This document shows, piece after piece, positions 1-64,000 of a stretch of DNA of 64,000 nucleotides (positions are counted from its first letter, which is position 1; each line of letters opens with the position of its first letter). The notes under the pieces are model-generated. The model made no database searches. It saw only the letters and a list, made by a program, of their open reading frames with translations, and had not been told where the DNA came from. This stretch comes from a virus. The stretch spans positions 1-64,000 of IMG/VR virus record IMGVR_UViG_3300028416_000009; one strand, given 5' to 3'. The position numbers and the translations under genes were made by a program.

Positions 1-1
1 T

Positions 2-61
2 GATAATAAAGATATCGTTAGGAACCCTTTAATCTCACAGATTTTAGAGAAATACGACTAA
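2..61 (+). CDS. 3' end of an upstream CDS (partial)
   Basis: An open frame enters from the left edge and stops with TAA at 59-61. The visible C-terminus reads ..NPLISQILEKYD. It is followed by a short AT-rich gap before the next ATG at 104. Too short to assign a family; the frame could be chance, but tight gene packing on this strand makes a real gene end likely. Confidence 0.45.
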   Translation, partial: DNKDIVRNPLISQILEKYD

Positions 62-103
62 ATATAACAAACTTTACTTTAACCATAATAAATCTATATT
101 TTA

Positions 104-688
104 ATGATGAAACAAGTGTATATTAACATTACAGGTGTATTACGAGACACATTCGCAAAAGCAGCGTCTGAATATCGTAAGTATTATATCGAATCAGATT
201 CTGAAGACGAGGAGAGTTTTGAGTATGATATGGTTTTACCTGTTAACACAAATGACATCTCAAACCATTTTAAATTTCAAGATGAAGATGAATTAAAGTA
301 TTTCTTCTTTATTGAGTTTGCTATGGAAATATTTGGTCATTCTGCCCCAACATATATGGGGGCTTTTAAAGACCTAACAGACCTTTTGAAAGAAAAGAAA
401 GATTGGGAAATCACAATAGTCTCTGATGAATTAGGTAAGGGTAAAGCGGCGTCTCTATTCTTTATGTCTAAAAATAGTAGTTATGTCGATAACTATAAGT
501 TTTATAAAAAAGACACTATTGATTCAATGTGGGAAAATTGTGACATATGGATTACAACAGACTGTGAGGTTTTAGAACAAAAACCAAACGATAAAATATC
601 AATAAAGGTTGAAACTGAATATAATAAAGATTATGAATCTAACCATTCAGTAGAAACATTAACGAATGTAAAAGAAATAGAGTTATAA
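104..688 (+). CDS. Hypothetical protein, possibly a degenerate HAD-like fold
   Basis: 194 residues with two consecutive ATG codons at 104 and 107. The second half has the order seen in HAD-type phage nucleotidases: a strand with ITIVSDE near residue 105, an Asp-rich turn with DIWITTD near 148, then KP and IKVE. The N-terminal DxD nucleophile motif of active HAD enzymes is not visible, so catalysis is doubtful. The stop codon overlaps the start of the next gene (TAATG), indicating translational coupling. The HAD reading is weak; otherwise unassigned. Confidence 0.8.
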   Translation: MMKQVYINITGVLRDTFAKAASEYRKYYIESDSEDEESFEYDMVLPVNTNDISNHFKFQDEDELKYFFFIEFAMEIFGHSAPTYMGAFKDLTDLLKEKKDWEITIVSDELGKGKAASLFFMSKNSSYVDNYKFYKKDTIDSMWENCDIWITTDCEVLEQKPNDKISIKVETEYNKDYESNHSVETLTNVKEIEL

Positions 689-1047
689 TGCCGAACGAAG
701 ACAAATCATATTTAATCCCATATACCTTAGATGTTGAGGGGTTATCGTATATTTTAGATTTAGATGCTTATCACGAAGCCGTTAAAATGCCACCAAGAAA
801 AGTGGTTAAAGTGGTAGAAGATGATAAAGGTGTCGAAAGTGAAATAGAAGAAATGGAAGATGGGGGATTAAACGTCTCCAAATATGAACTTTTAAAATAT
901 GTTTTAGAAGTTGTTATGGACGAAAAAGGTGGGGAAGATATTGACTCCGCAATGGGAATATCATATGGATTTAAAAAAATGCCGTTCTCATTTAAATTAA
1001 GTTTCAATACATTACTAAACTATGGTATAATTAAACCATTAAATTAA
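688..1047 (+). CDS. Hypothetical acidic protein
   Basis: 119 residues starting at the ATG that overlaps the previous stop. The N-terminal part is predicted alpha/beta, followed by a lysine/glutamate-rich linker near residues 36-58 and a helical C-terminal half. No catalytic motif, signal peptide or membrane segment is visible. It lies in a tight plus-strand operon between a possible HAD-like gene and a small histone-like gene. Family not recognised. Confidence 0.75.
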   Translation: MPNEDKSYLIPYTLDVEGLSYILDLDAYHEAVKMPPRKVVKVVEDDKGVESEIEEMEDGGLNVSKYELLKYVLEVVMDEKGGEDIDSAMGISYGFKKMPFSFKLSFNTLLNYGIIKPLN

Positions 1048-1059
1048 AAACAAAAAAAA

Positions 1060-1230
1060 ATGTCAAAAAAACAAGAAATTTTCGAAGCAATAGAAAGTCA
1101 CTACAATGACTTCGTAGAAAACCACAATGGAACTACTAAAGCGTCTCAAACAAGAGCACGTAAATCAATCGGTGAGATTAAGAAATTAGTAACTGATTAT
1201 CGTAAATCTTCTGTAGAGGAACAAGGATAA
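1060..1230 (+). CDS. Small histone H1-like (Hc1-type) DNA-binding protein
   Basis: 56 residues, below the usual ORF length cut-off. The central stretch TRARKSIGEIKKLVTDYRK matches the layout of short Bacteroidota Hc1-like proteins (typically ..AAGTRVRKxMQDLKxLAxxIRxE..), which bind DNA non-specifically. The start is an ATG after an A-rich leader with no Shine-Dalgarno, as expected for this host group. It lies 12 bases after the preceding gene and 38 before the glycosyltransferase gene. Likely role: DNA compaction or host nucleoid interference (inference from family resemblance). Confidence 0.72.
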   Translation: MSKKQEIFEAIESHYNDFVENHNGTTKASQTRARKSIGEIKKLVTDYRKSSVEEQG

Positions 1231-1268
1231 GATTTACAAATAAATTATTAAACCATTAAATAAAGAGC

Positions 1269-2327
1269 ATGGATAAAGTAAAAGTAATTAACGAGGCTAT
1301 CGAACGTCTCGACAAATTAGAGTCGAACGTTTATGTGTTCGTACAAGATGCTAAAGGTAATGCTAAAGCATCAATCAAACATTCTTACGATTTAGTAAGA
1401 GTATTAAATGAGAATGAGTTCAACGCTCATATCTTAGTTGAAAATAAAGACTATGAAGGGGTTTCTTCTTGGTTACCATTAGAGTATGATGAAACACCTG
1501 TTGTTTCAATAGAAGAGGGTAGTCTTCAAGTTAGACCTGATGACTTAGTTATCATACCTGAGTTATTTGCTCACGTAATGGAACAAATTGCGGATATGCC
1601 ATGTAATAAAGTAGTTCTATGTCAGTCATACGATTATTTATTTGAAACATTAAAACCAGGTGCTACTTGGAATTCCTTTGGGTTTAATAAGGTTATAACT
1701 ACAAGTTTAGACCAAAAACAATATCTTAATGACTTATTTAAGAAACTGAATATAGACGTTATTACACCGTTTATTTCTGAATTGTTTACAAAGTCAGATA
1801 AACCACAAAAACCAATTATTTCTATACACACACGTGACCAAAGAGATACTATGAAATTAATCAAATCTTTCTATGTGAAGTACCCACAATTTAAATGGGT
1901 AACATTTAGAGATATGAGAGGATTAACTCAAGAAGAATTCGCGACAACATTAAGAGAGTCGTGTTTATCTGTTTGGGTTGATGACGTTTCAGGTTATGGA
2001 ACATTCCCATTAGAGTCTATGAAATCAGGAGTACCTGTTATTGGTAAAATACCAACACTTAAACCTGATTGGATGACAGAGGATAATGGTATTTGGACTA
2101 TAGATTCAAATCAAATTGTGGATTTAGTTGCGTCTGTATTTAAGGGATGGTTAGAAGATAGAATACCATCAGACTTATACGATGAGATGGATTCAACGGT
2201 AAGTAAATTAACTTATGAAACATTCACAAAAGAAACGTTAAGTGTTTTTACAAACATAACAAAAAAGAGAAAAGAACAATTAGAGTTCACAGTCGATAAA
2301 TTTAAAGAATTAGAAGAAAATGATTAA
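1269..2327 (+). CDS. GT-B fold glycosyltransferase (GT4-like)
   Basis: 352 residues. The C-terminal half has the GT-B donor-site signature: GYGTFPLESMKSGVPVIGK near residues 238-256, with the conserved Glu before a small-residue/Pro-Val-Ile turn as in GT4 enzymes. The N-terminal half looks like a Rossmann acceptor domain. No membrane segments are seen. Its end overlaps the next gene, a GT2-type enzyme, by 8 bases, so the two probably act together on phage DNA, virion or host glycans. Substrate unknown. Confidence 0.82.
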   Translation: MDKVKVINEAIERLDKLESNVYVFVQDAKGNAKASIKHSYDLVRVLNENEFNAHILVENKDYEGVSSWLPLEYDETPVVSIEEGSLQVRPDDLVIIPELFAHVMEQIADMPCNKVVLCQSYDYLFETLKPGATWNSFGFNKVITTSLDQKQYLNDLFKKLNIDVITPFISELFTKSDKPQKPIISIHTRDQRDTMKLIKSFYVKYPQFKWVTFRDMRGLTQEEFATTLRESCLSVWVDDVSGYGTFPLESMKSGVPVIGKIPTLKPDWMTEDNGIWTIDSNQIVDLVASVFKGWLEDRIPSDLYDEMDSTVSKLTYETFTKETLSVFTNITKKRKEQLEFTVDKFKELEEND

Positions 2328-3096
2328 TTTAATTTTACCTATACATACAATCAATAAAGAACTCAGGTCGAGATTTGAGACATTTATGGAATCGGTATCT
2401 AAACAAACAGTTAAGGATTTTACATTAACTATTGTTTATAAACCAACAAAAGAGTTAACCAAATATTTGAATGAATATAACTTAGAATCTTATGTGTCCT
2501 TATTGGAGAACACTGGAGAAACTGATTTTTGTTCACAAATTAATTTTGGAGCACAGAACACTAAATCAGAATACATCGCAATTACTGAGGTGGATGATGA
2601 GATTACCCCAACATACATACAAAACGCTATACAACACATTAACGCGTATCCTGATGTATCAACCTTTCTACCTATCGTCATAGACACTAATTCACAGGGT
2701 GAGTTCTTGTCATTTACAAATGAATCTGTTTGGGCTATGAACCTAACAGAAACTATAGGATACTTAGATAACGAATCGTTATCGTCTTACGAGAACTATC
2801 AAACCAGTGGTATGATTATTAAAACGTCTGTCTATAACGAAGTTGGTGGTCTTAAGAGTAATGTTAAATTATCTTTTGGTTACGAATTTTTACTTCGTTT
2901 AACGCATATGTCTAATGAAGTATTCGTTATACCTAAGTTAACGTATAGACACACTAACTTTAGAAAAGGTTCTCTATTTTGGGATTACAAAGAAGGAGAA
3001 AATAAGTTAAGTTCTGACGAGGCAATGTTTTGGTTAGAGACGGCAAAGAAAGAGCAATTTTTCACAGAAGACCGAGCGATAACATACCAAGACTAA
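2320..3096 (+). CDS. GT-A fold glycosyltransferase (GT2-like)
   Basis: 258 residues. It begins with the typical family-2 strand (MINLILPIHT) followed by a helix and the SKQT turn near residue 28. The metal/nucleotide-sugar motif is TEVDDE near residues 89-94. An acceptor-side GYEFLLRL segment follows near 187. No transmembrane helices, so it is probably soluble. It overlaps the upstream GT-B gene by 8 bases. Donor and acceptor cannot be told from sequence. Confidence 0.85.
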   Translation: MINLILPIHTINKELRSRFETFMESVSKQTVKDFTLTIVYKPTKELTKYLNEYNLESYVSLLENTGETDFCSQINFGAQNTKSEYIAITEVDDEITPTYIQNAIQHINAYPDVSTFLPIVIDTNSQGEFLSFTNESVWAMNLTETIGYLDNESLSSYENYQTSGMIIKTSVYNEVGGLKSNVKLSFGYEFLLRLTHMSNEVFVIPKLTYRHTNFRKGSLFWDYKEGENKLSSDEAMFWLETAKKEQFFTEDRAITYQD

Positions 3097-3104
3097 AACT
3101 TATT

Positions 3105-3806
3105 ATGCCTAGACCTAGAAAAAACAAACAATACTTTGGTCCTGAGGAGGAAGCTGCGGTAGTAAAATATTTAGAAGCAGAAACCTATGAGGAAAGAAAT
3201 CTGATTTACAATCAGAGTCTTAGAAAACCATTAAGTAAAATGGTCGAAAGCATAATTCGTAGATATAAATTATATCGTAGAGACTTCGATTACGAATCTT
3301 TACATACTGACGTATCATCATTTTTAATCACTAAAGCGGATAAGTTTGACCCATCTAAAGGGTCTAAGGCTTATTCGTATTTTGGTACGATTTGTAAAAA
3401 CTATTTAATGGGTGCGATATTAAAGGACCAAAAAGAATTAAATAGAAAGATATCTTATGAAGACATATCATCCTCAGTTGAGAGTAGACCTGATATGACA
3501 TACTTCTTACATAACGACTCTTTAGATTATGAGGACGTTGTTAAACGTTTAGTTAAGGAATTAGAAGATTTTATGGAAATCACTAACCTTAATAAAAATG
3601 AAGAAAAGTTAGGATACGCGTTAATAGAAGTGTTCACTAATTACGAAGTTATATTTCAAGGAGGGGAAGGAAATAAATTCAATAAGAACCTAATATTATT
3701 GTCATTGAGAGACATGACATCTATGACCACAAAAGAAATTAGAACGTCAATGAAAAAGTATAAAAAAATATACTCTGAGATGATGTTACAGGTAATTCAG
3801 GAATAA
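3105..3806 (+). CDS. 55: Late transcription sigma factor, T4 gp55-like
   Basis: The frame opens earlier, but the ATG at 3105, 8 bases after the preceding stop, gives the sensible N-terminus MPRPRKNKQY and a 233-residue protein. Residues 82-105 (KFDPSKGSKAYSYFG..) match the sigma region-2 core of T4 gp55: an Asp/Tyr loop, AYxYF, and a helix contacting RNA polymerase. gp55-type sigmas direct late phage promoters together with the sliding clamp. Its presence supports the late octamer proposed here (TATTTATA upstream of head genes). Partner gp33/gp45 genes are not in the window. Confidence 0.8.
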   Translation: MPRPRKNKQYFGPEEEAAVVKYLEAETYEERNLIYNQSLRKPLSKMVESIIRRYKLYRRDFDYESLHTDVSSFLITKADKFDPSKGSKAYSYFGTICKNYLMGAILKDQKELNRKISYEDISSSVESRPDMTYFLHNDSLDYEDVVKRLVKELEDFMEITNLNKNEEKLGYALIEVFTNYEVIFQGGEGNKFNKNLILLSLRDMTSMTTKEIRTSMKKYKKIYSEMMLQVIQE

Positions 3807-3820
3807 ACTATTTATTTAGT

Positions 3821-4195
3821 ATGGGAAGAACAACTAAAAAAGAAATTAATTTTTCACAAAAAAGTTTAATGGCACTTCTACAGGAGATATATAACGAAAC
3901 TGTAGAGCAGAGAAATACCGCAATTAGAATACAAAATAAGATGTTAGGGTTCATGAAAGGACCTGAAGACTTAACCTTATTGGGTCCTATCATAAAAGAA
4001 CAACAAAAGATATTAGATAGTGTTTTAGAGAAAAAACTATCATTGGCAAAACTACAACAGGTTATCATACAAAAATCATCAGAAGGTCGAGAAGACATTG
4101 GTGGTTCTTTAAGTGATGACGATAAAGAAATGTTAAAGGATTTGGTTAATGGTTTAGGTAATGATACACCATCTGACGATAATTTTAATATGTAA
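3821..4195 (+). CDS. Hypothetical helical protein in the baseplate operon
   Basis: 124 residues, almost entirely predicted alpha-helical, with a possible coiled coil over residues 15-80 and an acidic C-terminal tail. A TATTTATT box ends 4 bases before the ATG. The stop overlaps the ATG of the 615-residue downstream gene (TAATG). Position suggests a small tail or baseplate assembly factor. Family not recognised. Confidence 0.75.
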   Translation: MGRTTKKEINFSQKSLMALLQEIYNETVEQRNTAIRIQNKMLGFMKGPEDLTLLGPIIKEQQKILDSVLEKKLSLAKLQQVIIQKSSEGREDIGGSLSDDDKEMLKDLVNGLGNDTPSDDNFNM

Positions 4196-6042
4196 TGGGA
4201 TTAAAGACGGAACAAAACAAATTAGATAAAGGTATTGACTCAATAAAGTTGGTACTACAGTCAATGTCGGACATGAAGAAAATTGACCTTCAGTCTGTTG
4301 GTTCCGCATATTTAGACACAAATAAGTTAAAGAAAAAATTATTAGGTGATGGTAGTGGTAAATCAGTCAATACTGATTTTATCGGTAAATTAGTTAATAC
4401 GTTACTTCAAAGTTCCGGTGGTGGCCCTGACAAAGTCAAAACATTCGTTAAAAAAATCATTAAGAAAGTTTCTACCGATTCACCAAAAATAACTAAGATA
4501 GTTATCGAAGAATTGTTTAGAGCAATTAATTGTGAAACTGATTTTTCATTGACGGGTATTGAGATAAACCTATCTCCTGAAGAAATAGACTTCTTTGATT
4601 TATTAAAAGTTTCTCCTGAAGGAATGCCAGGTAGAGTAATGTACGAAAAAGGTGATATAGATAACGAATTATATCCTTTACCACTTAATAAAATGTTATA
4701 CGACGTTACGATAAGTAATGACCTAAATTCCCCTAAAACATTTACCTCGGCAAACGGTAAAGAAATGTTTGACCTTAGTTTTGACGACTTCACTCAAGAA
4801 TATAATTTAAAATTTAAGGACATTAACGTAACCGATTTTGTCTCTCACTATTACTCATCTTTTGAACTATTCAACACAAAAGACTTAATGTCTGACTTAA
4901 TGGACCAACTATTTGGTGTGGTTTCAATTGATGTCTCCACCAAAAGGGTAAAGTCATTCGCAGAATTAAACAAGATGATGCAAATTTTGGCTAGTTTGTG
5001 TAGTGACTTTTACGAGCAGGATGCGTTAATACAAGAAAGTTTAATTGATGGTTTGTCAACACAAGACGAAGATTTGTCTTATGCGTTTGACGATGAAGAT
5101 ACAAGACAAATTGAAGAGGAGTTTAATTATAAAATTAATAAAATATATAAATTAGTTGATTGTGGGAATTTTGAGGGTGAGATGAATACTGATTTATTAA
5201 TCGATTCTTTACTCGATTTAGATTCAGATAATATTTCTGAGTCTGAGGTATTAGAAGGGTTATTACAAAATATCGGTAGTGGATTTGTAGAACAATCAGG
5301 ATTTGATGTTCCTACAATAAATCTTAACCTTAATTTAGACATATTCAAACAATTACCAACAACTATAATGGGTAAAGTGCTGGGACCAAAAACGGTTCTA
5401 CCATTTATAATATTAACTAAAGCGATTGATGAGGCTAAAGGTAAGTCGAAGGACGTAAAGGAATTTGCTGAAAATAACAAACGTTTTATGACTCGAGTTG
5501 GTAAAAGGGTGTTTGATATGTATAAAAAAGAACTGATGGATGAAATTAAAAAAGAGTTAACTCAAATAGTTTCTATGGTTCTTAAAGAAATTGCTAAACA
5601 ACAATTAAGAGGGAGATATGCTATTATACTCGCCCTATTATCTATGTTACACAAATTTATAACCACAACAGACTTTAGTACGTGTATAGGTATCATTCAA
5701 GGACTATTATCTTTACTTAACCTTAAATCAGGTATACCTTTAGGGGTACCGTTTCCACTTCTTTATGGTGCATACGCAAGGGAAGGGGCAAACTCAACAA
5801 GAGCTTACAACAATGCGATTCAATTCATGGAAAAACAAGGTGTGAGTCTTGGTAGTTTACCGGACGGTTCACCAAATAAACATATACTATTAGTAGATTC
5901 TATTATGAAAGGAGCAATGAAAGAACTAGGTGAGAATGGGGTTAATCAATTTGTGTCATTACCGGCAACTGGAGCTCATCCATTAGGTCCTGTAGTAACA
6001 CCATTTGTAACGGGTAAGTCAGTACCACTAACATCATATTAA
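4195..6042 (+). CDS. Probable tail/baseplate structural protein, unknown family
   Basis: 615 residues. The N-terminal part is mixed helical and acidic. Residues about 460-535 contain hydrophobic stretches (IILALLSMLHKFI and CIGIIQGLLSLLN), and the C-terminal 70 residues are Gly/Pro rich and end in PVVTPFVTGKSVPLTSY. It is coupled upstream by a TAATG overlap and followed at once by a 69-residue ORF and the gp5-like gene. The context argues for a baseplate or tail component; no motif identifies it. Confidence 0.8.
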   Translation: MGLKTEQNKLDKGIDSIKLVLQSMSDMKKIDLQSVGSAYLDTNKLKKKLLGDGSGKSVNTDFIGKLVNTLLQSSGGGPDKVKTFVKKIIKKVSTDSPKITKIVIEELFRAINCETDFSLTGIEINLSPEEIDFFDLLKVSPEGMPGRVMYEKGDIDNELYPLPLNKMLYDVTISNDLNSPKTFTSANGKEMFDLSFDDFTQEYNLKFKDINVTDFVSHYYSSFELFNTKDLMSDLMDQLFGVVSIDVSTKRVKSFAELNKMMQILASLCSDFYEQDALIQESLIDGLSTQDEDLSYAFDDEDTRQIEEEFNYKINKIYKLVDCGNFEGEMNTDLLIDSLLDLDSDNISESEVLEGLLQNIGSGFVEQSGFDVPTINLNLNLDIFKQLPTTIMGKVLGPKTVLPFIILTKAIDEAKGKSKDVKEFAENNKRFMTRVGKRVFDMYKKELMDEIKKELTQIVSMVLKEIAKQQLRGRYAIILALLSMLHKFITTTDFSTCIGIIQGLLSLLNLKSGIPLGVPFPLLYGAYAREGANSTRAYNNAIQFMEKQGVSLGSLPDGSPNKHILLVDSIMKGAMKELGENGVNQFVSLPATGAHPLGPVVTPFVTGKSVPLTSY

Positions 6043-6252
6043 ATGGATATAAAGATAATTTTAGAAATAGCAGAAAACGCATCGAAAAGGTCTAATAAAG
6101 ATTTAATCGAAGCGGCAACTATTTTATCAAAGGAATTTGAAGACACTAAGACATTAATGATTCAATTATCACACCATTTAGATAATGTGGAAAACAGTTA
6201 TTATCAAATCTCCGAAGAAGTTAAAAAAAGAAAAGGTATAACAGATGTCTAA
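6043..6252 (+). CDS. Small helical protein between structural genes
   Basis: 69 residues, starting immediately after the previous stop and overlapping the gp5-like gene by 8 bases. The whole sequence is predicted helical with heptad-like spacing. No catalytic, membrane or zinc motif is seen. Tight coupling on both sides suggests an assembly chaperone or minor baseplate part (inference). Confidence 0.7.
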   Translation: MDIKIILEIAENASKRSNKDLIEAATILSKEFEDTKTLMIQLSHHLDNVENSYYQISEEVKKRKGITDV

Positions 6253-7756
6253 ACTCATTTTTAAGGGGGTTGTAAAAGACAATAAAGACCCGAAATCGTT
6301 AGGTAGAATTAGAATCGACCCTGTTGAGTGGATTGTTTCTGATGAGGTTTATGTTACAGAGTATTCAGGAAAGTATTCAGAACAAAAAGACAGGTGGAAC
6401 GCAGTATCTGACCCGTTTATGTTTGTACCATTATTACCTAACCATATCAATATGGTTCCTAAGGTGGGTGAATCCGTTAATATATTATATACCGATACCG
6501 ACTCTAAATTTATAGATGGTTTCTATATACCAATGTCTATAGTCGACCAAGGATATCCAAACCCTTCAAGTGCGGAGCATATGATGTCACAATCAAAAGA
6601 GGGGTTAAAGTATAAGAAAGCAAAAGACATTTATAAATCAACAGGAGAGTTTGTTAAAAAAACTTATGACGGAGCAATTCCTAAAACTGAAGATTTTGCA
6701 ATATCGAGTAGATTAAACTCAGATATTCTTTGGACTCAAAAAGCAATAGTAATTAGGGCCGGAAAAATTAAAGACGATGAGGTTGTCTCAAAAAGAGAAC
6801 CCATTAGAGACTCTAACCCCGCAATGATTCAAGTATCTAAATTTGATACAACGACGACAATAAGTGAAGGTAAAGAAATCACCTCTAAAGTGAATCAATT
6901 TGTACATACTGAAGTATTAATTGAATACCTTATAGATGACCTTAATTGTGATGGGAATTGTACTTCGACACTTTATGTATATAAATTGGCAAAACAAAAA
7001 GAAATAACAGAAACGTTATACTTTAATCAAACAACTGAAATTGAAAACGATAAAAAAGAATTGTTATTTTCTACTATCGTTAATGGTGATGATTTAGAAG
7101 ATTTATCTTTTAATCTCAGACATGAAATTAAACAGATAATAAATCGTGGATTGACAGGGTTAAGTTCTTTAGAGAACTACATCAAACACCCATCAAATGT
7201 TGACCCACAAAAAATGACATCAATATTTCCATTATATTTCAGAAATGTTCCGACACAATATGACGTTGAGAAAACCAACGATGTTTTTAATGATAAGATA
7301 TTAAAAAATATACATATTAAAACTAGGAAAGGGTTTGGTCTTTTATTCAGTAATGAAGAAGATAATACACCTGAGAAGGAGATAAAAATAAAAGAGACTA
7401 TCGTTAAAAACTCTGATAAACCCAGTAAAAACGTTGTGGTATTATCAGATAAGAATTACATACTCGCTTACGGTAATAATATTCCTACATCTAAAAAAGG
7501 GATTAACTTCTCTAAAGTGTCTAACTACGAAATTAGTCAGGATGAAATAATTAATAATATAGAACCTGAAACATATGCGTTAGTGAGGGGTGAACAATTA
7601 CACGAACTTTTAGATATAATTTATCTCTACTTAACAACTCACGTACATAACCCTGCTGAACCGCCCGTTGTTTTTCCAAATATAAAATTAGACATAGAGG
7701 AAAAATTTCAGAACTTTAAACAGAATATCCTTTCTAATAAAATTAGAATTAACTAA
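6245..7756 (+). CDS. Baseplate central spike/hub protein, gp5-like OB fold without lysozyme
   Basis: 503 residues. The N-terminus (MSKLIFKGVVKDNKDP, then LGRIRIDP, and MVPKVGESVNILY near 75-87) is the OB-fold pattern of T4 gp5/phage-V type spike proteins. The C-terminal part has VRGEQLHELLDIIYLYL followed by THVHNP, as found in this protein class. The lysozyme domain that T4 gp5 carries in its middle is absent. An unrelated GH24 domain is found at the end of the 931-residue protein encoded at 31757-34552. Likely the membrane-puncturing hub of the tail. Confidence 0.72.
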   Translation: MSKLIFKGVVKDNKDPKSLGRIRIDPVEWIVSDEVYVTEYSGKYSEQKDRWNAVSDPFMFVPLLPNHINMVPKVGESVNILYTDTDSKFIDGFYIPMSIVDQGYPNPSSAEHMMSQSKEGLKYKKAKDIYKSTGEFVKKTYDGAIPKTEDFAISSRLNSDILWTQKAIVIRAGKIKDDEVVSKREPIRDSNPAMIQVSKFDTTTTISEGKEITSKVNQFVHTEVLIEYLIDDLNCDGNCTSTLYVYKLAKQKEITETLYFNQTTEIENDKKELLFSTIVNGDDLEDLSFNLRHEIKQIINRGLTGLSSLENYIKHPSNVDPQKMTSIFPLYFRNVPTQYDVEKTNDVFNDKILKNIHIKTRKGFGLLFSNEEDNTPEKEIKIKETIVKNSDKPSKNVVVLSDKNYILAYGNNIPTSKKGINFSKVSNYEISQDEIINNIEPETYALVRGEQLHELLDIIYLYLTTHVHNPAEPPVVFPNIKLDIEEKFQNFKQNILSNKIRIN

Positions 7757-7764
7757 TTACTGGA

Positions 7765-7772
7765 TATTTATA
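7765..7772 (+). promoter_or_regulatory. Putative late box TATTTATA
   Basis: Exact octamer in the sense of the downstream structural gene, 15 bases before its ATG at 7788. A TATAAATA overlaps it at 7769-7776, so the orientation is ambiguous at this site alone. Confidence 0.5.
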
Positions 7773-7787
7773 AATAAAACATTTGTA

Positions 7788-9158
7788 ATGTCTATATTTA
7801 AATCTTATTTCAGTAAGAACAACACAATCATAAGTGATTCGTATACTAATACGGCAAAGAACCCTGTTAGTGAATTATTTTATGGTGGGTTTCACACTAG
7901 ATTCCTATTACAAATTGATTTGTCAGAATTAATCCACAAAATTACTGATGGGTATATCAATACAAATTCAATTGAAAAACACATATTAAAACTAACTAAC
8001 ACTATTAACCCTACAGAAAATTCGTATTTTAATGAAATTACGAGTCTTAATTCTAAAAGGGCGACATCTTTCGATTTAATAGTGTTTAAAGTAAATCAAG
8101 AATGGGATGAGGGTGTTGGTTATGACTATATTAACACTTCTAACCAATTTCCATTACAAAGTACTCACTCTGACACTTCATCTAATTGGTTTAGTGCGAC
8201 TAATCTTAATGATTGGACTCAGGAGGGTGTGAATGAAGGTGAAATCATTTCAACACAACATTTTGATAATGGTAATGAAAATATAGAATTAGATGTTACT
8301 GATTATATAAATGACATATTAAACGGTACTGAAACACATTACGGATTAGGGATATCTTTTGACCTTCCTTACGAAGCAATCAATACGTTACAGATATATC
8401 GTAGTGTCGCATTTTTTACTAAGTATACTCAAACATTCTTTGAACCTTACTTAGAAACTACATTTAATGACCACTTTATTGACCACAGAAATGACTTCTA
8501 TACGGGAGTTGTTAGAAATTTAATATTATATGTAAATCAAGGTAACGAACCAACAAATTTAGATACTGAACCTACGGTAGATATAATGAACGGAGACGAA
8601 GTATTACTTTCAGATTTACAATCAGAACATGTTAGTAAAGGAATATATAAAGTATCATTTACCGTTGACCCACAGTCTTGCCCTACCCCACTTATTTTAA
8701 ATGATGTATGGAAAGGGGTTTCAATAGACGGGTATAGTCTTTCTGAGATTAATCAAGAATTCACGTTAAGACCGTCTTCTGAACTATTTAAGATTGGAAC
8801 TGATGAGTTAAATCCTATAGAGTATAGTTACTCTTTTACTGGTTTAAAAAGAGACGAGAAAATCGTTAGAGGAGATATTAGAAAGGTTTATGTGGATGTT
8901 AAAGTCCCATTTACATATGACGATAGAGTACAAATAGACAACTTAAAATATAGAATTTATGTTAAAGAAGGTAATACGTCTATAGATGTGATACCATTCA
9001 CAGACGTAAATAGGGCATACAATTCAAATTATTTCTTATTAGATACTTCTATGTTAATCCCAAATAAGGAATACCATATGGATTTACAATTAGAAACAAA
9101 CAGAGAAGTTAATACCTACAGAAAGGAAATTAGTTTTTATGTGATTAGTGAAAAATAA
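7788..9158 (+). CDS. Beta-rich tail structural protein with DNRLRE-like N-terminal domain
   Basis: 456 residues, predicted mostly beta strand. Residues about 80-190 resemble DNRLRE/carbohydrate-binding modules: VFKVNQEWDEGVGYD, then NWF.., W..EGV, ELDVTDYIN and YGLGISF. The C-terminal half looks like repeated immunoglobulin-like strands. It has its own putative late box 15 bases upstream of the start. It sits between the spike-like gene and the M23 peptidase gene, which suggests a baseplate wedge or tail-fibre attachment protein. Confidence 0.72.
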   Translation: MSIFKSYFSKNNTIISDSYTNTAKNPVSELFYGGFHTRFLLQIDLSELIHKITDGYINTNSIEKHILKLTNTINPTENSYFNEITSLNSKRATSFDLIVFKVNQEWDEGVGYDYINTSNQFPLQSTHSDTSSNWFSATNLNDWTQEGVNEGEIISTQHFDNGNENIELDVTDYINDILNGTETHYGLGISFDLPYEAINTLQIYRSVAFFTKYTQTFFEPYLETTFNDHFIDHRNDFYTGVVRNLILYVNQGNEPTNLDTEPTVDIMNGDEVLLSDLQSEHVSKGIYKVSFTVDPQSCPTPLILNDVWKGVSIDGYSLSEINQEFTLRPSSELFKIGTDELNPIEYSYSFTGLKRDEKIVRGDIRKVYVDVKVPFTYDDRVQIDNLKYRIYVKEGNTSIDVIPFTDVNRAYNSNYFLLDTSMLIPNKEYHMDLQLETNREVNTYRKEISFYVISEK

Positions 9159-9162
9159 TATT

Positions 9163-10776
9163 ATGAAAAAAAAGATATACATCAAAGAATCAGGTTTACT
9201 TGATTTTATTACAGACACATTAGGTGATGCAATTCCACAATTAGCCGCTACGGTTGATGGACCTGATTTATTGGTTACGATTCCCGCATTGGCAAAAAAC
9301 ATTTTTGAACTAAAACGTAATAACAAAAAATTTGATGAGTACATATTGTCTAAACCTGAATTTGACGAAGAATCAATTAAAGAGTTATCAGAATATGAAG
9401 ATACATTTAAAAGGGATTTAATTGATGTCGTACAAAGAGTTATTGAATCGTTACCTGGTTCAGGTATTGGTTCCATTACTTCTTTTAGTGTCGGGTTTTT
9501 AGAGGATTTAATATTAGAAAAGTTTATAGAAAAGATGATTGATTTCAAAACTAATCATCTATCTAATATGCCGTCTATCCCATTATTAAATGATACAATA
9601 TCTGAAAGTCTTAATCATTTAGAAACTATTAATAAGTTACAGGAAGATTTTGAAGAATCGTCTAAAGAGTTATCTGAAGTCACAATATTAAATCCTGTTA
9701 AATCAACAAAGGTTACGGGTAAATTTAAAGAACTTAGAGGTGGTGGTACAAGAAAACACTGGGGAGTTGATTTGGCATTGCCGTCGGGTAGTAACATAAT
9801 ATCTCCTTTAGATGGTGTTATGATTAAGGACACTGGATATCATAATAATCATTGTGGTGGTACAATGAAGATTCAACATGGAGGTAAAATAACAACTCGT
9901 TATTGTCACGTTAAAAAGATAAACTTTTTAAAACTTGGTACTCCTGTCAAAAGAGGTCAGGTTATTGGTTTGTCAGGTGGGGGTAAAAATGACCCACATA
10001 GAGGTCGTTCTACAGGTGCTCACCTACATTTCGAAATGAAAAAGAATGGTAAGTTAGTGGACCCTATGAAATACATCAATAAAGATGAAGGTGTCGAATT
10101 TACCGAAGAAGATTGGGTAAATAGTGGTTTTGATAAAGACAATTTTTCAAGCCTTGTATGGTCAGATAATCAAACTACTGATGTTAAAGACGCAACTCCT
10201 GAAGAGTTAGCAAAATTTAGAAAAGTAATGAGTACCGTTTTTAAAGGTATTGCTAATGACTTAAAAGAAAGTTCTAATGAGTTACAGTTTCATTTAAGTA
10301 ACAACCTTTTAATTACTGAAAACATATTTAGACATGGTAGTCCGAAATACTTTAATCTAATTAACGAATCTCGTGAACTTTATAATAAAGGAGTTGGTGA
10401 ATGGTCTGAAGAAGAAATTGAATTATTAGAATCTGACTGTGGTAAGTTTTTCATATATGAGGGTGAGAGATTACCTTTTGATTTCCCTATGATAACTGAA
10501 TCAGAATATCAAGGTAAAGACGTTGATTTAAACAAACCTAAATCGGGAGGTTCTAAGAAGTGGTATGTTTATGTTAAAAACCCTAAAACGGGTAAAGTTA
10601 AAAAGATAAGTTACGGTTCTCCTGATATGTCAGCCAAATGGAATGACCCAGTAGCACGTAAATCATTCGCCGCTAGACATAGATGTGCTGAGAAGAAAGA
10701 CAAAACCAAAGCAGGTTATTGGGCTTGTAGAGCACACAAAGATTTCGGTAAGAACGTTTCAGGTAGATTCTGGTAA
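9163..10776 (+). CDS. Virion-associated M23 peptidase with C-terminal phage structural domain
   Basis: 537 residues from the ATG at 9163; an in-frame ATG at 9148 overlaps the previous gene. Residues about 180-310 form a peptidase M23 domain: zinc ligands in KHWGVD (His199, Asp203) and HLHFE (His287/289), with RYCH between. M23 enzymes cut peptidoglycan cross-bridges. The last 75 residues (KWYVYVKNPKTGKVKKISYG.., RKSFAARHRCAEK, GYWACR) match a small Cys/His domain recurrent in T4-like virion proteins. Probably a tail-borne cell wall hydrolase. KESGLL at the N-terminus fits the I-x-E processing site discussed in the findings. Confidence 0.85.
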   Translation: MKKKIYIKESGLLDFITDTLGDAIPQLAATVDGPDLLVTIPALAKNIFELKRNNKKFDEYILSKPEFDEESIKELSEYEDTFKRDLIDVVQRVIESLPGSGIGSITSFSVGFLEDLILEKFIEKMIDFKTNHLSNMPSIPLLNDTISESLNHLETINKLQEDFEESSKELSEVTILNPVKSTKVTGKFKELRGGGTRKHWGVDLALPSGSNIISPLDGVMIKDTGYHNNHCGGTMKIQHGGKITTRYCHVKKINFLKLGTPVKRGQVIGLSGGGKNDPHRGRSTGAHLHFEMKKNGKLVDPMKYINKDEGVEFTEEDWVNSGFDKDNFSSLVWSDNQTTDVKDATPEELAKFRKVMSTVFKGIANDLKESSNELQFHLSNNLLITENIFRHGSPKYFNLINESRELYNKGVGEWSEEEIELLESDCGKFFIYEGERLPFDFPMITESEYQGKDVDLNKPKSGGSKKWYVYVKNPKTGKVKKISYGSPDMSAKWNDPVARKSFAARHRCAEKKDKTKAGYWACRAHKDFGKNVSGRFW

Positions 10777-11042
10777 TGGTATACGAACAGGAAAATATTA
10801 GTAAATATAAATTCAAAAGGACATTTACTGAAGATGTAGATTCTGAAGAACTCGTATGGCATAGAGATTTAAACACCCGTGAGGTTTTTATAGAACAAAG
10901 TAATGGATGGATGTTACAAATGGATGAAGAACTACCTAAGGTCTTATTAGAAGGACGAACATATAAAATCCCTAAGATGGTATATCACAGAATATTTAAA
11001 GGTACTGGTGACCTTAAAATAACCATATCAGAAAAACAATAA
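10776..11042 (+). CDS. Small cupin-like phage protein
   Basis: 88 residues, coupled to the M23 gene by a one-base overlap. The pattern SEELVWHRD, then VFIEQSNGWMLQMDEELP, then YKIPKMVYHRI and GTGDLKI, recurs in small cupin-like proteins of T4-type cyano- and pelagiphages. A single His-Arg-Asp plus the late His suggests a cupin fold, but metal binding is uncertain. Last gene of this plus-strand operon, ahead of a terminator. Confidence 0.78.
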   Translation: MVYEQENISKYKFKRTFTEDVDSEELVWHRDLNTREVFIEQSNGWMLQMDEELPKVLLEGRTYKIPKMVYHRIFKGTGDLKITISEKQ

Positions 11043-11047
11043 TACAA

Positions 11048-11072
11048 AACGAGTTAATTCTCGTTTTTTTTT
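11048..11072 (+). terminator. Rho-independent terminator after the baseplate operon
   Basis: Stem AACGAG/CTCGTT with a TTAATT loop, followed by a run of T. It begins 5 bases after the stop of the cupin-like gene. Confidence 0.8.
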
Positions 11073-11166
11073 GTTCTTATACTTAATATAATCCATCTAT
11101 ATAGTTATTTCAAAAATCTTATCACGTTACATTTCTATTGTAAAGAAAATCCTTTTTTCTTAGCAT

Positions 11167-11193
11167 AAAAAAAGGGTCCCCGAAGGAACCCTT
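11167..11193 (-). terminator. Rho-independent terminator after the major capsid gene
   Basis: AAGGGT/ACCCTT stem with an inner CC/GG pair and CGAA loop, preceded on the plus strand by an A-run that becomes the U-tract of minus-strand transcripts. It lies about 30 bases beyond the capsid stop codon and faces the terminator at 11048. Confidence 0.8.
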
Positions 11194-11221
11194 AATTATA
11201 ATTGTTATCTTTAGATTAAGA

Positions 11222-12961
11222 TTATCTTAATTCAGAGATATCGAATGATTGTAGACCCGCTACTGAAATCACACCATAGAAACGGTTATTAACCATTTTC
11301 TTAGCGTATCTCGTCATAATACCCTTTATCGGAGTAAAGTTGAACGGGTTATACATTGTAGGTGTTAACTGTAATGGCACGTATGGTGCGTATACATAAC
11401 CTGTGTCTAATAAAGATGTACCTTTATGTCCCATTAAGATTTTTCCTGCTGGGAAGTAAGGGTCTCTATACACTTGGTATCTACCTGCTAATGTTCCTAC
11501 CTTTTCAATACCCATGTTGTATGAATCTTGTTCAGGTGATGCGTTAGATACGTGGAAGTATTCTAAATCATCAAATACTGCTGATACTTCAGAAGAAACA
11601 ACAATCCAGTTAGCTCCACCTCTTAAGGTAGATTTGTGGATTTGTGCTGAAACTTGGTTAATCTTAGTGATTAACGTTTGGTTCCAATCTTTCTGTGTGT
11701 AACCTGCGTATGCAGAAGTGTTGTTACCGTATTTCCACTCATTGTAGTCCCACTTTAATTGCCATGCTGCACCTTTTCTTAAGTCTCTTAAGATTTCTCT
11801 ATCGATTTCTGCTGCTACTTGCTCAGATAATAAAGCCGTTAATTCAGCTTCAGCATCGATGTTATGGAAAGCAGAAACGTCTTGTGCCAATTCTGGTGAC
11901 CAAGATGCTCTTAATTTTCTTTCCGTTACAGATACAGTTACTGACTCTAAGTCAAAAGAAACCTCACCGATAGCATCTTCAAATTCTAAATCAGAGTATT
12001 GTCTCCACTCTACTTTGAAATCTGTAATAGCTACTGATTGTGCTGACCATCCTGCTGCTGCGTCATATGTTTCAACATCAGCTTCTAAATGTATGATACC
12101 ATCAGCATCACATATTTGTTGGAATTGACCACCTGGTGTAGCTGCTGAATCCTTTGAAGTTAAACCTCCAACGATACCTTGACCATACTTCTGAGTTACT
12201 ACTCTAAAGTCTACTTCTTTATCGTTTAATTTAACTGTTAATGAAGCTAAGAATTCTTCTGAATCTACTTCTTGACCGTTTGGTCCGTGTAATTTACCAG
12301 CACCTGCATCTTGGAAACCTTTAAAGTTTAATTTTACTTTAGATACTGCTGAAGATAAATCATCAGTTGACGTTAAATCTCCTACTGAACCTGCAATTGG
12401 TGGATTTGCATTAGGGTCTGCTACTACGATTGCCGTACCTGCTACAGAACCTTGAATGAATTCACCTTTTGAGTAATCAAACATTCCTGAGTCAGTCGAA
12501 CCGTCTTCGTAGAATCTATCATATAAATTCTTTGAACCGTTTTCATATCCTGCCATTGATGAAGAGTTGTACTCATCAGTTCCTGGAAATCCGAATGGCT
12601 TATAGTGACTACCGTCATTTTTTCTGTCTTGTACCTTTGGTACGAAGAAGAATAATTTACCGATTGGTAAGTTCATAGCTTGTACCGATACGATATCGTT
12701 AGCTAATAATTTTGAGAATACTCTTCTTACGATTGGAAATACTACAGTTTCGAATGAACCTGCTGAATCCGTGTGAGCTGCCTCGTTAATTAAGTACGAT
12801 GCTTGGTTTTCAAATAACTGTGCAACGTTCTCTTTTTGGTGACCGTTAAGACCTTCTAAAAATCCTAATTTGTCCCATTTGTTAATTGTGTCTTCTTTGA
12901 TAACTTTTAGGTGTTTTAACCCGATGTTACCAACTAATCCTGATTCTAATAATGCTCCCAT
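11222..12961 (-). CDS. 23: Major capsid protein, T4 gp23-like
   Basis: 579 residues (T4 gp23 is 521). N-terminal TINKWDKLGFLEGL and VAQLFENQASYLINE mirror the gp23 propeptide. FPIVRRVFSKLLANDIVSVQ and MNLPIGKLF follow, as in gp23. C-terminal QDSYNMGIEKVGTLAGRYQV, YRDPYFP, YVPLQLTPTM and MTRYAK are family hallmarks. A prohead protease site is predicted at Glu60|Ala61 (LINE|A), equivalent to the LTE|A site of T4. Gene order 20-21-22-23 matches T4. The nearest upstream box is that of the scaffold gene, so the two may be cotranscribed. Confidence 0.96.
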   Translation of the reverse strand: MGALLESGLVGNIGLKHLKVIKEDTINKWDKLGFLEGLNGHQKENVAQLFENQASYLINEAAHTDSAGSFETVVFPIVRRVFSKLLANDIVSVQAMNLPIGKLFFFVPKVQDRKNDGSHYKPFGFPGTDEYNSSSMAGYENGSKNLYDRFYEDGSTDSGMFDYSKGEFIQGSVAGTAIVVADPNANPPIAGSVGDLTSTDDLSSAVSKVKLNFKGFQDAGAGKLHGPNGQEVDSEEFLASLTVKLNDKEVDFRVVTQKYGQGIVGGLTSKDSAATPGGQFQQICDADGIIHLEADVETYDAAAGWSAQSVAITDFKVEWRQYSDLEFEDAIGEVSFDLESVTVSVTERKLRASWSPELAQDVSAFHNIDAEAELTALLSEQVAAEIDREILRDLRKGAAWQLKWDYNEWKYGNNTSAYAGYTQKDWNQTLITKINQVSAQIHKSTLRGGANWIVVSSEVSAVFDDLEYFHVSNASPEQDSYNMGIEKVGTLAGRYQVYRDPYFPAGKILMGHKGTSLLDTGYVYAPYVPLQLTPTMYNPFNFTPIKGIMTRYAKKMVNNRFYGVISVAGLQSFDISELR

Positions 12962-12996
12962 TTTAATTTGGTTTTATATTAATTTTATTTATTTTA

Positions 12997-14262
12997 TTAT
13001 TTAACAATACCCATCATCTCTTTGATTCTTCTAATCTGTGGATTCTCATAAGTTTTAGACTCCACTAATTTTTCAGATGAACCTGATTTTGGTGATGATG
13101 AAATTTTGTTTACAACTGTTTCAGTTAACTTTGTATCTGAAGCAGTTAATTCATTTTTAATCGAATTGTATAACGACTTAGATTCTTTTAACGTTTCAAT
13201 ACCGTCAAATCTCTTTAAGATGTTTAATTTCTCCGATTTCGTAGTTGTGTGTTCCGTAAACAATCTCGTAGCGTATGCTAAGTTTGCGTTGAATACTCCA
13301 ACTTCGTTTAATTTGTCTCTGAATACCTTTAAGGCTTCAGTTAATTCGCCGTTCTTCGTTTTCAAAGTTTTAATATCTTCGCTTAAGTCAGCACGACCTG
13401 CTTTATATTTTTTACCTTGATTTGAAGGGACTCTTGCGTCAGCTGCGTGAGTTCTTGATGCCTCTTCCATATCAGCTTCAGGAGTTTCTTCTTCTTCCTC
13501 AGACTCGTCAGTGATTTCTTCAGTTTCAGTAACCTCTTCGGCAACTTCTTCGTCAGATACTTCTTCGTCTAATTCGATTTCATAAACTACTTCTTCATCA
13601 GACGACTCTTCGATAGGTTCCGTTGACTCCGATACTTCCTCTTCAGCAACTTCCTCTTCAGACGATTCGTCTTCAGATTCGTTAACTTCAATTCTGTATT
13701 CGTCGTCTCCGTCCTCTAAGTGAACAGTTCCGTCTTCTTCTTGTGATACGATGATACCGTCTTCTTCTCCCATGGATTTGAAGACTTTTAGAATCTCTTC
13801 GTCAGATGCGCCTGTCATATCAATAACCTCGTCCTCCTCATCATCAAGTGATGGTAATTCTAACGTTGGCATTTCAATGTCTCCGAATTCCGATTCCTCT
13901 TCTGACTCTTCTTTAGAATCGAAGTCTTCTAACTCCTCTGACTCATCGTCATCGTTGTCTTCGTCTTCGTCTTCTATTTCGTCGTCATCTGATTCTTCAG
14001 ATTCGTCTTCATCTTCAGACCCCTCAAATTGTTCGTCTAATTCAGTTTCTTCTACGTCTGTAGATTCTTCTGATAATTCTTCTGTAGGTTCCATCTCTAA
14101 CGATGCTTCTACGTCCTCTTGAGGTTCTTCCATAGATTCTCTTACTAGCTCATCAATTTCTTGCTTCATTGTAGATGCAAGTATTTCTTTTGCGTTGTTC
14201 TTAACCGCTTCCTCAAGTTGTGACACCTGAAGTAATGCTTCTTCTAAGATTGATTTAGCCAT
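12997..14262 (-). CDS. 22: Prohead core scaffold protein, gp22-like
   Basis: 421 residues, extremely acidic: residues about 45-270 are mainly Glu, Asp and Ser. Helical basic segments lie at the C-terminus. Position between the protease gene and the capsid gene is that of T4 gene 22. Scaffolds of this type are degraded by gp21 during head maturation. The last residues, RRIKEMMGIVK, resemble N-terminal segments of several presumed virion proteins in this window (RLRQIM at 62337-63032, NRIKSLI at 54482-56326), suggesting a shared core-docking signal. Sequence similarity to T4 gp22 itself is low; the call rests on synteny and composition. Confidence 0.82.
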   Translation of the reverse strand: MAKSILEEALLQVSQLEEAVKNNAKEILASTMKQEIDELVRESMEEPQEDVEASLEMEPTEELSEESTDVEETELDEQFEGSEDEDESEESDDDEIEDEDEDNDDDESEELEDFDSKEESEEESEFGDIEMPTLELPSLDDEEDEVIDMTGASDEEILKVFKSMGEEDGIIVSQEEDGTVHLEDGDDEYRIEVNESEDESSEEEVAEEEVSESTEPIEESSDEEVVYEIELDEEVSDEEVAEEVTETEEITDESEEEEETPEADMEEASRTHAADARVPSNQGKKYKAGRADLSEDIKTLKTKNGELTEALKVFRDKLNEVGVFNANLAYATRLFTEHTTTKSEKLNILKRFDGIETLKESKSLYNSIKNELTASDTKLTETVVNKISSSPKSGSSEKLVESKTYENPQIRRIKEMMGIVK

Positions 14263-14303
14263 TTTTTCTATGTTTTTTTAATGTATTTATTTTATTATAC
14301 TTA

Positions 14304-14311
14304 TATAAATA
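14304..14311 (-). promoter_or_regulatory. Putative late box TATTTATA (scaffold gene)
   Basis: Exact octamer in gene sense, 41 bases upstream of the scaffold start at 14262. The surrounding sequence is AT-rich with a T-run near the start codon. Confidence 0.5.
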
Positions 14312-14364
14312 TATTTGTAGTACGAAAAAAACATACTACAAACGAATAAATATTAAGTTTTTTT

Positions 14365-15054
14365 TTATTTTCCTAAGAATGAGTTTAATTTATTCATTAA
14401 GTTTAGTGTCTTATTATCAGTGATAGTAGGTTCTTTCTTATCTATAGACTCAGCATATTTCTCTCTATCCCCCTCGTCTTGGAATAGATATGCCCCTGGT
14501 GTAGATGGTGATGATACTAAATCAAAACAAACCATTTCGAAGTCATCTTGTACTTCATTATATTCTCCTGATTTCTTTAACGACCCAACACCTCTTGATG
14601 AGATACCTAATGTGACTCCGTGTAATAATAAATTCGCTGCGATATCACCCATACACGTAATCTGTCCTGTAGACCTAAATGCTTCAGATGTTAATAATTC
14701 AACTTTACCCATTAATATTTTACCGTCCCACCAACACTCAGTAATACGGTGTGATGTTCTCTCTAAATCGACTAAAGAAGTTTCAGGGTGATTTAATTCA
14801 CCTAACGCTCTTCCTTGTTCTATTAATGTTTTATAGTTGTCGGTTTCTCTCTTTAGGATTCTTTCACCGTAGATTCTACCGTTTTTGTTTGGGGTATCGT
14901 ATTTTTGAAGTACCGCATACAACACAAAGTTATCTTTATTCATCTCCTTCATCTCTCTGATAACTGATTTGTTTTCAGAAGGTTTTATATGACCAGCGTC
15001 ATATTCTATAAGGATACCTCTTGTGTTCGTATCGTTTTGGTTCAATATTTTCAT
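14365..15054 (-). CDS. 21: Prohead core protease, gp21-like
   Basis: 229 residues. The conserved region runs from YDTPNKNGRIYGERIL (about 52-67) through GRALGELNHPE (His89), TSHRITECWW, GKVELL and HGVTLGISSRGVGS (Ser152/Ser153), which is the phage T4-type serine prohead protease signature. It would cleave scaffold and capsid propeptides after [I/L]-x-E. Own putative late box 22 bases upstream. Located between the scaffold gene and an unknown 145-residue gene, in T4 order. Confidence 0.92.
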   Translation of the reverse strand: MKILNQNDTNTRGILIEYDAGHIKPSENKSVIREMKEMNKDNFVLYAVLQKYDTPNKNGRIYGERILKRETDNYKTLIEQGRALGELNHPETSLVDLERTSHRITECWWDGKILMGKVELLTSEAFRSTGQITCMGDIAANLLLHGVTLGISSRGVGSLKKSGEYNEVQDDFEMVCFDLVSSPSTPGAYLFQDEGDREKYAESIDKKEPTITDNKTLNLMNKLNSFLGK

Positions 15055-15076
15055 AATGTTACATATGTTTCTATAC

Positions 15077-15084
15077 TATAAATA
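15077..15084 (-). promoter_or_regulatory. Putative late box TATTTATA (prohead protease)
   Basis: Exact octamer in gene sense 22 bases before the protease ATG. It lies just past the terminator of the preceding minus-strand gene, as expected if the protease gene starts a new transcript. Confidence 0.55.
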
Positions 15085-15121
15085 TATTAATACAAAGAAA
15101 AATTTTATAAAGTTTGAGTAT

Positions 15122-15147
15122 AAAAAAAGAGAGGACTAACCTCTCTT
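15122..15147 (-). terminator. Rho-independent terminator overlapping a gene end
   Basis: Stem AAGAGAGG/CCTCTCTT around an ACTAA loop, with an A-run on the plus strand giving a U-tract in minus-strand RNA. The stop codon of the 145-residue gene (15136-15138) lies in the loop. Confidence 0.75.
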
Positions 15148-15573
15148 ACTTTTATAGTACGTAAAACTTGAATAGGGGATAACCGAATTATCGATTATAT
15201 TCTCTATTATGTGATTAACATCTGTTTTAAAATCTACGTCTCTAATCTCATAACTACCATTTGTAAACAGTGTTATCTCACAGTTCATAAAAGACTTCTT
15301 ACCTTTTTCTAATCCACTCGCCCTAATATCTAAATCAACAATAAACCTATCCTTTTTAAATTTATCTGTAATATTTAGAGTTTCTGTTAATTTACCTGAT
15401 ATCTTACGTTTTAAACCACCTATTACGGTATTCCAATTAGTTACGTTATTTGTTGGTTCAATCCAACAGGTTATTTTAGAGTATATTGATTTTAAGTTTT
15501 TTGAGTCTACAGTTCCGTACCCACATTTAAATTGTTCATTAACATTTAAATTTATGAATTTACCTGATTTCAT
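15136..15573 (-). CDS. Hypothetical protein inside the head gene block
   Basis: 145 residues, mixed alpha/beta, no membrane segment or catalytic motif. It lies between the prohead protease and the bS21 gene, roughly where T4 carries small core genes 67/68, but its sequence is neither short nor acidic as those are. It ends inside its own terminator. Upstream is a sigma70-like TGTCAA..ATTATA pair instead of the late octamer, so its timing may differ from its neighbours. Family not recognised. Confidence 0.7.
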   Translation of the reverse strand: MKSGKFINLNVNEQFKCGYGTVDSKNLKSIYSKITCWIEPTNNVTNWNTVIGGLKRKISGKLTETLNITDKFKKDRFIVDLDIRASGLEKGKKSFMNCEITLFTNGSYEIRDVDFKTDVNHIIENIIDNSVIPYSSFTYYKSKRG

Positions 15574-15612
15574 ATATTATCATAATCTTTTCTTTTTATT
15601 GTCCCTGATAAT

Positions 15613-15641
15613 ATTATAGTAAAAATAACCCTACATGTCAA
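15613..15641 (-). promoter_or_regulatory. Possible sigma70-type promoter
   Basis: In minus sense TTGACA, 18 bases, TATAAT: a perfect enterobacterial consensus about 40 bases upstream of the gene at 15573. Bacteroidota primary sigma normally prefers TTTG/TAnnTTTG, so this may be a chance match in AT-rich DNA. Confidence 0.25.
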
Positions 15642-15692
15642 AAAACTTACTTTTTTTTAGAAGTATTGTATAATACAAAGATATTCCGTATA

Positions 15693-15700
15693 TTTATAAT
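15693..15700 (+). promoter_or_regulatory. Putative late box TATTTATA (bS21 gene)
   Basis: Exact octamer in gene sense, 23 bases before the bS21 start at 15724. It puts a translation factor gene under the same signal as head genes. Confidence 0.5.
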
Positions 15701-15723
15701 AAATAAGAATTTAAATACAATCT

Positions 15724-15918
15724 ATGTTAATAATAAAATTAGGAAAAAATGAATCTATCGAAAGAGCCTTGAAGAGATATAAAAGGAAAGTTCGTAACGT
15801 TAAACAACAACAACAAATAAGAGAAAATAGATATCACGAAAAACCTTCGTCTATTAAAAGAAAACAAAAATCTAAGGCGGTATACCTACAAGCTAAAAGT
15901 GATAGAGAAGAACTTTAA
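15724..15918 (+). CDS. rpsU: Ribosomal protein bS21
   Basis: 64 residues. MLIIKL, ERALKRYKRKV, YHEKPSSIKRKQKSKAVYLQ is the bS21 layout, and the MLII start plus KPS..KR..KAxYxQ is the Bacteroidota version of the protein. bS21 sits on the small-subunit platform next to the 3' end of 16S rRNA. In Flavobacterium ribosomes it helps hide the anti-Shine-Dalgarno. A phage copy could replace the host protein on ribosomes and bias initiation to phage mRNA (inference). It is the only plus-strand gene in this block and its stop overlaps the convergent gene at 15915. Confidence 0.9.
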   Translation: MLIIKLGKNESIERALKRYKRKVRNVKQQQQIRENRYHEKPSSIKRKQKSKAVYLQAKSDREEL

Positions 15919-16640
15919 GATAAACTTTCTTTAAGTTGTTCTAATTTTACTAAAGATAATAAATCAGAACCACTCTCGTCTACTTTCTTTTCAACTTCTA
16001 AAACAATCTCTTTTAATTCAACATTAGACTTCAATTCATTAATTGACTCTCTAAGTTGTGTTTTTAATTCAGTAACTATATCATTAACTTCTGACGTATT
16101 CATGTCAGTATATTTCTTAAACTTTTCTTTCTCAGATTCAGTCATTACCGAAAATTTGTCATTAAATTTAGTTACCAATAAAGAAGATAATATTGATTGT
16201 GTTACAGGATTAGTAGACTCCTTAATCTCTTTAGGTTCGGTTAAAATACCAACTAAAGTATTCTTTGACTCGATACGTTCCACTAATGTTTCGTAACCGT
16301 GATTGTGAACTAAAATATCTAAATGTTTTGTAGTTTCATTCTCATTACATTTTACTTGACCAACCAACGTAGAAAGTTTCTTAACCCCTGAAACATAATC
16401 TTTAGTCATTAAAGATTTGATTTCATTTACTGCCTCAATGATAAACTCTGAAGCAATTTCTTTACTAGAAATGTGTCTGGTTTCGAAATCTGTATAAATG
16501 TTAAAAACCTTATTAAGAGATTTGTTTTCATTTAATACAGTCATTATTGTATTGAACGTTTTTTTAAACGTTTCTTTGTTTGTATATTCTTCGGCTAAGC
16601 GAGTATAAACCTGTTGTCTTAATTTTCCTAAAGCAATCAT
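15915..16640 (-). CDS. Hypothetical helical protein between portal and prohead protease
   Basis: 241 residues, nearly all predicted helix, with charged heptads over residues 160-240 and no membrane segment. The position downstream of the portal and upstream of the protease corresponds to T4 genes 67/68, which encode prohead core proteins, so a core role is plausible. An imperfect box GATATTTATTA lies about 17 bases before the start. The C-terminal LKESLS fits the proposed protease site pattern. No family recognised. Confidence 0.75.
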   Translation of the reverse strand: MIALGKLRQQVYTRLAEEYTNKETFKKTFNTIMTVLNENKSLNKVFNIYTDFETRHISSKEIASEFIIEAVNEIKSLMTKDYVSGVKKLSTLVGQVKCNENETTKHLDILVHNHGYETLVERIESKNTLVGILTEPKEIKESTNPVTQSILSSLLVTKFNDKFSVMTESEKEKFKKYTDMNTSEVNDIVTELKTQLRESINELKSNVELKEIVLEVEKKVDESGSDLLSLVKLEQLKESLS

Positions 16641-16683
16641 ATTACAATGTGTTTACTAATAAATATCTTAAAGTTTGTATTAA

Positions 16684-18516
16684 TTACTCTCCTAAGATAT
16701 TTTTAAGCTTTTTTTCTAACTCAGTAGTTACTTCTTGACCCTTCATTAGATTTAATTTTTTAGGGACACCAAAGTCCTTAGTTTCTAATATAATGGATAA
16801 ATCTTCTTCGGTATTACTCTCACCTAATTCACCACCATCAGTGTCCATTGGGATATCGTCAGTAGGTTCTTCCGTTGCTGGGGAATCCATACCTGTGTCT
16901 CCCATACCTCCCATATCAGAACCATCATCCACATCACCTGTAGGTTCAGGAGCATCAGGGTCTCCGTATAATTCATCTATATTTGTAAAGACACCTGTTT
17001 TCTTTATCACTTCTGATGTCGTTTCCAATTCACTAGCAATCGCCTTTTCAAAACGTTGTTGTTGTAAATCAAGTTTAACCTCTTCATCAGACATACCTAA
17101 AATTGTTTTCTTAGCCCATGTGTGTGATACTGCAGATATACCATTTCCTGGGTCACTTACCGCATCTTTATAAAGTAATATCTTTTCTTTCCAAGCCTCA
17201 ACCTTAAGTAAGTCAGACTGTGTCGAAGGATTTGTTAAACCTAATGTAAAGTTATTAAGTTCATCCTCCATCCCTAACATATATAAATGGATTACGGCAA
17301 TTTTATTTAACTCTTGAATCATTGCCTTTTGAATACGATTAATAGTTCTTGCGAAACGTATATCTTGTAATGATAAGTTTTTACCGTCAGCGACCACATC
17401 TTCAAACCCTAAAAATGCTTTAGGTATACGAAGTGCCGCTAATAATTTCTTTTGTATGTATTCGATATCAGCAATCTCAGAAAGGTTTTGTGCTCCTGGT
17501 AGTGTATCGATTGGGTTAGGTGCGTTAGGGTCACGTACAGGGATAAAGTAATCTTGGTCAACCGCCATTTGATTATACCTTTGGTCCACTTGCCCATTTG
17601 CAGGGTCTACTACATTATCTCTTTTAAACTTATTCGCAATTCGTTGTACATATTGGTCGACATCTTTATCGTCCATATTACCCACAAATACTTTGAATAC
17701 CCTTCTTTCAGGTGCTCTTGAAGTTCTATAGATTAACATCGCATCCTCAGCTAAAACTAATTGTTTCCAAATACGTCTTGCTTTTTCTAGCATAGAAGTA
17801 CCATAAGGTAATTTTCTATCGTCACCCAATAATCTAAAGTGTGCTATTTCCCACACATTAAACTCCATATCTTTTTCTTTCCAAACATATTTGGTTTCTC
17901 TTGATTCTGAAGAATTACTTTGATTACCACTTGACCCGTGAACATTCATTCCTTTCTCTATTCTTTCAACTTCCATATTCGGTAATTGGTTACAACCAAT
18001 AATACCTTTCTTTGGGTCTAATTTAAGATAAAGAAAATTATCACCATACTTACATGTGTTTCTAGTCCACATAGGTAAGTTAGTGTCAATGTCTAATATG
18101 TTGTTAAATAAATCACCTAATATTGATTTAATTCTTTTACTCTCTGAATAAACATTTAAGATATACCCTTGTTCTGACAATGTCGTTGCTTCTTCAGCAT
18201 ATATATCTAAAGCCGCTGATATCTCAGGAGTAAACTCCATAGACTCATAATCATAATACGCAGCCATCCTATTTGGTTCATGAAAAACCGCCTGTTGGTA
18301 TAACTGACTATCAATTTTAGTCCATTGGTTATTTAAGAACAACGCTTGTTGTGCTTGTAGTTTTTCCTGTTCATACTCCGCACTATCCGTAGTCCTTAAC
18401 AATTCTTTCTTATCAAAATTGTATGTAGGTGCTGGGTCACTAACAGGACTTGCTCCTGTAGTTCCTCCAAATAGTTTACCTAATCTTTGATAAATTGTAT
18501 AATTTTGCTCTGCCAT
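16684..18516 (-). CDS. 20: Portal vertex protein, gp20-like
   Basis: 610 residues (T4 gp20 is 524). Family landmarks in order: YDYESMEFTPEISAALDIYA and EEATT near 90-113, LFNNILDID, WTRNTCKYGDNF, LGDDRKLPYGTSMLE, RRIWKQL..EDAM, YRTSRAPERRVFKVFVGN, LAALRIPKAFLG and DIRFARTINRIQKAMI. The last 90 residues are an extra acidic Gly/Asp-rich tail. Portal proteins form the dodecameric DNA channel of the head. A putative late box lies 7 bases before the ATG. Confidence 0.96.
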   Translation of the reverse strand: MAEQNYTIYQRLGKLFGGTTGASPVSDPAPTYNFDKKELLRTTDSAEYEQEKLQAQQALFLNNQWTKIDSQLYQQAVFHEPNRMAAYYDYESMEFTPEISAALDIYAEEATTLSEQGYILNVYSESKRIKSILGDLFNNILDIDTNLPMWTRNTCKYGDNFLYLKLDPKKGIIGCNQLPNMEVERIEKGMNVHGSSGNQSNSSESRETKYVWKEKDMEFNVWEIAHFRLLGDDRKLPYGTSMLEKARRIWKQLVLAEDAMLIYRTSRAPERRVFKVFVGNMDDKDVDQYVQRIANKFKRDNVVDPANGQVDQRYNQMAVDQDYFIPVRDPNAPNPIDTLPGAQNLSEIADIEYIQKKLLAALRIPKAFLGFEDVVADGKNLSLQDIRFARTINRIQKAMIQELNKIAVIHLYMLGMEDELNNFTLGLTNPSTQSDLLKVEAWKEKILLYKDAVSDPGNGISAVSHTWAKKTILGMSDEEVKLDLQQQRFEKAIASELETTSEVIKKTGVFTNIDELYGDPDAPEPTGDVDDGSDMGGMGDTGMDSPATEEPTDDIPMDTDGGELGESNTEEDLSIILETKDFGVPKKLNLMKGQEVTTELEKKLKNILGE

Positions 18517-18523
18517 GTTAACA

Positions 18524-18531
18524 TATAAATA
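18524..18531 (-). promoter_or_regulatory. Putative late box TATTTATA (portal)
   Basis: Exact octamer in gene sense only 7 bases before the portal ATG. If it is a -10 box the transcript would be almost leaderless. Confidence 0.5.
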
Positions 18532-18571
18532 TTCAAAATAATATTAGTTGAAATATTATTCTAAGTCAATA

Positions 18572-20350
18572 TTAATTATTTCTTCTTTTACCACCCATTA
18601 ACCATGAAAAATCCGAATAGTCTTGTCTACCGGCAACACGGTTTGGATTTGATGGGTTATTTGGTGCGATACCTCTAAACGGGTCCAGTGACCCTAATTG
18701 TCTTCTATTACTGTTCTGTTGTGGTTGAGGTGTGTTAGGACTATCTGTAACTGTCCATCCCTCTAATAATGCCTTTGTTGATGCTTCTGACTTTTTTAAT
18801 AGTGAAAATGAGAATTCACCAACATATACACACATCGCCATAGCCATAATTAAATCATCGTGATGACCTTTCATATGGTCTGCCTTCCCATTAATATAGA
18901 CAAAGGTATTCATTTCATTTACTAATCTGGTTGATTTTACAACAAAATTATGTCTTAATGACTCCTCAAAGGCAGCGACTATTTGTGTTCGTTTACTGTT
19001 AAACGATAAACCTGGCATTTTTTCATGTGCCTTAGGATTCCAAGACCATTTATCAAACGCATTGATACCATCAACATATAAGTCTTTATATCCTAATTCT
19101 TGTAGTTTCCTTACCGTTGCAACCCCCATACCTCCTGTGATATCTACAACTGTAAATGCTGAATACATACTACCCAATTTGAAACAAACATCCGCTAATT
19201 CGTCGGGGGGTATCTTACCTAAGTACTCAGCAACTTGTTCTCTGGTATCAAAATCGACTATACAAATAGACGATGAATCTTCGGAATCTCCTCGAGACAC
19301 ATCAACACCCATAATATACCTGTGGTCTTTAATCGGTTCATTCCAAACCCACATTTGACCCGCCATATACTTTTCTTTAGGTTCTTCTAACATTCGTTCC
19401 CTTATCATTTCAATGGTGTCAGGAGGTATTACGTTATCTCCCGAACCTAAGAAATTGTTCTCTAACTCTTGTGATATCTTACGTCTATCATATTTTAATT
19501 TTTTAGACATTTGTTCAAACCAACTAGAATATGGTTTATAACCTTTCTTAATTAATTTAGAAAACTCATCTTGATTATTTTCTATTAATACCACCTCATC
19601 GTCGTTATATTTATCCCTATTTAGAATGTAGTCAACAATGTCTTTAGTTTTTATCCACTTTAAGTCTTTGGTGAATCTAGGGTCTTTATACCATACCATT
19701 TCGGTAATCTTAAAATCGTTTAACCCTTGTTGGCTCTGAGCGTATATCTCATAATAAATTTTATCAAACCCGTTAGGTGTTGATACTACGATTACTTTAC
19801 CACCCGTAGATAGAGACGCCATACATGCCGCCCAAAAATCGTTACCGGCATCAATATATGCCGCTTCATCAAAAACCAATACCGTTGGTGTGTACCCCCT
19901 TAGTGCATCCATAGAGGTTGCAACCGCCTTAACCTCACAACCATTATTCAAACGGAAGTGTGACTGAGAATCTTTATCTTTAGAAAACCCTACGTTAATC
20001 CATTCAGGCCATTGATTCAAAAACCCTCTAACCTTATTCGCCATTTCTTTAGCGGTATCAAGTTTGTTCGCAATAATTAGAACTTTCTCAGGTTGTTTAG
20101 GGGATGCGAATTGTAATTTTTTACTAACCCAAGCCGAGGTTGCCGTAGAAACACCCGCCTGTCTATACTTAAGTGCTAAGTTTTCATTATATGTGTCGTA
20201 ATCCCTTATTAGTTGTTCTTGGTCAGGAAATAATTCAAAGGGGACGTATTTAGACTGAGTATTATCATACGTCTCTAAATAAGTCTTCAATGCGTAAGGA
20301 GTGTCCTTTAAACATTTAGTGTATTCTGTTATTAATTCCTGTTTAGTCAT
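18572..20350 (-). CDS. 17: Terminase large subunit, gp17-like
   Basis: 592 residues. ATPase domain: Walker A-like YRQAGVST (62-69), Walker B VLVFDEAAYID (Asp161, Glu162), coupling region VVSTPNGF. Nuclease domain: YIMGVDVSRGDSED (Asp350) and the late acidic HDDLIMAMAM. This enzyme cuts and pumps DNA into proheads. Adjacent to the portal gene without tail tube and sheath genes between them, unlike T4. A putative late box ends 4 bases before the ATG. No endonuclease insertion or intron is seen. Confidence 0.96.
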   Translation of the reverse strand: MTKQELITEYTKCLKDTPYALKTYLETYDNTQSKYVPFELFPDQEQLIRDYDTYNENLALKYRQAGVSTATSAWVSKKLQFASPKQPEKVLIIANKLDTAKEMANKVRGFLNQWPEWINVGFSKDKDSQSHFRLNNGCEVKAVATSMDALRGYTPTVLVFDEAAYIDAGNDFWAACMASLSTGGKVIVVSTPNGFDKIYYEIYAQSQQGLNDFKITEMVWYKDPRFTKDLKWIKTKDIVDYILNRDKYNDDEVVLIENNQDEFSKLIKKGYKPYSSWFEQMSKKLKYDRRKISQELENNFLGSGDNVIPPDTIEMIRERMLEEPKEKYMAGQMWVWNEPIKDHRYIMGVDVSRGDSEDSSSICIVDFDTREQVAEYLGKIPPDELADVCFKLGSMYSAFTVVDITGGMGVATVRKLQELGYKDLYVDGINAFDKWSWNPKAHEKMPGLSFNSKRTQIVAAFEESLRHNFVVKSTRLVNEMNTFVYINGKADHMKGHHDDLIMAMAMCVYVGEFSFSLLKKSEASTKALLEGWTVTDSPNTPQPQQNSNRRQLGSLDPFRGIAPNNPSNPNRVAGRQDYSDFSWLMGGKRRNN

Positions 20351-20353
20351 ATA

Positions 20354-21034
20354 CTATAAATATAAATCTAATTGTTTTATCATATCTCTACTAATACCAA
20401 AGAATTTTTTATACCCATCAAAATGTAAATACTCAGTAGTCATTCTAAACTCATAATTAGTGAATTGTGTCGCACAATGTGAAAGATTCCAAGTTTCAAC
20501 AATTCTAGCGTCTAATGTTTTAGTCATTAACTCCTTATATAAATTAATATGGTAATCTAAAACCTCCCTATCTTTAAACCATAACAATCCAGCATTTAAC
20601 CACTCTCTAACCATTGGATATTCAGGGTACTTTTTTGAGAAATATGATAACCTCTCATAATACTTGTCATCCAATGTGGTGCTTTTCTCATACATAAACC
20701 TAACATCGTCTTTAATATTAAACTTAGTCGATATAAAAATATCAGGGTCGACCCAAATAAAATCACAATCTTTTTGGTCCTCTAAAACCTCCAACTTCGC
20801 ACCACAAAAAAATTCAGGTGTCGTTTTTAATTCGTGTAATGTTATAGGTAAATCGTTATAATGTTTTTCGCTCTCCTTATCACAATACAAATGAATGTCA
20901 GAATAAAATTTTAATGCAGATTTAATAGACACCCTAGTCATTGTGATTATCTCTTCTTTTAGGTCTCTGTTAAAAAAGTATTCAAAACCCTGCCTAAGTG
21001 AAGGGTCTAAATGTTGTGCGAATAATAATCTCAT
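20354..21034 (-). CDS. Putative GT-A-type glycosyltransferase
   Basis: 226 residues starting MRLLFAQHL. The central DFIWVDPDIFI (about residues 90-100) looks like the DxD metal-nucleotide motif of GT-A enzymes, followed by an aromatic acceptor region and HCATQF. It shares this layout with the gene at 50605-51375 (FLHVDGDLFI), so the two are probably paralogues or members of one phage glycosyltransferase group. It ends 3 bases before the terminase start region and lies downstream of a terminator, so it needs its own promoter, which is not evident. Confidence 0.7.
   Translation of the reverse strand: MRLLFAQHLDPSLRQGFEYFFNRDLKEEIITMTRVSIKSALKFYSDIHLYCDKESEKHYNDLPITLHELKTTPEFFCGAKLEVLEDQKDCDFIWVDPDIFISTKFNIKDDVRFMYEKSTTLDDKYYERLSYFSKKYPEYPMVREWLNAGLLWFKDREVLDYHINLYKELMTKTLDARIVETWNLSHCATQFTNYEFRMTTEYLHFDGYKKFFGISRDMIKQLDLYL
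20355..20362 (-). promoter_or_regulatory. Putative late box TATTTATA (terminase)
   Basis: Exact octamer in gene sense ending 4 bases before the terminase ATG; it lies in the 3-base-spaced junction with the end of the upstream gene at 20354. Confidence 0.45.
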
Positions 21035-21056
21035 AGTGTGCGAATAATAATTTTAT

Positions 21057-21086
21057 GTAAAAAAAATGGGGACATAAAGCCCCCAT
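21057..21086 (-). terminator. Rho-independent terminator of the 25273-21111 operon
   Basis: Stem ATGGGG/CCCCAT around a 9-base loop, with a ten-base A-run on the plus strand giving the U-tract. It lies about 25 bases past the stop of the 455-residue gene. Confidence 0.8.
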
Positions 21087-21110
21087 AGTATTTAATATGA
21101 TTGTTTGTGT

Positions 21111-22478
21111 TTAGTTCAATCCGATACCAAAGTCACTCAAAAAGTCACCTAAATCATCATCACTAAAACCATCATTAATATCTTCCATAGAGTTACGGAA
21201 CTCTTCCATTGCTTCCTCAGACTCCTCACCTTTCATTCTTTCAATAATACCATCAACTAATTGTTGTAAAACTAACTTACCTCTATCAGTACCACTCATT
21301 ACCTCATTAGATAATGATAGTAATGTTTTGGCGTCCATCACAACAAACTCAGCATAAAGGGCGTTTTGTAGAAATTTCTTGTCGTCATCCATTAAAACTT
21401 CTTGTGGATATGACACTCTGAATCTATCCCAAATAGCTGGACCTAATCTTAAATCCCATATCTCCTTATCTAACGTATCTTCTAATTCAACTACTTTATC
21501 TGCTTGGTCAGGTGATAAATCATCCATAGAATATGCTCCTAAGTATTCTTTAATTCCTTTAATCAGTTCGTGTAATAAAATTGGAAACGAAATTGCCGTA
21601 GCTTTAATCGTTGGTGGGTCAGTTTCCATATCCACTTCTTCTCTACCACCGACAGGTGCATCACCACCACCAGGAGAACCTCCCGGTAACATAGTCGATG
21701 CTGGTACTTGCCAATATAACATATCGTTAGCAGTCATCATAATACCGTATTGATTGAATAAGTTATCAGAACCTGTTAGTTCTCTTAACTCTCTTTGTAC
21801 CAATGCGTACATGTAATGTCCTCTTTTAGATGAACCTTGCATGATTGCGTTTATAAAACGTCTTTTAGCTCTTTCTAATTTTAAGTCTTCGAAAGTCTCA
21901 AATGCTTGTTCTTCTTGTTCAAATTCTTCTTCTGTTGGTTCTTCGGGTGTTTGTGTAAAATCATCTTGTTTTACTTGTCCCATACCAACCAATTTAGACT
22001 CTAATCTAAATCTTTTTTCAGGGTGTGATTTTATTCCATATATCCCTGGCTCAAATTCAGTTAATCCTTCTTCATCAGCAACTAATTTAATAGAAAGTCT
22101 TTCTAATTCTGACTTATACCTACTTTCTGTTGCTTGAACCTGTTGGAATGATTGACCAATCATCGGCATTAATTGCATAATACCTTGCATACCTGTTTGA
22201 ACATCTGAAGTGAACCCTGTGGCGTCTTTAAACTTATCGACCACCTGTTTGTATCTCTCTGAAGCTAAAAGCTCTTCAAAGGTATCAGGAATATCGTTGT
22301 TATCAACGTCAATATCTAACGCAGGGTTGTCAGATAATGGACTGTCTTTATCTGCAATCGTTTTTTCTATCGAAGGGTCGGGTCTTTGAGTCCCGTCAAA
22401 TTTCATTGGCATCTCGTCTAAATTTTTTTTAATTTCAGCTAAGATACTACCTTTCGATATGAATCCAAAATCTTTCAT
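21111..22478 (-). CDS. Hypothetical virion-associated protein
   Basis: 455 residues. The acidic N-terminal 80 residues are followed by a helical region with MQGIMQLMPMIGQSFQQVQA, a glutamate-rich linker near 180-195, a basic segment (LERAKRRFINAIMQ) and a Gly-rich loop (LPGGSPGGGDAPVGG). The tail is acidic. Composition and operon position next to terminase and portal suggest a structural or head-assembly protein. Separated from the next upstream gene by only 3 bases. Family not recognised. Confidence 0.75.
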   Translation of the reverse strand: MKDFGFISKGSILAEIKKNLDEMPMKFDGTQRPDPSIEKTIADKDSPLSDNPALDIDVDNNDIPDTFEELLASERYKQVVDKFKDATGFTSDVQTGMQGIMQLMPMIGQSFQQVQATESRYKSELERLSIKLVADEEGLTEFEPGIYGIKSHPEKRFRLESKLVGMGQVKQDDFTQTPEEPTEEEFEQEEQAFETFEDLKLERAKRRFINAIMQGSSKRGHYMYALVQRELRELTGSDNLFNQYGIMMTANDMLYWQVPASTMLPGGSPGGGDAPVGGREEVDMETDPPTIKATAISFPILLHELIKGIKEYLGAYSMDDLSPDQADKVVELEDTLDKEIWDLRLGPAIWDRFRVSYPQEVLMDDDKKFLQNALYAEFVVMDAKTLLSLSNEVMSGTDRGKLVLQQLVDGIIERMKGEESEEAMEEFRNSMEDINDGFSDDDLGDFLSDFGIGLN

Positions 22479-22481
22479 ACC

Positions 22482-23318
22482 TTATTTTTTCATTTGTTGA
22501 GGTTTAGAACCTCTTTGTTTAGGTAACCCACCTTTCTTCTCATCACCACCAGCGAAAGTTCTTCCATTTTCTTCGATGTTTTCATCTTCCATCTGTGCTT
22601 TTGGTTTTGGTGAGTGTCTTGGTTTAACAATTGGTTTACCTGGTTTTATACCTGGTGTTGTTGTTGGTTTTACAGGTGTCTCTACAGGTGAGTTTCCTAA
22701 TATGTCACCTAATTTTCCATCAAAAATGTCTATATCCATAAAGTCGGGTAATTTATCTGTTTTAGTTTGAGATGCTAAGGTAGTGTTTTCTACCATTTCA
22801 GATATGAATTTTACCAATTCTTTTTTGGTTGTTTTTGATTCTGACATTGAAGACCCTGAAGTGGACTTAGTCCCTTTCTTTTTACCTCCAATATTAACTT
22901 TTTCTTTTGGTTGTGCAAATCCTGTATGACCCGACTTAGAAACTTCTTTAGCTTGTTTCCCTTTTTCAACAAACTTAACAGAGTTTAATGTTCCGTCAGT
23001 CTTGTCTAATCTATTGTCTGATACTTGTTTTGAGTGTGTATCTTGTTTCCACCCCTTATCCGCAGATACAGGTTTAGTGAAATCAGACTCCTCATCTAAT
23101 TCCTCTTCATGTGTTTCATCCTCCTCAGTAACTTCAATAGTGTCATCACTATCGACTTTATCTTTAATTTGGTCCACATTGTCTGAAGAAACCTTATATG
23201 TCGCTTCAGAGAAAATCCTACTATGTAAGATTGCTATTTTTTTCTCATTAAGAATAGATAGGGTCTTTTCTGTAAACCCTTCCCTTAATAAATCATTATA
23301 TTTTTTATTATTCTTCAT
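22482..23318 (-). CDS. Hypothetical low-complexity protein of the head operon
   Basis: 278 residues, rich in Lys, Glu, Ser and Pro, probably mostly disordered. The N-terminal 40 residues contain LLREG, ILNEK and IFSEA, several matches to an [I/L]-x-E prohead protease site. A proline-rich PVKPTTTPGIKPGKPIVKP segment lies near residue 215. The C-terminus is basic (PKQRGSKPQQMKK). It overlaps the upstream gene by 11 bases. Role unknown, perhaps an internal head protein. Confidence 0.7.
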   Translation of the reverse strand: MKNNKKYNDLLREGFTEKTLSILNEKKIAILHSRIFSEATYKVSSDNVDQIKDKVDSDDTIEVTEEDETHEEELDEESDFTKPVSADKGWKQDTHSKQVSDNRLDKTDGTLNSVKFVEKGKQAKEVSKSGHTGFAQPKEKVNIGGKKKGTKSTSGSSMSESKTTKKELVKFISEMVENTTLASQTKTDKLPDFMDIDIFDGKLGDILGNSPVETPVKPTTTPGIKPGKPIVKPRHSPKPKAQMEDENIEENGRTFAGGDEKKGGLPKQRGSKPQQMKK

Positions 23319-23730
23319 CTTGTTCTACGATATCAATTACTTTATCAAAGGTTAAAACAAAATCCCTCTCGTATAGTTTGTCTGAAACTGAATCTAACGA
23401 CTCACCAAACCTAAACACTAAACGAGTTAAACCTTTGTCTACAATCTCCTCAGTATCAGCATCTTCCCACCCTAAAGCGACAACATCTTCAACTGCGTCA
23501 TAAACACAAAAATAGTCTGAATTTTGTATTAAGTGTAGTTTTAAATTTGATTCTTTTAATATTCCAACCTTTTTTATGTATTGTAACTCAGGAGGATTTG
23601 CGTTACCCGCAGCTGGTACAGATTCCCATCCGTCACCAAAAGGTTCTACCTCATTACTACCAAATATAAATTCATAAATATTATTACCTATGTAGTTTGG
23701 TCCAAGTTCATTAACATAAATTAATCTCAT
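23308..23730 (-). CDS. Hypothetical protein
   Basis: 140 residues starting MRLIYVNELGPNYIG, mixed beta/alpha with an acidic C-terminus. VNELG resembles the V/I-N-E motif found in other proteins of this operon. It overlaps the downstream gene by 11 bases and starts 2 bases after the upstream gene ends, so expression is coupled. No recognised domain. Confidence 0.75.
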   Translation of the reverse strand: MRLIYVNELGPNYIGNNIYEFIFGSNEVEPFGDGWESVPAAGNANPPELQYIKKVGILKESNLKLHLIQNSDYFCVYDAVEDVVALGWEDADTEEIVDKGLTRLVFRFGESLDSVSDKLYERDFVLTFDKVIDIVEQDEE

Positions 23731-23731
23731 A

Positions 23732-25273
23732 TTATTTGAAGTATTTACCTAAAACGTTATCTATTTTTGTTGAAACTTCACTCTCACTTAAGTCTCCAAA
23801 GATTAAGTTACCTAACTTATCAATTTCACTATCTGTTGGATTTACGTTCTTTAACTTTTTAGAAAATGTTCCATCAGTGTCTATAGTGTCGGATTTGTCT
23901 AATTTATCTGCAATTTTGTTAGTTCCCTTTGAAACCGCTTTAGCACCTAAATCATTTACCATCTTTCTAGCTTCAGGATTTTCTTTATAATATGTTAAAA
24001 ATTTAGAACCTAATGTTTTAAGACCGTCCATAAACGCTCCTTCATCTAAATCCATTTCTAAATTTGGTTCCATACCCATATCCTCATCTTCAACCGCTGG
24101 TTCGAACATTTTAACTAACATATCAAAAGTTTCTTTGAAGTATGCTCTTAAGTAACATCTCTTACCGTGTTCGATTAATCCGTTTCTGTCTTCTTCATAT
24201 TCTGACCAATCATCCCAATAGAAATCAACCGCTGATTCAACTGCCGATTCAAACTCTGATGAGAATGGTGATGGCATTTTTTCAGGTTCACCTAAGTCGG
24301 TGTGTACTGAACGATTAAATGCGGTTTGGTCTGAACTTCCCCACTCGTTTAATTCTTTTTCTTCTTCATCTATATCAATAACTTCGGATAAATCATCTTC
24401 TAACTCCATTTCATCCTCTTCAGCTGGTAAATCATCCATATCTAAACCTAAGTCTTCTAATCCTGATTCTTCATCTGACGAATCTAATGACTCTTCACCA
24501 TCAATTTCGAATTCATCTAACTCTTCAAAGTTAGACATAACATCTTCTAAGTCTTCAGAATTTAACTTTGTTAAGTCTACTGCTGAAATTATTGAATTTA
24601 ATACGTATTTAATGTCAGAAGACTCTAAGTCGATTTTAATCTCTCTTAAAGCTTGTCCTAACTTACCTGTTAATTTTTGTACTTTTTTTAATGACCCACT
24701 TCCTTCTTCTTCGTCTTTAGGTTCTCCAATCTCAGAATCCATATCTAAATCATCTTCGATATCGATATCCTCTTCTGAATCATCACCTAAATTAAGACCT
24801 GATAAGTCTAAATCTTCATCCTCTACGTCCATTGCTGGCTCATCCATTGCTGGCTCATCCATCATTGGTTCATCCATTGCAGGTTCTTCTGAGGGGGCTG
24901 CTGGTTTCTTTAAAACATATTTAGTCTCATTTAATACAGGGTCTTCTTTACCTTCATTAAACTGTTCGTTCAATGGCTTAATAATTAAATTAATTTTCTT
25001 AAGTGCTCCTGAATAAGAACTAAATCTATTCTTATTTTTGTTTAAAATACCATCAACATAATCTAATGATGACTCGTTTAAACCTGTTTTAACGTAATAC
25101 CCATCGTTTTCTTTAACGATTGCGTACGTATTACCATCAACTGCGTATTTAGTATACTCAGTTGTTGACTCATTCACAGAATGGTCCGTTGTCTTATAGT
25201 TGGCAATTTCAATCATTCTTTGAATCTTATCTTGCCCTGTTAGCTTTTCGCTACCTAATGGTTTCATTTTCAT
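23732..25273 (-). CDS. Acidic repeat-containing virion/core protein
   Basis: 513 residues. Near residues 133-150 there are four tandem short units of the form DEP(A/M)M, and over 150-310 long Asp/Glu runs alternate with helices. Multiple VNES, LNES, LNEQ and LNET sites match a gp21-type [V/I/L]-x-E cleavage pattern. The composition is like that of the scaffold protein, so a second core or internal head protein is likely. First gene of a four-gene operon with a putative late box 45 bases upstream. Confidence 0.75.
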   Translation of the reverse strand: MKMKPLGSEKLTGQDKIQRMIEIANYKTTDHSVNESTTEYTKYAVDGNTYAIVKENDGYYVKTGLNESSLDYVDGILNKNKNRFSSYSGALKKINLIIKPLNEQFNEGKEDPVLNETKYVLKKPAAPSEEPAMDEPMMDEPAMDEPAMDVEDEDLDLSGLNLGDDSEEDIDIEDDLDMDSEIGEPKDEEEGSGSLKKVQKLTGKLGQALREIKIDLESSDIKYVLNSIISAVDLTKLNSEDLEDVMSNFEELDEFEIDGEESLDSSDEESGLEDLGLDMDDLPAEEDEMELEDDLSEVIDIDEEEKELNEWGSSDQTAFNRSVHTDLGEPEKMPSPFSSEFESAVESAVDFYWDDWSEYEEDRNGLIEHGKRCYLRAYFKETFDMLVKMFEPAVEDEDMGMEPNLEMDLDEGAFMDGLKTLGSKFLTYYKENPEARKMVNDLGAKAVSKGTNKIADKLDKSDTIDTDGTFSKKLKNVNPTDSEIDKLGNLIFGDLSESEVSTKIDNVLGKYFK

Positions 25274-25318
25274 TTTAAAATGTCTTTAACTAAATTTAGT
25301 TTATCGTGTATATACTAT

Positions 25319-25326
25319 TATAAATA
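25319..25326 (-). promoter_or_regulatory. Putative late box TATTTATA (acidic protein operon)
   Basis: Exact octamer in gene sense within GATATTTATAATAG, 45 bases upstream of 25273. Confidence 0.5.
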
Positions 25327-25347
25327 TCTGTTTTTAACAAAAAAATA

Positions 25348-26112
25348 TTATTCTTCTACTTTATCCTCATCTAACGACAAAGACTTATCATATAGTTCGT
25401 TCTTAGCATCTAATAATTTACCTATATAACCGTTTCTTCTTAAGAATTTGAAAACCAAGTTTTCATATGAATATTCACCGTATTCTTCTAACCCTGTTGA
25501 ACGGAAACGTTTTAATTTTTTTCTTATTTTATTAATATCCTCCATGATTTTATCATAATCACCTGTACCCTTAGAATCTTCAACAACCTCATCGATTATC
25601 TTCATCCACTGTGTTACCTTAGATATTAATTTTTCTTCGTCAGGTTCTCTACCACCTGATTTTGGTTCTACAATCCACTTATCTTTTAATATCGAATACA
25701 CACCTGAAGAAAAATGTGCTTCATTTGCGTCTTGTACATATAACTCAACCTCAAAACCTTTTACTTGAATATTATGTGATGTATTCCAATTGATACGTTT
25801 ACTATCAAAAAATTCTTTAATGAATGAAACATTTTCACCAACATCCTCAAAGTCTAAAACAACGTGTAAATCAACGTCTGAGAATTCAGACCAATTATAG
25901 TTAGATAAAGAACCTGTCATTATCACGTCAGCAATGTCTAATTCAATAACTAAGAAATCTAAAAATTCGTTAGTAATCTCCATTAAACGTTCTCTAATTT
26001 CAGAAACCATTTTAGGACTACCTTCAGTTCCTTCCCAAATATCACTACATAACTCGTCCTTAGTTTTGAAACTTTGTATGATTTTAGGGTCTTTTTGTTC
26101 TTTAATTTTCAT
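25348..26112 (-). CDS. Nucleotidyltransferase-like protein (Pol beta superfamily)
   Basis: 254 residues using the ATG at 26112 (MKIKEQKDP); the open frame extends further upstream inside the KTSC gene, which makes the longer start unlikely. The catalytic pattern MTGSLSNYNWSEFSDVDLHV (about 65-84) is the G-S..D-x-D motif of minimal nucleotidyltransferases, and a third acidic residue follows in VELYV. A helical C-terminal domain follows. It overlaps the KTSC gene by 11 bases. Substrate unknown. Confidence 0.78.
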   Translation of the reverse strand: MKIKEQKDPKIIQSFKTKDELCSDIWEGTEGSPKMVSEIRERLMEITNEFLDFLVIELDIADVIMTGSLSNYNWSEFSDVDLHVVLDFEDVGENVSFIKEFFDSKRINWNTSHNIQVKGFEVELYVQDANEAHFSSGVYSILKDKWIVEPKSGGREPDEEKLISKVTQWMKIIDEVVEDSKGTGDYDKIMEDINKIRKKLKRFRSTGLEEYGEYSYENLVFKFLRRNGYIGKLLDAKNELYDKSLSLDEDKVEE

Positions 26113-26359
26113 CTTCTTCGATTTTTTTATACTCAAAAACACGTCCAATATTTTTATTGAAGAAACTTCCCTGTGAATCTGCCATTCTGAATTTTGTGAA
26201 TATTTCCCACGGAACGTCAGAATATTCGTACTCGACACCATTTTTAAACTCTACTAAAAGAGTTTTACTGTCTGTATGATATGTTGCTTCTTTTAAGTTA
26301 GACGAATCTAACACAACATTAATTTTTTTACCTAATATCTTTTCTGATATAATTGCCAT
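26102..26359 (-). CDS. KTSC domain protein
   Basis: 85 residues. SSNLKEATYHTDSKTLLVEF, YEYSDVPWEIF and GSFFNKNI are the pattern of the KTSC domain, a small fold found alone or attached to nucleic-acid enzymes. Here it overlaps the following nucleotidyltransferase-like gene by 11 bases, and the two may work together. A putative late box lies 19 bases upstream. Confidence 0.85.
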   Translation of the reverse strand: MAIISEKILGKKINVVLDSSNLKEATYHTDSKTLLVEFKNGVEYEYSDVPWEIFTKFRMADSQGSFFNKNIGRVFEYKKIEEDEN

Positions 26360-26378
26360 AAATACGCGTGTTTATTAA

Positions 26379-26386
26379 TATAAATA
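26379..26386 (-). promoter_or_regulatory. Putative late box TATTTATA (KTSC operon)
   Basis: Exact octamer in gene sense within AATATTTATATTAATA, 19 bases before the ATG at 26359. Confidence 0.5.
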
Positions 26387-26408
26387 TTAAGAATTATATT
26401 AAAATAGA

Positions 26409-26430
26409 AAACCCCTCTTTCGAGGGGTTT
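26409..26430 (-). terminator. Rho-independent terminator after dnaK
   Basis: Perfect 9-base stem AAACCCCTC/GAGGGGTTT with a TTTC loop, 10 bases beyond the dnaK stop codon, with A-rich sequence on the plus strand beyond it. Confidence 0.85.
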
Positions 26431-26440
26431 CAATTTATAC

Positions 26441-28300
26441 TTAAACTTCTTCGTAATCGACATCTTGTGTCCCCTCATCAGGTCCACCACTATCACCTGT
26501 TTCACCTGTTTGATATAGTCTCGTGGTTATTTGATTCCACACACCCTCAAGTTCAGATTTCTTACTCGTGATAAGTTCTAAGTTTTCTGAAGTCTTAGCT
26601 TCATTAAGTTCTCCTATTAACTTCTCTAAGTTTGTTTTTTCATCTTCAGAGATTTTGTCACCTAACTCAGACATTTGTTTCTCTGTTGTAAACACATACG
26701 AATCGGCTTCATTAATAAGTTTAATCTTTTCTTCCTTCTTTTTATCCTCTTCTCTATTTTGTTCTGCCTCGTCTTTCATCTTTTGGATGTCTGCGTCAGA
26801 TAAACCTGTTGAGGATTCAATCTTAATCTTTTGTTCTTTACCGGTTCCTTTATCTTTAGCCGAAACATTTAAAATACCATTGGCGTCAATATCAAAAGTT
26901 ACTTCTACCTGTGGGATACCTCTTGGTGCCATTGGAATACTTTCTAATTTGAATTTACCTAATGTTCTGTTATTTGTGGCCATTGGTCTTTCACCTTGTA
27001 AAACGTGTATTTCTACTACCGTTTGATTGTCGATTGCCGTTGAGAACGTCTGTGACTTATTAGTGGGGATTGTTGTATTTGATTCAATCAATTTTGTCAT
27101 AACACCACCCATTGTTTCAATACCTAATGAAAGTGGAGTAACATCCAATAATAATACATCTGTAACGTCTCCTGATAATACACCTCCCTGAATCGATGCA
27201 CCCATTGCAACAACCTCATCAGGGTTTACCCCTTTATTTGGTTCTTTACCGAATAACTTCTTAACCGCATCCTGTACTGCTGGTATACGAGTTGAACCTC
27301 CTACTAAGATTACCTCATCAATCTCACCAATTGTTAGGTTCGCATCTGACAATGCTTTTTCACAAGGTTTGATTGAACGGTCAACTAAATTAGATGTTAA
27401 TCTATCAAAGTCTGCTCTGGTTAATGTAGTCTCAAAGTGAATTGGTCCACTAGCACCTGCAGAAATATAAGGTAAACTAATAGAGGTTTGATTTGCCGTT
27501 GATAATTCCACCTTAGCTTTCTCAGCCGCCTCTCTAACTCTTTGAATCGCCATTGGGTCTTCAGAAATATCTACGTTTGATTGAATCTCGATTAGAGACA
27601 TAAAGTGGTCGATAATTGCTTCATCGAAGTTATCCCCACCTAATTGTGTATCACCGTTAGTAGATAATACCTCAAAGATACCATCACCTAATTCTAAAAT
27701 AGATACATCAAATGTACCACCACCTAAGTCAAAGACAACGACCTTCATGTCTTTATCTTTCTTATCCAATCCGTACGCCAACGCAGCTGCCGTTGGTTCG
27801 TTAATTATACGTAAGACCTTTAATCCTGCGATTTCACCAGCTTCTTTAGTTGCTTGACGTTGTGAATCGTTAAAATAAGCTGGTACCGTAATAACCGCCT
27901 CAGTAACAGACTCACCTAAAAACGATTCGGCGCTTTTACGAATGTTTTGTAAGACCATTGCTGAAATCTCTTGAGGTACGTAGTCTCTACCATTTGCGGT
28001 TATAACAACAGAGTCGTTATTTCCCTTTTTAATTTTATATGCGACGTTTTTATGGTCGTCATTTAACTCACTATATCTCTGACCGATAAATCTTTTAGCC
28101 GAGTATATGGTGTTTAAAGGATTTGTAACGGAAACTCTTTTTGCGGTGTTTCCTACTTTAATATCGCCATCCTTAAACGATACAATTGAAGGGGTAGTCC
28201 TACCTCCCTCATTATTTACAATAACTTTAGGTTCTCCACCCTCCATAAAAGAGATACATGAGTTTGTTGTTCCTAAGTCAATACCAATTACTTTTCCCAT
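26441..28300 (-). CDS. dnaK: Hsp70 chaperone DnaK
   Basis: 619 residues, full length. [15 protein letters not shown], the phosphate-2 loop [28 protein letters not shown], the linker [19 protein letters not shown], and a complete substrate-binding domain and lid are present. It ends DVDYEEV, like bacterial DnaK. All ATPase motifs look intact. DnaJ and GrpE are not encoded in the window, so host co-chaperones are presumably used. It is divergent from clpC and has a host-type promoter, which suggests early expression. Very close to bacterial DnaK in appearance, consistent with acquisition from a host. Confidence 0.97.
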
Positions 28301-28341
28301 ATGTTTTTTAATTTGTTTATATTAGACGTTTGTAGTCATAC

Positions 28342-28349
28342 CAAAAGTA
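28342..28349 (-). promoter_or_regulatory. Host-type -7 element for dnaK
   Basis: In minus sense TACTTTTG, matching TAnnTTTG, about 41 bases upstream of the dnaK ATG. A clear -33 TTTG is not obvious. Confidence 0.5.
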
Positions 28350-28403
28350 AATAATCTTTTTAAAAGATTCAACAAACGTTTTGATTTATTTAATATGTTA
28401 TGT

Positions 28404-28435
28404 TTTGGTTGATTAAACTATAATACATATCTTTG
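28404..28435 (+). promoter_or_regulatory. Host-type promoter 1 for clpC
   Basis: TTTG at 28404-28407 and TATCTTTG at 28428-28435, spacing 20 bases, which fits the Bacteroidota primary sigma consensus. It lies upstream of the palindrome at 28473. Confidence 0.6.
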
Positions 28436-28472
28436 TGGTTCCTTAGGTCAAAAAAAATACCGAATAGGGATT

Positions 28473-28491
28473 AACTGACAAAGTGTCAGTT
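28473..28491. promoter_or_regulatory. Palindromic operator candidate between dnaK and clpC
   Basis: AACTGACA-AAG-TGTCAGTT is a perfect 8-base inverted repeat with a 3-base spacer. The half-site ACTGACAAA recurs at 28505-28513, exactly 30 bases further on. It lies between the two clpC promoters. It is not the CIRCE (HrcA) sequence. A repressor or heat-shock activator site is plausible. Confidence 0.5.
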
Positions 28492-28523
28492 GTAATCTAA
28501 TAATACTGACAAATAGTAATTCT

Positions 28524-28554
28524 ATTGTTTTTTAGATAAAATGTAGTATATTTG
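28524..28554 (+). promoter_or_regulatory. Host-type promoter 2 for clpC
   Basis: ATTG at 28524-28527 and TATATTTG at 28547-28554 with 19 bases between, 32 bases before the clpC ATG. Confidence 0.65.
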
Positions 28555-28586
28555 TAGAGTCAAAAACAAAAAAAAAGTTTTTATAT

Positions 28587-30617
28587 ATGGATACAGAATT
28601 CGAAGAACAAGGAGGAGGTAGAAGACTTCCAATGAAGAAAAGTAAAAACGATTCGAGAACACCCGTGTTGGATAATTTCTCTCGTGATTTAATTAAATTA
28701 GCAGAGCAAGGAAAACTTGACCCTGTAATTGGTAGAGAGAAAGAGATTAATAGAATCGCACAGATTTTATCTCGTCGTAAAAAGAATAACCCGATTGTTA
28801 TTGGTGAACCTGGTTCAGGTAAAACCGCAATCGTGGAAGGGTTAGCAATAAAAATACACCAAGGAGACTGTCCTAAGAACTTAGCGGATAAACGTATAGT
28901 TTCATTAGACTTAACTTCTGTTGTTGCGGGTACTAAATACCGTGGACAGTTTGAGGAGAGACTTAAGGCTATTTTAGAAGAGTTGGTTGATAATGATAAT
29001 GTAGTGGTCTTTATTGATGAGATACATACCATCATTGGAACTGGTAACTCTTCAGGTTCATTAGATGCTTCGAACATCATTAAACCCGCACTGTCTCGTG
29101 GTGAAATACAATGTATTGGTGCCACTACGTTAGACGAGTATCGTGAGAATATTGAAAAAGACGGAGCATTAGAAAGACGTTTCCAAAAAGTATTGGTTGA
29201 CCCTGCGACAACTGAGGAAACAATGATTATCCTTTCTAATATCAAATCTAAATACGAGAATCATCATAAGGTTAAGTATAGCGAAGAATCATTAGAGGCT
29301 TGTGTTACCTTATCGGACAGATACATTACTGACCGTGAATTACCTGACAAGGCTATCGATATCTTAGATGAGGTAGGTGCAAAGGCGCAAATCGATGTTA
29401 AATTACCTGAATTTATCGAAGACCTTAAATTACAAGTTGCTGAGATTAAGAGAAAGAAATTGGATGTGGTTAAGACACAAAACTATGAAATAGCTGCTGA
29501 ACTAAGAGACCAAGAAAAGAAGTTAATTAATAAGTTAACAACTGAGAAAGAGGAGTGGGAACAAAAACAAAACGAAAACAGAACTTTAATTACTGAAGAC
29601 GATGTTTATAAAATTGTTTCAGATATGACTAATATTCCTGTAACTCGTTTAGACAGTGACGAAGCTAAGTCATTACTTAATTTAGAAAAAACCTTAAAGG
29701 CTAACGTAATCGGACAAGATGACGCAGTTACTAAGATTTCTAAAGCAATTCGTAGAAATCGTGTAGGTATTAAGGAACCAAACAGACCAATCGGTTCTTT
29801 CATATTCTTAGGTTCGACAGGTGTAGGTAAAACACACTTAGCTAAAACATTAGCACGTGAAATCTTTGGTGATGAATCGGCAATGATTCGTGTGGACATG
29901 TCAGAGTTAATGGAAAAACACTCAGTATCAAGATTAGTAGGGTCTCCTCCAGGATACGTAGGACACGACGAAGGTGGTCAATTAACCGAACAAGTTAAAA
30001 ACAAACCTTACTCTGTAATACTTTTCGATGAGATTGAGAAAGCGCATAGAGATGTCTTTAATATCTTACTTCAAGTATTAGATGAGGGTCACTTAACAGA
30101 TGGTTTAGGTCGTAAGATTAACTTTAAAAATACTTTAATTATTATGACTTCTAATGTTGGAGCAAGAAAACTACAAGACTTCGGAACGGGGTTAGGATTT
30201 AGTACAGACTCTACAGTTTCACAACACGAAGAACTCACTAAAGGTGTAATTCAAAAAGCACTAAAGGCAGAATTCTCACCTGAATTCCTAAACCGTTTAG
30301 ATGATATTGTCGTATTCAAAGCTTTAGAGAAAGAAAACATTGGTAAAATCGTAAAGATTGAAATGAATAAACTCTCAAAGAGAATTGTAGAAAGAGGTTA
30401 CAACATTAGTTTTGGACCATCAATCATCGACTTTATCGCAGACAAAGGGTTTGACGCCAAATACGGAGCAAGACCAATACGTAGAGCGATTCAGGAATAC
30501 ATAGAAGACTTTATCGCTGAGGAAGTATTAGGTAAAGGTATTGTTGAGGGGAAGAGTTACTCCCTTAAAATAAATAAGGATTCTGAAAAAATTTCAGTAA
30601 CAGAAAAAAAATCATAA
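28587..30617 (+). CDS. clpC: ClpC-type AAA+ unfoldase lacking the N-terminal domain
   Basis: 676 residues against about 810-860 for complete ClpC. The tandem Clp-N repeats are missing: residue 30 already begins the FSRDLIKLAEQG linker. D1 has Walker A GEPGSGKT (73-80) and Walker B VFIDE. A UVR-like NYEIAAELRDQE (about 299-310) replaces the long ClpB middle domain. D2 has GSTGVGKT (409-416), VILFDE, and a GLGF segment (535-538) at the position of the ClpP-docking loop. It should unfold proteins and could feed host ClpP, but without N-domain adaptors. Divergent from dnaK. Confidence 0.92.
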   Translation: MDTEFEEQGGGRRLPMKKSKNDSRTPVLDNFSRDLIKLAEQGKLDPVIGREKEINRIAQILSRRKKNNPIVIGEPGSGKTAIVEGLAIKIHQGDCPKNLADKRIVSLDLTSVVAGTKYRGQFEERLKAILEELVDNDNVVVFIDEIHTIIGTGNSSGSLDASNIIKPALSRGEIQCIGATTLDEYRENIEKDGALERRFQKVLVDPATTEETMIILSNIKSKYENHHKVKYSEESLEACVTLSDRYITDRELPDKAIDILDEVGAKAQIDVKLPEFIEDLKLQVAEIKRKKLDVVKTQNYEIAAELRDQEKKLINKLTTEKEEWEQKQNENRTLITEDDVYKIVSDMTNIPVTRLDSDEAKSLLNLEKTLKANVIGQDDAVTKISKAIRRNRVGIKEPNRPIGSFIFLGSTGVGKTHLAKTLAREIFGDESAMIRVDMSELMEKHSVSRLVGSPPGYVGHDEGGQLTEQVKNKPYSVILFDEIEKAHRDVFNILLQVLDEGHLTDGLGRKINFKNTLIIMTSNVGARKLQDFGTGLGFSTDSTVSQHEELTKGVIQKALKAEFSPEFLNRLDDIVVFKALEKENIGKIVKIEMNKLSKRIVERGYNISFGPSIIDFIADKGFDAKYGARPIRRAIQEYIEDFIAEEVLGKGIVEGKSYSLKINKDSEKISVTEKKS

Positions 30618-30621
30618 TCTT

Positions 30622-30653
30622 TTTGGTTACTTAAATAATAAAGAGTATATTTG
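30622..30653 (+). promoter_or_regulatory. Host-type promoter for the M20-like peptidase
   Basis: TTTG at 30622-30625 and TATATTTG at 30646-30653 with 20 bases between, 18 bases before the ATG. The -7 element is embedded in GAGTA-TATTTG-TACTC, an inverted repeat that could be an operator. Confidence 0.65.
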
Positions 30654-30671
30654 TACTCAAATTAATAAACG

Positions 30672-31721
30672 ATGAACGAACAAAGGTTAAATAGGTTTAA
30701 AAAACTACTTTCAGTACCAAGTAAGTCAAGAAATGAGTCTCAGATGGTTAACTTCATCTGTACTCAACTTGACAATATGATTGACAGTGGGGTTAATCTC
30801 GATTACTACTTAGACGAACTTAGTAACATTTATGTGACTAAAGGAGAGTCTGAATCGTACCCGTGTTTTATCTCACACACTGACACGGTACACGAAATAG
30901 ACTCCATCAACGTAGTTGAAGGGATTAAAACTAAACCTAACACTTTCGGTAAGTCATTTGGTAACGAAGAATTCGATGTTCTTTACGCAGTTAACGACCA
31001 AGGAAATCCTACGGGTATTGGTGGTGACGACAAATCAGGGATTTTTATTTGTTTAGAAATCCTTCGTAACGTCCAAGAGTGTAAATTAGCTTTCTTTGTT
31101 TCTGAAGAAATTGGTTGTATAGGGTCATCAAACGCAGATGTCGAGTTTTTTAACGATGTAACATTTGTTTGTGAGTATGACGCACCTGGAGACCACTTAA
31201 TTACCGAGATTTGTTCGGGAGTTCGTTTGTATGAAGTAAACGGTGAATTTATCAACACAATGAAACCAATCATCGAAAATTCCTTTGGTAACCCGATGAT
31301 TGAACAATCACACCCTTTTACCGACGTGATGCAACTTAAAAACAAGTTACCTGTGTCGTGTATCAATATCTCATGTGGATATTATAACATGCACAGTGTG
31401 AATGAATTTATTGCACTGGTAGACGTAGAAAAAGCGATTGACTGTGGTATTAGTATGACTATGTATGGTTTACAGGATAAATATTACTATGAAAATGACA
31501 CACCTAAATATTTTAACGATTCTAAAGAGGATGTTTACGAATCTGAAAACTCTAAATGGTTAAGTGAAGGTGTTGTAATATTTGATGAGGATTCATCGGG
31601 AATTACGATTGAGGAATACGAAACAGGAAACTGTGTCTACCTAACAGAGAAAGAATGTAAGAAATTATATGAAACTCTAAAGTCGAAATTCACACCCTCG
31701 TCACAGTACCGTTTATTTTAA
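30672..31721 (+). CDS. M20-family-like metallopeptidase
   Basis: 349 residues. Di-zinc layout of M20/M28 enzymes: CFISHTDTVHE (His about 70, Asp 72), GIGGDDKSG (bridging Asp), FFVSEEIGCIGS (catalytic Glu pair), CEYDAPGD, and late MHSVNE (His). Signal peptide absent, so cytoplasmic. Close to tripeptidase-type M20 enzymes in motif order. It may recycle peptides produced by ClpC or the phage proteases (inference). Ends at a bidirectional terminator. Confidence 0.85.
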   Translation: MNEQRLNRFKKLLSVPSKSRNESQMVNFICTQLDNMIDSGVNLDYYLDELSNIYVTKGESESYPCFISHTDTVHEIDSINVVEGIKTKPNTFGKSFGNEEFDVLYAVNDQGNPTGIGGDDKSGIFICLEILRNVQECKLAFFVSEEIGCIGSSNADVEFFNDVTFVCEYDAPGDHLITEICSGVRLYEVNGEFINTMKPIIENSFGNPMIEQSHPFTDVMQLKNKLPVSCINISCGYYNMHSVNEFIALVDVEKAIDCGISMTMYGLQDKYYYENDTPKYFNDSKEDVYESENSKWLSEGVVIFDEDSSGITIEEYETGNCVYLTEKECKKLYETLKSKFTPSSQYRLF

Positions 31722-31733
31722 ACACAAAAAAAG

Positions 31734-31758
31734 AAACACCCAATAGGGTGTTTTTTTT
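31734..31758 (+). terminator. Bidirectional terminator
   Basis: AACACCC/GGGTGTT stem with AATA loop followed by eight T. An A-rich tract precedes it, so it can also end the minus-strand 931-residue gene whose stop lies at 31757. Confidence 0.85.
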
Positions 31759-34552
31759 ATTTAAGGAATAATTTAGATTCCCTTTGTCTTCTTGAGATTA
31801 ACCCCTTACTAAATTTACCATTAATCATTGTACTGTCTTTCGGCAAGATATTAGCAGCGGATTTATATTTTTTTTGTTTAACTAATTTAATGAAATTAGA
31901 TTTTCTTAAACCTTGGCAACCCGCGTTAAATACCAACGATACTAATACGTCAAACATATTTTGAGTAATCATATGGTTATTTTTTGTAGTATCATCTGAC
32001 TTCCACTCGTTTAGAAAACGTCTAACACAATTTGCCGATTCAGTGGCATCGTTCTGTAAGTATTTTTGCGCTTGTTCTTTAGTTATTACATCACCAACTT
32101 TAGGGGTTGGTTCAGAAAGTGCTCCTGTGTGTCCCCATCCAATTGTGACTCTACCATCACCTAATTTATATGCTTTCAATACGGGTTCTCCTTTTTGTTT
32201 TACACTACCCTCATCGGTTTTTATTGTGTTCCAAAAATTTTGAGATGCCTTTAGTTTAGTGCCGTCTACGTAATTTTCATTAGTGACTACTTTTGTTTCT
32301 TTTTTCGTTGGGGGTGTTTTAGGTATTCTATTGGTAATTAGTTTTATTGATGGGTAAACAACACCTTGACGATTAGTCGAATAATCCTCTATTTTTACTA
32401 TTTCTTTTTTACCTTTGGTGGTAAAGACTAACGTTTCACCTTTTAATCTAATGTTATTACCACGAATAACTATTTTGGCTGGAGAACCAATTAAATCGAC
32501 ATTACCCTCTCCATAATATTTAACTAAATCACTCATCATAGCATAGTATAACGACATTGTTTCTTCGTCTTGTTCAAACAAACTTCTCTTAATTATGTGA
32601 GGTGATTCTTTTAATTTTAAACTGGTTTGAGTTAATAAGGTTATTATATCGTCAGATTCGACTTGTCTTATATATGACCTTCCGTAATCCACATCATTAT
32701 TTGTATTGACAATACTAATTCTATGGTATCCTGTATCTATAGAATACCCCAAATATATAAACTCTTCACCGTTAGCAGTTTTGTATTTATGATTATCATA
32801 CGTTGAACGTTGAAGGTCCCATGTTGAAAGATATCTATAATTATCATAAGCTGCAGCGGGGGATTTAAGAATATCGAGACCATATTTAAGTAATTTTACA
32901 CGGTCTTCCTTAAACTCATCAACCTCAAGTTCATACTCATCATTAATTTTATCGATTAACGATGCCACCCAATCCTTTTTAAATTCTGTAAATGCTGGAC
33001 CTCTTTCTGAGTCATCAAAATATTCGTATTTGGCGTCTGACATATTAAATAAATCGGATTGCGAACCAACACCACGCCTCAAGTGTTTAGACTTTTCGAT
33101 TGTGTCTTGAATATTATAACCCCTATGTGATGGTCTAATTAAATATTTAAAAAGTCCTGATACTTGTATTTCGTATTCTCGTAATTCATCTCTTTCTATT
33201 AACCCGATAGTTTTAAACCCGTATTCCAGCCAATCATTATGTACTTTTTCCATTTCCTTTGAAAATCCTTCAGCATAACAACGTGTGCTGAATTCTTGGT
33301 ATTCTTCCGCTAGTCTCCTCTCATCTTTATTAAACATCGATTTTAAAGTATCCGCGATATACTCGTCAAGTTCAAAATCATCGGCGCGTCCTTCAATTTT
33401 TTCTCTCTTTGCTATTAATCCTTTTTCAATAAGAACGTTATATAATTTTTTTAAGTCATCATTATCAATATCTCGTATATGATAACTTTCAGAGTCAACA
33501 TCGTCCCAAGCCCCATCTGAATAATATTCATAATCAGGTTGTCGGTATCTAACATTCCATAACTCATAATTGTCGGTCTGACCATCGGCAAAAAATTGTG
33601 AAAAATCGTCATCATCTTCAAACTCAACGGAAAAATAACCTTTACGTCCGTCAACAACAAGGTCAATGGACCTTAGTTCTACTTCATTGTCGATATGTTT
33701 TTCTAACATATCATCTTCGTATAACCCACTTAAAACAATATAACATAAGTTATACAAATCAGGGGTTTCATTAAAGGCGTCGATTAATCTTTGTTGTGAT
33801 GGGGAGTAGGTCTTTTCTTCGGTATCTTCTTTTAATCTTTTAGATTTACCGGTTCTACTGTATTGTTTAACTTCATATTTGTTTTCTTCAACCCACTTCA
33901 TAACTTCATGGATAGAATCGCCTATTCTAAAAGGGATATTTAACCCATTGTTTTTTAAGGGTTCTGATGAGACATACTTACCACCTTTCGTATAGTATAT
34001 CATAGACGATTTTGATAACATTGCGAAACCACCCTTCTTATGAATAACCATTCGGTTACACAACGGTTTAATCGACTCTATCGATAGGTCTTCATTAATT
34101 TTTTCAGGTCTATTCATCATAAATCCAATACTATTTTCTTGGTAGTGTTTATTATAAATATCAATAATTTTGATACCGTCTGAATCTCTATCTGCTTTAT
34201 CAAACTCATTTTTTAAATATTTAATACCATTTAGGTGTTCATTGTTTAGTTCGTCATAAACTATTAAGTCTTTTAGTTCATAACCATTACCCCTATATAG
34301 TCCATATTTTTGTGAAGACATTTGATTGTGAATGGTTGGGTTTTTAATGATTAGATATGCTAACACACCCATTGTGATGTGTTCGTCAAAATCACTATCG
34401 TCGTCTCTTTTTGTTGTACACCATTTTGTGTTTGCACCATACTTACACGATGCCGTGTGTGTTAATGGTACAACCAATAAATAATTTTCGTCGTCGTAAA
34501 TCTTTTTATATTCAGACTTATCAACTTTAAACCCCTCGTTAATTTTAGACAT
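31757..34552 (-). CDS. Large multidomain virion protein ending in a GH24 lysozyme domain
   Basis: 931 residues. The N-terminal 70 residues contain VVPLTHTASCKYGANTKWCT, a motif that recurs in phage proteins of unknown role. A long central region is helical and acidic, with repeats of Asp/Glu/Tyr. Residues about 785-931 form a T4-lysozyme-like GH24 domain: KTDEG (catalytic Glu), VTIGWGHTG (with downstream acid), VSLVFNAG and GLISRRQRES. MSKINEG at the start fits a prohead-protease-like I-N-E site. No signal peptide or holin-type segment, so probably virion-borne lysozyme rather than a simple endolysin. Confidence 0.85.
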   Translation of the reverse strand: MSKINEGFKVDKSEYKKIYDDENYLLVVPLTHTASCKYGANTKWCTTKRDDDSDFDEHITMGVLAYLIIKNPTIHNQMSSQKYGLYRGNGYELKDLIVYDELNNEHLNGIKYLKNEFDKADRDSDGIKIIDIYNKHYQENSIGFMMNRPEKINEDLSIESIKPLCNRMVIHKKGGFAMLSKSSMIYYTKGGKYVSSEPLKNNGLNIPFRIGDSIHEVMKWVEENKYEVKQYSRTGKSKRLKEDTEEKTYSPSQQRLIDAFNETPDLYNLCYIVLSGLYEDDMLEKHIDNEVELRSIDLVVDGRKGYFSVEFEDDDDFSQFFADGQTDNYELWNVRYRQPDYEYYSDGAWDDVDSESYHIRDIDNDDLKKLYNVLIEKGLIAKREKIEGRADDFELDEYIADTLKSMFNKDERRLAEEYQEFSTRCYAEGFSKEMEKVHNDWLEYGFKTIGLIERDELREYEIQVSGLFKYLIRPSHRGYNIQDTIEKSKHLRRGVGSQSDLFNMSDAKYEYFDDSERGPAFTEFKKDWVASLIDKINDEYELEVDEFKEDRVKLLKYGLDILKSPAAAYDNYRYLSTWDLQRSTYDNHKYKTANGEEFIYLGYSIDTGYHRISIVNTNNDVDYGRSYIRQVESDDIITLLTQTSLKLKESPHIIKRSLFEQDEETMSLYYAMMSDLVKYYGEGNVDLIGSPAKIVIRGNNIRLKGETLVFTTKGKKEIVKIEDYSTNRQGVVYPSIKLITNRIPKTPPTKKETKVVTNENYVDGTKLKASQNFWNTIKTDEGSVKQKGEPVLKAYKLGDGRVTIGWGHTGALSEPTPKVGDVITKEQAQKYLQNDATESANCVRRFLNEWKSDDTTKNNHMITQNMFDVLVSLVFNAGCQGLRKSNFIKLVKQKKYKSAANILPKDSTMINGKFSKGLISRRQRESKLFLK

Positions 34553-34567
34553 AATCTATATTATTAA

Positions 34568-34575
34568 TATAAATA
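34568..34575 (-). promoter_or_regulatory. Putative late box TATTTATA (lysozyme fusion)
   Basis: Exact octamer in gene sense, 15 bases before the ATG at 34552. Confidence 0.5.
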
Positions 34576-34640
34576 TATCCTTAAAGGGATATTTATCAAT
34601 ACAGTAGAGTAGAATCTATATGTATTAAATTTATTTAAAG

Positions 34641-34678
34641 CCTCAGGTCTACAGTTGTACAGACTTGAGGTTTTTTTT
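34641..34678 (+). terminator. Orphan rho-independent terminator
   Basis: CCTCAGGTCT pairs with AGACTTGAGG (one G-U) and is followed by eight T. No plus-strand gene ends here: the nearest upstream gene is on the other strand. It may end a short untranslated RNA; see findings. The surrounding 34553-34798 holds no other gene. Confidence 0.75.
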
Positions 34679-34771
34679 ATGATAACACTTTACTAATATT
34701 TTTTTACACTTACTAGTTCTAGCATCCCAGCACTTTTAACAAAAAATATTTAAAAATCAAATAAATTATAC

Positions 34772-34779
34772 TATTTATA
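34772..34779 (+). promoter_or_regulatory. Putative late box TATTTATA (papain-like gene)
   Basis: Exact octamer in gene sense, 19 bases before the ATG at 34799. Confidence 0.5.
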
Positions 34780-34798
34780 TCATATATAAAGTGCGCAT

Positions 34799-35578
34799 AT
34801 GGTAAATTTTGATTTATTGAACGAAGAAATAAGTCCCTTCGATGAAAGAGACATACAAGTTGAAGGATTACTCAATCCTGATTTACAACTACCTAAAAAA
34901 ATTGACTACCGAAAAGAACTTCCAGGGGCATGGAATCAAGGTATTGATGGTCCGTGTTCCGCATATGCTGCGGCAGCAATGAAACAATGGCAAGAACTTA
35001 AAGACTACGGACTAAAAAAAACCCTTTCTAAACATTTCATTTATAATCTTAGGTCTAATAAACCACAAAGAGGAATGTACGCACGAAATACGATGCAAAT
35101 ACTACAAAAATATGGGTTACCGTATGATAAGTCATTCAGAAAAAAATGGAAAGACATTGAAGACATACCTTCTGAGGTATTTAAAGAAGCTTTAAACCAC
35201 ACGATTGTTGGATATGCGAAAGTTAATACGATAGATGGGTTGAAGAAGTCGTTATATAAAAACGGTCCGTGTTATGCGACATTCCCTGTTTATTCTAACG
35301 AACCTGAATTTTGGGTACCCTCGTTTGGAAATAATAGAATTAAAGGTGGACATGCCGTTTGTATTGTTGGTTATGATAAACACGGTTTTATTATAAGAAA
35401 TTCGTGGGGATGGGATTGGGCCGATAACGGACATTCCACATACTATTACGAGCAATGGGGTTCACATATGGAAATTTGGACAACAATCGATGACACCACT
35501 TCTGAGTTAGTCATTCCTTACAAAAGAAAGAGAAAAACAATCAAAGAATTTTTTAAGAACATTTTTGGTAAAAAATAG
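34799..35578 (+). CDS. Papain-like (C1A) cysteine protease
   Basis: 259 residues. WNQGIDGPCSAYAAAA carries the oxyanion Gln47 and catalytic Cys53; GGHAVCIVGYD carries His185; IIRNSWGWDWADNG carries Asn201. All four C1A residues are present. There is no signal peptide and only about 35 residues before the mature-like domain, so no classical inhibitory propeptide. The basic C-terminal tail (KRKRKTIKEFF) is unusual. LLNEE at the N-terminus resembles the virion processing motif, and a late box precedes the gene, so it may be packaged. Confidence 0.88.
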   Translation: MVNFDLLNEEISPFDERDIQVEGLLNPDLQLPKKIDYRKELPGAWNQGIDGPCSAYAAAAMKQWQELKDYGLKKTLSKHFIYNLRSNKPQRGMYARNTMQILQKYGLPYDKSFRKKWKDIEDIPSEVFKEALNHTIVGYAKVNTIDGLKKSLYKNGPCYATFPVYSNEPEFWVPSFGNNRIKGGHAVCIVGYDKHGFIIRNSWGWDWADNGHSTYYYEQWGSHMEIWTTIDDTTSELVIPYKRKRKTIKEFFKNIFGKK

Positions 35579-35601
35579 AAGAAAGTACGGTCTTTTATTA
35601 T

Positions 35602-35609
35602 TATCTTTG
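35602..35609 (+). promoter_or_regulatory. Host-type -7 element for tRNA-Thr
   Basis: TATCTTTG, 15 bases upstream of the tRNA-Thr 5' end. A -33 TTTG is not clear. Confidence 0.5.
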
Positions 35610-35624
35610 TATATATATGTTCAC

Positions 35625-35697
35625 GCCTCTTTAGCTCAGTTGGTAGAGCAGCTGATTTGTAATCAGCAGGTCGTCAGTTCAAGTCTGGCAAGAGGCT
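35625..35697 (+). tRNA. tRNA-Thr (TGT)
   Basis: 73 bases. Acceptor GCCTCTT/AAGAGGC, anticodon stem GCTGA/TCAGC with loop TTTGTAA (anticodon TGT), T-arm GTCAG-TTCAAGT-CTGGC, discriminator T. CCA is not encoded. First of a tRNA cluster spread over 8 kb. Confidence 0.92.
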
Positions 35698-35713
35698 CAA
35701 TAAAAAGATAATA

Positions 35714-35863
35714 ATGACAATGGAATCAAATCAACAATCGAACGGTAACACACAATTAAATAGTGTCCGAGAAACATTCAACAGTAAAGTATCAAGACTA
35801 AGAATGTTAGGGAGCACGAAAAAAGTGGCTTGGGACAATCGCAGACGAAACAGAGCAATTTAA
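35714..35863 (+). CDS. Small basic hypothetical protein
   Basis: 49 residues. It starts at ATG 35714 (a second ATG two codons later) and ends in a strongly basic KKVAWDNRRRNRAI. It sits between two tRNA genes and is followed by another short ORF. A small nucleic-acid-binding or host-takeover peptide is possible; family unknown. Confidence 0.6.
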   Translation: MTMESNQQSNGNTQLNSVRETFNSKVSRLRMLGSTKKVAWDNRRRNRAI

Positions 35864-35864
35864 T

Positions 35865-35984
35865 ATGGTTACTAAAATTCCATTAACTTCAGAAAATAGA
35901 ATGTTACGAATTGGGTTTGGTAAGAATAAGGGTAATTGGTTTATACGAGTAGACCTTTGGTATGTCGGGTATCGAATATCTTAA
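35865..35984 (+). CDS. Small conserved-looking protein ([16 protein letters not shown] motif)
   Basis: 39 residues, starting one base after the previous stop. [19 protein letters not shown] and YVGYRIS resemble a very short protein recurrent in Bacteroidota phages. It is beta-rich with three Trp/aromatic positions. Function unknown. The tRNA-Ser gene starts 2 bases after its stop. Confidence 0.65.
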
Positions 35985-35986
35985 TA

Positions 35987-36072
<86 letters not shown>

Positions 36073-36079
36073 ATAGATT

Positions 36080-36102
36080 AAAGAGGGTAACCTCTTTTTT
36101 TT
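36080..36102 (+). terminator. Rho-independent terminator after tRNA-Ser copy 1
   Basis: AAAGAGG/CCTCTTT stem with GTAA loop and a T-run, 8 bases beyond the tRNA. Confidence 0.85.
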
Positions 36103-36140
36103 ATGCAATATTTTTTATATTATTATAAAAACATCTCATT

Positions 36141-36824
36141 ATGGCAGTGACATTTAACAAAGGAAACCAAGAAGGACAACCAAACCCAAACAATATTATT
36201 AAAAAATTAGTGGAGGTTATTCAGAAATTGGAACAAGAAATAATTGACAATAAAAGAACAATTAACTCTAAAGTTAATGGTAATACTTTTTCGTTAACCG
36301 AAAAACTTAGAAGTTTCGACGATGTTGTTGAAAGTATTAACGTTAGAGTATCAACAATTGGAGAAAGAACCCCTGAAGAATTAACCACAGAACCTGTTAA
36401 GAGTTTAATTGTGGATGGATATAATTCTATTCAAATAAAATGTTCCGCAGAGATTTTAAATAAATCGACCGAACTAACATCTGTAGACCACTCGTTATCG
36501 ACTAGAATTAATGAGGAAAAGGTTTTAAGAGAGAAAGACGTATTATCATTAGCGACTAACTTAGTCAGCTTTGATGAAAGAAATAATATTGTTGTTTCCG
36601 AGTTAAAAAGTAGATTTGATGGTATAAACCCAACAAACCCTTCTTCAGACTCTTTAATGGGGTTATCACAAAAAATAGAAAATCTAACAACAGAAGTCAC
36701 TAACTTACGTAATAATATTAATGTTGTTAGTGCCAAATTAGATAAGGAAGTGTTTACAGAAATGAATAGTCGAATCAACTCTATTAAATCTATTGAGACA
36801 AGATTGTTAATGTTAGGTGGTTAA
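36141..36824 (+). CDS. Coiled-coil protein, possibly fibre or whisker component
   Basis: 227 residues, predicted to be mostly helical with heptad patterns over residues 20-70 and 150-225. No catalytic motif or signal peptide. Length and coiled-coil content recall T4-type fibritin or short fibre segments, but no diagnostic domain is seen. It stands alone after a terminator; a weak ATTATAAAAA precedes the start. Converges with the next gene by a 4-base overlap. Confidence 0.75.
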   Translation: MAVTFNKGNQEGQPNPNNIIKKLVEVIQKLEQEIIDNKRTINSKVNGNTFSLTEKLRSFDDVVESINVRVSTIGERTPEELTTEPVKSLIVDGYNSIQIKCSAEILNKSTELTSVDHSLSTRINEEKVLREKDVLSLATNLVSFDERNNIVVSELKSRFDGINPTNPSSDSLMGLSQKIENLTTEVTNLRNNINVVSAKLDKEVFTEMNSRINSIKSIETRLLMLGG

Positions 36825-37048
36825 TTCTTTTTTTTTATTGAGATTAAAATCATCCCATAAACGTAACCTATCATTTGTGATAATATCAAAATTTTAAAAA
36901 TACTATTAACACCATAAAGTGTTTTCATAGTTAAATTACTGTGTTCTACTAAGAGAACCATAACTACTGAATTGATTTTACTTAAAAAAATAAGACCTAA
37001 AAACCCTCCACAAATAAAAGAGGTATATGGGTATTTTTTTTTATTCAT
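36821..37048 (-). CDS. Small two-helix membrane protein
   Basis: 75 residues. Two hydrophobic segments (FICGGFLGLIFL about residues 11-22, and FKILILSQMIGYVYGMILI about 51-69) with a lysine-rich C-terminus. A late box lies 14 bases before the ATG. It could be a holin- or antiholin-like or exclusion protein, but this is only by size and topology. Confidence 0.6.
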   Translation of the reverse strand: MNKKKYPYTSFICGGFLGLIFLSKINSVVMVLLVEHSNLTMKTLYGVNSIFKILILSQMIGYVYGMILISIKKKN

Positions 37049-37062
37049 GGATTTTTCTTTTA

Positions 37063-37070
37063 TATAAATA
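37063..37070 (-). promoter_or_regulatory. Putative late box TATTTATA (membrane protein)
   Basis: Exact octamer in gene sense, 14 bases before the ATG at 37048. It directly abuts the host-type element of the divergent gene. Confidence 0.45.
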
Positions 37071-37080
37071 TTAAATTTAC

Positions 37081-37088
37081 TATCTTTG
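37081..37088 (+). promoter_or_regulatory. Host-type -7 element for a lipoprotein gene
   Basis: TATCTTTG, 27 bases before the ATG at 37116. A TATAAATA also occurs at 37105-37112, three bases before the ATG. Confidence 0.5.
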
Positions 37089-37115
37089 TCTCCTAATTAT
37101 AAAATATAAATAACT

Positions 37116-37967
37116 ATGAAGGATTATAGTAAAACTTTTCTTAAACTTTCGATAATATACTTATCGATAATGTTTTTTTTATTGTCTTGTGAGCAAGAAC
37201 CATATTTACGATTTGATGAAATCGACTCGATAGAGACTGAATCAAATATAGAGGAATATATTGAACATTATTTCGATATTGCCAGTGATTCATATACACA
37301 ACCAGACGGTGAAGATTATTTTCTAAAACCTCATAGATGGAAGTATGGTGGGTTTAACGGTACTGAAAAAATTGATGTTTATTTTGATGAGTCATTTGAC
37401 AATATTAATGCTAAAAATAACTTAATCAGTTTCTTTTCAGTCCTCGATAATATTATCGAAGATGAACTCATCAAATTTAATGTAGTTGATAATATTAACG
37501 ATGCCGATATAGTAATTGTATTTGGACATAATAACTTTCAGTCGATATTTGGTGGGGATGTTAACGATAATTGGTTAGGACAAGCGGTTACGGTAAATGA
37601 GCAAGAATATAAGCAAGAATATAATAATGATAACATAGTTAACCCTGACATATGTTCTATCGTTGAAGGTAGATTTTGGGTTGATACTTATGACGAGTTA
37701 TTAATTAAACATGAATTTCTACACGTGTTAGGTTTTATACATACAAATAAAAATAATTCAATAATGAATCATTATACAAGTCTGATGTCTAATTTAAAGG
37801 ATGTTGATGAAAAAGCGATTTACTTAAAGTATAATAATGATTTAGTTCAGGAGGTTATTGCCGTTCCTGGAGCAACTGGCTTTCCTAATTGGCTTTTCAC
37901 TAATGAAGAATATGAAATTCATTTGGATAATGTTAGGTTAACTCTTGAAAATAGATTTAACTTATAG
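37116..37967 (+). CDS. Secreted lipoprotein metallopeptidase (metzincin-like)
   Basis: 283 residues. N-terminal signal with lipobox FLLSC (lipidated Cys25). Zinc motif HEFLHVLGFIH (residues 199-209) is the HExxHxxGxxH of metzincins, with a Met-turn-like SIMNHY nearby. It would be exported and anchored to a membrane, probably the outer membrane of the host. Possible roles are envelope modification, blocking superinfection, or digesting host surface proteins. No propeptide cysteine switch is obvious. Followed by a terminator about 90 bases on. Confidence 0.85.
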   Translation: MKDYSKTFLKLSIIYLSIMFFLLSCEQEPYLRFDEIDSIETESNIEEYIEHYFDIASDSYTQPDGEDYFLKPHRWKYGGFNGTEKIDVYFDESFDNINAKNNLISFFSVLDNIIEDELIKFNVVDNINDADIVIVFGHNNFQSIFGGDVNDNWLGQAVTVNEQEYKQEYNNDNIVNPDICSIVEGRFWVDTYDELLIKHEFLHVLGFIHTNKNNSIMNHYTSLMSNLKDVDEKAIYLKYNNDLVQEVIAVPGATGFPNWLFTNEEYEIHLDNVRLTLENRFNL

Positions 37968-38059
37968 TATTATTAATATACAATAGACTTGTTTAAAACT
38001 AGTCGACCCAAAGGTCTCAAACCTTATAAAAAAGTTGATGGTGGAGCACAATAAAATAA

Positions 38060-38087
38060 AAACCCTTTCTACTGAGAGGGTTTTTTT
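38060..38087 (+). terminator. Rho-independent terminator
   Basis: AAACCCT/AGGGTTT stem with inner TC/GA and loop TACT, followed by seven T. It ends transcription from the lipoprotein gene; the 90-base 3' tract before it contains no ORF I can support. Confidence 0.8.
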
Positions 38088-38101
38088 AAAACTTATTACT
38101 T

Positions 38102-38338
38102 ATGAAAACAGTTAAAAACAATGAAGGTACGGTTAAAAGAGTTGATGACTCAACCGCAAATATGTTAGTTAATAGTGGTTCTTGGTTTTTTTGTCCAAAA
38201 TCTGAATATAGAAAAACTAAAAAGGTTAAGAAGTCAAAGGACTCTTCCGAAACGGTTAATATAGAAAACAGGGGGTTATCCGATAAGAAACTAAGAAAAG
38301 AGAGAAAACTTGCAAAGTCAAAGAGAAATAAAAATTAA
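38102..38338 (+). CDS. Small basic hypothetical protein
   Basis: 78 residues. MKTVKNNEGTVKRVDD, then NSGSWFFCPKSEYRK, then a lysine/arginine-rich tail. The N-terminal half resembles short phage proteins with the pattern K(R)V..A..LV..G..F.PKSE.K. Probably nucleic-acid binding or ribosome associated by charge; no firm function. Confidence 0.7.
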   Translation: MKTVKNNEGTVKRVDDSTANMLVNSGSWFFCPKSEYRKTKKVKKSKDSSETVNIENRGLSDKKLRKERKLAKSKRNKN

Positions 38339-38519
38339 TATCGAAGGATTTGATATTGAATTGACTGAAGGTGTTTATACTATCTCTAAAAATGGGATAG
38401 TATTAAAAGGGGATTTATATGAGTTACCCACCCCTCAGAAAACATGGTTAATTAACGCACATTCTTGCTCACAATCTTTAGTAAGAAGTTTAAATTTTGA
38501 TAATAGTCTTGGGATTTAA
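38310..38519 (+). CDS. Small hypothetical protein, TTG start
   Basis: 69 residues from a TTG at 38310, overlapping the previous gene by 29 bases in another frame. GFDIELTEGVYTISKNGIVL suggests a beta-hairpin fold. A shorter start cannot be excluded because no in-frame ATG occurs early. It overlaps the next gene too. No family recognised. Confidence 0.5.
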   Translation: MQSQREIKINIEGFDIELTEGVYTISKNGIVLKGDLYELPTPQKTWLINAHSCSQSLVRSLNFDNSLGI

Positions 38520-39864
38520 AATTACTATTTTACATATATCGACACATATTCCTAACATATTCTTAGAAAGAAGAATGAGGGAGTTTACTCAATTTTATTT
38601 AAATCGTTTATCACAAAACAAACATCACGTTTTAAATGTTATAGATTGTAAAACCATCGATGATGGTCTAAGTCAACTCACCGATACTGATTATGTGTTT
38701 ATTATTTCATCAGGTAATCGTATATATCGCTCTAACCTATTTTTAGATAAGGTTTTACAACCTTTTATGGATGACCCATCTTTAGGGTTAATGGGTCATA
38801 TATTAGACCGTAAAGACCAATGGTTTGAATTACACCCTCAGTTTGTTGTTTTTGATTATAAGAAATGGGTCGATATTGGTCGCCCAACATATGGTAATAA
38901 AGAGGACAGTTCAGAGTCTATTGTTAGTATTGTTAGGTCAGAAAGTAACATACATGATGATTACACACCGCACTGGGTAAGATTAGAGAAACCAATTCAA
39001 TATAATGAATACGATATTTTAGATAGGGGATGGGATTTTATTAATAGTTTTTTACTAAACGATTATAATATTAGTCCTTTTAATGATGATATACGTGGGT
39101 TAAAAGCGTATTGTTATCCTGAATATAATTCAGATAAGTTTTTTGAACTAATCGATAACAAGCGATATAGTGATGAGATTGATTATACTAAAAGAATTTT
39201 ATTACATTCATTATTAAACTCACCCGACAAGACATGGTTATTTAACACAGAGGAGATGTGTATTATGAAAGAAAAAACTGACATAACATACGATGTGGTT
39301 GCTTTACCGTGTGCTGGTTTTAAATTTTTAGATTTATTACATAGCGATTTAATACATGAGAAAAGTAAAATCGTATTTTTTGACTTTAGTGAAAGTAGTG
39401 TTGAATGGATTAATTACGTTATTAACTCTGAAGAGTTAACCATAACAGACTTAGTATTAAACAAACCCGAAGAGGTCAAATTAATAGGTAAGACAATCGA
39501 AAAACTAAGTGTCGATGGGATTCCTTCAAATGATTTGATACGTCTCTCAGAAGAAGTTTATTCGTTTTATGGGGGTATTAATAATTTTATGAGGTTACTG
39601 AAAAAGTTTAGAACGTTAAACATAGAAATCATTAATACAGATATCATTAATGACCCACTAAATTGTTTACATCGGTTAAACGGTGATAATAATTTAATTA
39701 ATATATCTAATATCTTTTCAACAGACTACTTTAATTTGTTTTACTCTGAAAAAGAACGAACAGATAAGTTTGAAAGATTTATTAAAACTTTAAATCGTAG
39801 TACAACTGTTGTTGGTCGAGGTGTAGATACTTATTATAGTGAAAAATCATACAATAATGGATAA
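38509..39864 (+). CDS. Putative glycosyltransferase-like protein, unknown family
   Basis: 451 residues from the TTG at 38509; an in-frame TTG at 38497 is an alternative and the first ATG is about 22 codons further in. It starts GFKITILHISTHIPN like a glycosyltransferase, with DTDYVFIISSGNRIY near residue 55-70 at the place of a DxD-type motif. The second half has FFDFSESSVEWINYV, reminiscent of a Rossmann-like methyltransferase. Possible two-domain sugar-modifying enzyme. Low certainty on function. Confidence 0.7.
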   Translation: MGFKITILHISTHIPNIFLERRMREFTQFYLNRLSQNKHHVLNVIDCKTIDDGLSQLTDTDYVFIISSGNRIYRSNLFLDKVLQPFMDDPSLGLMGHILDRKDQWFELHPQFVVFDYKKWVDIGRPTYGNKEDSSESIVSIVRSESNIHDDYTPHWVRLEKPIQYNEYDILDRGWDFINSFLLNDYNISPFNDDIRGLKAYCYPEYNSDKFFELIDNKRYSDEIDYTKRILLHSLLNSPDKTWLFNTEEMCIMKEKTDITYDVVALPCAGFKFLDLLHSDLIHEKSKIVFFDFSESSVEWINYVINSEELTITDLVLNKPEEVKLIGKTIEKLSVDGIPSNDLIRLSEEVYSFYGGINNFMRLLKKFRTLNIEIINTDIINDPLNCLHRLNGDNNLINISNIFSTDYFNLFYSEKERTDKFERFIKTLNRSTTVVGRGVDTYYSEKSYNNG

Positions 39865-40099
39865 TATTAGTGTTATTGAAGTCATGGGTCTATATGACGA
39901 AATGATTAAAATACAAGACGAGGATATCGATTTTGCCAAATCCAAAAAAAGTATCCCTGAATTTGATAATGATTTGGTTCTATATTACTATATTTGTGAC
40001 TCATTATTAAAGGACCTTACAATATTAGAAGAATACGAGTTATGTTCTAAGATTAAAACACTTAAAGAAAAAATAGAATATTCACTTGACGAAGATTAG
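39857..40099 (+). CDS. Small acidic protein of an LEEYE-C family
   Basis: 80 residues from ATG 39857, overlapping the previous stop by 8 bases. Its C-terminal TILEEYELCSKIKTLKEKI resembles the ends of the proteins at 41322 (DLEEYEKCKTILEYK) and 48449 (EKYEECKKLNNILK). All three are short and acidic, suggesting a paralogous family. Role unknown. Confidence 0.68.
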   Translation: MDNISVIEVMGLYDEMIKIQDEDIDFAKSKKSIPEFDNDLVLYYYICDSLLKDLTILEEYELCSKIKTLKEKIEYSLDED

Positions 40100-40119
40100 A
40101 TTTTAAGAAATTTTTGACT

Positions 40120-40127
40120 TATCTTTA
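40120..40127 (+). promoter_or_regulatory. Host-type -7-like element for the tRNA-Leu region
   Basis: TATCTTTA, 50 bases upstream of tRNA-Leu; the last base differs from TAnnTTTG. Confidence 0.4.
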
Positions 40128-40177
40128 CAGTGTAACAAAAACAAACGTTATTTACTTAATGGAAAATTAGTACTGAT

Positions 40178-40263
40178 GCCGTTGTGGTGGAATTGGTAGA
40201 CACGTTGGACTTAAAATCCAATGGACAGTAATGTCCGTGGCGGTTCGAGCCCGCCCAGCGGTA
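40178..40263 (+). tRNA. tRNA-Leu (TAA)
   Basis: 86 bases with long variable arm. Acceptor GCCGTTG/CAGCGGT (two G-U pairs), anticodon arm TTGGA-CTTAAAA-TCCAA (TAA), T-arm GGCGG-TTCGAGC-CCGCC, discriminator A. CCA not encoded. Confidence 0.93.
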
Positions 40264-40265
40264 CT

Positions 40266-40356
40266 AAAGAGAGGTAGTGAAGCTACAATGATATAGAAAA
40301 AGGTAAGGGTTAACCTCTATATCGTAGTAACCCCGAAAGACCCGAAACTTCTCTTT
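40266..40356 (+). ncRNA. Structured RNA of unknown family in the tRNA cluster
   Basis: About 91 bases between tRNA-Leu and tRNA-Arg with no ORF. Outer helix AAAGAGAGGT (40266-40275) pairs with ACTTCTCTTT (40347-40356), one G-U. Inner hairpin: CTAC (40283-40286), GATATAG (40290-40296) and AGGT (40301-40304) pair with ACCT, CTATATC and GTAG over 40313-40327. The apical GGGTTA (40307-40312) is complementary to TAACCC (40328-40333), and CTAC could instead pair with GTAG at 40274-40277, so two folds compete. Not a tRNA; resembles T4 stable RNAs C/D only in location. Confidence 0.65.
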
Positions 40357-40360
40357 TTAT

Positions 40361-40434
40361 GGACTCGTAGCTCAGCTGGATAGAGCATCTCCCTTCTAAG
40401 GAGACGGTCATAGGTTCGAATCCTATCGGGTTCA
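40361..40434 (+). tRNA. tRNA-Arg (TCT)
   Basis: 74 bases. Acceptor GGACTCG/CGGGTTC, anticodon arm TCTCC-CTTCTAA-GGAGA (TCT), T-loop TTCGAAT, discriminator A. Starts 4 bases after the outer helix of the structured RNA. Confidence 0.93.
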
Positions 40435-40455
40435 CAAATTCTTAAAAAGAAACAA

Positions 40456-40644
40456 ATGGGGAAAAACAAACCAAACATCTTCAAGGGAAGAACAAAAGAA
40501 TGGGATATGGAGAAAGGTAAATTCAGACAGTATCGAAGTAATCAGGGTAGAAGTCCTGAACGAATGGAATCGTCATATAAAATTATGGGGATAGCTATTG
40601 TGGGGTTAGTGCTGATTTTCTTATTTCTACTTATATCTCAATAA
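40456..40644 (+). CDS. Small C-tail-anchored membrane protein
   Basis: 62 residues. A basic, soluble N-terminal 42 residues (GKNKPNIFKGRTKEWD..) are followed by one membrane helix at the very C-terminus (IMGIAIVGLVLIFLFLLIS). Located between two tRNA genes. Likely inner membrane with the basic part in the cytoplasm. Function unknown. Confidence 0.72.
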   Translation: MGKNKPNIFKGRTKEWDMEKGKFRQYRSNQGRSPERMESSYKIMGIAIVGLVLIFLFLLISQ

Positions 40645-40651
40645 CCAATAT

Positions 40652-40767
40652 GTAGAGTTAGTCAAATGGTACGACGCTCCAACCTTAAGACCGAAATCAT
40701 CATACTAGTTACACGATGCGATTAAGTTGGTTAGGCAGAAGTAGGGGTTCGACCCCCCTACTCTACA
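40652..40767 (+). tRNA. Anomalous tRNA-like gene with enlarged anticodon loop
   Basis: 116 bases. Acceptor GTAGAGT/ACTCTAC is perfect, the D-arm GTC..GAC with AAATGGTAC loop is normal, and the T-arm AGGGG-TTCGACC-CCCCT is perfect, discriminator A. The anticodon stem CCAAC (40679-40683)/GTTGG (40726-40730) encloses 42 bases instead of 7. The extra sequence can form its own hairpin (AATCATC with GAT..GATT). Possible intron of about 35 bases, a defective tRNA, or a tRNA mimic. Identity after removal could be Leu(TAA), Ile(TAT) or Lys(TTT); not decidable. Confidence 0.6.
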
Positions 40768-40782
40768 GACTTCATAATATTA

Positions 40783-40856
40783 GGACTTTTAGCTCAGTTG
40801 GTTAGAGCACCGCACTCATAATGCGTAGGTCGAAGGTTCGAGTCCTTCAAGGTCCA
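40783..40856 (+). tRNA. tRNA-Met or tRNA-Ile2 (CAT)
   Basis: 74 bases. Acceptor GGACTTT/AAGGTCC, anticodon loop CTCATAA (CAT), T-arm GAAGG-TTCGAGT-CCTTC, discriminator A. CAT alone cannot separate elongator Met from lysidine-modified Ile. Confidence 0.9.
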
Positions 40857-40857
40857 C

Positions 40858-41260
40858 AAGTGAGTTCTTTGACATAACAATTAAATAAAACAGAAATTAT
40901 GGAAATAACATCATTTATTTTAGGTGTATGTACAGTCATTGTATTAGTAATGGTTGTGGGTACGTTTGTGAACTACATGACAACAAAGTCCTTAAAAGAG
41001 GAAATAAACCGACTGAATCGAGAAAACGAAATTCAGTATAACGAATCTGAAAAGATTAAAAAAGAACTAATTGATTATGTGGACAGTCTACATAATGTTA
41101 GTGAAAATAACATGAACGAAGTCTACCGTCATATTGACAGTAGAGTCGATAAAACTGTGAATAATGTGAGCGAACACGTTGCAGAAATTTACAGACAATT
41201 AGATAGTAACAAAAAATCCGTAGTTAACGGATAATAAATAAAACGTTAAAGAACTCACTT
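40858..41260. repeat. 13-base inverted repeat enclosing one gene
   Basis: AAGTGAGTTCTTT at 40858-40870 and its exact reverse complement AAAGAACTCACTT at 41248-41260, the latter followed by six further T. The pair encloses the 111-residue gene and could form a panhandle in its mRNA. Confidence 0.6.
40899..41234 (+). CDS. Membrane-anchored coiled-coil protein
   Basis: 111 residues. One N-terminal membrane helix (FILGVCTVIVLVMVVGTFV, residues 6-24) followed by a long charged coiled coil (EEINRLNRENEIQYNESEK..). Single-pass, probably with the coiled coil in the cytoplasm or periplasm, like many lysis-timing or exclusion proteins. Enclosed by a 13-base inverted repeat and preceded by tRNA-Met. 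Function unknown. Confidence 0.75.
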   Translation: MEITSFILGVCTVIVLVMVVGTFVNYMTTKSLKEEINRLNRENEIQYNESEKIKKELIDYVDSLHNVSENNMNEVYRHIDSRVDKTVNNVSEHVAEIYRQLDSNKKSVVNG

Positions 41261-41321
41261 TTTTTAATAAAAACCTCGGTCAATAGTTGTTAATACTTAT
41301 TATTATTACTAATTTTACATT

Positions 41322-41546
41322 ATGAAAGAACTACACGAATTACATATTGCAATGTTAAATACTTATGATATATTAGCTGAAAACATGACTGTTGAAGATG
41401 TTATGGTGAGTACTGAAAGTTTTATGTTGTTTGACCCTACTGAGGGTATAAACTCAGACACCTGTGATACCCTTTTAGAACATTTTGAAGACTTAGAGGA
41501 GTATGAGAAGTGTAAGACAATATTAGAGTATAAAAAGACGCTATAA
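41322..41546 (+). CDS. Small acidic protein of an LEEYE-C family
   Basis: 74 residues, acidic and helical. The C-terminal LLEHFEDLEEYEKCKTILEY resembles parts of the proteins at 39857 and 48449. Its stop overlaps the ATG of the alpha/beta hydrolase gene (TAATGG). Function unknown. Confidence 0.72.
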   Translation: MKELHELHIAMLNTYDILAENMTVEDVMVSTESFMLFDPTEGINSDTCDTLLEHFEDLEEYEKCKTILEYKKTL

Positions 41547-42199
41547 TGGATACTGTATATCATGACAAAAGGGGTTATGAAAATATTATAGTAACCTTTT
41601 CAAGTGGGGTTAATAGGGTTTTAGGTGAAACCCCTAAAGAATTCAGTAAAATAATTACAAAATATAATTGTGATATTTTATACATTTATGACGACCTTCT
41701 TTCTTGGTATGTAAACGGAGTTAAAGGATATGAGTCGGTTAAATTACTTTCAGAGCACATTACAACTATAATTAGTGGATATAAAAATTCAGGATTTTTA
41801 GGGTCTAGTATGGGTGGTTACGCGGCCATATTATACTCGATATTTTGTAACCCAAATAAATGTTTGTCCTTCTGTCCTCAAACATTATTACAACATAAAA
41901 AAAGAGACCTATTCAACGACTTTAGATTTCCAATTTTAGAAAAAAATGGAATAATGAGTAACTACTATTTAGACTTAAAACCTTTTTTATTTAAAAATGA
42001 TTTTAACACGATAATATCTATCATCTATAGCGGAGACAATAAATTTGACCTTAAACATGCGGAATGGGTGTCATCGTCTGACAATATCACTCTTTATCCT
42101 CAAGACAGTGATTTACATAATATTTGTGGAGTATTAAAACATAGAGGACAACTTTATAGTACTATCGAAAATACTTTTAATTTTTTATCTATAAACTAA
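41546..42199 (+). CDS. Alpha/beta hydrolase fold protein
   Basis: 217 residues. FLGSSMGGYAAILYS (about 94-108) is a G-x-S-x-G nucleophile elbow with Ser98 region as nucleophile. A late DSDLHNICG supplies a plausible Asp/His pair. No signal peptide, so cytoplasmic. Coupled to the upstream small gene. Similar short hydrolases are seen next to surface-sugar genes; here the substrate is unknown. Confidence 0.78.
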   Translation: MDTVYHDKRGYENIIVTFSSGVNRVLGETPKEFSKIITKYNCDILYIYDDLLSWYVNGVKGYESVKLLSEHITTIISGYKNSGFLGSSMGGYAAILYSIFCNPNKCLSFCPQTLLQHKKRDLFNDFRFPILEKNGIMSNYYLDLKPFLFKNDFNTIISIIYSGDNKFDLKHAEWVSSSDNITLYPQDSDLHNICGVLKHRGQLYSTIENTFNFLSIN

Positions 42200-42209
42200 A
42201 TAAAAGGCT

Positions 42210-42217
42210 TATCTTTG
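42210..42217 (+). promoter_or_regulatory. Host-type -7 element
   Basis: TATCTTTG, 27 bases before the ATG at 42245. Confidence 0.5.
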
Positions 42218-42244
42218 TAGTGAACAGAAAAACAGATAAAGGTT

Positions 42245-42484
42245 ATGTCAACAGAACTAAAAACACTTAAAGGACAGTTTCATAGTCAAAAGACTAATGA
42301 GATGGAGAACACTGAAATGTCATTAACACGATTCAGTGGTGGTAAAGAAGGGATGAAACTTCAATTAACAATGAGAGAGCAAGGAGACTTCTTTACTCAT
42401 ATCACCCTTAATACCGATGAGATAAAAAAACTAATTAAGGAACTACAAGATAATTTTAATTTAAAAGAAGAAACTGATGTCTGA
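42245..42484 (+). CDS. Small hypothetical protein
   Basis: 79 residues with a host-type -7 element just upstream. SLTRFSGGKEGMKLQLTMRE, then FTHITLNTDEIKKLIKELQ, suggests a beta-sheet followed by one helix. It overlaps the next gene by 8 bases. Function unknown. Confidence 0.72.
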   Translation: MSTELKTLKGQFHSQKTNEMENTEMSLTRFSGGKEGMKLQLTMREQGDFFTHITLNTDEIKKLIKELQDNFNLKEETDV

Positions 42485-42731
42485 TTATTATGATAATAGT
42501 GACGATACGTTTGACAATAGTTTATTAGATGACTATATTACAACAACGTTAGATGAGATACAGAGTCAATACGTAATACCTAATGGTACTAAAGATATTG
42601 AAGTTGTTGATGAAATTGAAGTTATTGGTGATACCAAAATACTTTATACTAAATCAGGTAAGTCATTTGCCGAACATCAAGTGGAGAATATCGGAGTAGT
42701 GTATGAATACGTTACTAAAGATAGTGAGTAA
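42477..42731 (+). CDS. Small acidic hypothetical protein
   Basis: 84 residues, Asp-rich at the N-terminus ([14 protein letters not shown]) and beta-rich after residue 35. Overlaps the previous gene by 8 bases and ends 4 bases before tRNA-Ser copy 2. No recognised domain. Confidence 0.7.
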
Positions 42732-42735
42732 AATA

Positions 42736-42821
<86 letters not shown>

Positions 42822-42824
42822 AAC

Positions 42825-42898
42825 GGTCTGGTAGTTCAGTTGGTTAGAATACATGCCTGTCACGCATGGGGTCGCGAGTTCGAATCTCGTCCAGACCG
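42825..42898 (+). tRNA. tRNA-Asp (GTC)
   Basis: 74 bases. Acceptor GGTCTGG/CCAGACC, anticodon arm CATGC-CTGTCAC-GCATG (GTC), T-arm GCGAG-TTCGAAT-CTCGT, discriminator G. Confidence 0.94.
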
Positions 42899-42908
42899 CT
42901 AAAAGAAG

Positions 42909-43349
42909 ATGAAGATGAAGGGGAGAATATTGTTATTGACATTATTTTTAAGTAGTATGGTGTGGTCACAGAATTGTTCACCATATTATAAAGTTAAAAA
43001 TTGGGACGTGAATCAGGATGTATTTGCAACTGTTTCATTAATTAGTTGTTTTCACGCATACGGTGTCGCAACATCAATAGATTGGTATGACTACTCTGTA
43101 GGATTACATATGATGAGTAAAGGACATAACGGTACAGTGTATGGTTTTGTTAGTTACCAATACAGACCAATCAGGAAGGTTAAATTATCTGCAGGTCCAT
43201 TATATCGTATAAACAACGATAGTGGTTTATTGTTAGGGCAGTATGGTGGTGATGTTTATATCTACAAACGAGTTTGGTTAACAGGTAGAGTTTTACAAAT
43301 AAGGAGAGGTTTAAATTATCTTAATGTAGGACTAAAAGTGGTGATATAG
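42909..43349 (+). CDS. Secreted protein, probable outer-membrane beta-barrel
   Basis: 146 residues. Sec signal peptide [21 protein letters not shown] with a likely cut after WSQ near residue 21. The mature part alternates hydrophobic and polar residues in short strands ([43 protein letters not shown]) and ends in a hydrophobic strand, as in small outer-membrane barrels. Could block receptors or alter the envelope. Lies between tRNA-Asp and tRNA-Glu. Confidence 0.72.
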
Positions 43350-43359
43350 TAAGTATCAT

Positions 43360-43431
43360 GGCCCGTTCGTCTATCGGCTAGGACGCCAGGTTTTCATCCT
43401 GGTAAGAGGGGTTCGATTCCCCTACGGGCTA
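43360..43431 (+). tRNA. tRNA-Glu (TTC)
   Basis: 72 bases. Acceptor GGCCCGT/ACGGGCT, anticodon arm CCAGG-TTTTCAT-CCTGG (TTC), T-arm GGGG-TTCGATT-CCCC, discriminator A. Confidence 0.94.
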
Positions 43432-43452
43432 CTTAATGGAAGAGAGGAAATC

Positions 43453-43479
43453 GGGATTCAGAAATGAGTCCCTTTTTTT
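43453..43479 (+). terminator. Rho-independent terminator after tRNA-Glu
   Basis: GGGATTCA/TGAGTCCC stem (one T-G pair) with a GAAA tetraloop and seven T. Confidence 0.85.
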
Positions 43480-43502
43480 ATCGTTATCTTTAAATTATTT
43501 TG

Positions 43503-43510
43503 TATATTTA
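43503..43510 (+). promoter_or_regulatory. Host-type -7-like element
   Basis: TATATTTA, 21 bases before the ATG at 43532; a second TATCTTTA lies at 43485-43492. Both lack the final G. Confidence 0.35.
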
Positions 43511-43531
43511 CCACGTTAAATAATATAAAAT

Positions 43532-43681
43532 ATGACACGAACAATAATTGATGGGGTTAGATACCTGAAAAGAAAAACAACAACAGAGCTTACTGCGGAT
43601 GAGAAAAAGAAACTTCTAAATGGAGAAATCGTTATGTCTCATTACGCCACAGATTACTTTTTTTATAAAATAATTAAATAG
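43532..43681 (+). CDS. Small hypothetical protein
   Basis: 49 residues. DGVRYLKRKTTTELTADEKKKLLNGE has a basic turn followed by a helix; the C-terminus is aromatic. Ends 4 bases before the next ATG. No family recognised. Confidence 0.62.
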   Translation: MTRTIIDGVRYLKRKTTTELTADEKKKLLNGEIVMSHYATDYFFYKIIK

Positions 43682-43685
43682 AAAT

Positions 43686-43910
43686 ATGATAACAGAATTT
43701 GAAGTACTAAACACTTACAGTAAACTTAAAAACGGGCATTACGGAGAAATAGGTAGTTTCGCTCACCATAAGACGTGTAGTCTAATATGTGTTGGTTCAC
43801 TATTAACTGATGAAATGGATGAATTTAGAAAAAACTTTAAAGATGAATTATGGGATTGGTTTTTACAATCTAAAGATTATTACTATAATTCATTACATAA
43901 GAACCTTTAA
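43686..43910 (+). CDS. Small hypothetical protein
   Basis: 74 residues. HYGEIGSFAHHKTCSLICVG contains a Gly/His/Cys stretch but no full zinc motif. The C-terminal half is an amphipathic helix. It converges with a possible 41-residue minus-strand ORF by 4 bases. Function unknown. Confidence 0.65.
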   Translation: MITEFEVLNTYSKLKNGHYGEIGSFAHHKTCSLICVGSLLTDEMDEFRKNFKDELWDWFLQSKDYYYNSLHKNL

Positions 43911-44032
43911 ATAAATAAAAATGTGTCTTCGTCTTCGTGGGTGTAGTAATCTTCGAAACCGTCGATAGTTGTAATGATGATTTCATTACTATCAATAGTC
44001 CCCTTAAATACATTATTTGATTTATCGGGCAT
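43907..44032 (-). CDS. Possible 41-residue ORF
   Basis: Starts MPDKSNNVFKGTIDSNEI and ends in an acidic HEDEDTFLFI. In its sense a TATTTATA box occurs 50 bases upstream (44083-44090). Small, with no similarity recognised; it could be chance, but the gap is otherwise empty. Confidence 0.35.
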   Translation of the reverse strand: MPDKSNNVFKGTIDSNEIIITTIDGFEDYYTHEDEDTFLFI

Positions 44033-44082
44033 TGGTAAAAGGTTAATAAATGTTGGTTTTTATGTAGTAGAGACCTACATTT

Positions 44083-44090
44083 TATAAATA
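44083..44090. promoter_or_regulatory. Octamer TATAAATA/TATTTATA between divergent genes
   Basis: Reads TATAAATA toward the NodU-like gene (29 bases before its ATG) and TATTTATA toward the small minus-strand ORF. Direction cannot be settled here. Confidence 0.35.
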
Positions 44091-44119
44091 GTGAAAAAAA
44101 AACGAATCTCAGGTTAAAT

Positions 44120-45808
44120 ATGAAAATATTATCAATAAATTTTGGATTTAATGGAAGTTTTTCTCTTCTCGTTGATGGTAAGATTATAAAACACACTTCA
44201 TTCCATAAAATTAATTATGGAAATGACCGAAACATCATAAAAGATACGAGTCTTTCTTCTTTTATGTGGGGTGCGGATGTTACATTAGATGAAATCGATT
44301 GGGTCGTACTTGTTGGGTATAAAGAATCTGACTTCAACTTCGATAGAGTTGCCTTTGTTCCCGAGAGCGAATACGAAATTAGTCCTCACTACACTCGAAA
44401 AGATTTTAGATTGGATTCAAAACAAGTTACCGACTTAGGGTCGTTAAATCCTCCATTCACTAAAAAACCATATGACTATATTAAGGGGCACTTTATATAT
44501 AAAGACTTTGTTATTAAGTCGTATATCATTTCTCCTGATTTGTCTTACAATGCTTATGGATACCTAACGTCTAACTTCACAAATTCAATTAACATAACCG
44601 TTAGTAGTTTTGATGAGACACCTGTAGATGGGTCTGTTGTTTCAGTAAGTAAGGGTAATAACATTTCTATAGTGAATAGACCGATGATATCCGTAGGTAA
44701 ACTCTATCCTAAAATAACCGAATTATTAGGTTTTGGTTTGGGGTATTTAAATAGGAGTACGTTGTGTGATATGTCCACCAGATATAATATACCTGAGAAC
44801 TTAAAAGACATAATCGACGAGGGGGTTAACAACCCACTTAGTAAGATAAAAGACAATTACGAATTAAACTTTTTCTTTCAACACAGTACGTCTCAATACA
44901 AACAAGACGAAAAAAGACATAAACAAATACCTTTTTCTTCGTTTAATGTGGACGATATTAATAGTAAATACGCACTTAAAACTGCGGCTATCACACAAAG
45001 AGTTATTGAAAATACTGTGATAAAACTAATAACTGAAAGTGTTAATAATTATTCAGGTAACTTTACTCATAACATAACACTTAGTGGTAGTGTGTTTGAA
45101 AACCGAAGACTTAATACTAAAATATTACAGACCTTTCCAGAATTAAACATTCATATTTCACCATTTAATAGTGAAGAAGTAACATCATTAGGAGGGGCAT
45201 TATACGTTAATATGATAGAAGGAACTCGAAGAATCTATAATAGAGACTTTATTTTATCAACTTCCCCGTATTATGGTTCGTACGAAAATTTAGGTGACGA
45301 AATTAACTATTCCGACTTGTCGTTAAAATTAAAAACTGACCTGATTGGGTATAAAACTAATAACCCTGAGTGTACAGAAAAGAGTTATGGCTATACCGGG
45401 ATACTATTTGATGTTAACTCTAAGGGATTTATAAATACTAAATCATTAATGATTAAAAACCCTTTTGAGAAACCTGTTGTCCTAATAAGTGAAGAATTTT
45501 ATGTTAAACATTTTAATAATGTTAAATACACATACAATAACAATACATTGTCAAAACCTAAAAAACCACATCTATTTAAGGAGTTTATTCATGATGATGG
45601 TTATGTTAATTTGTTTGTTGTTAATGAAACTGTTACACCATTCTTACACCGTATATTAAAAAATACTAATAATGAATATTTGGGTCATTATGACTTTACT
45701 AGTGTGAAAAATAAACATATTAATTATATTCAGACTTTATTTGAAATATCGGACGATTTAGATATTAAAACTTTAATTATTGATAATAAAATACACCACA
45801 TAGAATGA
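44120..45808 (+). CDS. NodU/TobZ carbamoyltransferase-like protein, metal site lost
   Basis: 562 residues, the usual family length. ILSINFGFNGSFSLLVDGKI at the N-terminus and ITLSGSVFENRRLNTKIL with HISPFNSEEVTSLGGALY near 330-375 match the Kae1-like and catalytic halves of NodU-family carbamoyltransferases. The family's HHxxH metal motif is replaced around PDLSYNAYGYLTS (about residue 145), and the N-terminal HD is replaced by NG. Activity is therefore doubtful; a binding or structural role is possible. It overlaps the 2OG oxygenase gene by 4 bases. Confidence 0.72.
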   Translation: MKILSINFGFNGSFSLLVDGKIIKHTSFHKINYGNDRNIIKDTSLSSFMWGADVTLDEIDWVVLVGYKESDFNFDRVAFVPESEYEISPHYTRKDFRLDSKQVTDLGSLNPPFTKKPYDYIKGHFIYKDFVIKSYIISPDLSYNAYGYLTSNFTNSINITVSSFDETPVDGSVVSVSKGNNISIVNRPMISVGKLYPKITELLGFGLGYLNRSTLCDMSTRYNIPENLKDIIDEGVNNPLSKIKDNYELNFFFQHSTSQYKQDEKRHKQIPFSSFNVDDINSKYALKTAAITQRVIENTVIKLITESVNNYSGNFTHNITLSGSVFENRRLNTKILQTFPELNIHISPFNSEEVTSLGGALYVNMIEGTRRIYNRDFILSTSPYYGSYENLGDEINYSDLSLKLKTDLIGYKTNNPECTEKSYGYTGILFDVNSKGFINTKSLMIKNPFEKPVVLISEEFYVKHFNNVKYTYNNNTLSKPKKPHLFKEFIHDDGYVNLFVVNETVTPFLHRILKNTNNEYLGHYDFTSVKNKHINYIQTLFEISDDLDIKTLIIDNKIHHIE

Positions 45809-46437
45809 TAGGAGAAAACCCAACCACCAAAAATGAATTAAATGAAATTTTATCATCAAACACTTTTAGAACGAAAGAGTTTAATCAGGTGTATAGTTTT
45901 TCTAACTCATTTGATGAATCTGAAATCCAACACATTATTGATTACTGCTCAACACTACCAGCGGTAAACGCCGAAATTGGTAGTGATATGGAATCAGAAG
46001 ATATAAATGAAGGGGTTAGAAGTTCTATTGTTAGGTGGGTTCCAATGAACGAAGAGACCAAATATATTTACGAACGACTAATCAATATGGCATTAGAAGC
46101 TAATAATGAGTTATGGGGGTTTGACGTAAATAGTATTATAGAGGAAATACAATATACCGAATATTATGGAACTAACGACGGTCATTACGATTGGCATTTA
46201 GACATTGGAGATGAAATCGACTATCGTAAAATATCAATTACAGTACAACTCTCTGATAAGGACGAATATGAAGGAGGTCACTTAGAAATGAAAACAGGTC
46301 CTATAGATTTAATCACACCCAAAGAAAAGGGATTATCAACAATATTTCCTTCTTTTATGTTACATCGGGTGAATAAAGTAAAAACAGGGCTTCGTCGTTC
46401 TTTAGTGTTATGGATTAGTGGTCCACCCCTTAGGTAA
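45805..46437 (+). CDS. 2OG-Fe(II) oxygenase (prolyl 4-hydroxylase type)
   Basis: 210 residues. Iron ligands are visible in HYDWHLDIG (His131, Asp133) and MLHRV (His187); the 2-oxoglutarate Arg is in LRRSLVLW (Arg198). YEGGHLEMKTG is the usual strand between them. Such enzymes hydroxylate proteins or nucleic acids. It overlaps the NodU-like gene by 4 bases and ends overlapping the next start, so the three are cotranscribed. Confidence 0.87.
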   Translation: MIGENPTTKNELNEILSSNTFRTKEFNQVYSFSNSFDESEIQHIIDYCSTLPAVNAEIGSDMESEDINEGVRSSIVRWVPMNEETKYIYERLINMALEANNELWGFDVNSIIEEIQYTEYYGTNDGHYDWHLDIGDEIDYRKISITVQLSDKDEYEGGHLEMKTGPIDLITPKEKGLSTIFPSFMLHRVNKVKTGLRRSLVLWISGPPLR

Positions 46438-46673
46438 TGGTTTTAAACATAATACTTTACATATCGTTTGTAACCTGTTTAGTTATCTTAGTAATTCGTA
46501 TAGCAGAAAGATTCCCTAACGCCTTAGATGTTGATATTACAGACCCATTAAGTGTCTTAGACGAAGAAGAACCCGTTAGTGATATATGTGTTGTTTGCGC
46601 AAGAAAAAAGGGGTCTGAACCCCTTTTAACCTGTAGTGATGAAAAATGTATTAACAATAGTGATACACACTAA
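46437..46673 (+). CDS. Membrane protein with Cys4 zinc-knuckle-like tail
   Basis: 78 residues. One N-terminal membrane helix (LNIILYISFVTCLVILVIRI) followed by an acidic linker and CVVCARKKGSEPLLTCSDEKC, a CxxC-x12-CxxxxC pattern that could bind zinc. Overlaps the 2OG oxygenase stop and converges with the minus-strand gene by 23 bases. Function unknown. Confidence 0.7.
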   Translation: MVLNIILYISFVTCLVILVIRIAERFPNALDVDITDPLSVLDEEEPVSDICVVCARKKGSEPLLTCSDEKCINNSDTH

Positions 46674-47085
46674 ATTCCATTTCTCGATATTCTATATTAA
46701 ACTTACCTTGTTTTTTTCCTTCTTCAACAACTAATTTAAACTCCTCTCTATTAATTGTATTGTATTTCTTTTCACCTACTTTAAAACTTGATATCCCCAA
46801 TCTTTCCGACTCATCATTCAAAGACAACCATTTTTGGTATTCTTCGTTTTGTCTATTAACGGTTTGTTCTTGTTTATGTAAATGTATTAAATCCTTTAGT
46901 TCCGATTTTGTTAACTCTCTAACTATGTGTTTTGAAAAACTATATGAGTTTCCATCATACAAAAAGTTAGAGGGTTTAGGTGTTTGGTTTTGTAAATCGT
47001 ATAGTTCTTTACCATCAATGTGAACAGGTATTACCTCTTCACATTTATTGCTTAATTCTGGTGTAACAATACAATATCTAACCAC
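46651..47085 (-). CDS. Hypothetical tail-associated protein
   Basis: 144 residues. The N-terminal part is beta-rich and the middle is a helical KSELKDLIHLHKQEQTVNRQ segment. It begins exactly where the next upstream gene ends, and the pair resembles tail-fibre assembly or adhesin accessory gene pairs in layout only. No recognised domain. Confidence 0.65.
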   Translation of the reverse strand: MVRYCIVTPELSNKCEEVIPVHIDGKELYDLQNQTPKPSNFLYDGNSYSFSKHIVRELTKSELKDLIHLHKQEQTVNRQNEEYQKWLSLNDESERLGISSFKVGEKKYNTINREEFKLVVEEGKKQGKFNIEYREMEFSVYHYC

Positions 47086-47312
47086 TAAACTAGAACTATT
47101 TCTCCGTTAACTAATTGATGTGTCTCTGGTGAAAAATTCTCAGGCAATGAGCTAACCTCTATTATTGTGTGTGTTGTGTTATTAAACTCATCGAAAGTAA
47201 CTACAGTGTCTTCGTGTTGACATACTAATACTCCGTCACTTAATTGTGAGTTTTCTGATAACCATGCTAATTCGATTTCACTTGAACCTATTTTTGTTAC
47301 AATTGTATACAT
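47085..47312 (-). CDS. Small hypothetical protein
   Basis: 75 residues, beta-rich, ending THQLVNGEIVLV, a phrase often seen in small phage tail proteins. No membrane or catalytic motif. Coupled to the following gene. Function unknown. Confidence 0.65.
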   Translation of the reverse strand: MYTIVTKIGSSEIELAWLSENSQLSDGVLVCQHEDTVVTFDEFNNTTHTIIEVSSLPENFSPETHQLVNGEIVLV

Positions 47313-47333
47313 TTATATTATTTTTTAAAATTA

Positions 47334-47777
47334 TTATTCTTCAGTTGAATCTTCTTCTGACGATTCTTCTAATGCTTCTTCAGTTTCATCCATGATTTTG
47401 TTAACCATAGCAGAACCTGCACCTGCCGCTGCTGCTCTACCTAAAGACATTAAAGCCGGATTTTCATTCAATTCCTCTTCAGTCATCCACCCTTCTTTAA
47501 GTGAAGTTTCTTTACATTTTTCACCGTATGATTCTACCATTTCGTTTAATGATTCACACATCTTACCGTATGATTCCATACACGTACCTTCGTTTGCACA
47601 TGCTATTTCGTACATCATAGAACCACATTTTTCCATTAGTTCGTTTAATACGTTTAACTTTTCTTCAGATTCGTTTATCGTAAACTCAAATCTTGAAAAG
47701 TCTAATTTTTTAGTTGCTGATTCGTGAAGACCTTGTATTCTTTCAATCTCTTCTTGAATTAAGTTAAAATTTTTCAT
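47334..47777 (-). CDS. Putative packaged virion protein
   Basis: 147 residues. N-terminal MKNFNLIQEEIERIQGLHES looks like a capsid-targeting helix followed by possible prohead protease sites (HE|S at 19/20, INE|S at 36/37). Middle is Cys/Met-rich (EIACANEGTCMES..), then an Ala/Gly-rich SLGRAAAAGAGSAMV segment and an acidic tail. Putative late box 17 bases upstream. Function unknown; packaging is inferred. Confidence 0.72.
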   Translation of the reverse strand: MKNFNLIQEEIERIQGLHESATKKLDFSRFEFTINESEEKLNVLNELMEKCGSMMYEIACANEGTCMESYGKMCESLNEMVESYGEKCKETSLKEGWMTEEELNENPALMSLGRAAAAGAGSAMVNKIMDETEEALEESSEEDSTEE

Positions 47778-47794
47778 ATCTGTTTTTGTTTATA

Positions 47795-47802
47795 TATAAA
47801 TA
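47795..47802 (-). promoter_or_regulatory. Putative late box TATTTATA
   Basis: Exact octamer in gene sense, 17 bases before the ATG at 47777. Confidence 0.5.
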
Positions 47803-47810
47803 CCATTAAG

Positions 47811-48395
47811 TTATGGTTTCTCCTTAATTTGTGTTTGCCACTCTTTAAAGTTGGTTCTTTTATTTTTAGGTACCCATTTCCAATGTTCGGACAAAGAAGA
47901 GTGTTCAATTTCGATATAATTAGGAATCAACTCTTTTTGATATTTCTCCCATAGTGTGTAAGTAACTTCTTCTAACCCATCGTCTTCAATACTTAGACTT
48001 AAATGAGACCCTTCGTTATTTATAAATTCTTCATATATAGGATATTCATACACATTAATTGACTGTATTATATTATTACGTTCTCGGTAATTCTTAATTT
48101 CCTCAATATCTTTATACATAAAGATTACTAATACATCTTTTAACTCATCAATCGACTTGTGAAGTAGACCTGAACATGAAGGACAAAACGCAACGTAATT
48201 GTCTGAAGAATTAAGTTTGTCTTTAAATGTTTCGTCATTATAAATAATTTCTTCCCATCTCTCATGGATTAAGTTATCATAATCAGAGTCTATTATATAT
48301 GCGGTGATTTTATTACCAGCACCGTGAGGTCCTGTCACAATAACTTTACTGTATTTGTCTATTATCTCTTTATGGTCAAAATAATTTTTACTCAT
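47811..48395 (-). CDS. P-loop protein, kinase-like
   Basis: 194 residues. VIVTGPHGAGNKITA (18-32) is a Walker A-like P-loop in which the GKT is replaced by GNKIT. VLVIFMYKDIEEIKNYRERN (about 90-110) fits a lid/Walker B region. PSCSG lies between. Small phage P-loop kinases of nucleosides or sulfotransferase-like enzymes have this size, but the altered loop makes activity unsure. A near-match box CTATAAATT lies just upstream. Confidence 0.72.
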   Translation of the reverse strand: MSKNYFDHKEIIDKYSKVIVTGPHGAGNKITAYIIDSDYDNLIHERWEEIIYNDETFKDKLNSSDNYVAFCPSCSGLLHKSIDELKDVLVIFMYKDIEEIKNYRERNNIIQSINVYEYPIYEEFINNEGSHLSLSIEDDGLEEVTYTLWEKYQKELIPNYIEIEHSSLSEHWKWVPKNKRTNFKEWQTQIKEKP

Positions 48396-48448
48396 TTTCT
48401 ATAAATTATAAGCAAATATAAGATATATATAAGAATATGTAAACGATT

Positions 48449-48730
48449 ATGTACTATGAAGATTATGTGGTGATGACAAATACTGGTATGACAAATAAGT
48501 CTACCTTATTAGACACGTTAAAGAGTTACGAACTGTATAAACAGATGACGTATAGAGAATGGGAATCCACTATAACTTTCTCAACAGTGGATGGGTTTGA
48601 TAATAATATGGAGGCTCTAATTTATTATGGTGGTATAACCTTAGAGAGATTAGAATATTATGAAAAGTACGAAGAATGTAAAAAATTAAATAACATTTTG
48701 AAACTTTACGAACCGATAATCAGAAAATAA
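48449..48730 (+). CDS. Small acidic protein of an LEEYE-C family
   Basis: 93 residues. The C-terminal LERLEYYEKYEECKKLNNI resembles the ends of the proteins at 39857 and 41322. The N-terminal half is unrelated. Helical, acidic, no membrane segment. Function unknown. Confidence 0.72.
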   Translation: MYYEDYVVMTNTGMTNKSTLLDTLKSYELYKQMTYREWESTITFSTVDGFDNNMEALIYYGGITLERLEYYEKYEECKKLNNILKLYEPIIRK

Positions 48731-48741
48731 CCCAAAAATGT

Positions 48742-48772
48742 TTTGGTAATACAAACTTAATTCTTATCTTTG
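48742..48772 (+). promoter_or_regulatory. Host-type promoter
   Basis: TTTG at 48742-48745 and TATCTTTG at 48765-48772 with 19 bases between, 23 bases before the ATG at 48796. Confidence 0.65.
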
Positions 48773-48795
48773 TTGAACATTAAAAGATAACAATT

Positions 48796-49212
48796 ATGAC
48801 CGTACACGAAAAATCTCAAGAGCAAAACCAATCTTCACTTAAAAAAGGAAAAATCATTTCCTCATTAACTAAGGGTAAGACCCGTGTTTATGAAGTTGAA
48901 CTTCAAGGACGTGATTATTGGAGAACGTATACTGTTGAGTTTTTAATAGAAAATGTTTATTTTTTTAACAGTAGATTAGTATCTTTGGATTTAAAAATGA
49001 CTAAAATCGCAAGTGGTAGTATGGATTTGACACGTTTCGAAACGGCTAAAGAGGATGTTGAAGTGTTCAAATCTCACAAAACCAAAGGAGAGTTAAGTCG
49101 ATTAGTGGTTGATTTTTCAAGTAAAGCAAAGTCACAACTTCTAAAAGATAGTGTATTCAAAGCGGCGTGTTACGGAGTAAAACATCTACATATAAATAAA
49201 GTGGTAATATAA
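48796..49212 (+). CDS. Hypothetical protein upstream of glutathione peroxidase
   Basis: 138 residues, beta-rich in the middle (TRVYEVELQGRDYWRTYTVE) and basic at both ends. No signal peptide or motif recognised. It has a good host-type promoter and lies 5 bases before the peroxidase gene, so they form one operon. Confidence 0.72.
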   Translation: MTVHEKSQEQNQSSLKKGKIISSLTKGKTRVYEVELQGRDYWRTYTVEFLIENVYFFNSRLVSLDLKMTKIASGSMDLTRFETAKEDVEVFKSHKTKGELSRLVVDFSSKAKSQLLKDSVFKAACYGVKHLHINKVVI

Positions 49213-49217
49213 TAATT

Positions 49218-49739
49218 ATGAAAAGTAGTTTTAATCAATTCATACAAAAAACCTACGATGGTAGAGTAATAGACCCATCATATGTTCGATTCAGAGGTAT
49301 GAAATCAATAGTAATAAATGTGGCATCAGAATGTGGGTACACGGATACTAACTATAAAGATATTTTTGAATTCGCAACCAAAATGAAAGACAAGGTATCG
49401 ATATACCTATACCCTTCGAATGACTTTGGAGGTCAAGAACCTAAAAGTGAAGAAGAAATCGCTAAGTTCTGTGATAAGTATGGAGTCTTAGATTTATATC
49501 CTACGGTTAAACTAATGAATAAAATATCGGTTAAAGATAGTGAGTTATTTCAATACTTACAATATGACAACAACTTAACACAAGAAGGGGTTAATTGTGA
49601 AGTAACATGGAATTTTCAAAAGTTTTTAATTAATACTGACGGTAGTTTGTGGGGATATTTATACCCTGAAGAATCATTAACAAACCAAAAAAACATTGAG
49701 GAATGGTGTAATAATATGGAAATAATTAAAGATTATTAA
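49218..49739 (+). CDS. Glutathione peroxidase-like enzyme
   Basis: 173 residues, typical for bacterial GPx. VINVASECGYTDTNY holds the peroxidatic Cys39, FGGQEP gives Gln73, and TWNFQKFLI gives Trp131 and Asn132, so the catalytic tetrad is complete. Cys replaces the animal selenocysteine. It would reduce peroxides with thioredoxin or glutathione in the cytoplasm. No signal peptide. Cotranscribed with its neighbours; a plausible auxiliary gene protecting replication from oxidative stress. Confidence 0.92.
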   Translation: MKSSFNQFIQKTYDGRVIDPSYVRFRGMKSIVINVASECGYTDTNYKDIFEFATKMKDKVSIYLYPSNDFGGQEPKSEEEIAKFCDKYGVLDLYPTVKLMNKISVKDSELFQYLQYDNNLTQEGVNCEVTWNFQKFLINTDGSLWGYLYPEESLTNQKNIEEWCNNMEIIKDY

Positions 49740-49740
49740 T

Positions 49741-49926
49741 ATGTTGATAGAACCTAAAGAAAAGAATATTGAGAAAATGCCAAATCAAAAATGGCATCAA
49801 ATCATATCGTTTATTAAATCAGGAATTCGTATATTTGGGTATTGTTTAATCCCGTTCGATTTAATTTCTGCGACTATAGTGTTAGTCATTTCAGAAATTA
49901 TTGGAATAGTAGAAGAATTAGTGTAA
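49741..49926 (+). CDS. Small membrane protein
   Basis: 61 residues. KWHQIISFIKSGIRIFGY is followed by one long hydrophobic segment (LISATIVLVISEIIGIVEELV). A short protein of this pattern (KS.IRI..., EI.GI.EE) recurs in Bacteroidota phages. Starts 1 base after the peroxidase stop and overlaps the next gene by one base. Function unknown. Confidence 0.72.
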   Translation: MLIEPKEKNIEKMPNQKWHQIISFIKSGIRIFGYCLIPFDLISATIVLVISEIIGIVEELV

Positions 49927-50099
49927 TGGAAAATATGTTTTTTGAATCCTTAAAAAAAGAATACTTTGTTTTAGTCGAATCTCGTGAAGAGGCACTATTT
50001 TTAGGTGACCACGATAAAATTAAAACAGTTGAAAGAATTATGGGTCATATATGGTCTTTGTTAAAAGAAGATTATTATAAAGACCCGGAGATAGTTTAA
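49926..50099 (+). CDS. Small hypothetical protein before tmRNA
   Basis: 57 residues using ATG 49926 that overlaps the upstream stop (TAATGG); the open frame extends further but would overlap the whole membrane-protein gene. Helical, mixed charge (ESLKKEYFVLVESREEA). Ends 5 bases before the tmRNA, so both may be on one transcript. Confidence 0.65.
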   Translation: MENMFFESLKKEYFVLVESREEALFLGDHDKIKTVERIMGHIWSLLKEDYYKDPEIV

Positions 50100-50104
50100 T
50101 TAAT

Positions 50105-50521
50105 GGGGGTGACTTGGAATTGATTGGCAGGGTCAGTTATACGGGGCACGTAGTGAGATGTTTCCTATCACTTTAATCTACGGTGACAATTTTTTTAGAC
50201 GGCAACGTTTACAACGAGATGGCAATGTTCGGCTTAGTGGCTGACGAAGCTATCGTTAACGCATAGTTAGACTACGTGTTAACAGTAACCCACTCTAAGA
50301 GTCGGTTACATGGGGTCGGTCAGGACACATAACCTAGCAACAGAAGTCCGCAGTGTGGTAGAGTACGATTAAACCCTAAATTGAATCGTTCATTGGGTGT
50401 TGGTTGCAATGATAAATAATAACCAACAAATTTCGGAGTATTAGAAAATACTGACCTAAACGTGTAGTCCTTTATAGGTGGACTGAACAAGACCCGGGTT
50501 CGAAACCCGGCACCTCCACCA
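50105..50521 (+). ncRNA. ssrA: Transfer-messenger RNA (tmRNA)
   Basis: 417 bases. 5' GGGGGTG pairs with 3' CACCTCC, followed by encoded ACCA. The third pair is G-U, the alanine identity element. The T-arm is CCGGG-TTCGAAA-CCCGG. The tag frame probably resumes at GGC 50201, after TTAGAC, and ends at TAG 50264-50266: 21 codons beginning GNVYNEMA and ending DEAIVNA. Gly start fits Bacteroidota tags, but they are normally short and end in ALAA. tmRNA with SmpB rescues stalled ribosomes; smpB is not in the window. Confidence 0.92.
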
Positions 50522-50528
50522 TTAGATA

Positions 50529-50557
50529 AACCACTCCTTAATCGGGGTGGTTTTTTT
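50529..50557 (+). terminator. Rho-independent terminator after tmRNA
   Basis: AACCACTCC/GGGGTGGTT stem (one T-G pair) with TTAATC loop and seven T, 7 bases past the encoded CCA. Confidence 0.88.
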
Positions 50558-50604
50558 ATTATAGAACGTCTATACTTTACGGTTAGGTTTTGTATTATTA
50601 AATT

Positions 50605-51375
50605 ATGAGAATTATATATAGTTTTAATACGAGTGTTGGGGATGACGACTATTTTAAAGGAGTTAATTTAGAACATAACTTTTTGTTCTATGAATTATCT
50701 ATTAGGTTGTGTCGACAATATTATCCGGTGACGTTATATACTGATGAATACGGAGCAGAACGTTTAGGTCATTTAGTGGATGAGGTTAAAATGTTAAAAA
50801 AAGACCCTGAGAACTACATATGGAGTGAACCAAAGTTTGAGGCCATAAGTAATGAGACAGGAGACTTTTTACACGTTGATGGGGATTTGTTTATTACTAA
50901 ACCTTTCACATTAAATGATTCTGATGTGTATTATGACCACACTGAAGTTACACTACACGAGTATTACTACAAAGAAAATTTAAAAAACTTTACAGATTAT
51001 GGTATTGGTGAAGTATTCCCTGAATGGAGCAACAAATATTTGGGGGCGTTTAATATTGGTATTATGGGTTTTAGAACCGATGAAATAAAAAACATCTACT
51101 TAGATAGATATTTTAAGATGAAAGATTGGTTTTACAATGTGTTTCCACATGAAAAAGTCGAAGCTATAATACCAAGTATGACATTAGGGGAACATAGTTT
51201 AGCTTGTTTGTCTGAATATTATAATTGGAAATCCACTCCCTTATACGATGAAAACCAATATTTACATATGTATGGTGGACGTAAACATTTAGATATGTTT
51301 TATCAATTTGCTAAGTCATATTTAGAAAATAGGGAATTTAAAACATATAAAGACAATGGAAATATTATCACATAA
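50605..51375 (+). CDS. Putative GT-A glycosyltransferase
   Basis: 256 residues. FLHVDGDLFITKPF (about 92-105) contains a DxD motif in a GT-A context. LGAFNIGIMGF and HSLACLSEYYNW follow as acceptor and catalytic segments. Similar layout to the protein at 20354-21034. Soluble. First gene of a three-gene cluster with a nucleotidyltransferase-like and a sulfotransferase-like gene, overlapping the next by 20 bases. Confidence 0.78.
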   Translation: MRIIYSFNTSVGDDDYFKGVNLEHNFLFYELSIRLCRQYYPVTLYTDEYGAERLGHLVDEVKMLKKDPENYIWSEPKFEAISNETGDFLHVDGDLFITKPFTLNDSDVYYDHTEVTLHEYYYKENLKNFTDYGIGEVFPEWSNKYLGAFNIGIMGFRTDEIKNIYLDRYFKMKDWFYNVFPHEKVEAIIPSMTLGEHSLACLSEYYNWKSTPLYDENQYLHMYGGRKHLDMFYQFAKSYLENREFKTYKDNGNIIT

Positions 51376-51841
51376 TCACAAACAAATAATAATCGATTTA
51401 AATAAAATCACAGATAATAAAATTAGTGTCGGAGGTAGTATTGAAGATTATTTATTACTCGGAACGGCGGATAAACCTATTGGGGATATTGATTTTATTA
51501 TTGATGATAACGAAACCTTTGAAAAAATAAAAAATCACTTTGATTTACCAGAACGTAAACCTTCATACTATAGTCGTTTATGTGACTTTGAATTTAGAGA
51601 TAAGTATACAATAACGATTAATGGGGTTACGGTAGATTTCTTGGTTAACACAGGGGAAAGTGTAGTTTGTAGTGAATTAACCGAAACAGTATATGACGAC
51701 ATACCTATTAAACATGGTACCCTTAAATGTAAAATAATTTTATTAGAAAATTGGATTAGAAATTCAATCCCTAATGATGTGTGGGCGCATGAAAAATTTA
51801 GTAAAATATTAAAAAAATATGAGGGTCTTAATAATATGTAA
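51356..51841 (+). CDS. Nucleotidyltransferase-like protein
   Basis: 161 residues. SVGGSIEDYLLLG and KPIGDIDFIIDD (about 26-53) give the G-S and D-x-D motif of minimal nucleotidyltransferases, with a third acidic residue in VTVDFLV. No C-terminal HEPN partner is seen. Overlaps both neighbours (20 and 23 bases). Perhaps it activates or transfers sugars or phosphates with the adjoining enzymes (inference). Confidence 0.75.
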   Translation: MEILSHNHKQIIIDLNKITDNKISVGGSIEDYLLLGTADKPIGDIDFIIDDNETFEKIKNHFDLPERKPSYYSRLCDFEFRDKYTITINGVTVDFLVNTGESVVCSELTETVYDDIPIKHGTLKCKIILLENWIRNSIPNDVWAHEKFSKILKKYEGLNNM

Positions 51842-52346
51842 TTCAAGATGTGGTTCAACAAATTTGATGAAATCAATCTCTTCATACTATAATATCCCTT
51901 CATTGTTTGAGCCTTTCAACACACAAAAAGAAATTCCTTTAAATGACCATGTGGTAGTAAAGACTTTGATTAATCATAACACCTTATCTGAATATATTAA
52001 ACTTTCTAAGTATTTTGATAAAGTAATCTTACTTAGTCGTAGAGATATTATTGCCATGTCTGAATCGCTTTATTGGGTCTCTAAGACGTGGAGAGAAGAT
52101 GGTTTTAAAACTGACACTAACTATCATCTATCCGAATATGAATATAACGAACAGATTGATGTTACTGAAAAAGAATTGCACCGTAAAGTAATTGATAGAG
52201 TTGAAATGATGAACAATTTATCTAAGGAGTTAAACATTCCTTTAGATTACTATGAAGACGTGTTTTATAAAAATAAACGTTTAAACGATAATGAAATTGG
52301 TTTGGACTTGAAGTTCTTAGATAATACCCTTAAACTTAGAAAGTAA
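51819..52346 (+). CDS. Sulfotransferase-like protein
   Basis: 175 residues. ICNSRCGSTNLMKSI (6-20) is the 5'-phosphosulfate loop and VILLSRRDIIAMSESLYW (about 69-86) the 3'-phosphate-binding segment of PAPS-dependent sulfotransferases. The protein is shorter than most carbohydrate sulfotransferases but has both anchors. It would transfer sulfate to a sugar or lipid. Last gene of the cluster, followed by a hairpin. Confidence 0.8.
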   Translation: MRVLIICNSRCGSTNLMKSISSYYNIPSLFEPFNTQKEIPLNDHVVVKTLINHNTLSEYIKLSKYFDKVILLSRRDIIAMSESLYWVSKTWREDGFKTDTNYHLSEYEYNEQIDVTEKELHRKVIDRVEMMNNLSKELNIPLDYYEDVFYKNKRLNDNEIGLDLKFLDNTLKLRK

Positions 52347-52359
52347 TGTTTGTTAAAAA

Positions 52360-52386
52360 CAAAAGAGGACGGACTGTCCTCTTTTG
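52360..52386 (+). terminator. Terminator-like hairpin
   Basis: Eleven-base stem CAAAAGAGGAC/GTCCTCTTTTG with a GGACT loop. The U-tract is short because four T are within the stem. About 140 bases without a gene follow; a TTAATAAATATC box-like sequence lies near 52458 on the other strand. Confidence 0.65.
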
Positions 52387-52524
52387 GTAGATAATTTAAC
52401 CCCCTTTTCTATTTAAGATTATGGTACGAAACCACTTGAATCTTAGTTGATTCATTTAATAAATATCTCGCATTATAATAAAGGCAAGGTCCTTATTTAA
52501 AAAAAACAATGACGTAAAAAAAGT

Positions 52525-52977
52525 ATGATATTTAAAAAATTAAGTGACCACAAAAAAATTGACGTTGGGGAGTACGTAACCAACTATTTATTTGAAAATC
52601 CCGGCACCGACTTATACGTTGGGTGTGATTCACAAAATACTAAAAATTTTACAATTTACGCAACTGTTGTTGTTCTACATAAGAATAATAAAGGTGGTCA
52701 TGTCTTATATTGTAAAGAATCCGTACCAAAAATACTAAACAACTTTAGTAAATTATGGGGTGAAGTGGACCGAAGTATCATACTAGCGAGTAAGTTAAAT
52801 CACGAATTTGGTATTCCAATTAAATATGTAGATTTAGATTTAAACCCTGACCCGAAGTATCGGTCAAGTCAAGTATTAAGAGCGGCAGTTGGTTATGTTG
52901 AGTCTATGGGGTTTACTCCAAGAGTTAAACCTCAAGAATTATGGGCGATATCTGCTGCCGATTCTATATGTAAATAG
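52525..52977 (+). CDS. RNase H-like fold protein (DUF458/YkuK-type)
   Basis: 150 residues. LYVGCDSQNTKNF, YATVVVLH, EVDRSIILASKL, YVDLDLNPDPKYRSSQVLRA, and SAADSICK match the RNase H-like pattern of the YkuK/DUF458 family, with acidic residues in CDS, DLD and AAD. Possibly a nuclease or nucleic-acid binding protein. Ends 11 bases before the next gene. Confidence 0.8.
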   Translation: MIFKKLSDHKKIDVGEYVTNYLFENPGTDLYVGCDSQNTKNFTIYATVVVLHKNNKGGHVLYCKESVPKILNNFSKLWGEVDRSIILASKLNHEFGIPIKYVDLDLNPDPKYRSSQVLRAAVGYVESMGFTPRVKPQELWAISAADSICK

Positions 52978-52988
52978 TATTTATTAAT

Positions 52989-53792
52989 ATGAGTAAGATT
53001 AAAAACATAAAAATAACAGAAGAACAATTAAGACTTATCACTAAAGATTCTATTTTAGAAGGTGATAAAGTTAAGGCATTGATTAAACAATATGAGGTTA
53101 TTAAAAATGATAACAAAAACTTACAAACCATAAAAGATTATTCGTCGGACTTTTTTGAGTTCTTAGATGATGTAAGAGAGAGTGGTGTGGTTAATATGTT
53201 TCAAGCTTCTGACTTATTATGGTCAGGTTCTGAGTTTATAGAAAAATACGCATATATTAAAGCCCCACATCTTAGTGATGATTTAGATGATGATGGAGAT
53301 TTTTCAGAACATAAGGAGGCTTTTGATAGAGTCCTTTCAAATGCTGACGACATTAGGGACAAAATAATCTCAGTAACTATTGGTAGTGATGAGAATGGTG
53401 ATATAAACAGACAAGTTAAATCATTATCGTCTAAAGTGTTGACAATGTGGATGAGACACTATGGTACCAAAAAAGGTAGAATGAAGACGGATGTGGATGA
53501 AATCGCTAGGACGTTGTCTAAGGCTAGAAGACACGGAAATGGTAATAGGTTTCCACAGTCAGCGGTTAAGGCGAATCCTAATCGTTTTAGACCCGCTAAG
53601 AGAGTGAATGAACACTTCTTTTTTGGAAATGAATCACCAGACGTACATTGTGATAACTGTGGACATTCTTGGGAAATAAGACCTGAAGATAAAGACCCAC
53701 ACTTATGTCATATGTGTGCTTACGACCAATCAACAGAAACATACGATTTAGATAAAGTAATTGACTTTTGGACAAATAAAAAAGAGAACTAA
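52989..53792 (+). CDS. Putative virion protein with C-terminal zinc ribbon
   Basis: 267 residues. N-terminal MSKIKNIKITEEQLRLI and KDSILEG contain candidate [I/V/L]-x-E sites. A basic region (KARRHGNGNRFPQSAVKANP) lies near 175-195. The end has CDNCGHSW..HLCHMCAYD, a Cys4 zinc ribbon. A TATTTATT box ends 2 bases before the ATG. The stop codon is inside the terminator hairpin. Possibly packaged DNA-associated protein. Confidence 0.72.
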   Translation: MSKIKNIKITEEQLRLITKDSILEGDKVKALIKQYEVIKNDNKNLQTIKDYSSDFFEFLDDVRESGVVNMFQASDLLWSGSEFIEKYAYIKAPHLSDDLDDDGDFSEHKEAFDRVLSNADDIRDKIISVTIGSDENGDINRQVKSLSSKVLTMWMRHYGTKKGRMKTDVDEIARTLSKARRHGNGNRFPQSAVKANPNRFRPAKRVNEHFFFGNESPDVHCDNCGHSWEIRPEDKDPHLCHMCAYDQSTETYDLDKVIDFWTNKKEN

Positions 53793-53812
53793 TTTAGTTC
53801 TCTTTTTTTATA
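53781..53812. terminator. Bidirectional terminator between convergent genes
   Basis: AAAGAGAACT/AGTTCTCTTT stem around AATTT with a T-run after it and an A-run before it, so it can serve the plus gene ending at 53792 and the minus gene ending at 53833. Confidence 0.82.
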
Positions 53813-53832
53813 TTAATATTTTTCACTTCTTA

Positions 53833-54480
53833 CTATGCGAATGAAAAGTCTAAATCCATATCTGATAACTTATCCTTTAAGTTTGATGTTTTAGAACATA
53901 CCACATCGTCTACCATATCGGTAAGTTTGTTGATTAACGAACTATCCTCAATAAATGACTTATCTAATTGTTGTCTTATGTTATCCATAATAACACTATC
54001 AAATGATAAGTTTGTTAACATCTTATCTAACATAAATTCAAACATACCTAAAATAAGTAATTTAGTCATTTTAGAACAATTGGTTATAGTTGAAACTATT
54101 TGTGTAAATGGCATGTCTGCGAAAGTTACCTGAACATACTTCTTGATGTTTTCATACATAGCACCATCTTCACCACCAATCTTTCCTAAGAATGGTTTTA
54201 CAAACCAGTCCATTGCCTTACCGATAACCCATTCTTTAAGTTGTTCTTCAACGTTTCCACCAAAGTTTTTAAATAAACCACCAAAGAAATCAAATAGACC
54301 TTCATTAAGATTATTATCGTTATTAAACGATTCACGTAACATAAAATAACCTAACGGTTCTATGTGTTGTTCTGTGATTACAACATCACCAAACATTTTT
54401 TTATACCTTTCTTCTACGGTACTTGTTTTACTGTCATAAAGTTTAACTAAACTTTTATGTATTGATTCTTTTAATTCCAT
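53833..54480 (-). CDS. Putative packaged virion protein
   Basis: 215 residues. The N-terminal part has VVITEQHIEP (ITE|Q at 37/38) and FMLRES (LRE|S at 50/51). After this comes a Gly/Phe-rich stretch (NEGLFDFFGGLFKNFGG) and helical domains. It follows the 614-residue gene by 1 base and belongs to an operon with three similar upstream genes. Function unknown. Confidence 0.74.
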   Translation of the reverse strand: MELKESIHKSLVKLYDSKTSTVEERYKKMFGDVVITEQHIEPLGYFMLRESFNNDNNLNEGLFDFFGGLFKNFGGNVEEQLKEWVIGKAMDWFVKPFLGKIGGEDGAMYENIKKYVQVTFADMPFTQIVSTITNCSKMTKLLILGMFEFMLDKMLTNLSFDSVIMDNIRQQLDKSFIEDSSLINKLTDMVDDVVCSKTSNLKDKLSDMDLDFSFA

Positions 54481-54481
54481 T

Positions 54482-56326
54482 TTATTGTTCTTTTTTTGTA
54501 AATATGTATATTTTATTTGATGAGAATAGTCTATTTCTAGATTTATCTAACATCCAATCACCTCCAAATACTTGTTCTAATTCACCTTCAATATTACTTA
54601 AAATATCGGTAATATCTTCAGTGGCGATATAAATAACTTTAGATTCGTTTGATGTTACTCTAACATTTTTTATACGATTTTTATCGAAACTTAATTTATT
54701 ATTTGTTTTAGCGACTGCGTCGTCTCCAATTTCTTCTATCTTTTTAAGTTCTAATGGTGTCGGGTTTGAAATCTTACTGGTTGCATCAATGATTCTTTCT
54801 TCTTCCTTTTCATCTTTTTCATCCTCGTCATACTTCTTTATAACGAATGACCCATTATTTAATTTTTCGATGACTTTCTGTGCGTAAACAGTTTCTTCAT
54901 CTTTAAGATATTCTTCAGAGGATACCTCCGAACCTAATGCCACAGACCCAATACTTGCTCGAGTACTGTCTTTTTCATAATGTTCTCTTGGGTTACCACC
55001 TTTCTCTACTAATATATCAATCAGTTTTTCAATATTAGTTTTTTCAGGGTCTACTACCGGTGGTGTTTCTACTCCTGAATCTGATTTACTAGAAACCTCT
55101 TTATCTGTAGTTGTATCTTCTGGTGAAGATTTAGAATCTTCAGGAGATGACTTAGTGTCGTCAGAAGGTGCTTCAATATTATTGGCTTTTCTATAAAGAG
55201 ATAACATATGGTTATAAGCCTTTCTATTCACACCTACTCTGATATCTCCTATCATCACATCCTCAACGTCTTCTTGTTCGTTTAAAAGGTTTTTACTTAA
55301 TGAATAACTCAATGTCTCATTAAGACCCTGTACGTTACGTACAACAGTCCCACGACTACCACAATCAATGTCTGTTGTTATAGCAACTGGTTGTGAATTA
55401 ACTTTTTTATAGTATATGTTGGCAGTTAATACTCCTGATTTATTATAATAGAATATTGTTATCCAATTTTTTTCTGTCCTAATAGCTGCGTTATCGACTT
55501 CAGAACCACCTATTTTAGCGAATTTCAATCCACCTGTTGTATAACATGAGATATCACCTGAAAGTTTAGTTTCAAACTCACTTTGTATTTTACCTTCATA
55601 TTTTGACATGTCGATTGAGTTTATTAGTAATGGTATCTCAGAAGTATCCCAGTCACCGTCTAACCTATCAAAATTATTAGTAAATAAAGAATTATTAAAT
55701 TCGTGGGTTTCTTGCCCTGATTTAAAAAATTTAGGGTACCAATCCTTAATATTTTGAGCAGTACCACCAATACTTAATTCCATTATTGCTCCTTCAACGT
55801 AACCAATAACACTATTAGAAAAGACATCAATTTTGTCACTTTCTATTTTCTCCCAAAACTTTTCATAGGTAAATTCTTGGTTTCTTGACGCGAAATATAC
55901 CCCAACTGTAAAGGCTTCTAATACTTCCCAAACTTTAAAATCTAAACCTTTCTTATCTACAATACTATTTGACTCCGCACCTGAAACTAAATTCTGTAAA
56001 ATAACTAAAGAGTTATATAATTCGGTATTACTATCGATTCTACTACTAAGTTGATTAACAAATAATTTAGACGCTGAATTGATTACGGTGTCTAATTTAC
56101 CAGAAAAAGGTTTTAGTTGTAATAACTTAACCCCTTTAGTTTTATCGACTAAATATGGTATTGATTTATTTACAACATCCTTAGCTCCGTCATATAAACC
56201 ACTTACGGCACCAGTAGCGATATCCCATAAACCACCAACAAGACCGGGGTCTCCCTGTTCTGTTATGACAAAGTTTTTAGTTTCTACTTTGTTGATAAGA
56301 CTTTTAATTCTGTTTAATTCTTTCAT
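54482..56326 (-). CDS. Large putative packaged virion protein
   Basis: 614 residues. N-terminal MKELNRIKSLINKVETKNFV is followed by ITE|Q at 23/24, a match to the capsid-targeting pattern. The next part is helical; the middle contains a Ser/Glu/Asp-rich disordered stretch (about residues 380-430), then another helical domain. A second LLNE|Q lies near residue 349. No enzymatic motif seen. Ends 1 base before the next gene. Confidence 0.75.
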   Translation of the reverse strand: MKELNRIKSLINKVETKNFVITEQGDPGLVGGLWDIATGAVSGLYDGAKDVVNKSIPYLVDKTKGVKLLQLKPFSGKLDTVINSASKLFVNQLSSRIDSNTELYNSLVILQNLVSGAESNSIVDKKGLDFKVWEVLEAFTVGVYFASRNQEFTYEKFWEKIESDKIDVFSNSVIGYVEGAIMELSIGGTAQNIKDWYPKFFKSGQETHEFNNSLFTNNFDRLDGDWDTSEIPLLINSIDMSKYEGKIQSEFETKLSGDISCYTTGGLKFAKIGGSEVDNAAIRTEKNWITIFYYNKSGVLTANIYYKKVNSQPVAITTDIDCGSRGTVVRNVQGLNETLSYSLSKNLLNEQEDVEDVMIGDIRVGVNRKAYNHMLSLYRKANNIEAPSDDTKSSPEDSKSSPEDTTTDKEVSSKSDSGVETPPVVDPEKTNIEKLIDILVEKGGNPREHYEKDSTRASIGSVALGSEVSSEEYLKDEETVYAQKVIEKLNNGSFVIKKYDEDEKDEKEEERIIDATSKISNPTPLELKKIEEIGDDAVAKTNNKLSFDKNRIKNVRVTSNESKVIYIATEDITDILSNIEGELEQVFGGDWMLDKSRNRLFSSNKIYIFTKKEQ

Positions 56327-56328
56327 AT

Positions 56329-57627
56329 CTACATTTCTCTTTTTTGTCCGTAATGTGAACCTTTTTTGTTTTTATCAGAACTTTGCTTCTTATACATATC
56401 TTTTTCGTCTTGTTTAATATAATCAGACTTTGATTGATATTCGGTCCCAAGTGTTCCTAATCCAGCCTTTAACATGGTCTTTCTAAGTTGACCCCAATTT
56501 GTGGTTGCATCCATAATCACCTTTCGGTCTGTAATGGTTTTAATGAATACAGAGAATCTTTGACTTGCGTCTGAAGAATTTAAGTAGTCTTTAAATATTT
56601 TAGGATTATTAAGTATTGTTAAGTTAGTAAATTCTCTCGTTAACTTATCACCTAATTTAGTTCTTAACATATATTGAGACACCGATTCTCCACTCTTCAT
56701 TGCGGGTCCTGATATATTTTTTATCGATTGTTTAAAGATTGCGTTTTGAGATTCTTTACTTAGTAATGATGTTCCCGATTTCTGTAAATATTTACTAAAC
56801 ATATCTTGAGATGCGTAAAATATTCTTTTCCCCCCTATAGTTCCAAATCCAAAACCTTTAGCCACTAAACGACCTCTTTTAGTTAAAAGTTTAACAGGTA
56901 CCTCAGCAACGGATAAACCCAATTTAGTCGCTGACTTAGTCGCTGCTTTACCACCTGATTTAGACAATTTTATTAGAAACTTTTCTAATTTAACTATTAA
57001 AGCAACACCAGCGGCTGCTAATTTATCATCTAATTTGGTTAATGGAATTATCGCTAACCCTTTAAATATGTTTTTAATAATACGAGTACCCTTAAGTACC
57101 GCATCTATATTCTTGATTAATATGTCTTTGAATTTATTAAACGCATTTAAGGCTTTTGGGTTTGACTTAACCGACTTCTCAAGTAAAGTAGCCGCCCCTT
57201 CACCAGTACCTTTTGTAAGTTCTTTAATTATCTTTGTTGCTGAAGCAACAGGAATAAACTTAAATATCATTTTAAATGGAATCGCAATTACCGAACCAAC
57301 AACAGGTATTATCGCGATTACACTAATAATACCATTTAAACCATGGGGCATAAATTTTCCTTGTACACTTGCTCTTGTAAATGAAATTAATGCGTTAATA
57401 ATATCAATCGCGTCTCCATACACAGGTACTAAACCCGCCCAATCAAATACTGTTTGAACATTGTCTAACCATTTTTGTTCGTTAATTTGAGTTTTGTTTG
57501 TGTTATCACCACTATTTTCTTTATAATCAAAGGTTAACAGGTTAAGTTGTCTTTGATTTTCTTCTAATAGAGTTTTAAGTTCTTTAATTTCTTTATCCTC
57601 AAATAGATTGTTAGTCTTTTCTATCAT
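56329..57627 (-). CDS. Virion protein with pretoxin-like hydrophobic domain
   Basis: 432 residues. After an N-terminal helix with INE|Q at 50/51 comes WAGLVPVYGDAIDIINALI, then GLNGIISVIAIIPVVGSVIA and PFKMIFKFIP (about 63-130). This pattern resembles pretoxin TG-type domains of polymorphic toxins, which precede toxic tips in secreted proteins. The rest is basic, Lys-rich and helical, ending KKGSHYGQKREM. It could help protein delivery or membrane crossing. No known toxin motif is visible. Confidence 0.75.
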   Translation of the reverse strand: MIEKTNNLFEDKEIKELKTLLEENQRQLNLLTFDYKENSGDNTNKTQINEQKWLDNVQTVFDWAGLVPVYGDAIDIINALISFTRASVQGKFMPHGLNGIISVIAIIPVVGSVIAIPFKMIFKFIPVASATKIIKELTKGTGEGAATLLEKSVKSNPKALNAFNKFKDILIKNIDAVLKGTRIIKNIFKGLAIIPLTKLDDKLAAAGVALIVKLEKFLIKLSKSGGKAATKSATKLGLSVAEVPVKLLTKRGRLVAKGFGFGTIGGKRIFYASQDMFSKYLQKSGTSLLSKESQNAIFKQSIKNISGPAMKSGESVSQYMLRTKLGDKLTREFTNLTILNNPKIFKDYLNSSDASQRFSVFIKTITDRKVIMDATTNWGQLRKTMLKAGLGTLGTEYQSKSDYIKQDEKDMYKKQSSDKNKKGSHYGQKREM

Positions 57628-57631
57628 AATA

Positions 57632-57847
57632 TTACGGTATTGGATTTGCTTTACCTCTCGTTAATTGTACGATATCAGACCATTTTGTTACATCAATATT
57701 ATTGGCAGGACCTCTTTGTATTCCTGTCTCCCATTTAGGGTATGATGTAGTCCCTTCTCCACCTTCAACGTCATCTTGCTCTCCAATATCCGATTGTGGG
57801 GTTAGGTTTAATTTACTATATTGTTCTTTGGTTACTAATACCTTCAT
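57632..57847 (-). CDS. Small hypothetical protein leading a virion-gene operon
   Basis: 71 residues. VTKEQYSKLN and DIGEQDDVEG contain two [I/V]-x-E-Q motifs. The C-terminal half is Trp/Pro-rich (TTSYPKWETGIQRGPANN). A late box ends 3 bases before its ATG. First gene of the four-gene operon down to 53833. Function unknown. Confidence 0.72.
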   Translation of the reverse strand: MKVLVTKEQYSKLNLTPQSDIGEQDDVEGGEGTTSYPKWETGIQRGPANNIDVTKWSDIVQLTRGKANPIP

Positions 57848-57850
57848 CTA

Positions 57851-57858
57851 TATAAATA
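57851..57858 (-). promoter_or_regulatory. Putative late box TATTTATA
   Basis: Exact octamer in gene sense, separated by only TAG from the ATG at 57847. No other candidate promoter is seen for the four-gene operon. Confidence 0.5.
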
Positions 57859-57914
57859 TTTGTATTATAGAAAAAAGGTAATATAATACCTTAGAATGTA
57901 AATATAAGTATGTA

Positions 57915-58373
57915 TTATTGATTGTTACGGATTTTTTGGAAATACTTAAACCTCATAGTATCCCAATTCTTTTCGTATTCTTCTTTTAGTAATAGGTTAA
58001 TGTTTGGAGTCATTATTGTGTAACCCTCTGATACTGAATCGTGTTCTAATTCGAAGATACAATGACCCATTTCATGATAGGCAATGAATTTAAGTAGAAA
58101 CTTATCAGTAATCTCATTATTTAAATATACATTACGATACTTGTATATTAAATTCTCATCGGTAATACATATACCAACAGTTTCTTCTGTCATAGACTTC
58201 AATTTCAAATTACTTAATTTAGGATAACTGCTCATATCTATTCCATGATTTTTGCAATCGTCTAAAAATTCTGTATAGACAGTGTATAACTCTTTATCTA
58301 CATTAGTCCCTTTATGTCTTGGGGTGCATGTGGATAAGGTTGATATCAGTAGTATAATTAGTAGTTTCTTCAT
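57915..58373 (-). CDS. Lipoprotein metallopeptidase (HExxH)
   Basis: 152 residues. Signal peptide with a Cys at 16 (ISTLSTC) that is a likely lipidation site. HEMGHCIFELEH (residues 100-111) is an HExxH motif with a third His six residues after the second. It would be exported and anchored to the envelope. It resembles the metallopeptidase lipoprotein at 37116 in type but not in size. An imperfect GATATTTATTA box lies about 17 bases upstream. Confidence 0.8.
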   Translation of the reverse strand: MKKLLIILLISTLSTCTPRHKGTNVDKELYTVYTEFLDDCKNHGIDMSSYPKLSNLKLKSMTEETVGICITDENLIYKYRNVYLNNEITDKFLLKFIAYHEMGHCIFELEHDSVSEGYTIMTPNINLLLKEEYEKNWDTMRFKYFQKIRNNQ

Positions 58374-58409
58374 GTATGTGGTTTAACCTATAATAAATAT
58401 CATTTAACC

Positions 58410-58440
58410 TTTGTTAGTATAAAAATAAATGTTATATTTG
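58410..58440 (+). promoter_or_regulatory. Host-type promoter
   Basis: TTTG at 58410-58413 and TATATTTG at 58433-58440 with 19 bases between, 22 bases before the ATG at 58463. It lies back to back with the late-type box of the divergent gene. Confidence 0.65.
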
Positions 58441-58462
58441 TATTATCAAAAATTAACTAAGC

Positions 58463-58678
58463 ATGAGTAAAATAAAAGAATTTTATCTAAACAACTTAAC
58501 GGAAGAGGAAATGAATCAAATACCACACCAAGGTATGGTTGATGACGGGGAATATAAAGATTATTTCATTAAAAGATTAAGAACTTTGATTATTGAGTTA
58601 AAAATGTCTGATAAAGACAATAAACTAAAAATTCAAAAACTACAACAGGACTTGGATAAAGTAACAAATGACATTTAA
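58463..58678 (+). CDS. Small helical protein
   Basis: 71 residues. N-terminal YLNNLTEEEMNQIP, then a long coiled-coil-like helix rich in Lys/Asp. Its stop overlaps the HAD gene start (TTTAATGG). Host-type promoter upstream. Function unknown. Confidence 0.72.
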   Translation: MSKIKEFYLNNLTEEEMNQIPHQGMVDDGEYKDYFIKRLRTLIIELKMSDKDNKLKIQKLQQDLDKVTNDI

Positions 58679-59046
58679 TGGTAAAAAACAAAACAATATT
58701 TTGTGATATAGACGGAACTATATTTCATTATCGTAAGTTCGAAACTTATACAACATCAGAACCAACACCAATTGTAGATGTAATAGAAAAATTAAAAGAG
58801 TGGTATAATAATGGTGAACACATTATATTAACAACGGCAAGACCTGAGTATTTAAGATACCAAACTCAAAAAGAATTAACAAAACACGATATACCATATA
58901 ACACGTTACTTATGGGTATCGGAAGGGGAGGGAGATATGTCATTAACGATATGGACCCAAACAAACCAGGAGAACGTGCAACAGGAATAAACTTAAAAAG
59001 AAATGAAGGATTTAAAGACATCGATTTATCGAATTTTAACTTGTAG
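58678..59046 (+). CDS. HAD-family phosphatase
   Basis: 122 residues. TIFCDIDGTIFH gives the DxD nucleophile (Asp10 region), ITTARPEYL-like ILTTARPEYL gives motif II, and GGRYVINDMDPN motif IV, with GERATGINLKRN as the family's C-terminal turn. Similar to phage and capsule-locus phosphatases of unknown sugar or nucleotide substrate. Its last 44 bases overlap the lipoprotein start. Confidence 0.87.
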   Translation: MVKNKTIFCDIDGTIFHYRKFETYTTSEPTPIVDVIEKLKEWYNNGEHIILTTARPEYLRYQTQKELTKHDIPYNTLLMGIGRGGRYVINDMDPNKPGERATGINLKRNEGFKDIDLSNFNL

Positions 59047-59530
59047 TGTATTAGTATTATCATTGTTTAGTTGTGAGGCTGAATTTGATTTACCTGCAAC
59101 ACCAACACTAAGTGGAACGTATAAAGTAGAATTTATATCAGCAACAGGACAAAACTTAATCACAGGTCAAGTCATCGATACTATGATTGTTGCAGGAACC
59201 TTTTCAATGAAAGACCCGATAGAGCCATTAGATGTTTTAGATATTGGTGAGAGAATTCACTTCACATATGCTAAGGTATATGGAGGATACTATCTTTCTA
59301 ATTTGGGCGATGAATGGGAATATGATTTTAATTACTACACGTATCAAGATTTAGCAACGGGAGAATATAGAAGAATTGAAATTGATTATTTCAACACTAA
59401 AAGAGTTTTCACTATTGTTGCGGATGGGATTGATTATCTAATACTATCGAGTTCAGGTCAGTGGGAAGATGGTTCTCCTGAAAAAACATTTACGAAATTT
59501 ACAATGCACTTAGAACGTATCGGACCTTAA
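59003..59530 (+). CDS. Lipoprotein, beta-rich
   Basis: 175 residues. Signal peptide with lipobox SLFSC, then a soluble beta-sandwich-like domain (LSGTYKVEFISATG.., HFTYAKVYGGYYLSNLG..). It overlaps the HAD gene by 44 bases; a later start is not seen because the signal peptide is needed. Phage lipoproteins can prevent superinfection at the cell surface. Exact function unknown. Confidence 0.78.
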   Translation: MKDLKTSIYRILTCSVLVLSLFSCEAEFDLPATPTLSGTYKVEFISATGQNLITGQVIDTMIVAGTFSMKDPIEPLDVLDIGERIHFTYAKVYGGYYLSNLGDEWEYDFNYYTYQDLATGEYRRIEIDYFNTKRVFTIVADGIDYLILSSSGQWEDGSPEKTFTKFTMHLERIGP

Positions 59531-59955
59531 AGGGTTTCGTCTTCAGACTTAGGGTAGATATCATTACCCATTTGAGCGAATTTTTTAACTAATTCACCAG
59601 CTTTAGCGTTTGCTTCGTCTTCAATAGGTCCACCAACATCGGCAGGTTTTTCATCTAACTTACCTGTCTCATATTGCATGTGATGAGTCATTTCATGAGC
59701 GATTGAACGTAATACATCAATTAACTGTCTATCTCTACAGTATACTTTGATTGTTGATTTTTCACCACCACCATAATTGTAGACTGCGGTAGTTTTAATT
59801 CCGTTCTTATCGTTTTGTAAGATAACGTCAATATCTTCTTTAATTGATAGTTCTTTCTTAATAAACGTGACAAACTCCTCCACCATTTTCTTATCTGAAC
59901 TTTCAAATTGAACTTTGTATTGAATCGATTCTTTTAATATGTTAATTAACTTCAT
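59527..59955 (-). CDS. Packaged-type zinc metallopeptidase
   Basis: 142 residues. SIAHEMTHHMQYETG (HExxH at residues 87-91) followed by DEANAKAG fits a gluzincin-like site with a late Glu. The N-terminus MKLINILKES carries an L-K-E|S motif like the presumed virion proteins. No signal peptide. It may be packaged and act in the new host (inference). Converges with the lipoprotein gene by 4 bases. Confidence 0.78.
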   Translation of the reverse strand: MKLINILKESIQYKVQFESSDKKMVEEFVTFIKKELSIKEDIDVILQNDKNGIKTTAVYNYGGGEKSTIKVYCRDRQLIDVLRSIAHEMTHHMQYETGKLDEKPADVGGPIEDEANAKAGELVKKFAQMGNDIYPKSEDETL

Positions 59956-59966
59956 AATAATAAATA

Positions 59967-60233
59967 CTATAAAAATTCTTCTTTTGGTACTTCGTCAGAA
60001 TAAATATCTAAATAATTTTCAATTATCTCTTCAATTATAGTGATGTCTTCCATTAATTCATCAACATCAAATTCCTCTAATATTGTTGGGTTACTTAATA
60101 GTGGTATTATCTCAATTAAGTTAAGGTTAATTAACCGATATGAATTATCGGAATCGTTATATAAGGTAAACTCAACTTCCAATGTTTCAATTAGTTGGTC
60201 GTATTGGAATTGGTATATTTCTTTTAATTTCAT
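59967..60233 (-). CDS. Small acidic hypothetical protein
   Basis: 88 residues, acidic and helical at the C-terminus (DELMEDITIIEEIIENYLD). No motif recognised. Lies 11 bases upstream of the metallopeptidase gene. Confidence 0.68.
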   Translation of the reverse strand: MKLKEIYQFQYDQLIETLEVEFTLYNDSDNSYRLINLNLIEIIPLLSNPTILEEFDVDELMEDITIIEEIIENYLDIYSDEVPKEEFL

Positions 60234-60276
60234 AGTTAGGTATACTTTTTAAAAATAAACTTCTACATTAAATATA

Positions 60277-60624
60277 ATGAAAGTACCAAAAATCCGAAGT
60301 ATTAATGATTGGTTTGAACATGAAGATGATATTCATGTAGATTTTATGTTAGATATTGACTATCATGACATAAAATTTACGGATGAGCACTCCAGATATT
60401 ATACGATACCATTAGACGAAATTGAATCGTATTGTATCGATACAGATTTATTAATTGATTTTACTGACGAATGGGATTACGCAAGTGAGACAGTCACACA
60501 AAGATATGTGATGATACCGTTTGGTAATTGGATGGATGATTATTTTGATGACGACTTTCTAAGAGACTATTTAGTTCATAGAATGACTGAAGTAGGATTG
60601 CCTGATGTGGTTATTTTAGAATAA
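60277..60624 (+). CDS. Acidic hypothetical protein
   Basis: 115 residues, Asp/Glu/aromatic-rich (HEDDIHVDFMLDIDYHD.., ESYCIDTDLLIDF..). Negatively charged DNA-mimic-like composition, a feature of some anti-restriction proteins, but that is only a resemblance in charge. Converges with the membrane-protein gene by 14 bases. Confidence 0.7.
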   Translation: MKVPKIRSINDWFEHEDDIHVDFMLDIDYHDIKFTDEHSRYYTIPLDEIESYCIDTDLLIDFTDEWDYASETVTQRYVMIPFGNWMDDYFDDDFLRDYLVHRMTEVGLPDVVILE

Positions 60625-61447
60625 TACTATCCATTAAACTTTTCAGTTGAGTTTCTGACAAATACGTGTCACCTAACTGTGTGGATTGAGTACCACCTTT
60701 AGGAGCCGTATAATCTTCAAGATAGTCGGCCATTTCTTTTTCAGAACCAAACGTAAGTCTATCCCCCTTACCTTTTTTATTTTCGTAAGTTACTCTGTCT
60801 TTAGATTGTTTAATTAATCCGTATTCTTTTTCTCCGTATTTAAATTCTTTAGGCCATTTAACCTTAGGACCAATTTTAGGTTCTTTTTCAAACTCTTTAG
60901 TGAACTTAGTTATGAACTGTTCTAAGAACAAAGACCCTTTAAAAGTAATACCTAATATTACGTAGTTAAACATATTGTCAATGTTAAAATCTGAGTTACG
61001 ACCCATAAGTTCTGATATCCCCATCATAAGTGGTTGTAAAACAAATGCAAACCCTAATATCCCCGACATAGTACCGACACTATAACCCATATCTTTTAAT
61101 ATGTCAGAACCAATCTTAAGTAATTTTGTTAGTTGTGTTTTTGTCTCCTCAACTTTAACCTCTAAATCTCTAGATTCTAAATATGACTTAAGTTCTTTAC
61201 CTTGTTTTATTCTATCATAGGATTTAAAAATAAATGAACATGTAGCGGCCAATGCGATAGAAGTGATATCATCAGAAGTTAAAGTCGGATACTCCCCAAC
61301 TAAAAATTGGTGTATTGGTTGATACGTCGCCTCAATCATTAAAGAGAATGTAGGGACTAATTTTAGATTAAATAACACTGACTTTATTGTGTCATCGTTA
61401 GTTGATTTAATTAACTCTTCTAATTTTTCCGATTTATATTTACTCAT
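60611..61447 (-). CDS. Membrane-associated hypothetical protein
   Basis: 278 residues with hydrophobic segments (ITSIALAATCSFIF, GTMSGILGFAFVLQPLMMGI, FNYVILGITFKGSLFLEQFI), between helical amphipathic parts. A C-terminal charged 80 residues (TYENKKGKGDRLTFGSEKE..). No classical transporter motif. Its start overlaps the upstream stop (ATGA). Possibly an injected or host-membrane protein. Confidence 0.75.
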   Translation of the reverse strand: MSKYKSEKLEELIKSTNDDTIKSVLFNLKLVPTFSLMIEATYQPIHQFLVGEYPTLTSDDITSIALAATCSFIFKSYDRIKQGKELKSYLESRDLEVKVEETKTQLTKLLKIGSDILKDMGYSVGTMSGILGFAFVLQPLMMGISELMGRNSDFNIDNMFNYVILGITFKGSLFLEQFITKFTKEFEKEPKIGPKVKWPKEFKYGEKEYGLIKQSKDRVTYENKKGKGDRLTFGSEKEMADYLEDYTAPKGGTQSTQLGDTYLSETQLKSLMDSIILK

Positions 61448-61623
61448 AACATTTCTTTAATTCTCTTAGGTAAATCATTTCTATTTTTATTCCAATGAAT
61501 CTGAAGTTTAAAACTTCTTCTTAGCCTATCATCTTCTTCGTCAGTGATTATATTACCGTTAGTATATACTTTGTACATTAATAAATCTAAAAACTTTGTT
61601 GTCGTCTCTTTATTGTTTTTCAT
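61444..61623 (-). CDS. Small basic hypothetical protein
   Basis: 59 residues, below the ORF cut-off. Starts MKNNKETTTKFLDLLMYKVY and ends NDLPKRIKEML. It has EEDDRLRR and is otherwise basic. Its TGA overlaps the next gene's ATG. A late box lies 19 bases upstream. Function unknown. Confidence 0.65.
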   Translation of the reverse strand: MKNNKETTTKFLDLLMYKVYTNGNIITDEEDDRLRRSFKLQIHWNKNRNDLPKRIKEML

Positions 61624-61631
61624 TTATTTAA

Positions 61632-61639
61632 TATCTTTA
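61632..61639 (+). promoter_or_regulatory. Host-type -7-like element
   Basis: TATCTTTA, 34 bases before the 2OG oxygenase ATG; final G missing. Confidence 0.35.
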
Positions 61640-61642
61640 TAC

Positions 61643-61650
61643 TATAAATA
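61643..61650 (-). promoter_or_regulatory. Putative late box TATTTATA
   Basis: Exact octamer in the sense of the gene at 61623, 19 bases upstream. Reads TATAAATA toward the plus-strand gene at 61674 (23 bases before its ATG). Confidence 0.45.
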
Positions 61651-61673
61651 TAAATACTTACACAGAAGAATAA

Positions 61674-62282
61674 ATGGAAGTTAACGTTATAATTATTGAT
61701 AATTTTTATCAAGACCCTGATGAAGTTAGGGAATTTGCTCTTAGCCAAGAGTTTGGTGTTAGAGGTAATTACCCTGGTAATAGAACAGAATCGTTTCTAA
61801 ATGATGAGTTAAAACATTACATTAATAGTATTATTGAACCACACGATGGTAAGATAACATACTGGGGGGCTAACGATGGTCAGGATATGTATACGGGGGC
61901 GTTTCAAATAACCACATCGTCTGACAGGACTTGGATACACTCTGATAGTACCACAGGTTGGGCTGGTGTATGTTACTTATCACCAAACGCACCACATACG
62001 GGAGGTACAGGATTGTTTAGACATAAAGAGACCGGTGTGTATAGAGTACCTAGAGATGTTAATGGTGAAAGAGCCTCATTCAATGAAGAACCCTTATCGT
62101 TAATGGAAAACGATTACCAAGATTATACTAAATGGGAATTAGTGGATACTGTTGGTAACGTATATAATAGATTAGTGTTATACAGAGGAGACATTTTTCA
62201 TGCGTCATTAGATTACTTTGGTCATGATAATGAGAGTGGTAGGTTATTTCAAACGTTTTTCTTCAGTACAGAAAATACTTAA
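61674..62282 (+). CDS. 2OG-Fe(II) oxygenase (DUF6445-like)
   Basis: 202 residues. TWIHSDSTTGWAGVCYLSP (about 87-103; His89, Asp91), GGTGLFRHKETG, distal His in IFHASLDYFG near 180, and GRLFQTFFF with an Arg for 2-oxoglutarate. Similar enzymes in T4-like phages act on unknown substrates. Second Fe(II) oxygenase in the window. Ends before a strong terminator. Confidence 0.87.
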   Translation: MEVNVIIIDNFYQDPDEVREFALSQEFGVRGNYPGNRTESFLNDELKHYINSIIEPHDGKITYWGANDGQDMYTGAFQITTSSDRTWIHSDSTTGWAGVCYLSPNAPHTGGTGLFRHKETGVYRVPRDVNGERASFNEEPLSLMENDYQDYTKWELVDTVGNVYNRLVLYRGDIFHASLDYFGHDNESGRLFQTFFFSTENT

Positions 62283-62288
62283 AAATAA

Positions 62289-62316
62289 AAAAGAGGACCT
62301 AAGTCCTCTTTTTTTA
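62289..62316. terminator. Bidirectional terminator
   Basis: AAGAGGAC/GTCCTCTT stem with CTAA loop and T-run; the A-rich tract before it serves the minus gene at 62337. The GAGGAC/GTCCTC core is also used in the hairpin at 52360. Confidence 0.88.
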
Positions 62317-62336
62317 TGTATGTTTGTTAAATTTGT

Positions 62337-63032
62337 TTAACCCATTAAAGCCGTTATGGTTTTAGGTCCAACAATACCATCAGGTTTTAAGTTGTTCATC
62401 GATTGAAATGCCGTTACTAATGCTGCGGTTTTAGGTCCGTAATTACCTAAATCTGATTGTTCAAAATCTATAGTAACACCAATAGTGTCCATCTTAGAAA
62501 TTAAAAGTTCCTGAACGCTAACGACAGTATCTGAAGTTTCGTTACCTTGACCTTTCTTTAAGAACTGTTCTCCTGATTTAATTTTTTCAATGTCAAACGG
62601 GTCTGAAGACACTTCTTCTTCATTTTCTTCAGTATAACCTGGAAGTTCAACACCTATAGTCTTAAGGTGTGATAAAACTTCAGTTTCCTCTGTAGAACCG
62701 TTACCCAACTCATCAGATACGAAGTATTCAAAACCTTGTGTTTCGTCACCAAAGTCTGTTGCTTTTAATAATTCATCAACTTGGTTAAATTCTTCTTTAG
62801 ATTTAATGTCTTTAACCGCAGAAATAAATTTAACGTTCTTTGTTCCTATACCATCAGCTGCGTCATATATTTTATTAGCAATTGCTTCGACACCACTAAC
62901 GGTCTCTTCTTGCTCTTCTAATTCTATACTATCTTCTATTGAGTATTGAGATTCGTTAACTAATAACCCTCTACTTCTATCATAAGACATAATTTGTCTT
63001 AACCTGTTAATATTTTCGTTTATATTTTTCAT
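62337..63032 (-). CDS. Virion protein with peptidoglycan-binding domain
   Basis: 231 residues. N-terminal MKNINENINRLRQIMSY followed by GLLVNE|S at 27/28 is the clearest capsid-targeting-like leader. The C-terminal 70 residues (VQELLISK.., LGNYGPKTAALVTAFQ, NLKPDGIVGPKTITALMG) form a PG_binding_1 domain. Middle is acidic. No catalytic domain. It may anchor or guide wall hydrolases during entry. Confidence 0.82.
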   Translation of the reverse strand: MKNINENINRLRQIMSYDRSRGLLVNESQYSIEDSIELEEQEETVSGVEAIANKIYDAADGIGTKNVKFISAVKDIKSKEEFNQVDELLKATDFGDETQGFEYFVSDELGNGSTEETEVLSHLKTIGVELPGYTEENEEEVSSDPFDIEKIKSGEQFLKKGQGNETSDTVVSVQELLISKMDTIGVTIDFEQSDLGNYGPKTAALVTAFQSMNNLKPDGIVGPKTITALMG

Positions 63033-63051
63033 TTTAATATTGTTTTATCAC

Positions 63052-63059
63052 TATAAATA
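63052..63059 (-). promoter_or_regulatory. Putative late box TATTTATA
   Basis: Exact octamer in gene sense, 19 bases before the ATG at 63032. Confidence 0.5.
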
Positions 63060-63065
63060 GTCTTT

Positions 63066-63428
63066 TTATTTAAATAACCTATAAATCCAATTATATTTTT
63101 TTCTATTATTTATATATTTGTAGTCGTATTCGTTACTGTAAGCTTCACGCTCAAATGAAATATTGTAATATGCGTCCTTACCATAGAAGAAAAGTTTTAT
63201 GAACCACTCTGTGACGTATATCACATAAAAAGGTATCACTAAAAGTTCTTCCTGTTGTTTAATATGGATAGATTCGTGATTAACAATTCGTTTACCGTAA
63301 TCAGCGTTTGGTACATTATATCGTTCTCTAAGTATAATAAATGGCCATAATGTGATACCACCTATTTTCATAAACCAACTTAATCTGTCTAATGTTTTAT
63401 CGTTATACTTTATAATTGGTGTTTTCAT
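63066..63428 (-). CDS. HExxH membrane-associated peptidase-like protein
   Basis: 120 residues. RIVNHESIHIKQQEELL has HExxH (51-55) and FEREAYSNEYD gives a plausible third ligand. A hydrophobic segment (VIPFYVIYVTEWFIKLFF) follows the motif. Similar short proteins occur in Bacteroidota. Separated from the polyphosphate kinase gene by 4 bases. Likely a membrane-bound zincin; substrate unknown. Confidence 0.75.
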   Translation of the reverse strand: MKTPIIKYNDKTLDRLSWFMKIGGITLWPFIILRERYNVPNADYGKRIVNHESIHIKQQEELLVIPFYVIYVTEWFIKLFFYGKDAYYNISFEREAYSNEYDYKYINNRKKYNWIYRLFK

Positions 63429-63432
63429 CTAA

Positions 63433-64000
63433 TTAAAGATTTTTCAACTCTGGTGGTAACATACTAACAGGTATGCCGAATTTCTTCTTTTCAGGACCGC
63501 CTTTAAAATTAAATCCATCAATTGATGTCTCATATCCATTAACACTTGCCCATGTCTTATGACCAGCATTTAGAACTTGTCCGACAACGAATGGGAATCT
63601 AATGTTATATTTGTTTATAATGTCCACAATCTGACCGTTAGGGTGTTTCTCCACAGTAATAGTCACTTTAGGGTTAACTATTTTTCTAAACACAACCTTA
63701 TCGACTCTTCTTCTCATAAATGAGTTATCTTCATTTAAATCTTGAATCTCATCAACAGTGGTTACTACTTCAGGGTAAATCATACCTAAATTTTTATCGT
63801 CTTTACCTTCGTAATCTACTTTATTTAGAACTGTTCTAATTGAGTTAAGTGCTCCCGCTCTTTTATCGTTTGTGTCTACAACTGACCATGGAATTACCTC
63901 GGCAGTTTGTTTCAATGCCTTTTCTTTGTATTCAGTATAGTCGTCCCACTTATCAATAGAAGCCTCATCGTTAGGTGAGAATTTCCAATACTTAAGTGGT
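63433..64000 (-). CDS. Polyphosphate kinase 2 (PPK2), partial at the window edge
   Basis: The frame continues past 63915 (a TTG) to the window edge without a stop. Near the edge it reads LKYWKFSPNDEASIDKWDDY, then YKEKALKQTAEVIPWSVVD and NDKRAGALNSIR: the lid and C-terminal region of PPK2, which moves phosphate between polyphosphate and nucleotides. The Walker A region lies outside the window. About 100 residues follow the PPK2 core and form an extra basic, beta-rich domain. Possible role: NTP regeneration from host polyphosphate. Confidence 0.85.
   Translation of the reverse strand, partial: PLKYWKFSPNDEASIDKWDDYTEYKEKALKQTAEVIPWSVVDTNDKRAGALNSIRTVLNKVDYEGKDDKNLGMIYPEVVTTVDEIQDLNEDNSFMRRRVDKVVFRKIVNPKVTITVEKHPNGQIVDIINKYNIRFPFVVGQVLNAGHKTWASVNGYETSIDGFNFKGGPEKKKFGIPVSMLPPELKNL

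Follow-up and report, generated by a model that had tools for sequence, protein, structure and literature searches.

The one-piece tmRNA (ssrA; Rfam family RF00023) of Bacteroidota, with tags like GENNYALAA, shares with the phage RNA described here a tRNA-like domain with a G3-U70 pair, the pseudoknot PK1, a stop codon, a resume site of the form UAnnn followed by GGC, and a tag that begins with glycine and has a small hydrophobic end. The phage RNA differs in its tag, which is 21 residues long instead of 8-10, ends in IVNA and contains a conserved internal motif, and in the GGAAUUGAU near its 5' end. Phages are also known to carry tmRNAs, and the accessible portions of three papers describe them in Bacillus phage G, mycobacteriophages, Melnitz and huge phages, the last of which may carry SmpB as well (PMC4131195, PMC9004378, PMC7162821). 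As far as those portions go, these RNAs resemble ours in being phage-borne with a tag unlike that of the host, the Melnitz-type tmRNA is permuted, unlike ours, and long tag families, or selection on them, are not described. Bacillus phage G has a tag of 13 residues (AKLNITNNELQVA), compared to 21 here. In a 2025 database of 97,179 tmRNAs, the commonest tag length is 10 aa, and only 79 of the entries come from phages (PMC11915505). The Cellulophaga phages phi38:1, Calle_1 and phi14:2 likewise have a complete tmRNA with a long tag, of 30 and 38 aa, and a Bacteroidota host, but their tags belong to another family. Of these three, a tmRNA is annotated only in Calle, where it was counted and its tag left without comment (PMC8776804). 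In the open-access papers searched, subscription papers being outside reach, we found no description of long conserved phage tags.

Architecture of the window tmRNA and its tag frame

The window, i.e., the whole stretch of DNA that was analysed, comprises 64,000 nt of the IMG/VR record IMGVR_UViG_3300028416_000009, and showed no DNA similarity to INPHARED phages. The features at the tmRNA locus are as follows.

49928..50099, + strand: short ORF, 57 aa from its ATG (sequence; no Pfam match)
50105..50521, + strand: one-piece tmRNA (ssrA) gene, 417 nt (RF00023, 82.5 bits, model 1-374)
50105..50111, + strand: acceptor stem, 5' strand GGGGGUG (sequence and covariance-model alignment)
50152..50172, + strand: PK1 stem 1, AGUGA 50152-50156 with UCACU 50168-50172 (14 phage sequences)
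50159..50188, + strand: PK1 stem 2, UGUUUCC 50159-50165 with GGUGACA 50182-50188 (14 phage sequences)
50201..50266, + strand: tag frame GNVYNEMAMFGLVADEAIVNA and stop UAG (pN/pS 0.27-0.32 in this frame only)
50511..50521, + strand: acceptor stem, 3' strand CACCUCC, discriminator A and CCA (sequence and model alignment)
50528..50557, + strand: intrinsic terminator directly 3' of the tmRNA (hairpin and U tract, -16.5 kcal/mol, z -4.1)

The first-pass annotation had proposed a complete phage tmRNA with all tRNA-like parts, and this was borne out by a full-model match to RF00023 of 82.5 bits (E 1.8e-30), compared to a curated cut-off of 47 bits. The alignment is collinear over model positions 1-374, thus the RNA is not of the permuted, two-piece type. 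The third acceptor pair is the G-U pair required for alanine identity (G3-U70, here G50107-U50515), and the CCA end is encoded in the DNA (50519-50521). The score is below that of host ssrA genes (100-200 bits), and ARAGORN, when run on the window, did not report a tmRNA at 50105-50521, perhaps because of the unusual GGAAUUGAU. As one-piece tmRNAs require, PK1 sits upstream of the resume codon, and its two stems are maintained in 14 related phage sequences: 94.6% of the cells are paired, with 18 compensatory cells, a value reached by none of 500 shuffles, and slid versions pair in 32-58%. In stem 1, 100% of the cells are paired and one pair changes between GC and CG; in stem 2, 91% are paired, with double-sided changes in three pairs.

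The short ORF at 49928..50099 stops 5 nt before the tmRNA start, and the two are likely co-transcribed. A promoter box of the host type, TAnnTTTG, was looked for just upstream of the window tmRNA and none was found there. Further upstream lies a glutathione-peroxidase-like gene (49218-49739, + strand). Elsewhere in the window, positions 40652-40767 (+ strand) give a 116-nt tRNA-like Rfam match of 40 bits that is absent from the ARAGORN output and is possibly a tRNA with an insertion.

The resume codon GGC at 50201 follows UAGAC, and 21 codons later the frame is closed by UAG (50264-50266), resulting in a tag with glycine first and IVNA at the C-terminus. This was the frame originally proposed. 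A resume codon elsewhere, giving an ALAA-type tag, would have spoken against it, but neither of the remaining frames contains an ALAA-like tag. The tag thus departs from the canonical ssrA form, which is short with an LAA- or AA-like end. The tags of the nearest relatives, GNVYNEMAMFGLVSETAIVNA (L065) and GNVYSEMAVLGLVSDNVAVNA (L044), differ from it mostly by synonymous changes, with a pN/pS in the tag frame of 0.27 against L065 and 0.32 against L044, compared to 1.0-3.6 in the two other frames. Informative pairs from other branches gave tag-frame values of 0.13-0.47, and the pairs L021/L061 and L055/L057 gave about 1; some pairs were uninformative, either having very few differences or being separated by an indel. 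When six separate pairs were pooled, the differences at codon positions 1, 2 and 3 numbered 13, 3 and 28 (28 of 44 at the third position; binomial p 3.8e-5). The 21-codon tag frame is under purifying selection.

Tag families among phage tmRNAs

Scans of IMG/VR, together with cultured phages, yielded at least about 170 phage loci with tags of 21-38 residues, which fall into five families. The scan patterns select this 5' end or tag type, so the proportion of phage tmRNAs with short tags is not measured by these scans. Family A, to which the window belongs, has tags of 21-22 aa, in the forms GNVY..GLVS..VAVA and GETIAKLQAVGLIRTEEVTVA. Family B (FEDAM) has 22-26 aa, with at least 35 unique tags in at least 116 loci, and family C (TRED) 24-30 aa. 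The 24 loci of family C, among which are two uncultured phages of 642 and 635 kb, have 15 unique tags. Family D consists of the Cellulophaga phages phi38:1 (30 aa, GNNTNAVNAQIEANMEAVNAILNLEVAVGV) and phi14:2 (38 aa, GNDTDNTQLKANMTVVHNILNGSDALIGSSVQKLAMVA), whose tags are alike at the lowest p reachable by the similarity test, and family E of L013/L018, with a tag of about 38 aa. A relationship between the window tag and the FEDAM tags (E-AM...AD-A) was considered but, when compared with shuffled tags, fell short of p < 0.02, therefore the two are treated as separate families. A tblastn search with the window tag, a FEDAM tag and a mycobacteriophage tag gave no match, and the FEDAM motif hit nothing among PDB chains beyond a designed protein, which looks like a chance match.

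ARAGORN independently calls a tmRNA in 96 of 152 long-tag loci; at many of them it gives 24-aa tags itself, and at some it chooses another frame. As a check free of this pattern bias, 12 named cultured Bacteroidota phage records were examined. Two of them have a tmRNA that exceeds or comes close to the cut-off, with a long tag in both cases; no tmRNA above it was seen in the other ten, which include Tenacibaculum phage PTm1 and Rhodothermus phage RM378. Long-tag phage tmRNAs are apparently a large, previously undescribed group.

Within these families, the tag ends vary among small hydrophobic residues (AVAA, VAVA, VTVA, IVNA, ATV, ELV) and internal segments are kept: FEDAM[AS]FVG, NEVGTREDLVAAL, and GL[VLI] in family A. 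The segment NEVGTREDLVAAL is constant while the ends of its tags range from LAVA to ATV, ELV and ELA; as the FEDAM and TRED motifs served as search keys, exact invariance is partly by construction. The IVNA end of the window tag is a variant of the V-x-VA of its clade, and terminal Ala is found in the window and in this clade. The earlier reading of a different tail is correct insofar as the end is IVNA and not ALAA, but the change is smaller than it looks, since the terminal Ala and the small hydrophobic end are kept.

Several of these loci have additional features. Group I introns (RF00028, 66-101 bits) split the tmRNA T-loop in the window-type loci L053, L056, L060 and L065, and the L152 tmRNA locus has an intron match as well. 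GOLLD RNA occurs within a few kb of the tmRNA at L060 (6519-6925, - strand) and L056 (1-240, + strand). In L021, L016, L064, L022 and L044, a small conserved Lys/Pro-rich protein starting with M(N/K)KIIAFFKRLFGVK is encoded directly 5' of the tmRNA, with no more than a few bases between its end and the RNA gene; it has no Pfam match. Neither has the MKKIIAFFKRLFG... ORF found 5' of several tmRNAs, which was considered as a partner protein. The tmRNAs of phi38:1 (NC_021796, 26803-27164, - strand) and phi14:2 (NC_021806, 4031-4502, + strand) are both unannotated, and gp041 of phi38:1 is a hypothetical ORF annotated antisense inside the tmRNA.

Hosts and proteolysis genes

All 67 tmRNA tags called in Bacteroidota genomes are 8-10 aa long with an AA end. 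The FEDAM pattern was absent from 395 Bacteroidota genomes, and the 5' pattern, when searched in genome contigs, found a Saprospiraceae ssrA with a short tag, the rest being mostly chance matches. The first-pass description of the window tag as unusually long therefore holds in comparison with hosts, but the tag is not individually aberrant, because all readable phage tmRNAs of this type are long-tagged. The Cellulophaga isolates infect Bacteroidota, and the same is probably true of the uncultured long-tag phages, because TAnnTTTG promoter boxes occur upstream of their tmRNAs (23 of 70 phage tmRNAs have one within 60 nt, and a control stretch gives 3 of 70) and their tags begin with glycine.

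The phage ClpC that had been noted is present in the window as a ClpC-like gene, with two neighbours:

26441..28300, - strand: DnaK, divergent from clpC (PF00012, 836 bits)
28587..30617, + strand: two-domain AAA+ unfoldase resembling ClpC, N domain absent, UVR motif present (Pfam, motif positions)
30672..31721, + strand: M42/PepT-like aminopeptidase beside clpC

In the ClpC-like protein, a candidate reader of the tag, residues 535-538 form a GLGF loop where ClpP would dock. Most phage ClpC-like copies similarly have no N domain but retain the UVR motif and, in the place for ClpP docking, a loop of the G[LV]GF type; the G013/G017 copy (840 aa) has an N domain. The aminopeptidase adjoins clpC in L321 too, where a small UVR-motif protein, McsA-like in outline, is encoded beside the phage clpC (4557-4955, + strand). 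A ClpC-like gene was found in all 11 window-type records tested (the window phage and ten others) and in both related 640-kb phages, compared to one of 34 FEDAM-type records (Fisher p 1e-9 for 13/14 versus 1/34, phylogeny ignored). The suggested link between tag and ClpC thus has indirect support, but it is confounded by descent, as the association can be the shared ancestry of one phage lineage. Moreover, a long tag is conserved in the FEDAM phages too, which almost never have ClpC, so that long tags cannot in general be explained by ClpC.

Five window-type records (G013, G487-G490) also encode ClpP at about 190 bits. Its best match is PRK14514, a model of cellular ClpP (233.6 bits, below the cut-off of that model), and against head-maturation proteases it scores 71 bits. 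No clpP was seen in the window record, a fragment of 92 kb. SmpB is encoded in 7 of 48 long-tag phage records (G013, G017, G465, G469, G483, LR756502 and LR745206; 146-177 bits), among them two of the 11 window-type records. The earlier statement that smpB is absent is true of the 92,107-base record, which is a fragment. The window phage may plausibly use the SmpB of its host, but some of its relatives encode one themselves.

What the extended tag may do

One reading is that the long tag is an ordinary degron read by the host, in which the last residues alone direct degradation, by host ClpXP or else by a tail-specific protease, and the additional residues form a linker that is tolerated. Canonical ssrA degrons are recognised at the C-terminus, every tag read ends in Ala or Val, and many FEDAM tags end in AVAA or ALAA, all of which would fit. 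The internal motifs are, however, better conserved than the ends, with NEVGTREDLVAAL constant where the ends vary, and purifying selection extends across the 21 codons, so that we rate this reading as unlikely. Alternatively, the tag may not serve degradation at all, and spare the peptides, from ClpXP as the first-pass annotation had considered, or relocate them, or be a bioactive peptide, the tmRNA mainly freeing ribosomes and outcompeting host ssrA. The loss of the LAA end in window-type tags, the hydrophobic segments, and the absence of VNA or ATV ends from the 67 host tags are in line with this, but the retained small hydrophobic C-termini and the co-occurring ClpC, ClpP and aminopeptidase suggest proteolysis, which makes it quite improbable.

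The phage RNA could also be a decoy that titrates SmpB or inhibits host trans-translation, an effect demonstrated for a molecule with only the tmRNA domain, like that of phage DS6A (PMC4131195, PMC11915505). An RNA encoded by a phage whose record lacks smpB might suit such a role, but unlike the DS6A type the window RNA has a complete, conserved 21-codon frame under purifying selection, PK1 is maintained by compensatory change, and long-tag phages with their own SmpB exist, hence a decoy appears very improbable. That the RNA is a captured host ssrA in decay, with a read-through tag, would agree with its score of 82 bits versus 100-200 bits for host genes, but is contradicted by the pN/pS result in the tag frame, and frame and structure are conserved in many phages with stable tag families, leaving this reading barely credible.

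The reading we favour, and hold to be rather probable, is ordinary trans-translation that appends a phage-specific extended degron, most plausibly for the phage's own ClpC-like unfoldase. The window tmRNA, by its sequence a standard one-piece RNA, would be charged with alanine and act together with SmpB (that of the host, as far as this record shows) at stalled ribosomes, where translation would switch to the 21-codon tag. In E. coli, the handling of the ssrA tag by SspB and ClpX provides the model of a two-part degron, with a docking segment and a C-terminal signal. The window-type tag has this appearance, with a conserved internal segment (G-L-[VLI] in the window clade) and a small hydrophobic end, although its segment is unrelated in sequence. 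Most likely, the extension would serve for docking and deliver rescued peptides to one particular Clp machine. In the window clade this would most plausibly be the phage ClpC-like unfoldase with phage or host ClpP, and the degradation products would pass to the neighbouring aminopeptidase. A point against reading by ClpC is that the N domain, where known adaptors act, is missing from most of the ClpC-like proteins of these phages. That the tmRNA is transcribed, that it tags peptides, and which protease reads the tag are what we infer from these data. A wider proposition, which we advance tentatively and with more doubt than confidence, is that Bacteroidota phages possess a self-contained system of trans-translation and proteolysis, consisting of a lineage-specific extended-degron tmRNA, in some with SmpB, and their own ClpC-like protein, ClpP and aminopeptidase, in which the internal motif is read by the phage machine and the phage thereby controls, in the course of infection, the choice of peptides to be broken down and reused.

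The long phage tags are candidate new degrons for protein-stability tools and, as cultured Cellulophaga phages carry them, the benefit of a phage-encoded tmRNA to the phage can be tested in a known phage-host pair. Until now, degradation tags were seen as short sequences that vary rather little; the presence of long, conserved and family-specific tags in many phages suggests that viruses re-address the products of ribosome rescue to another fate.
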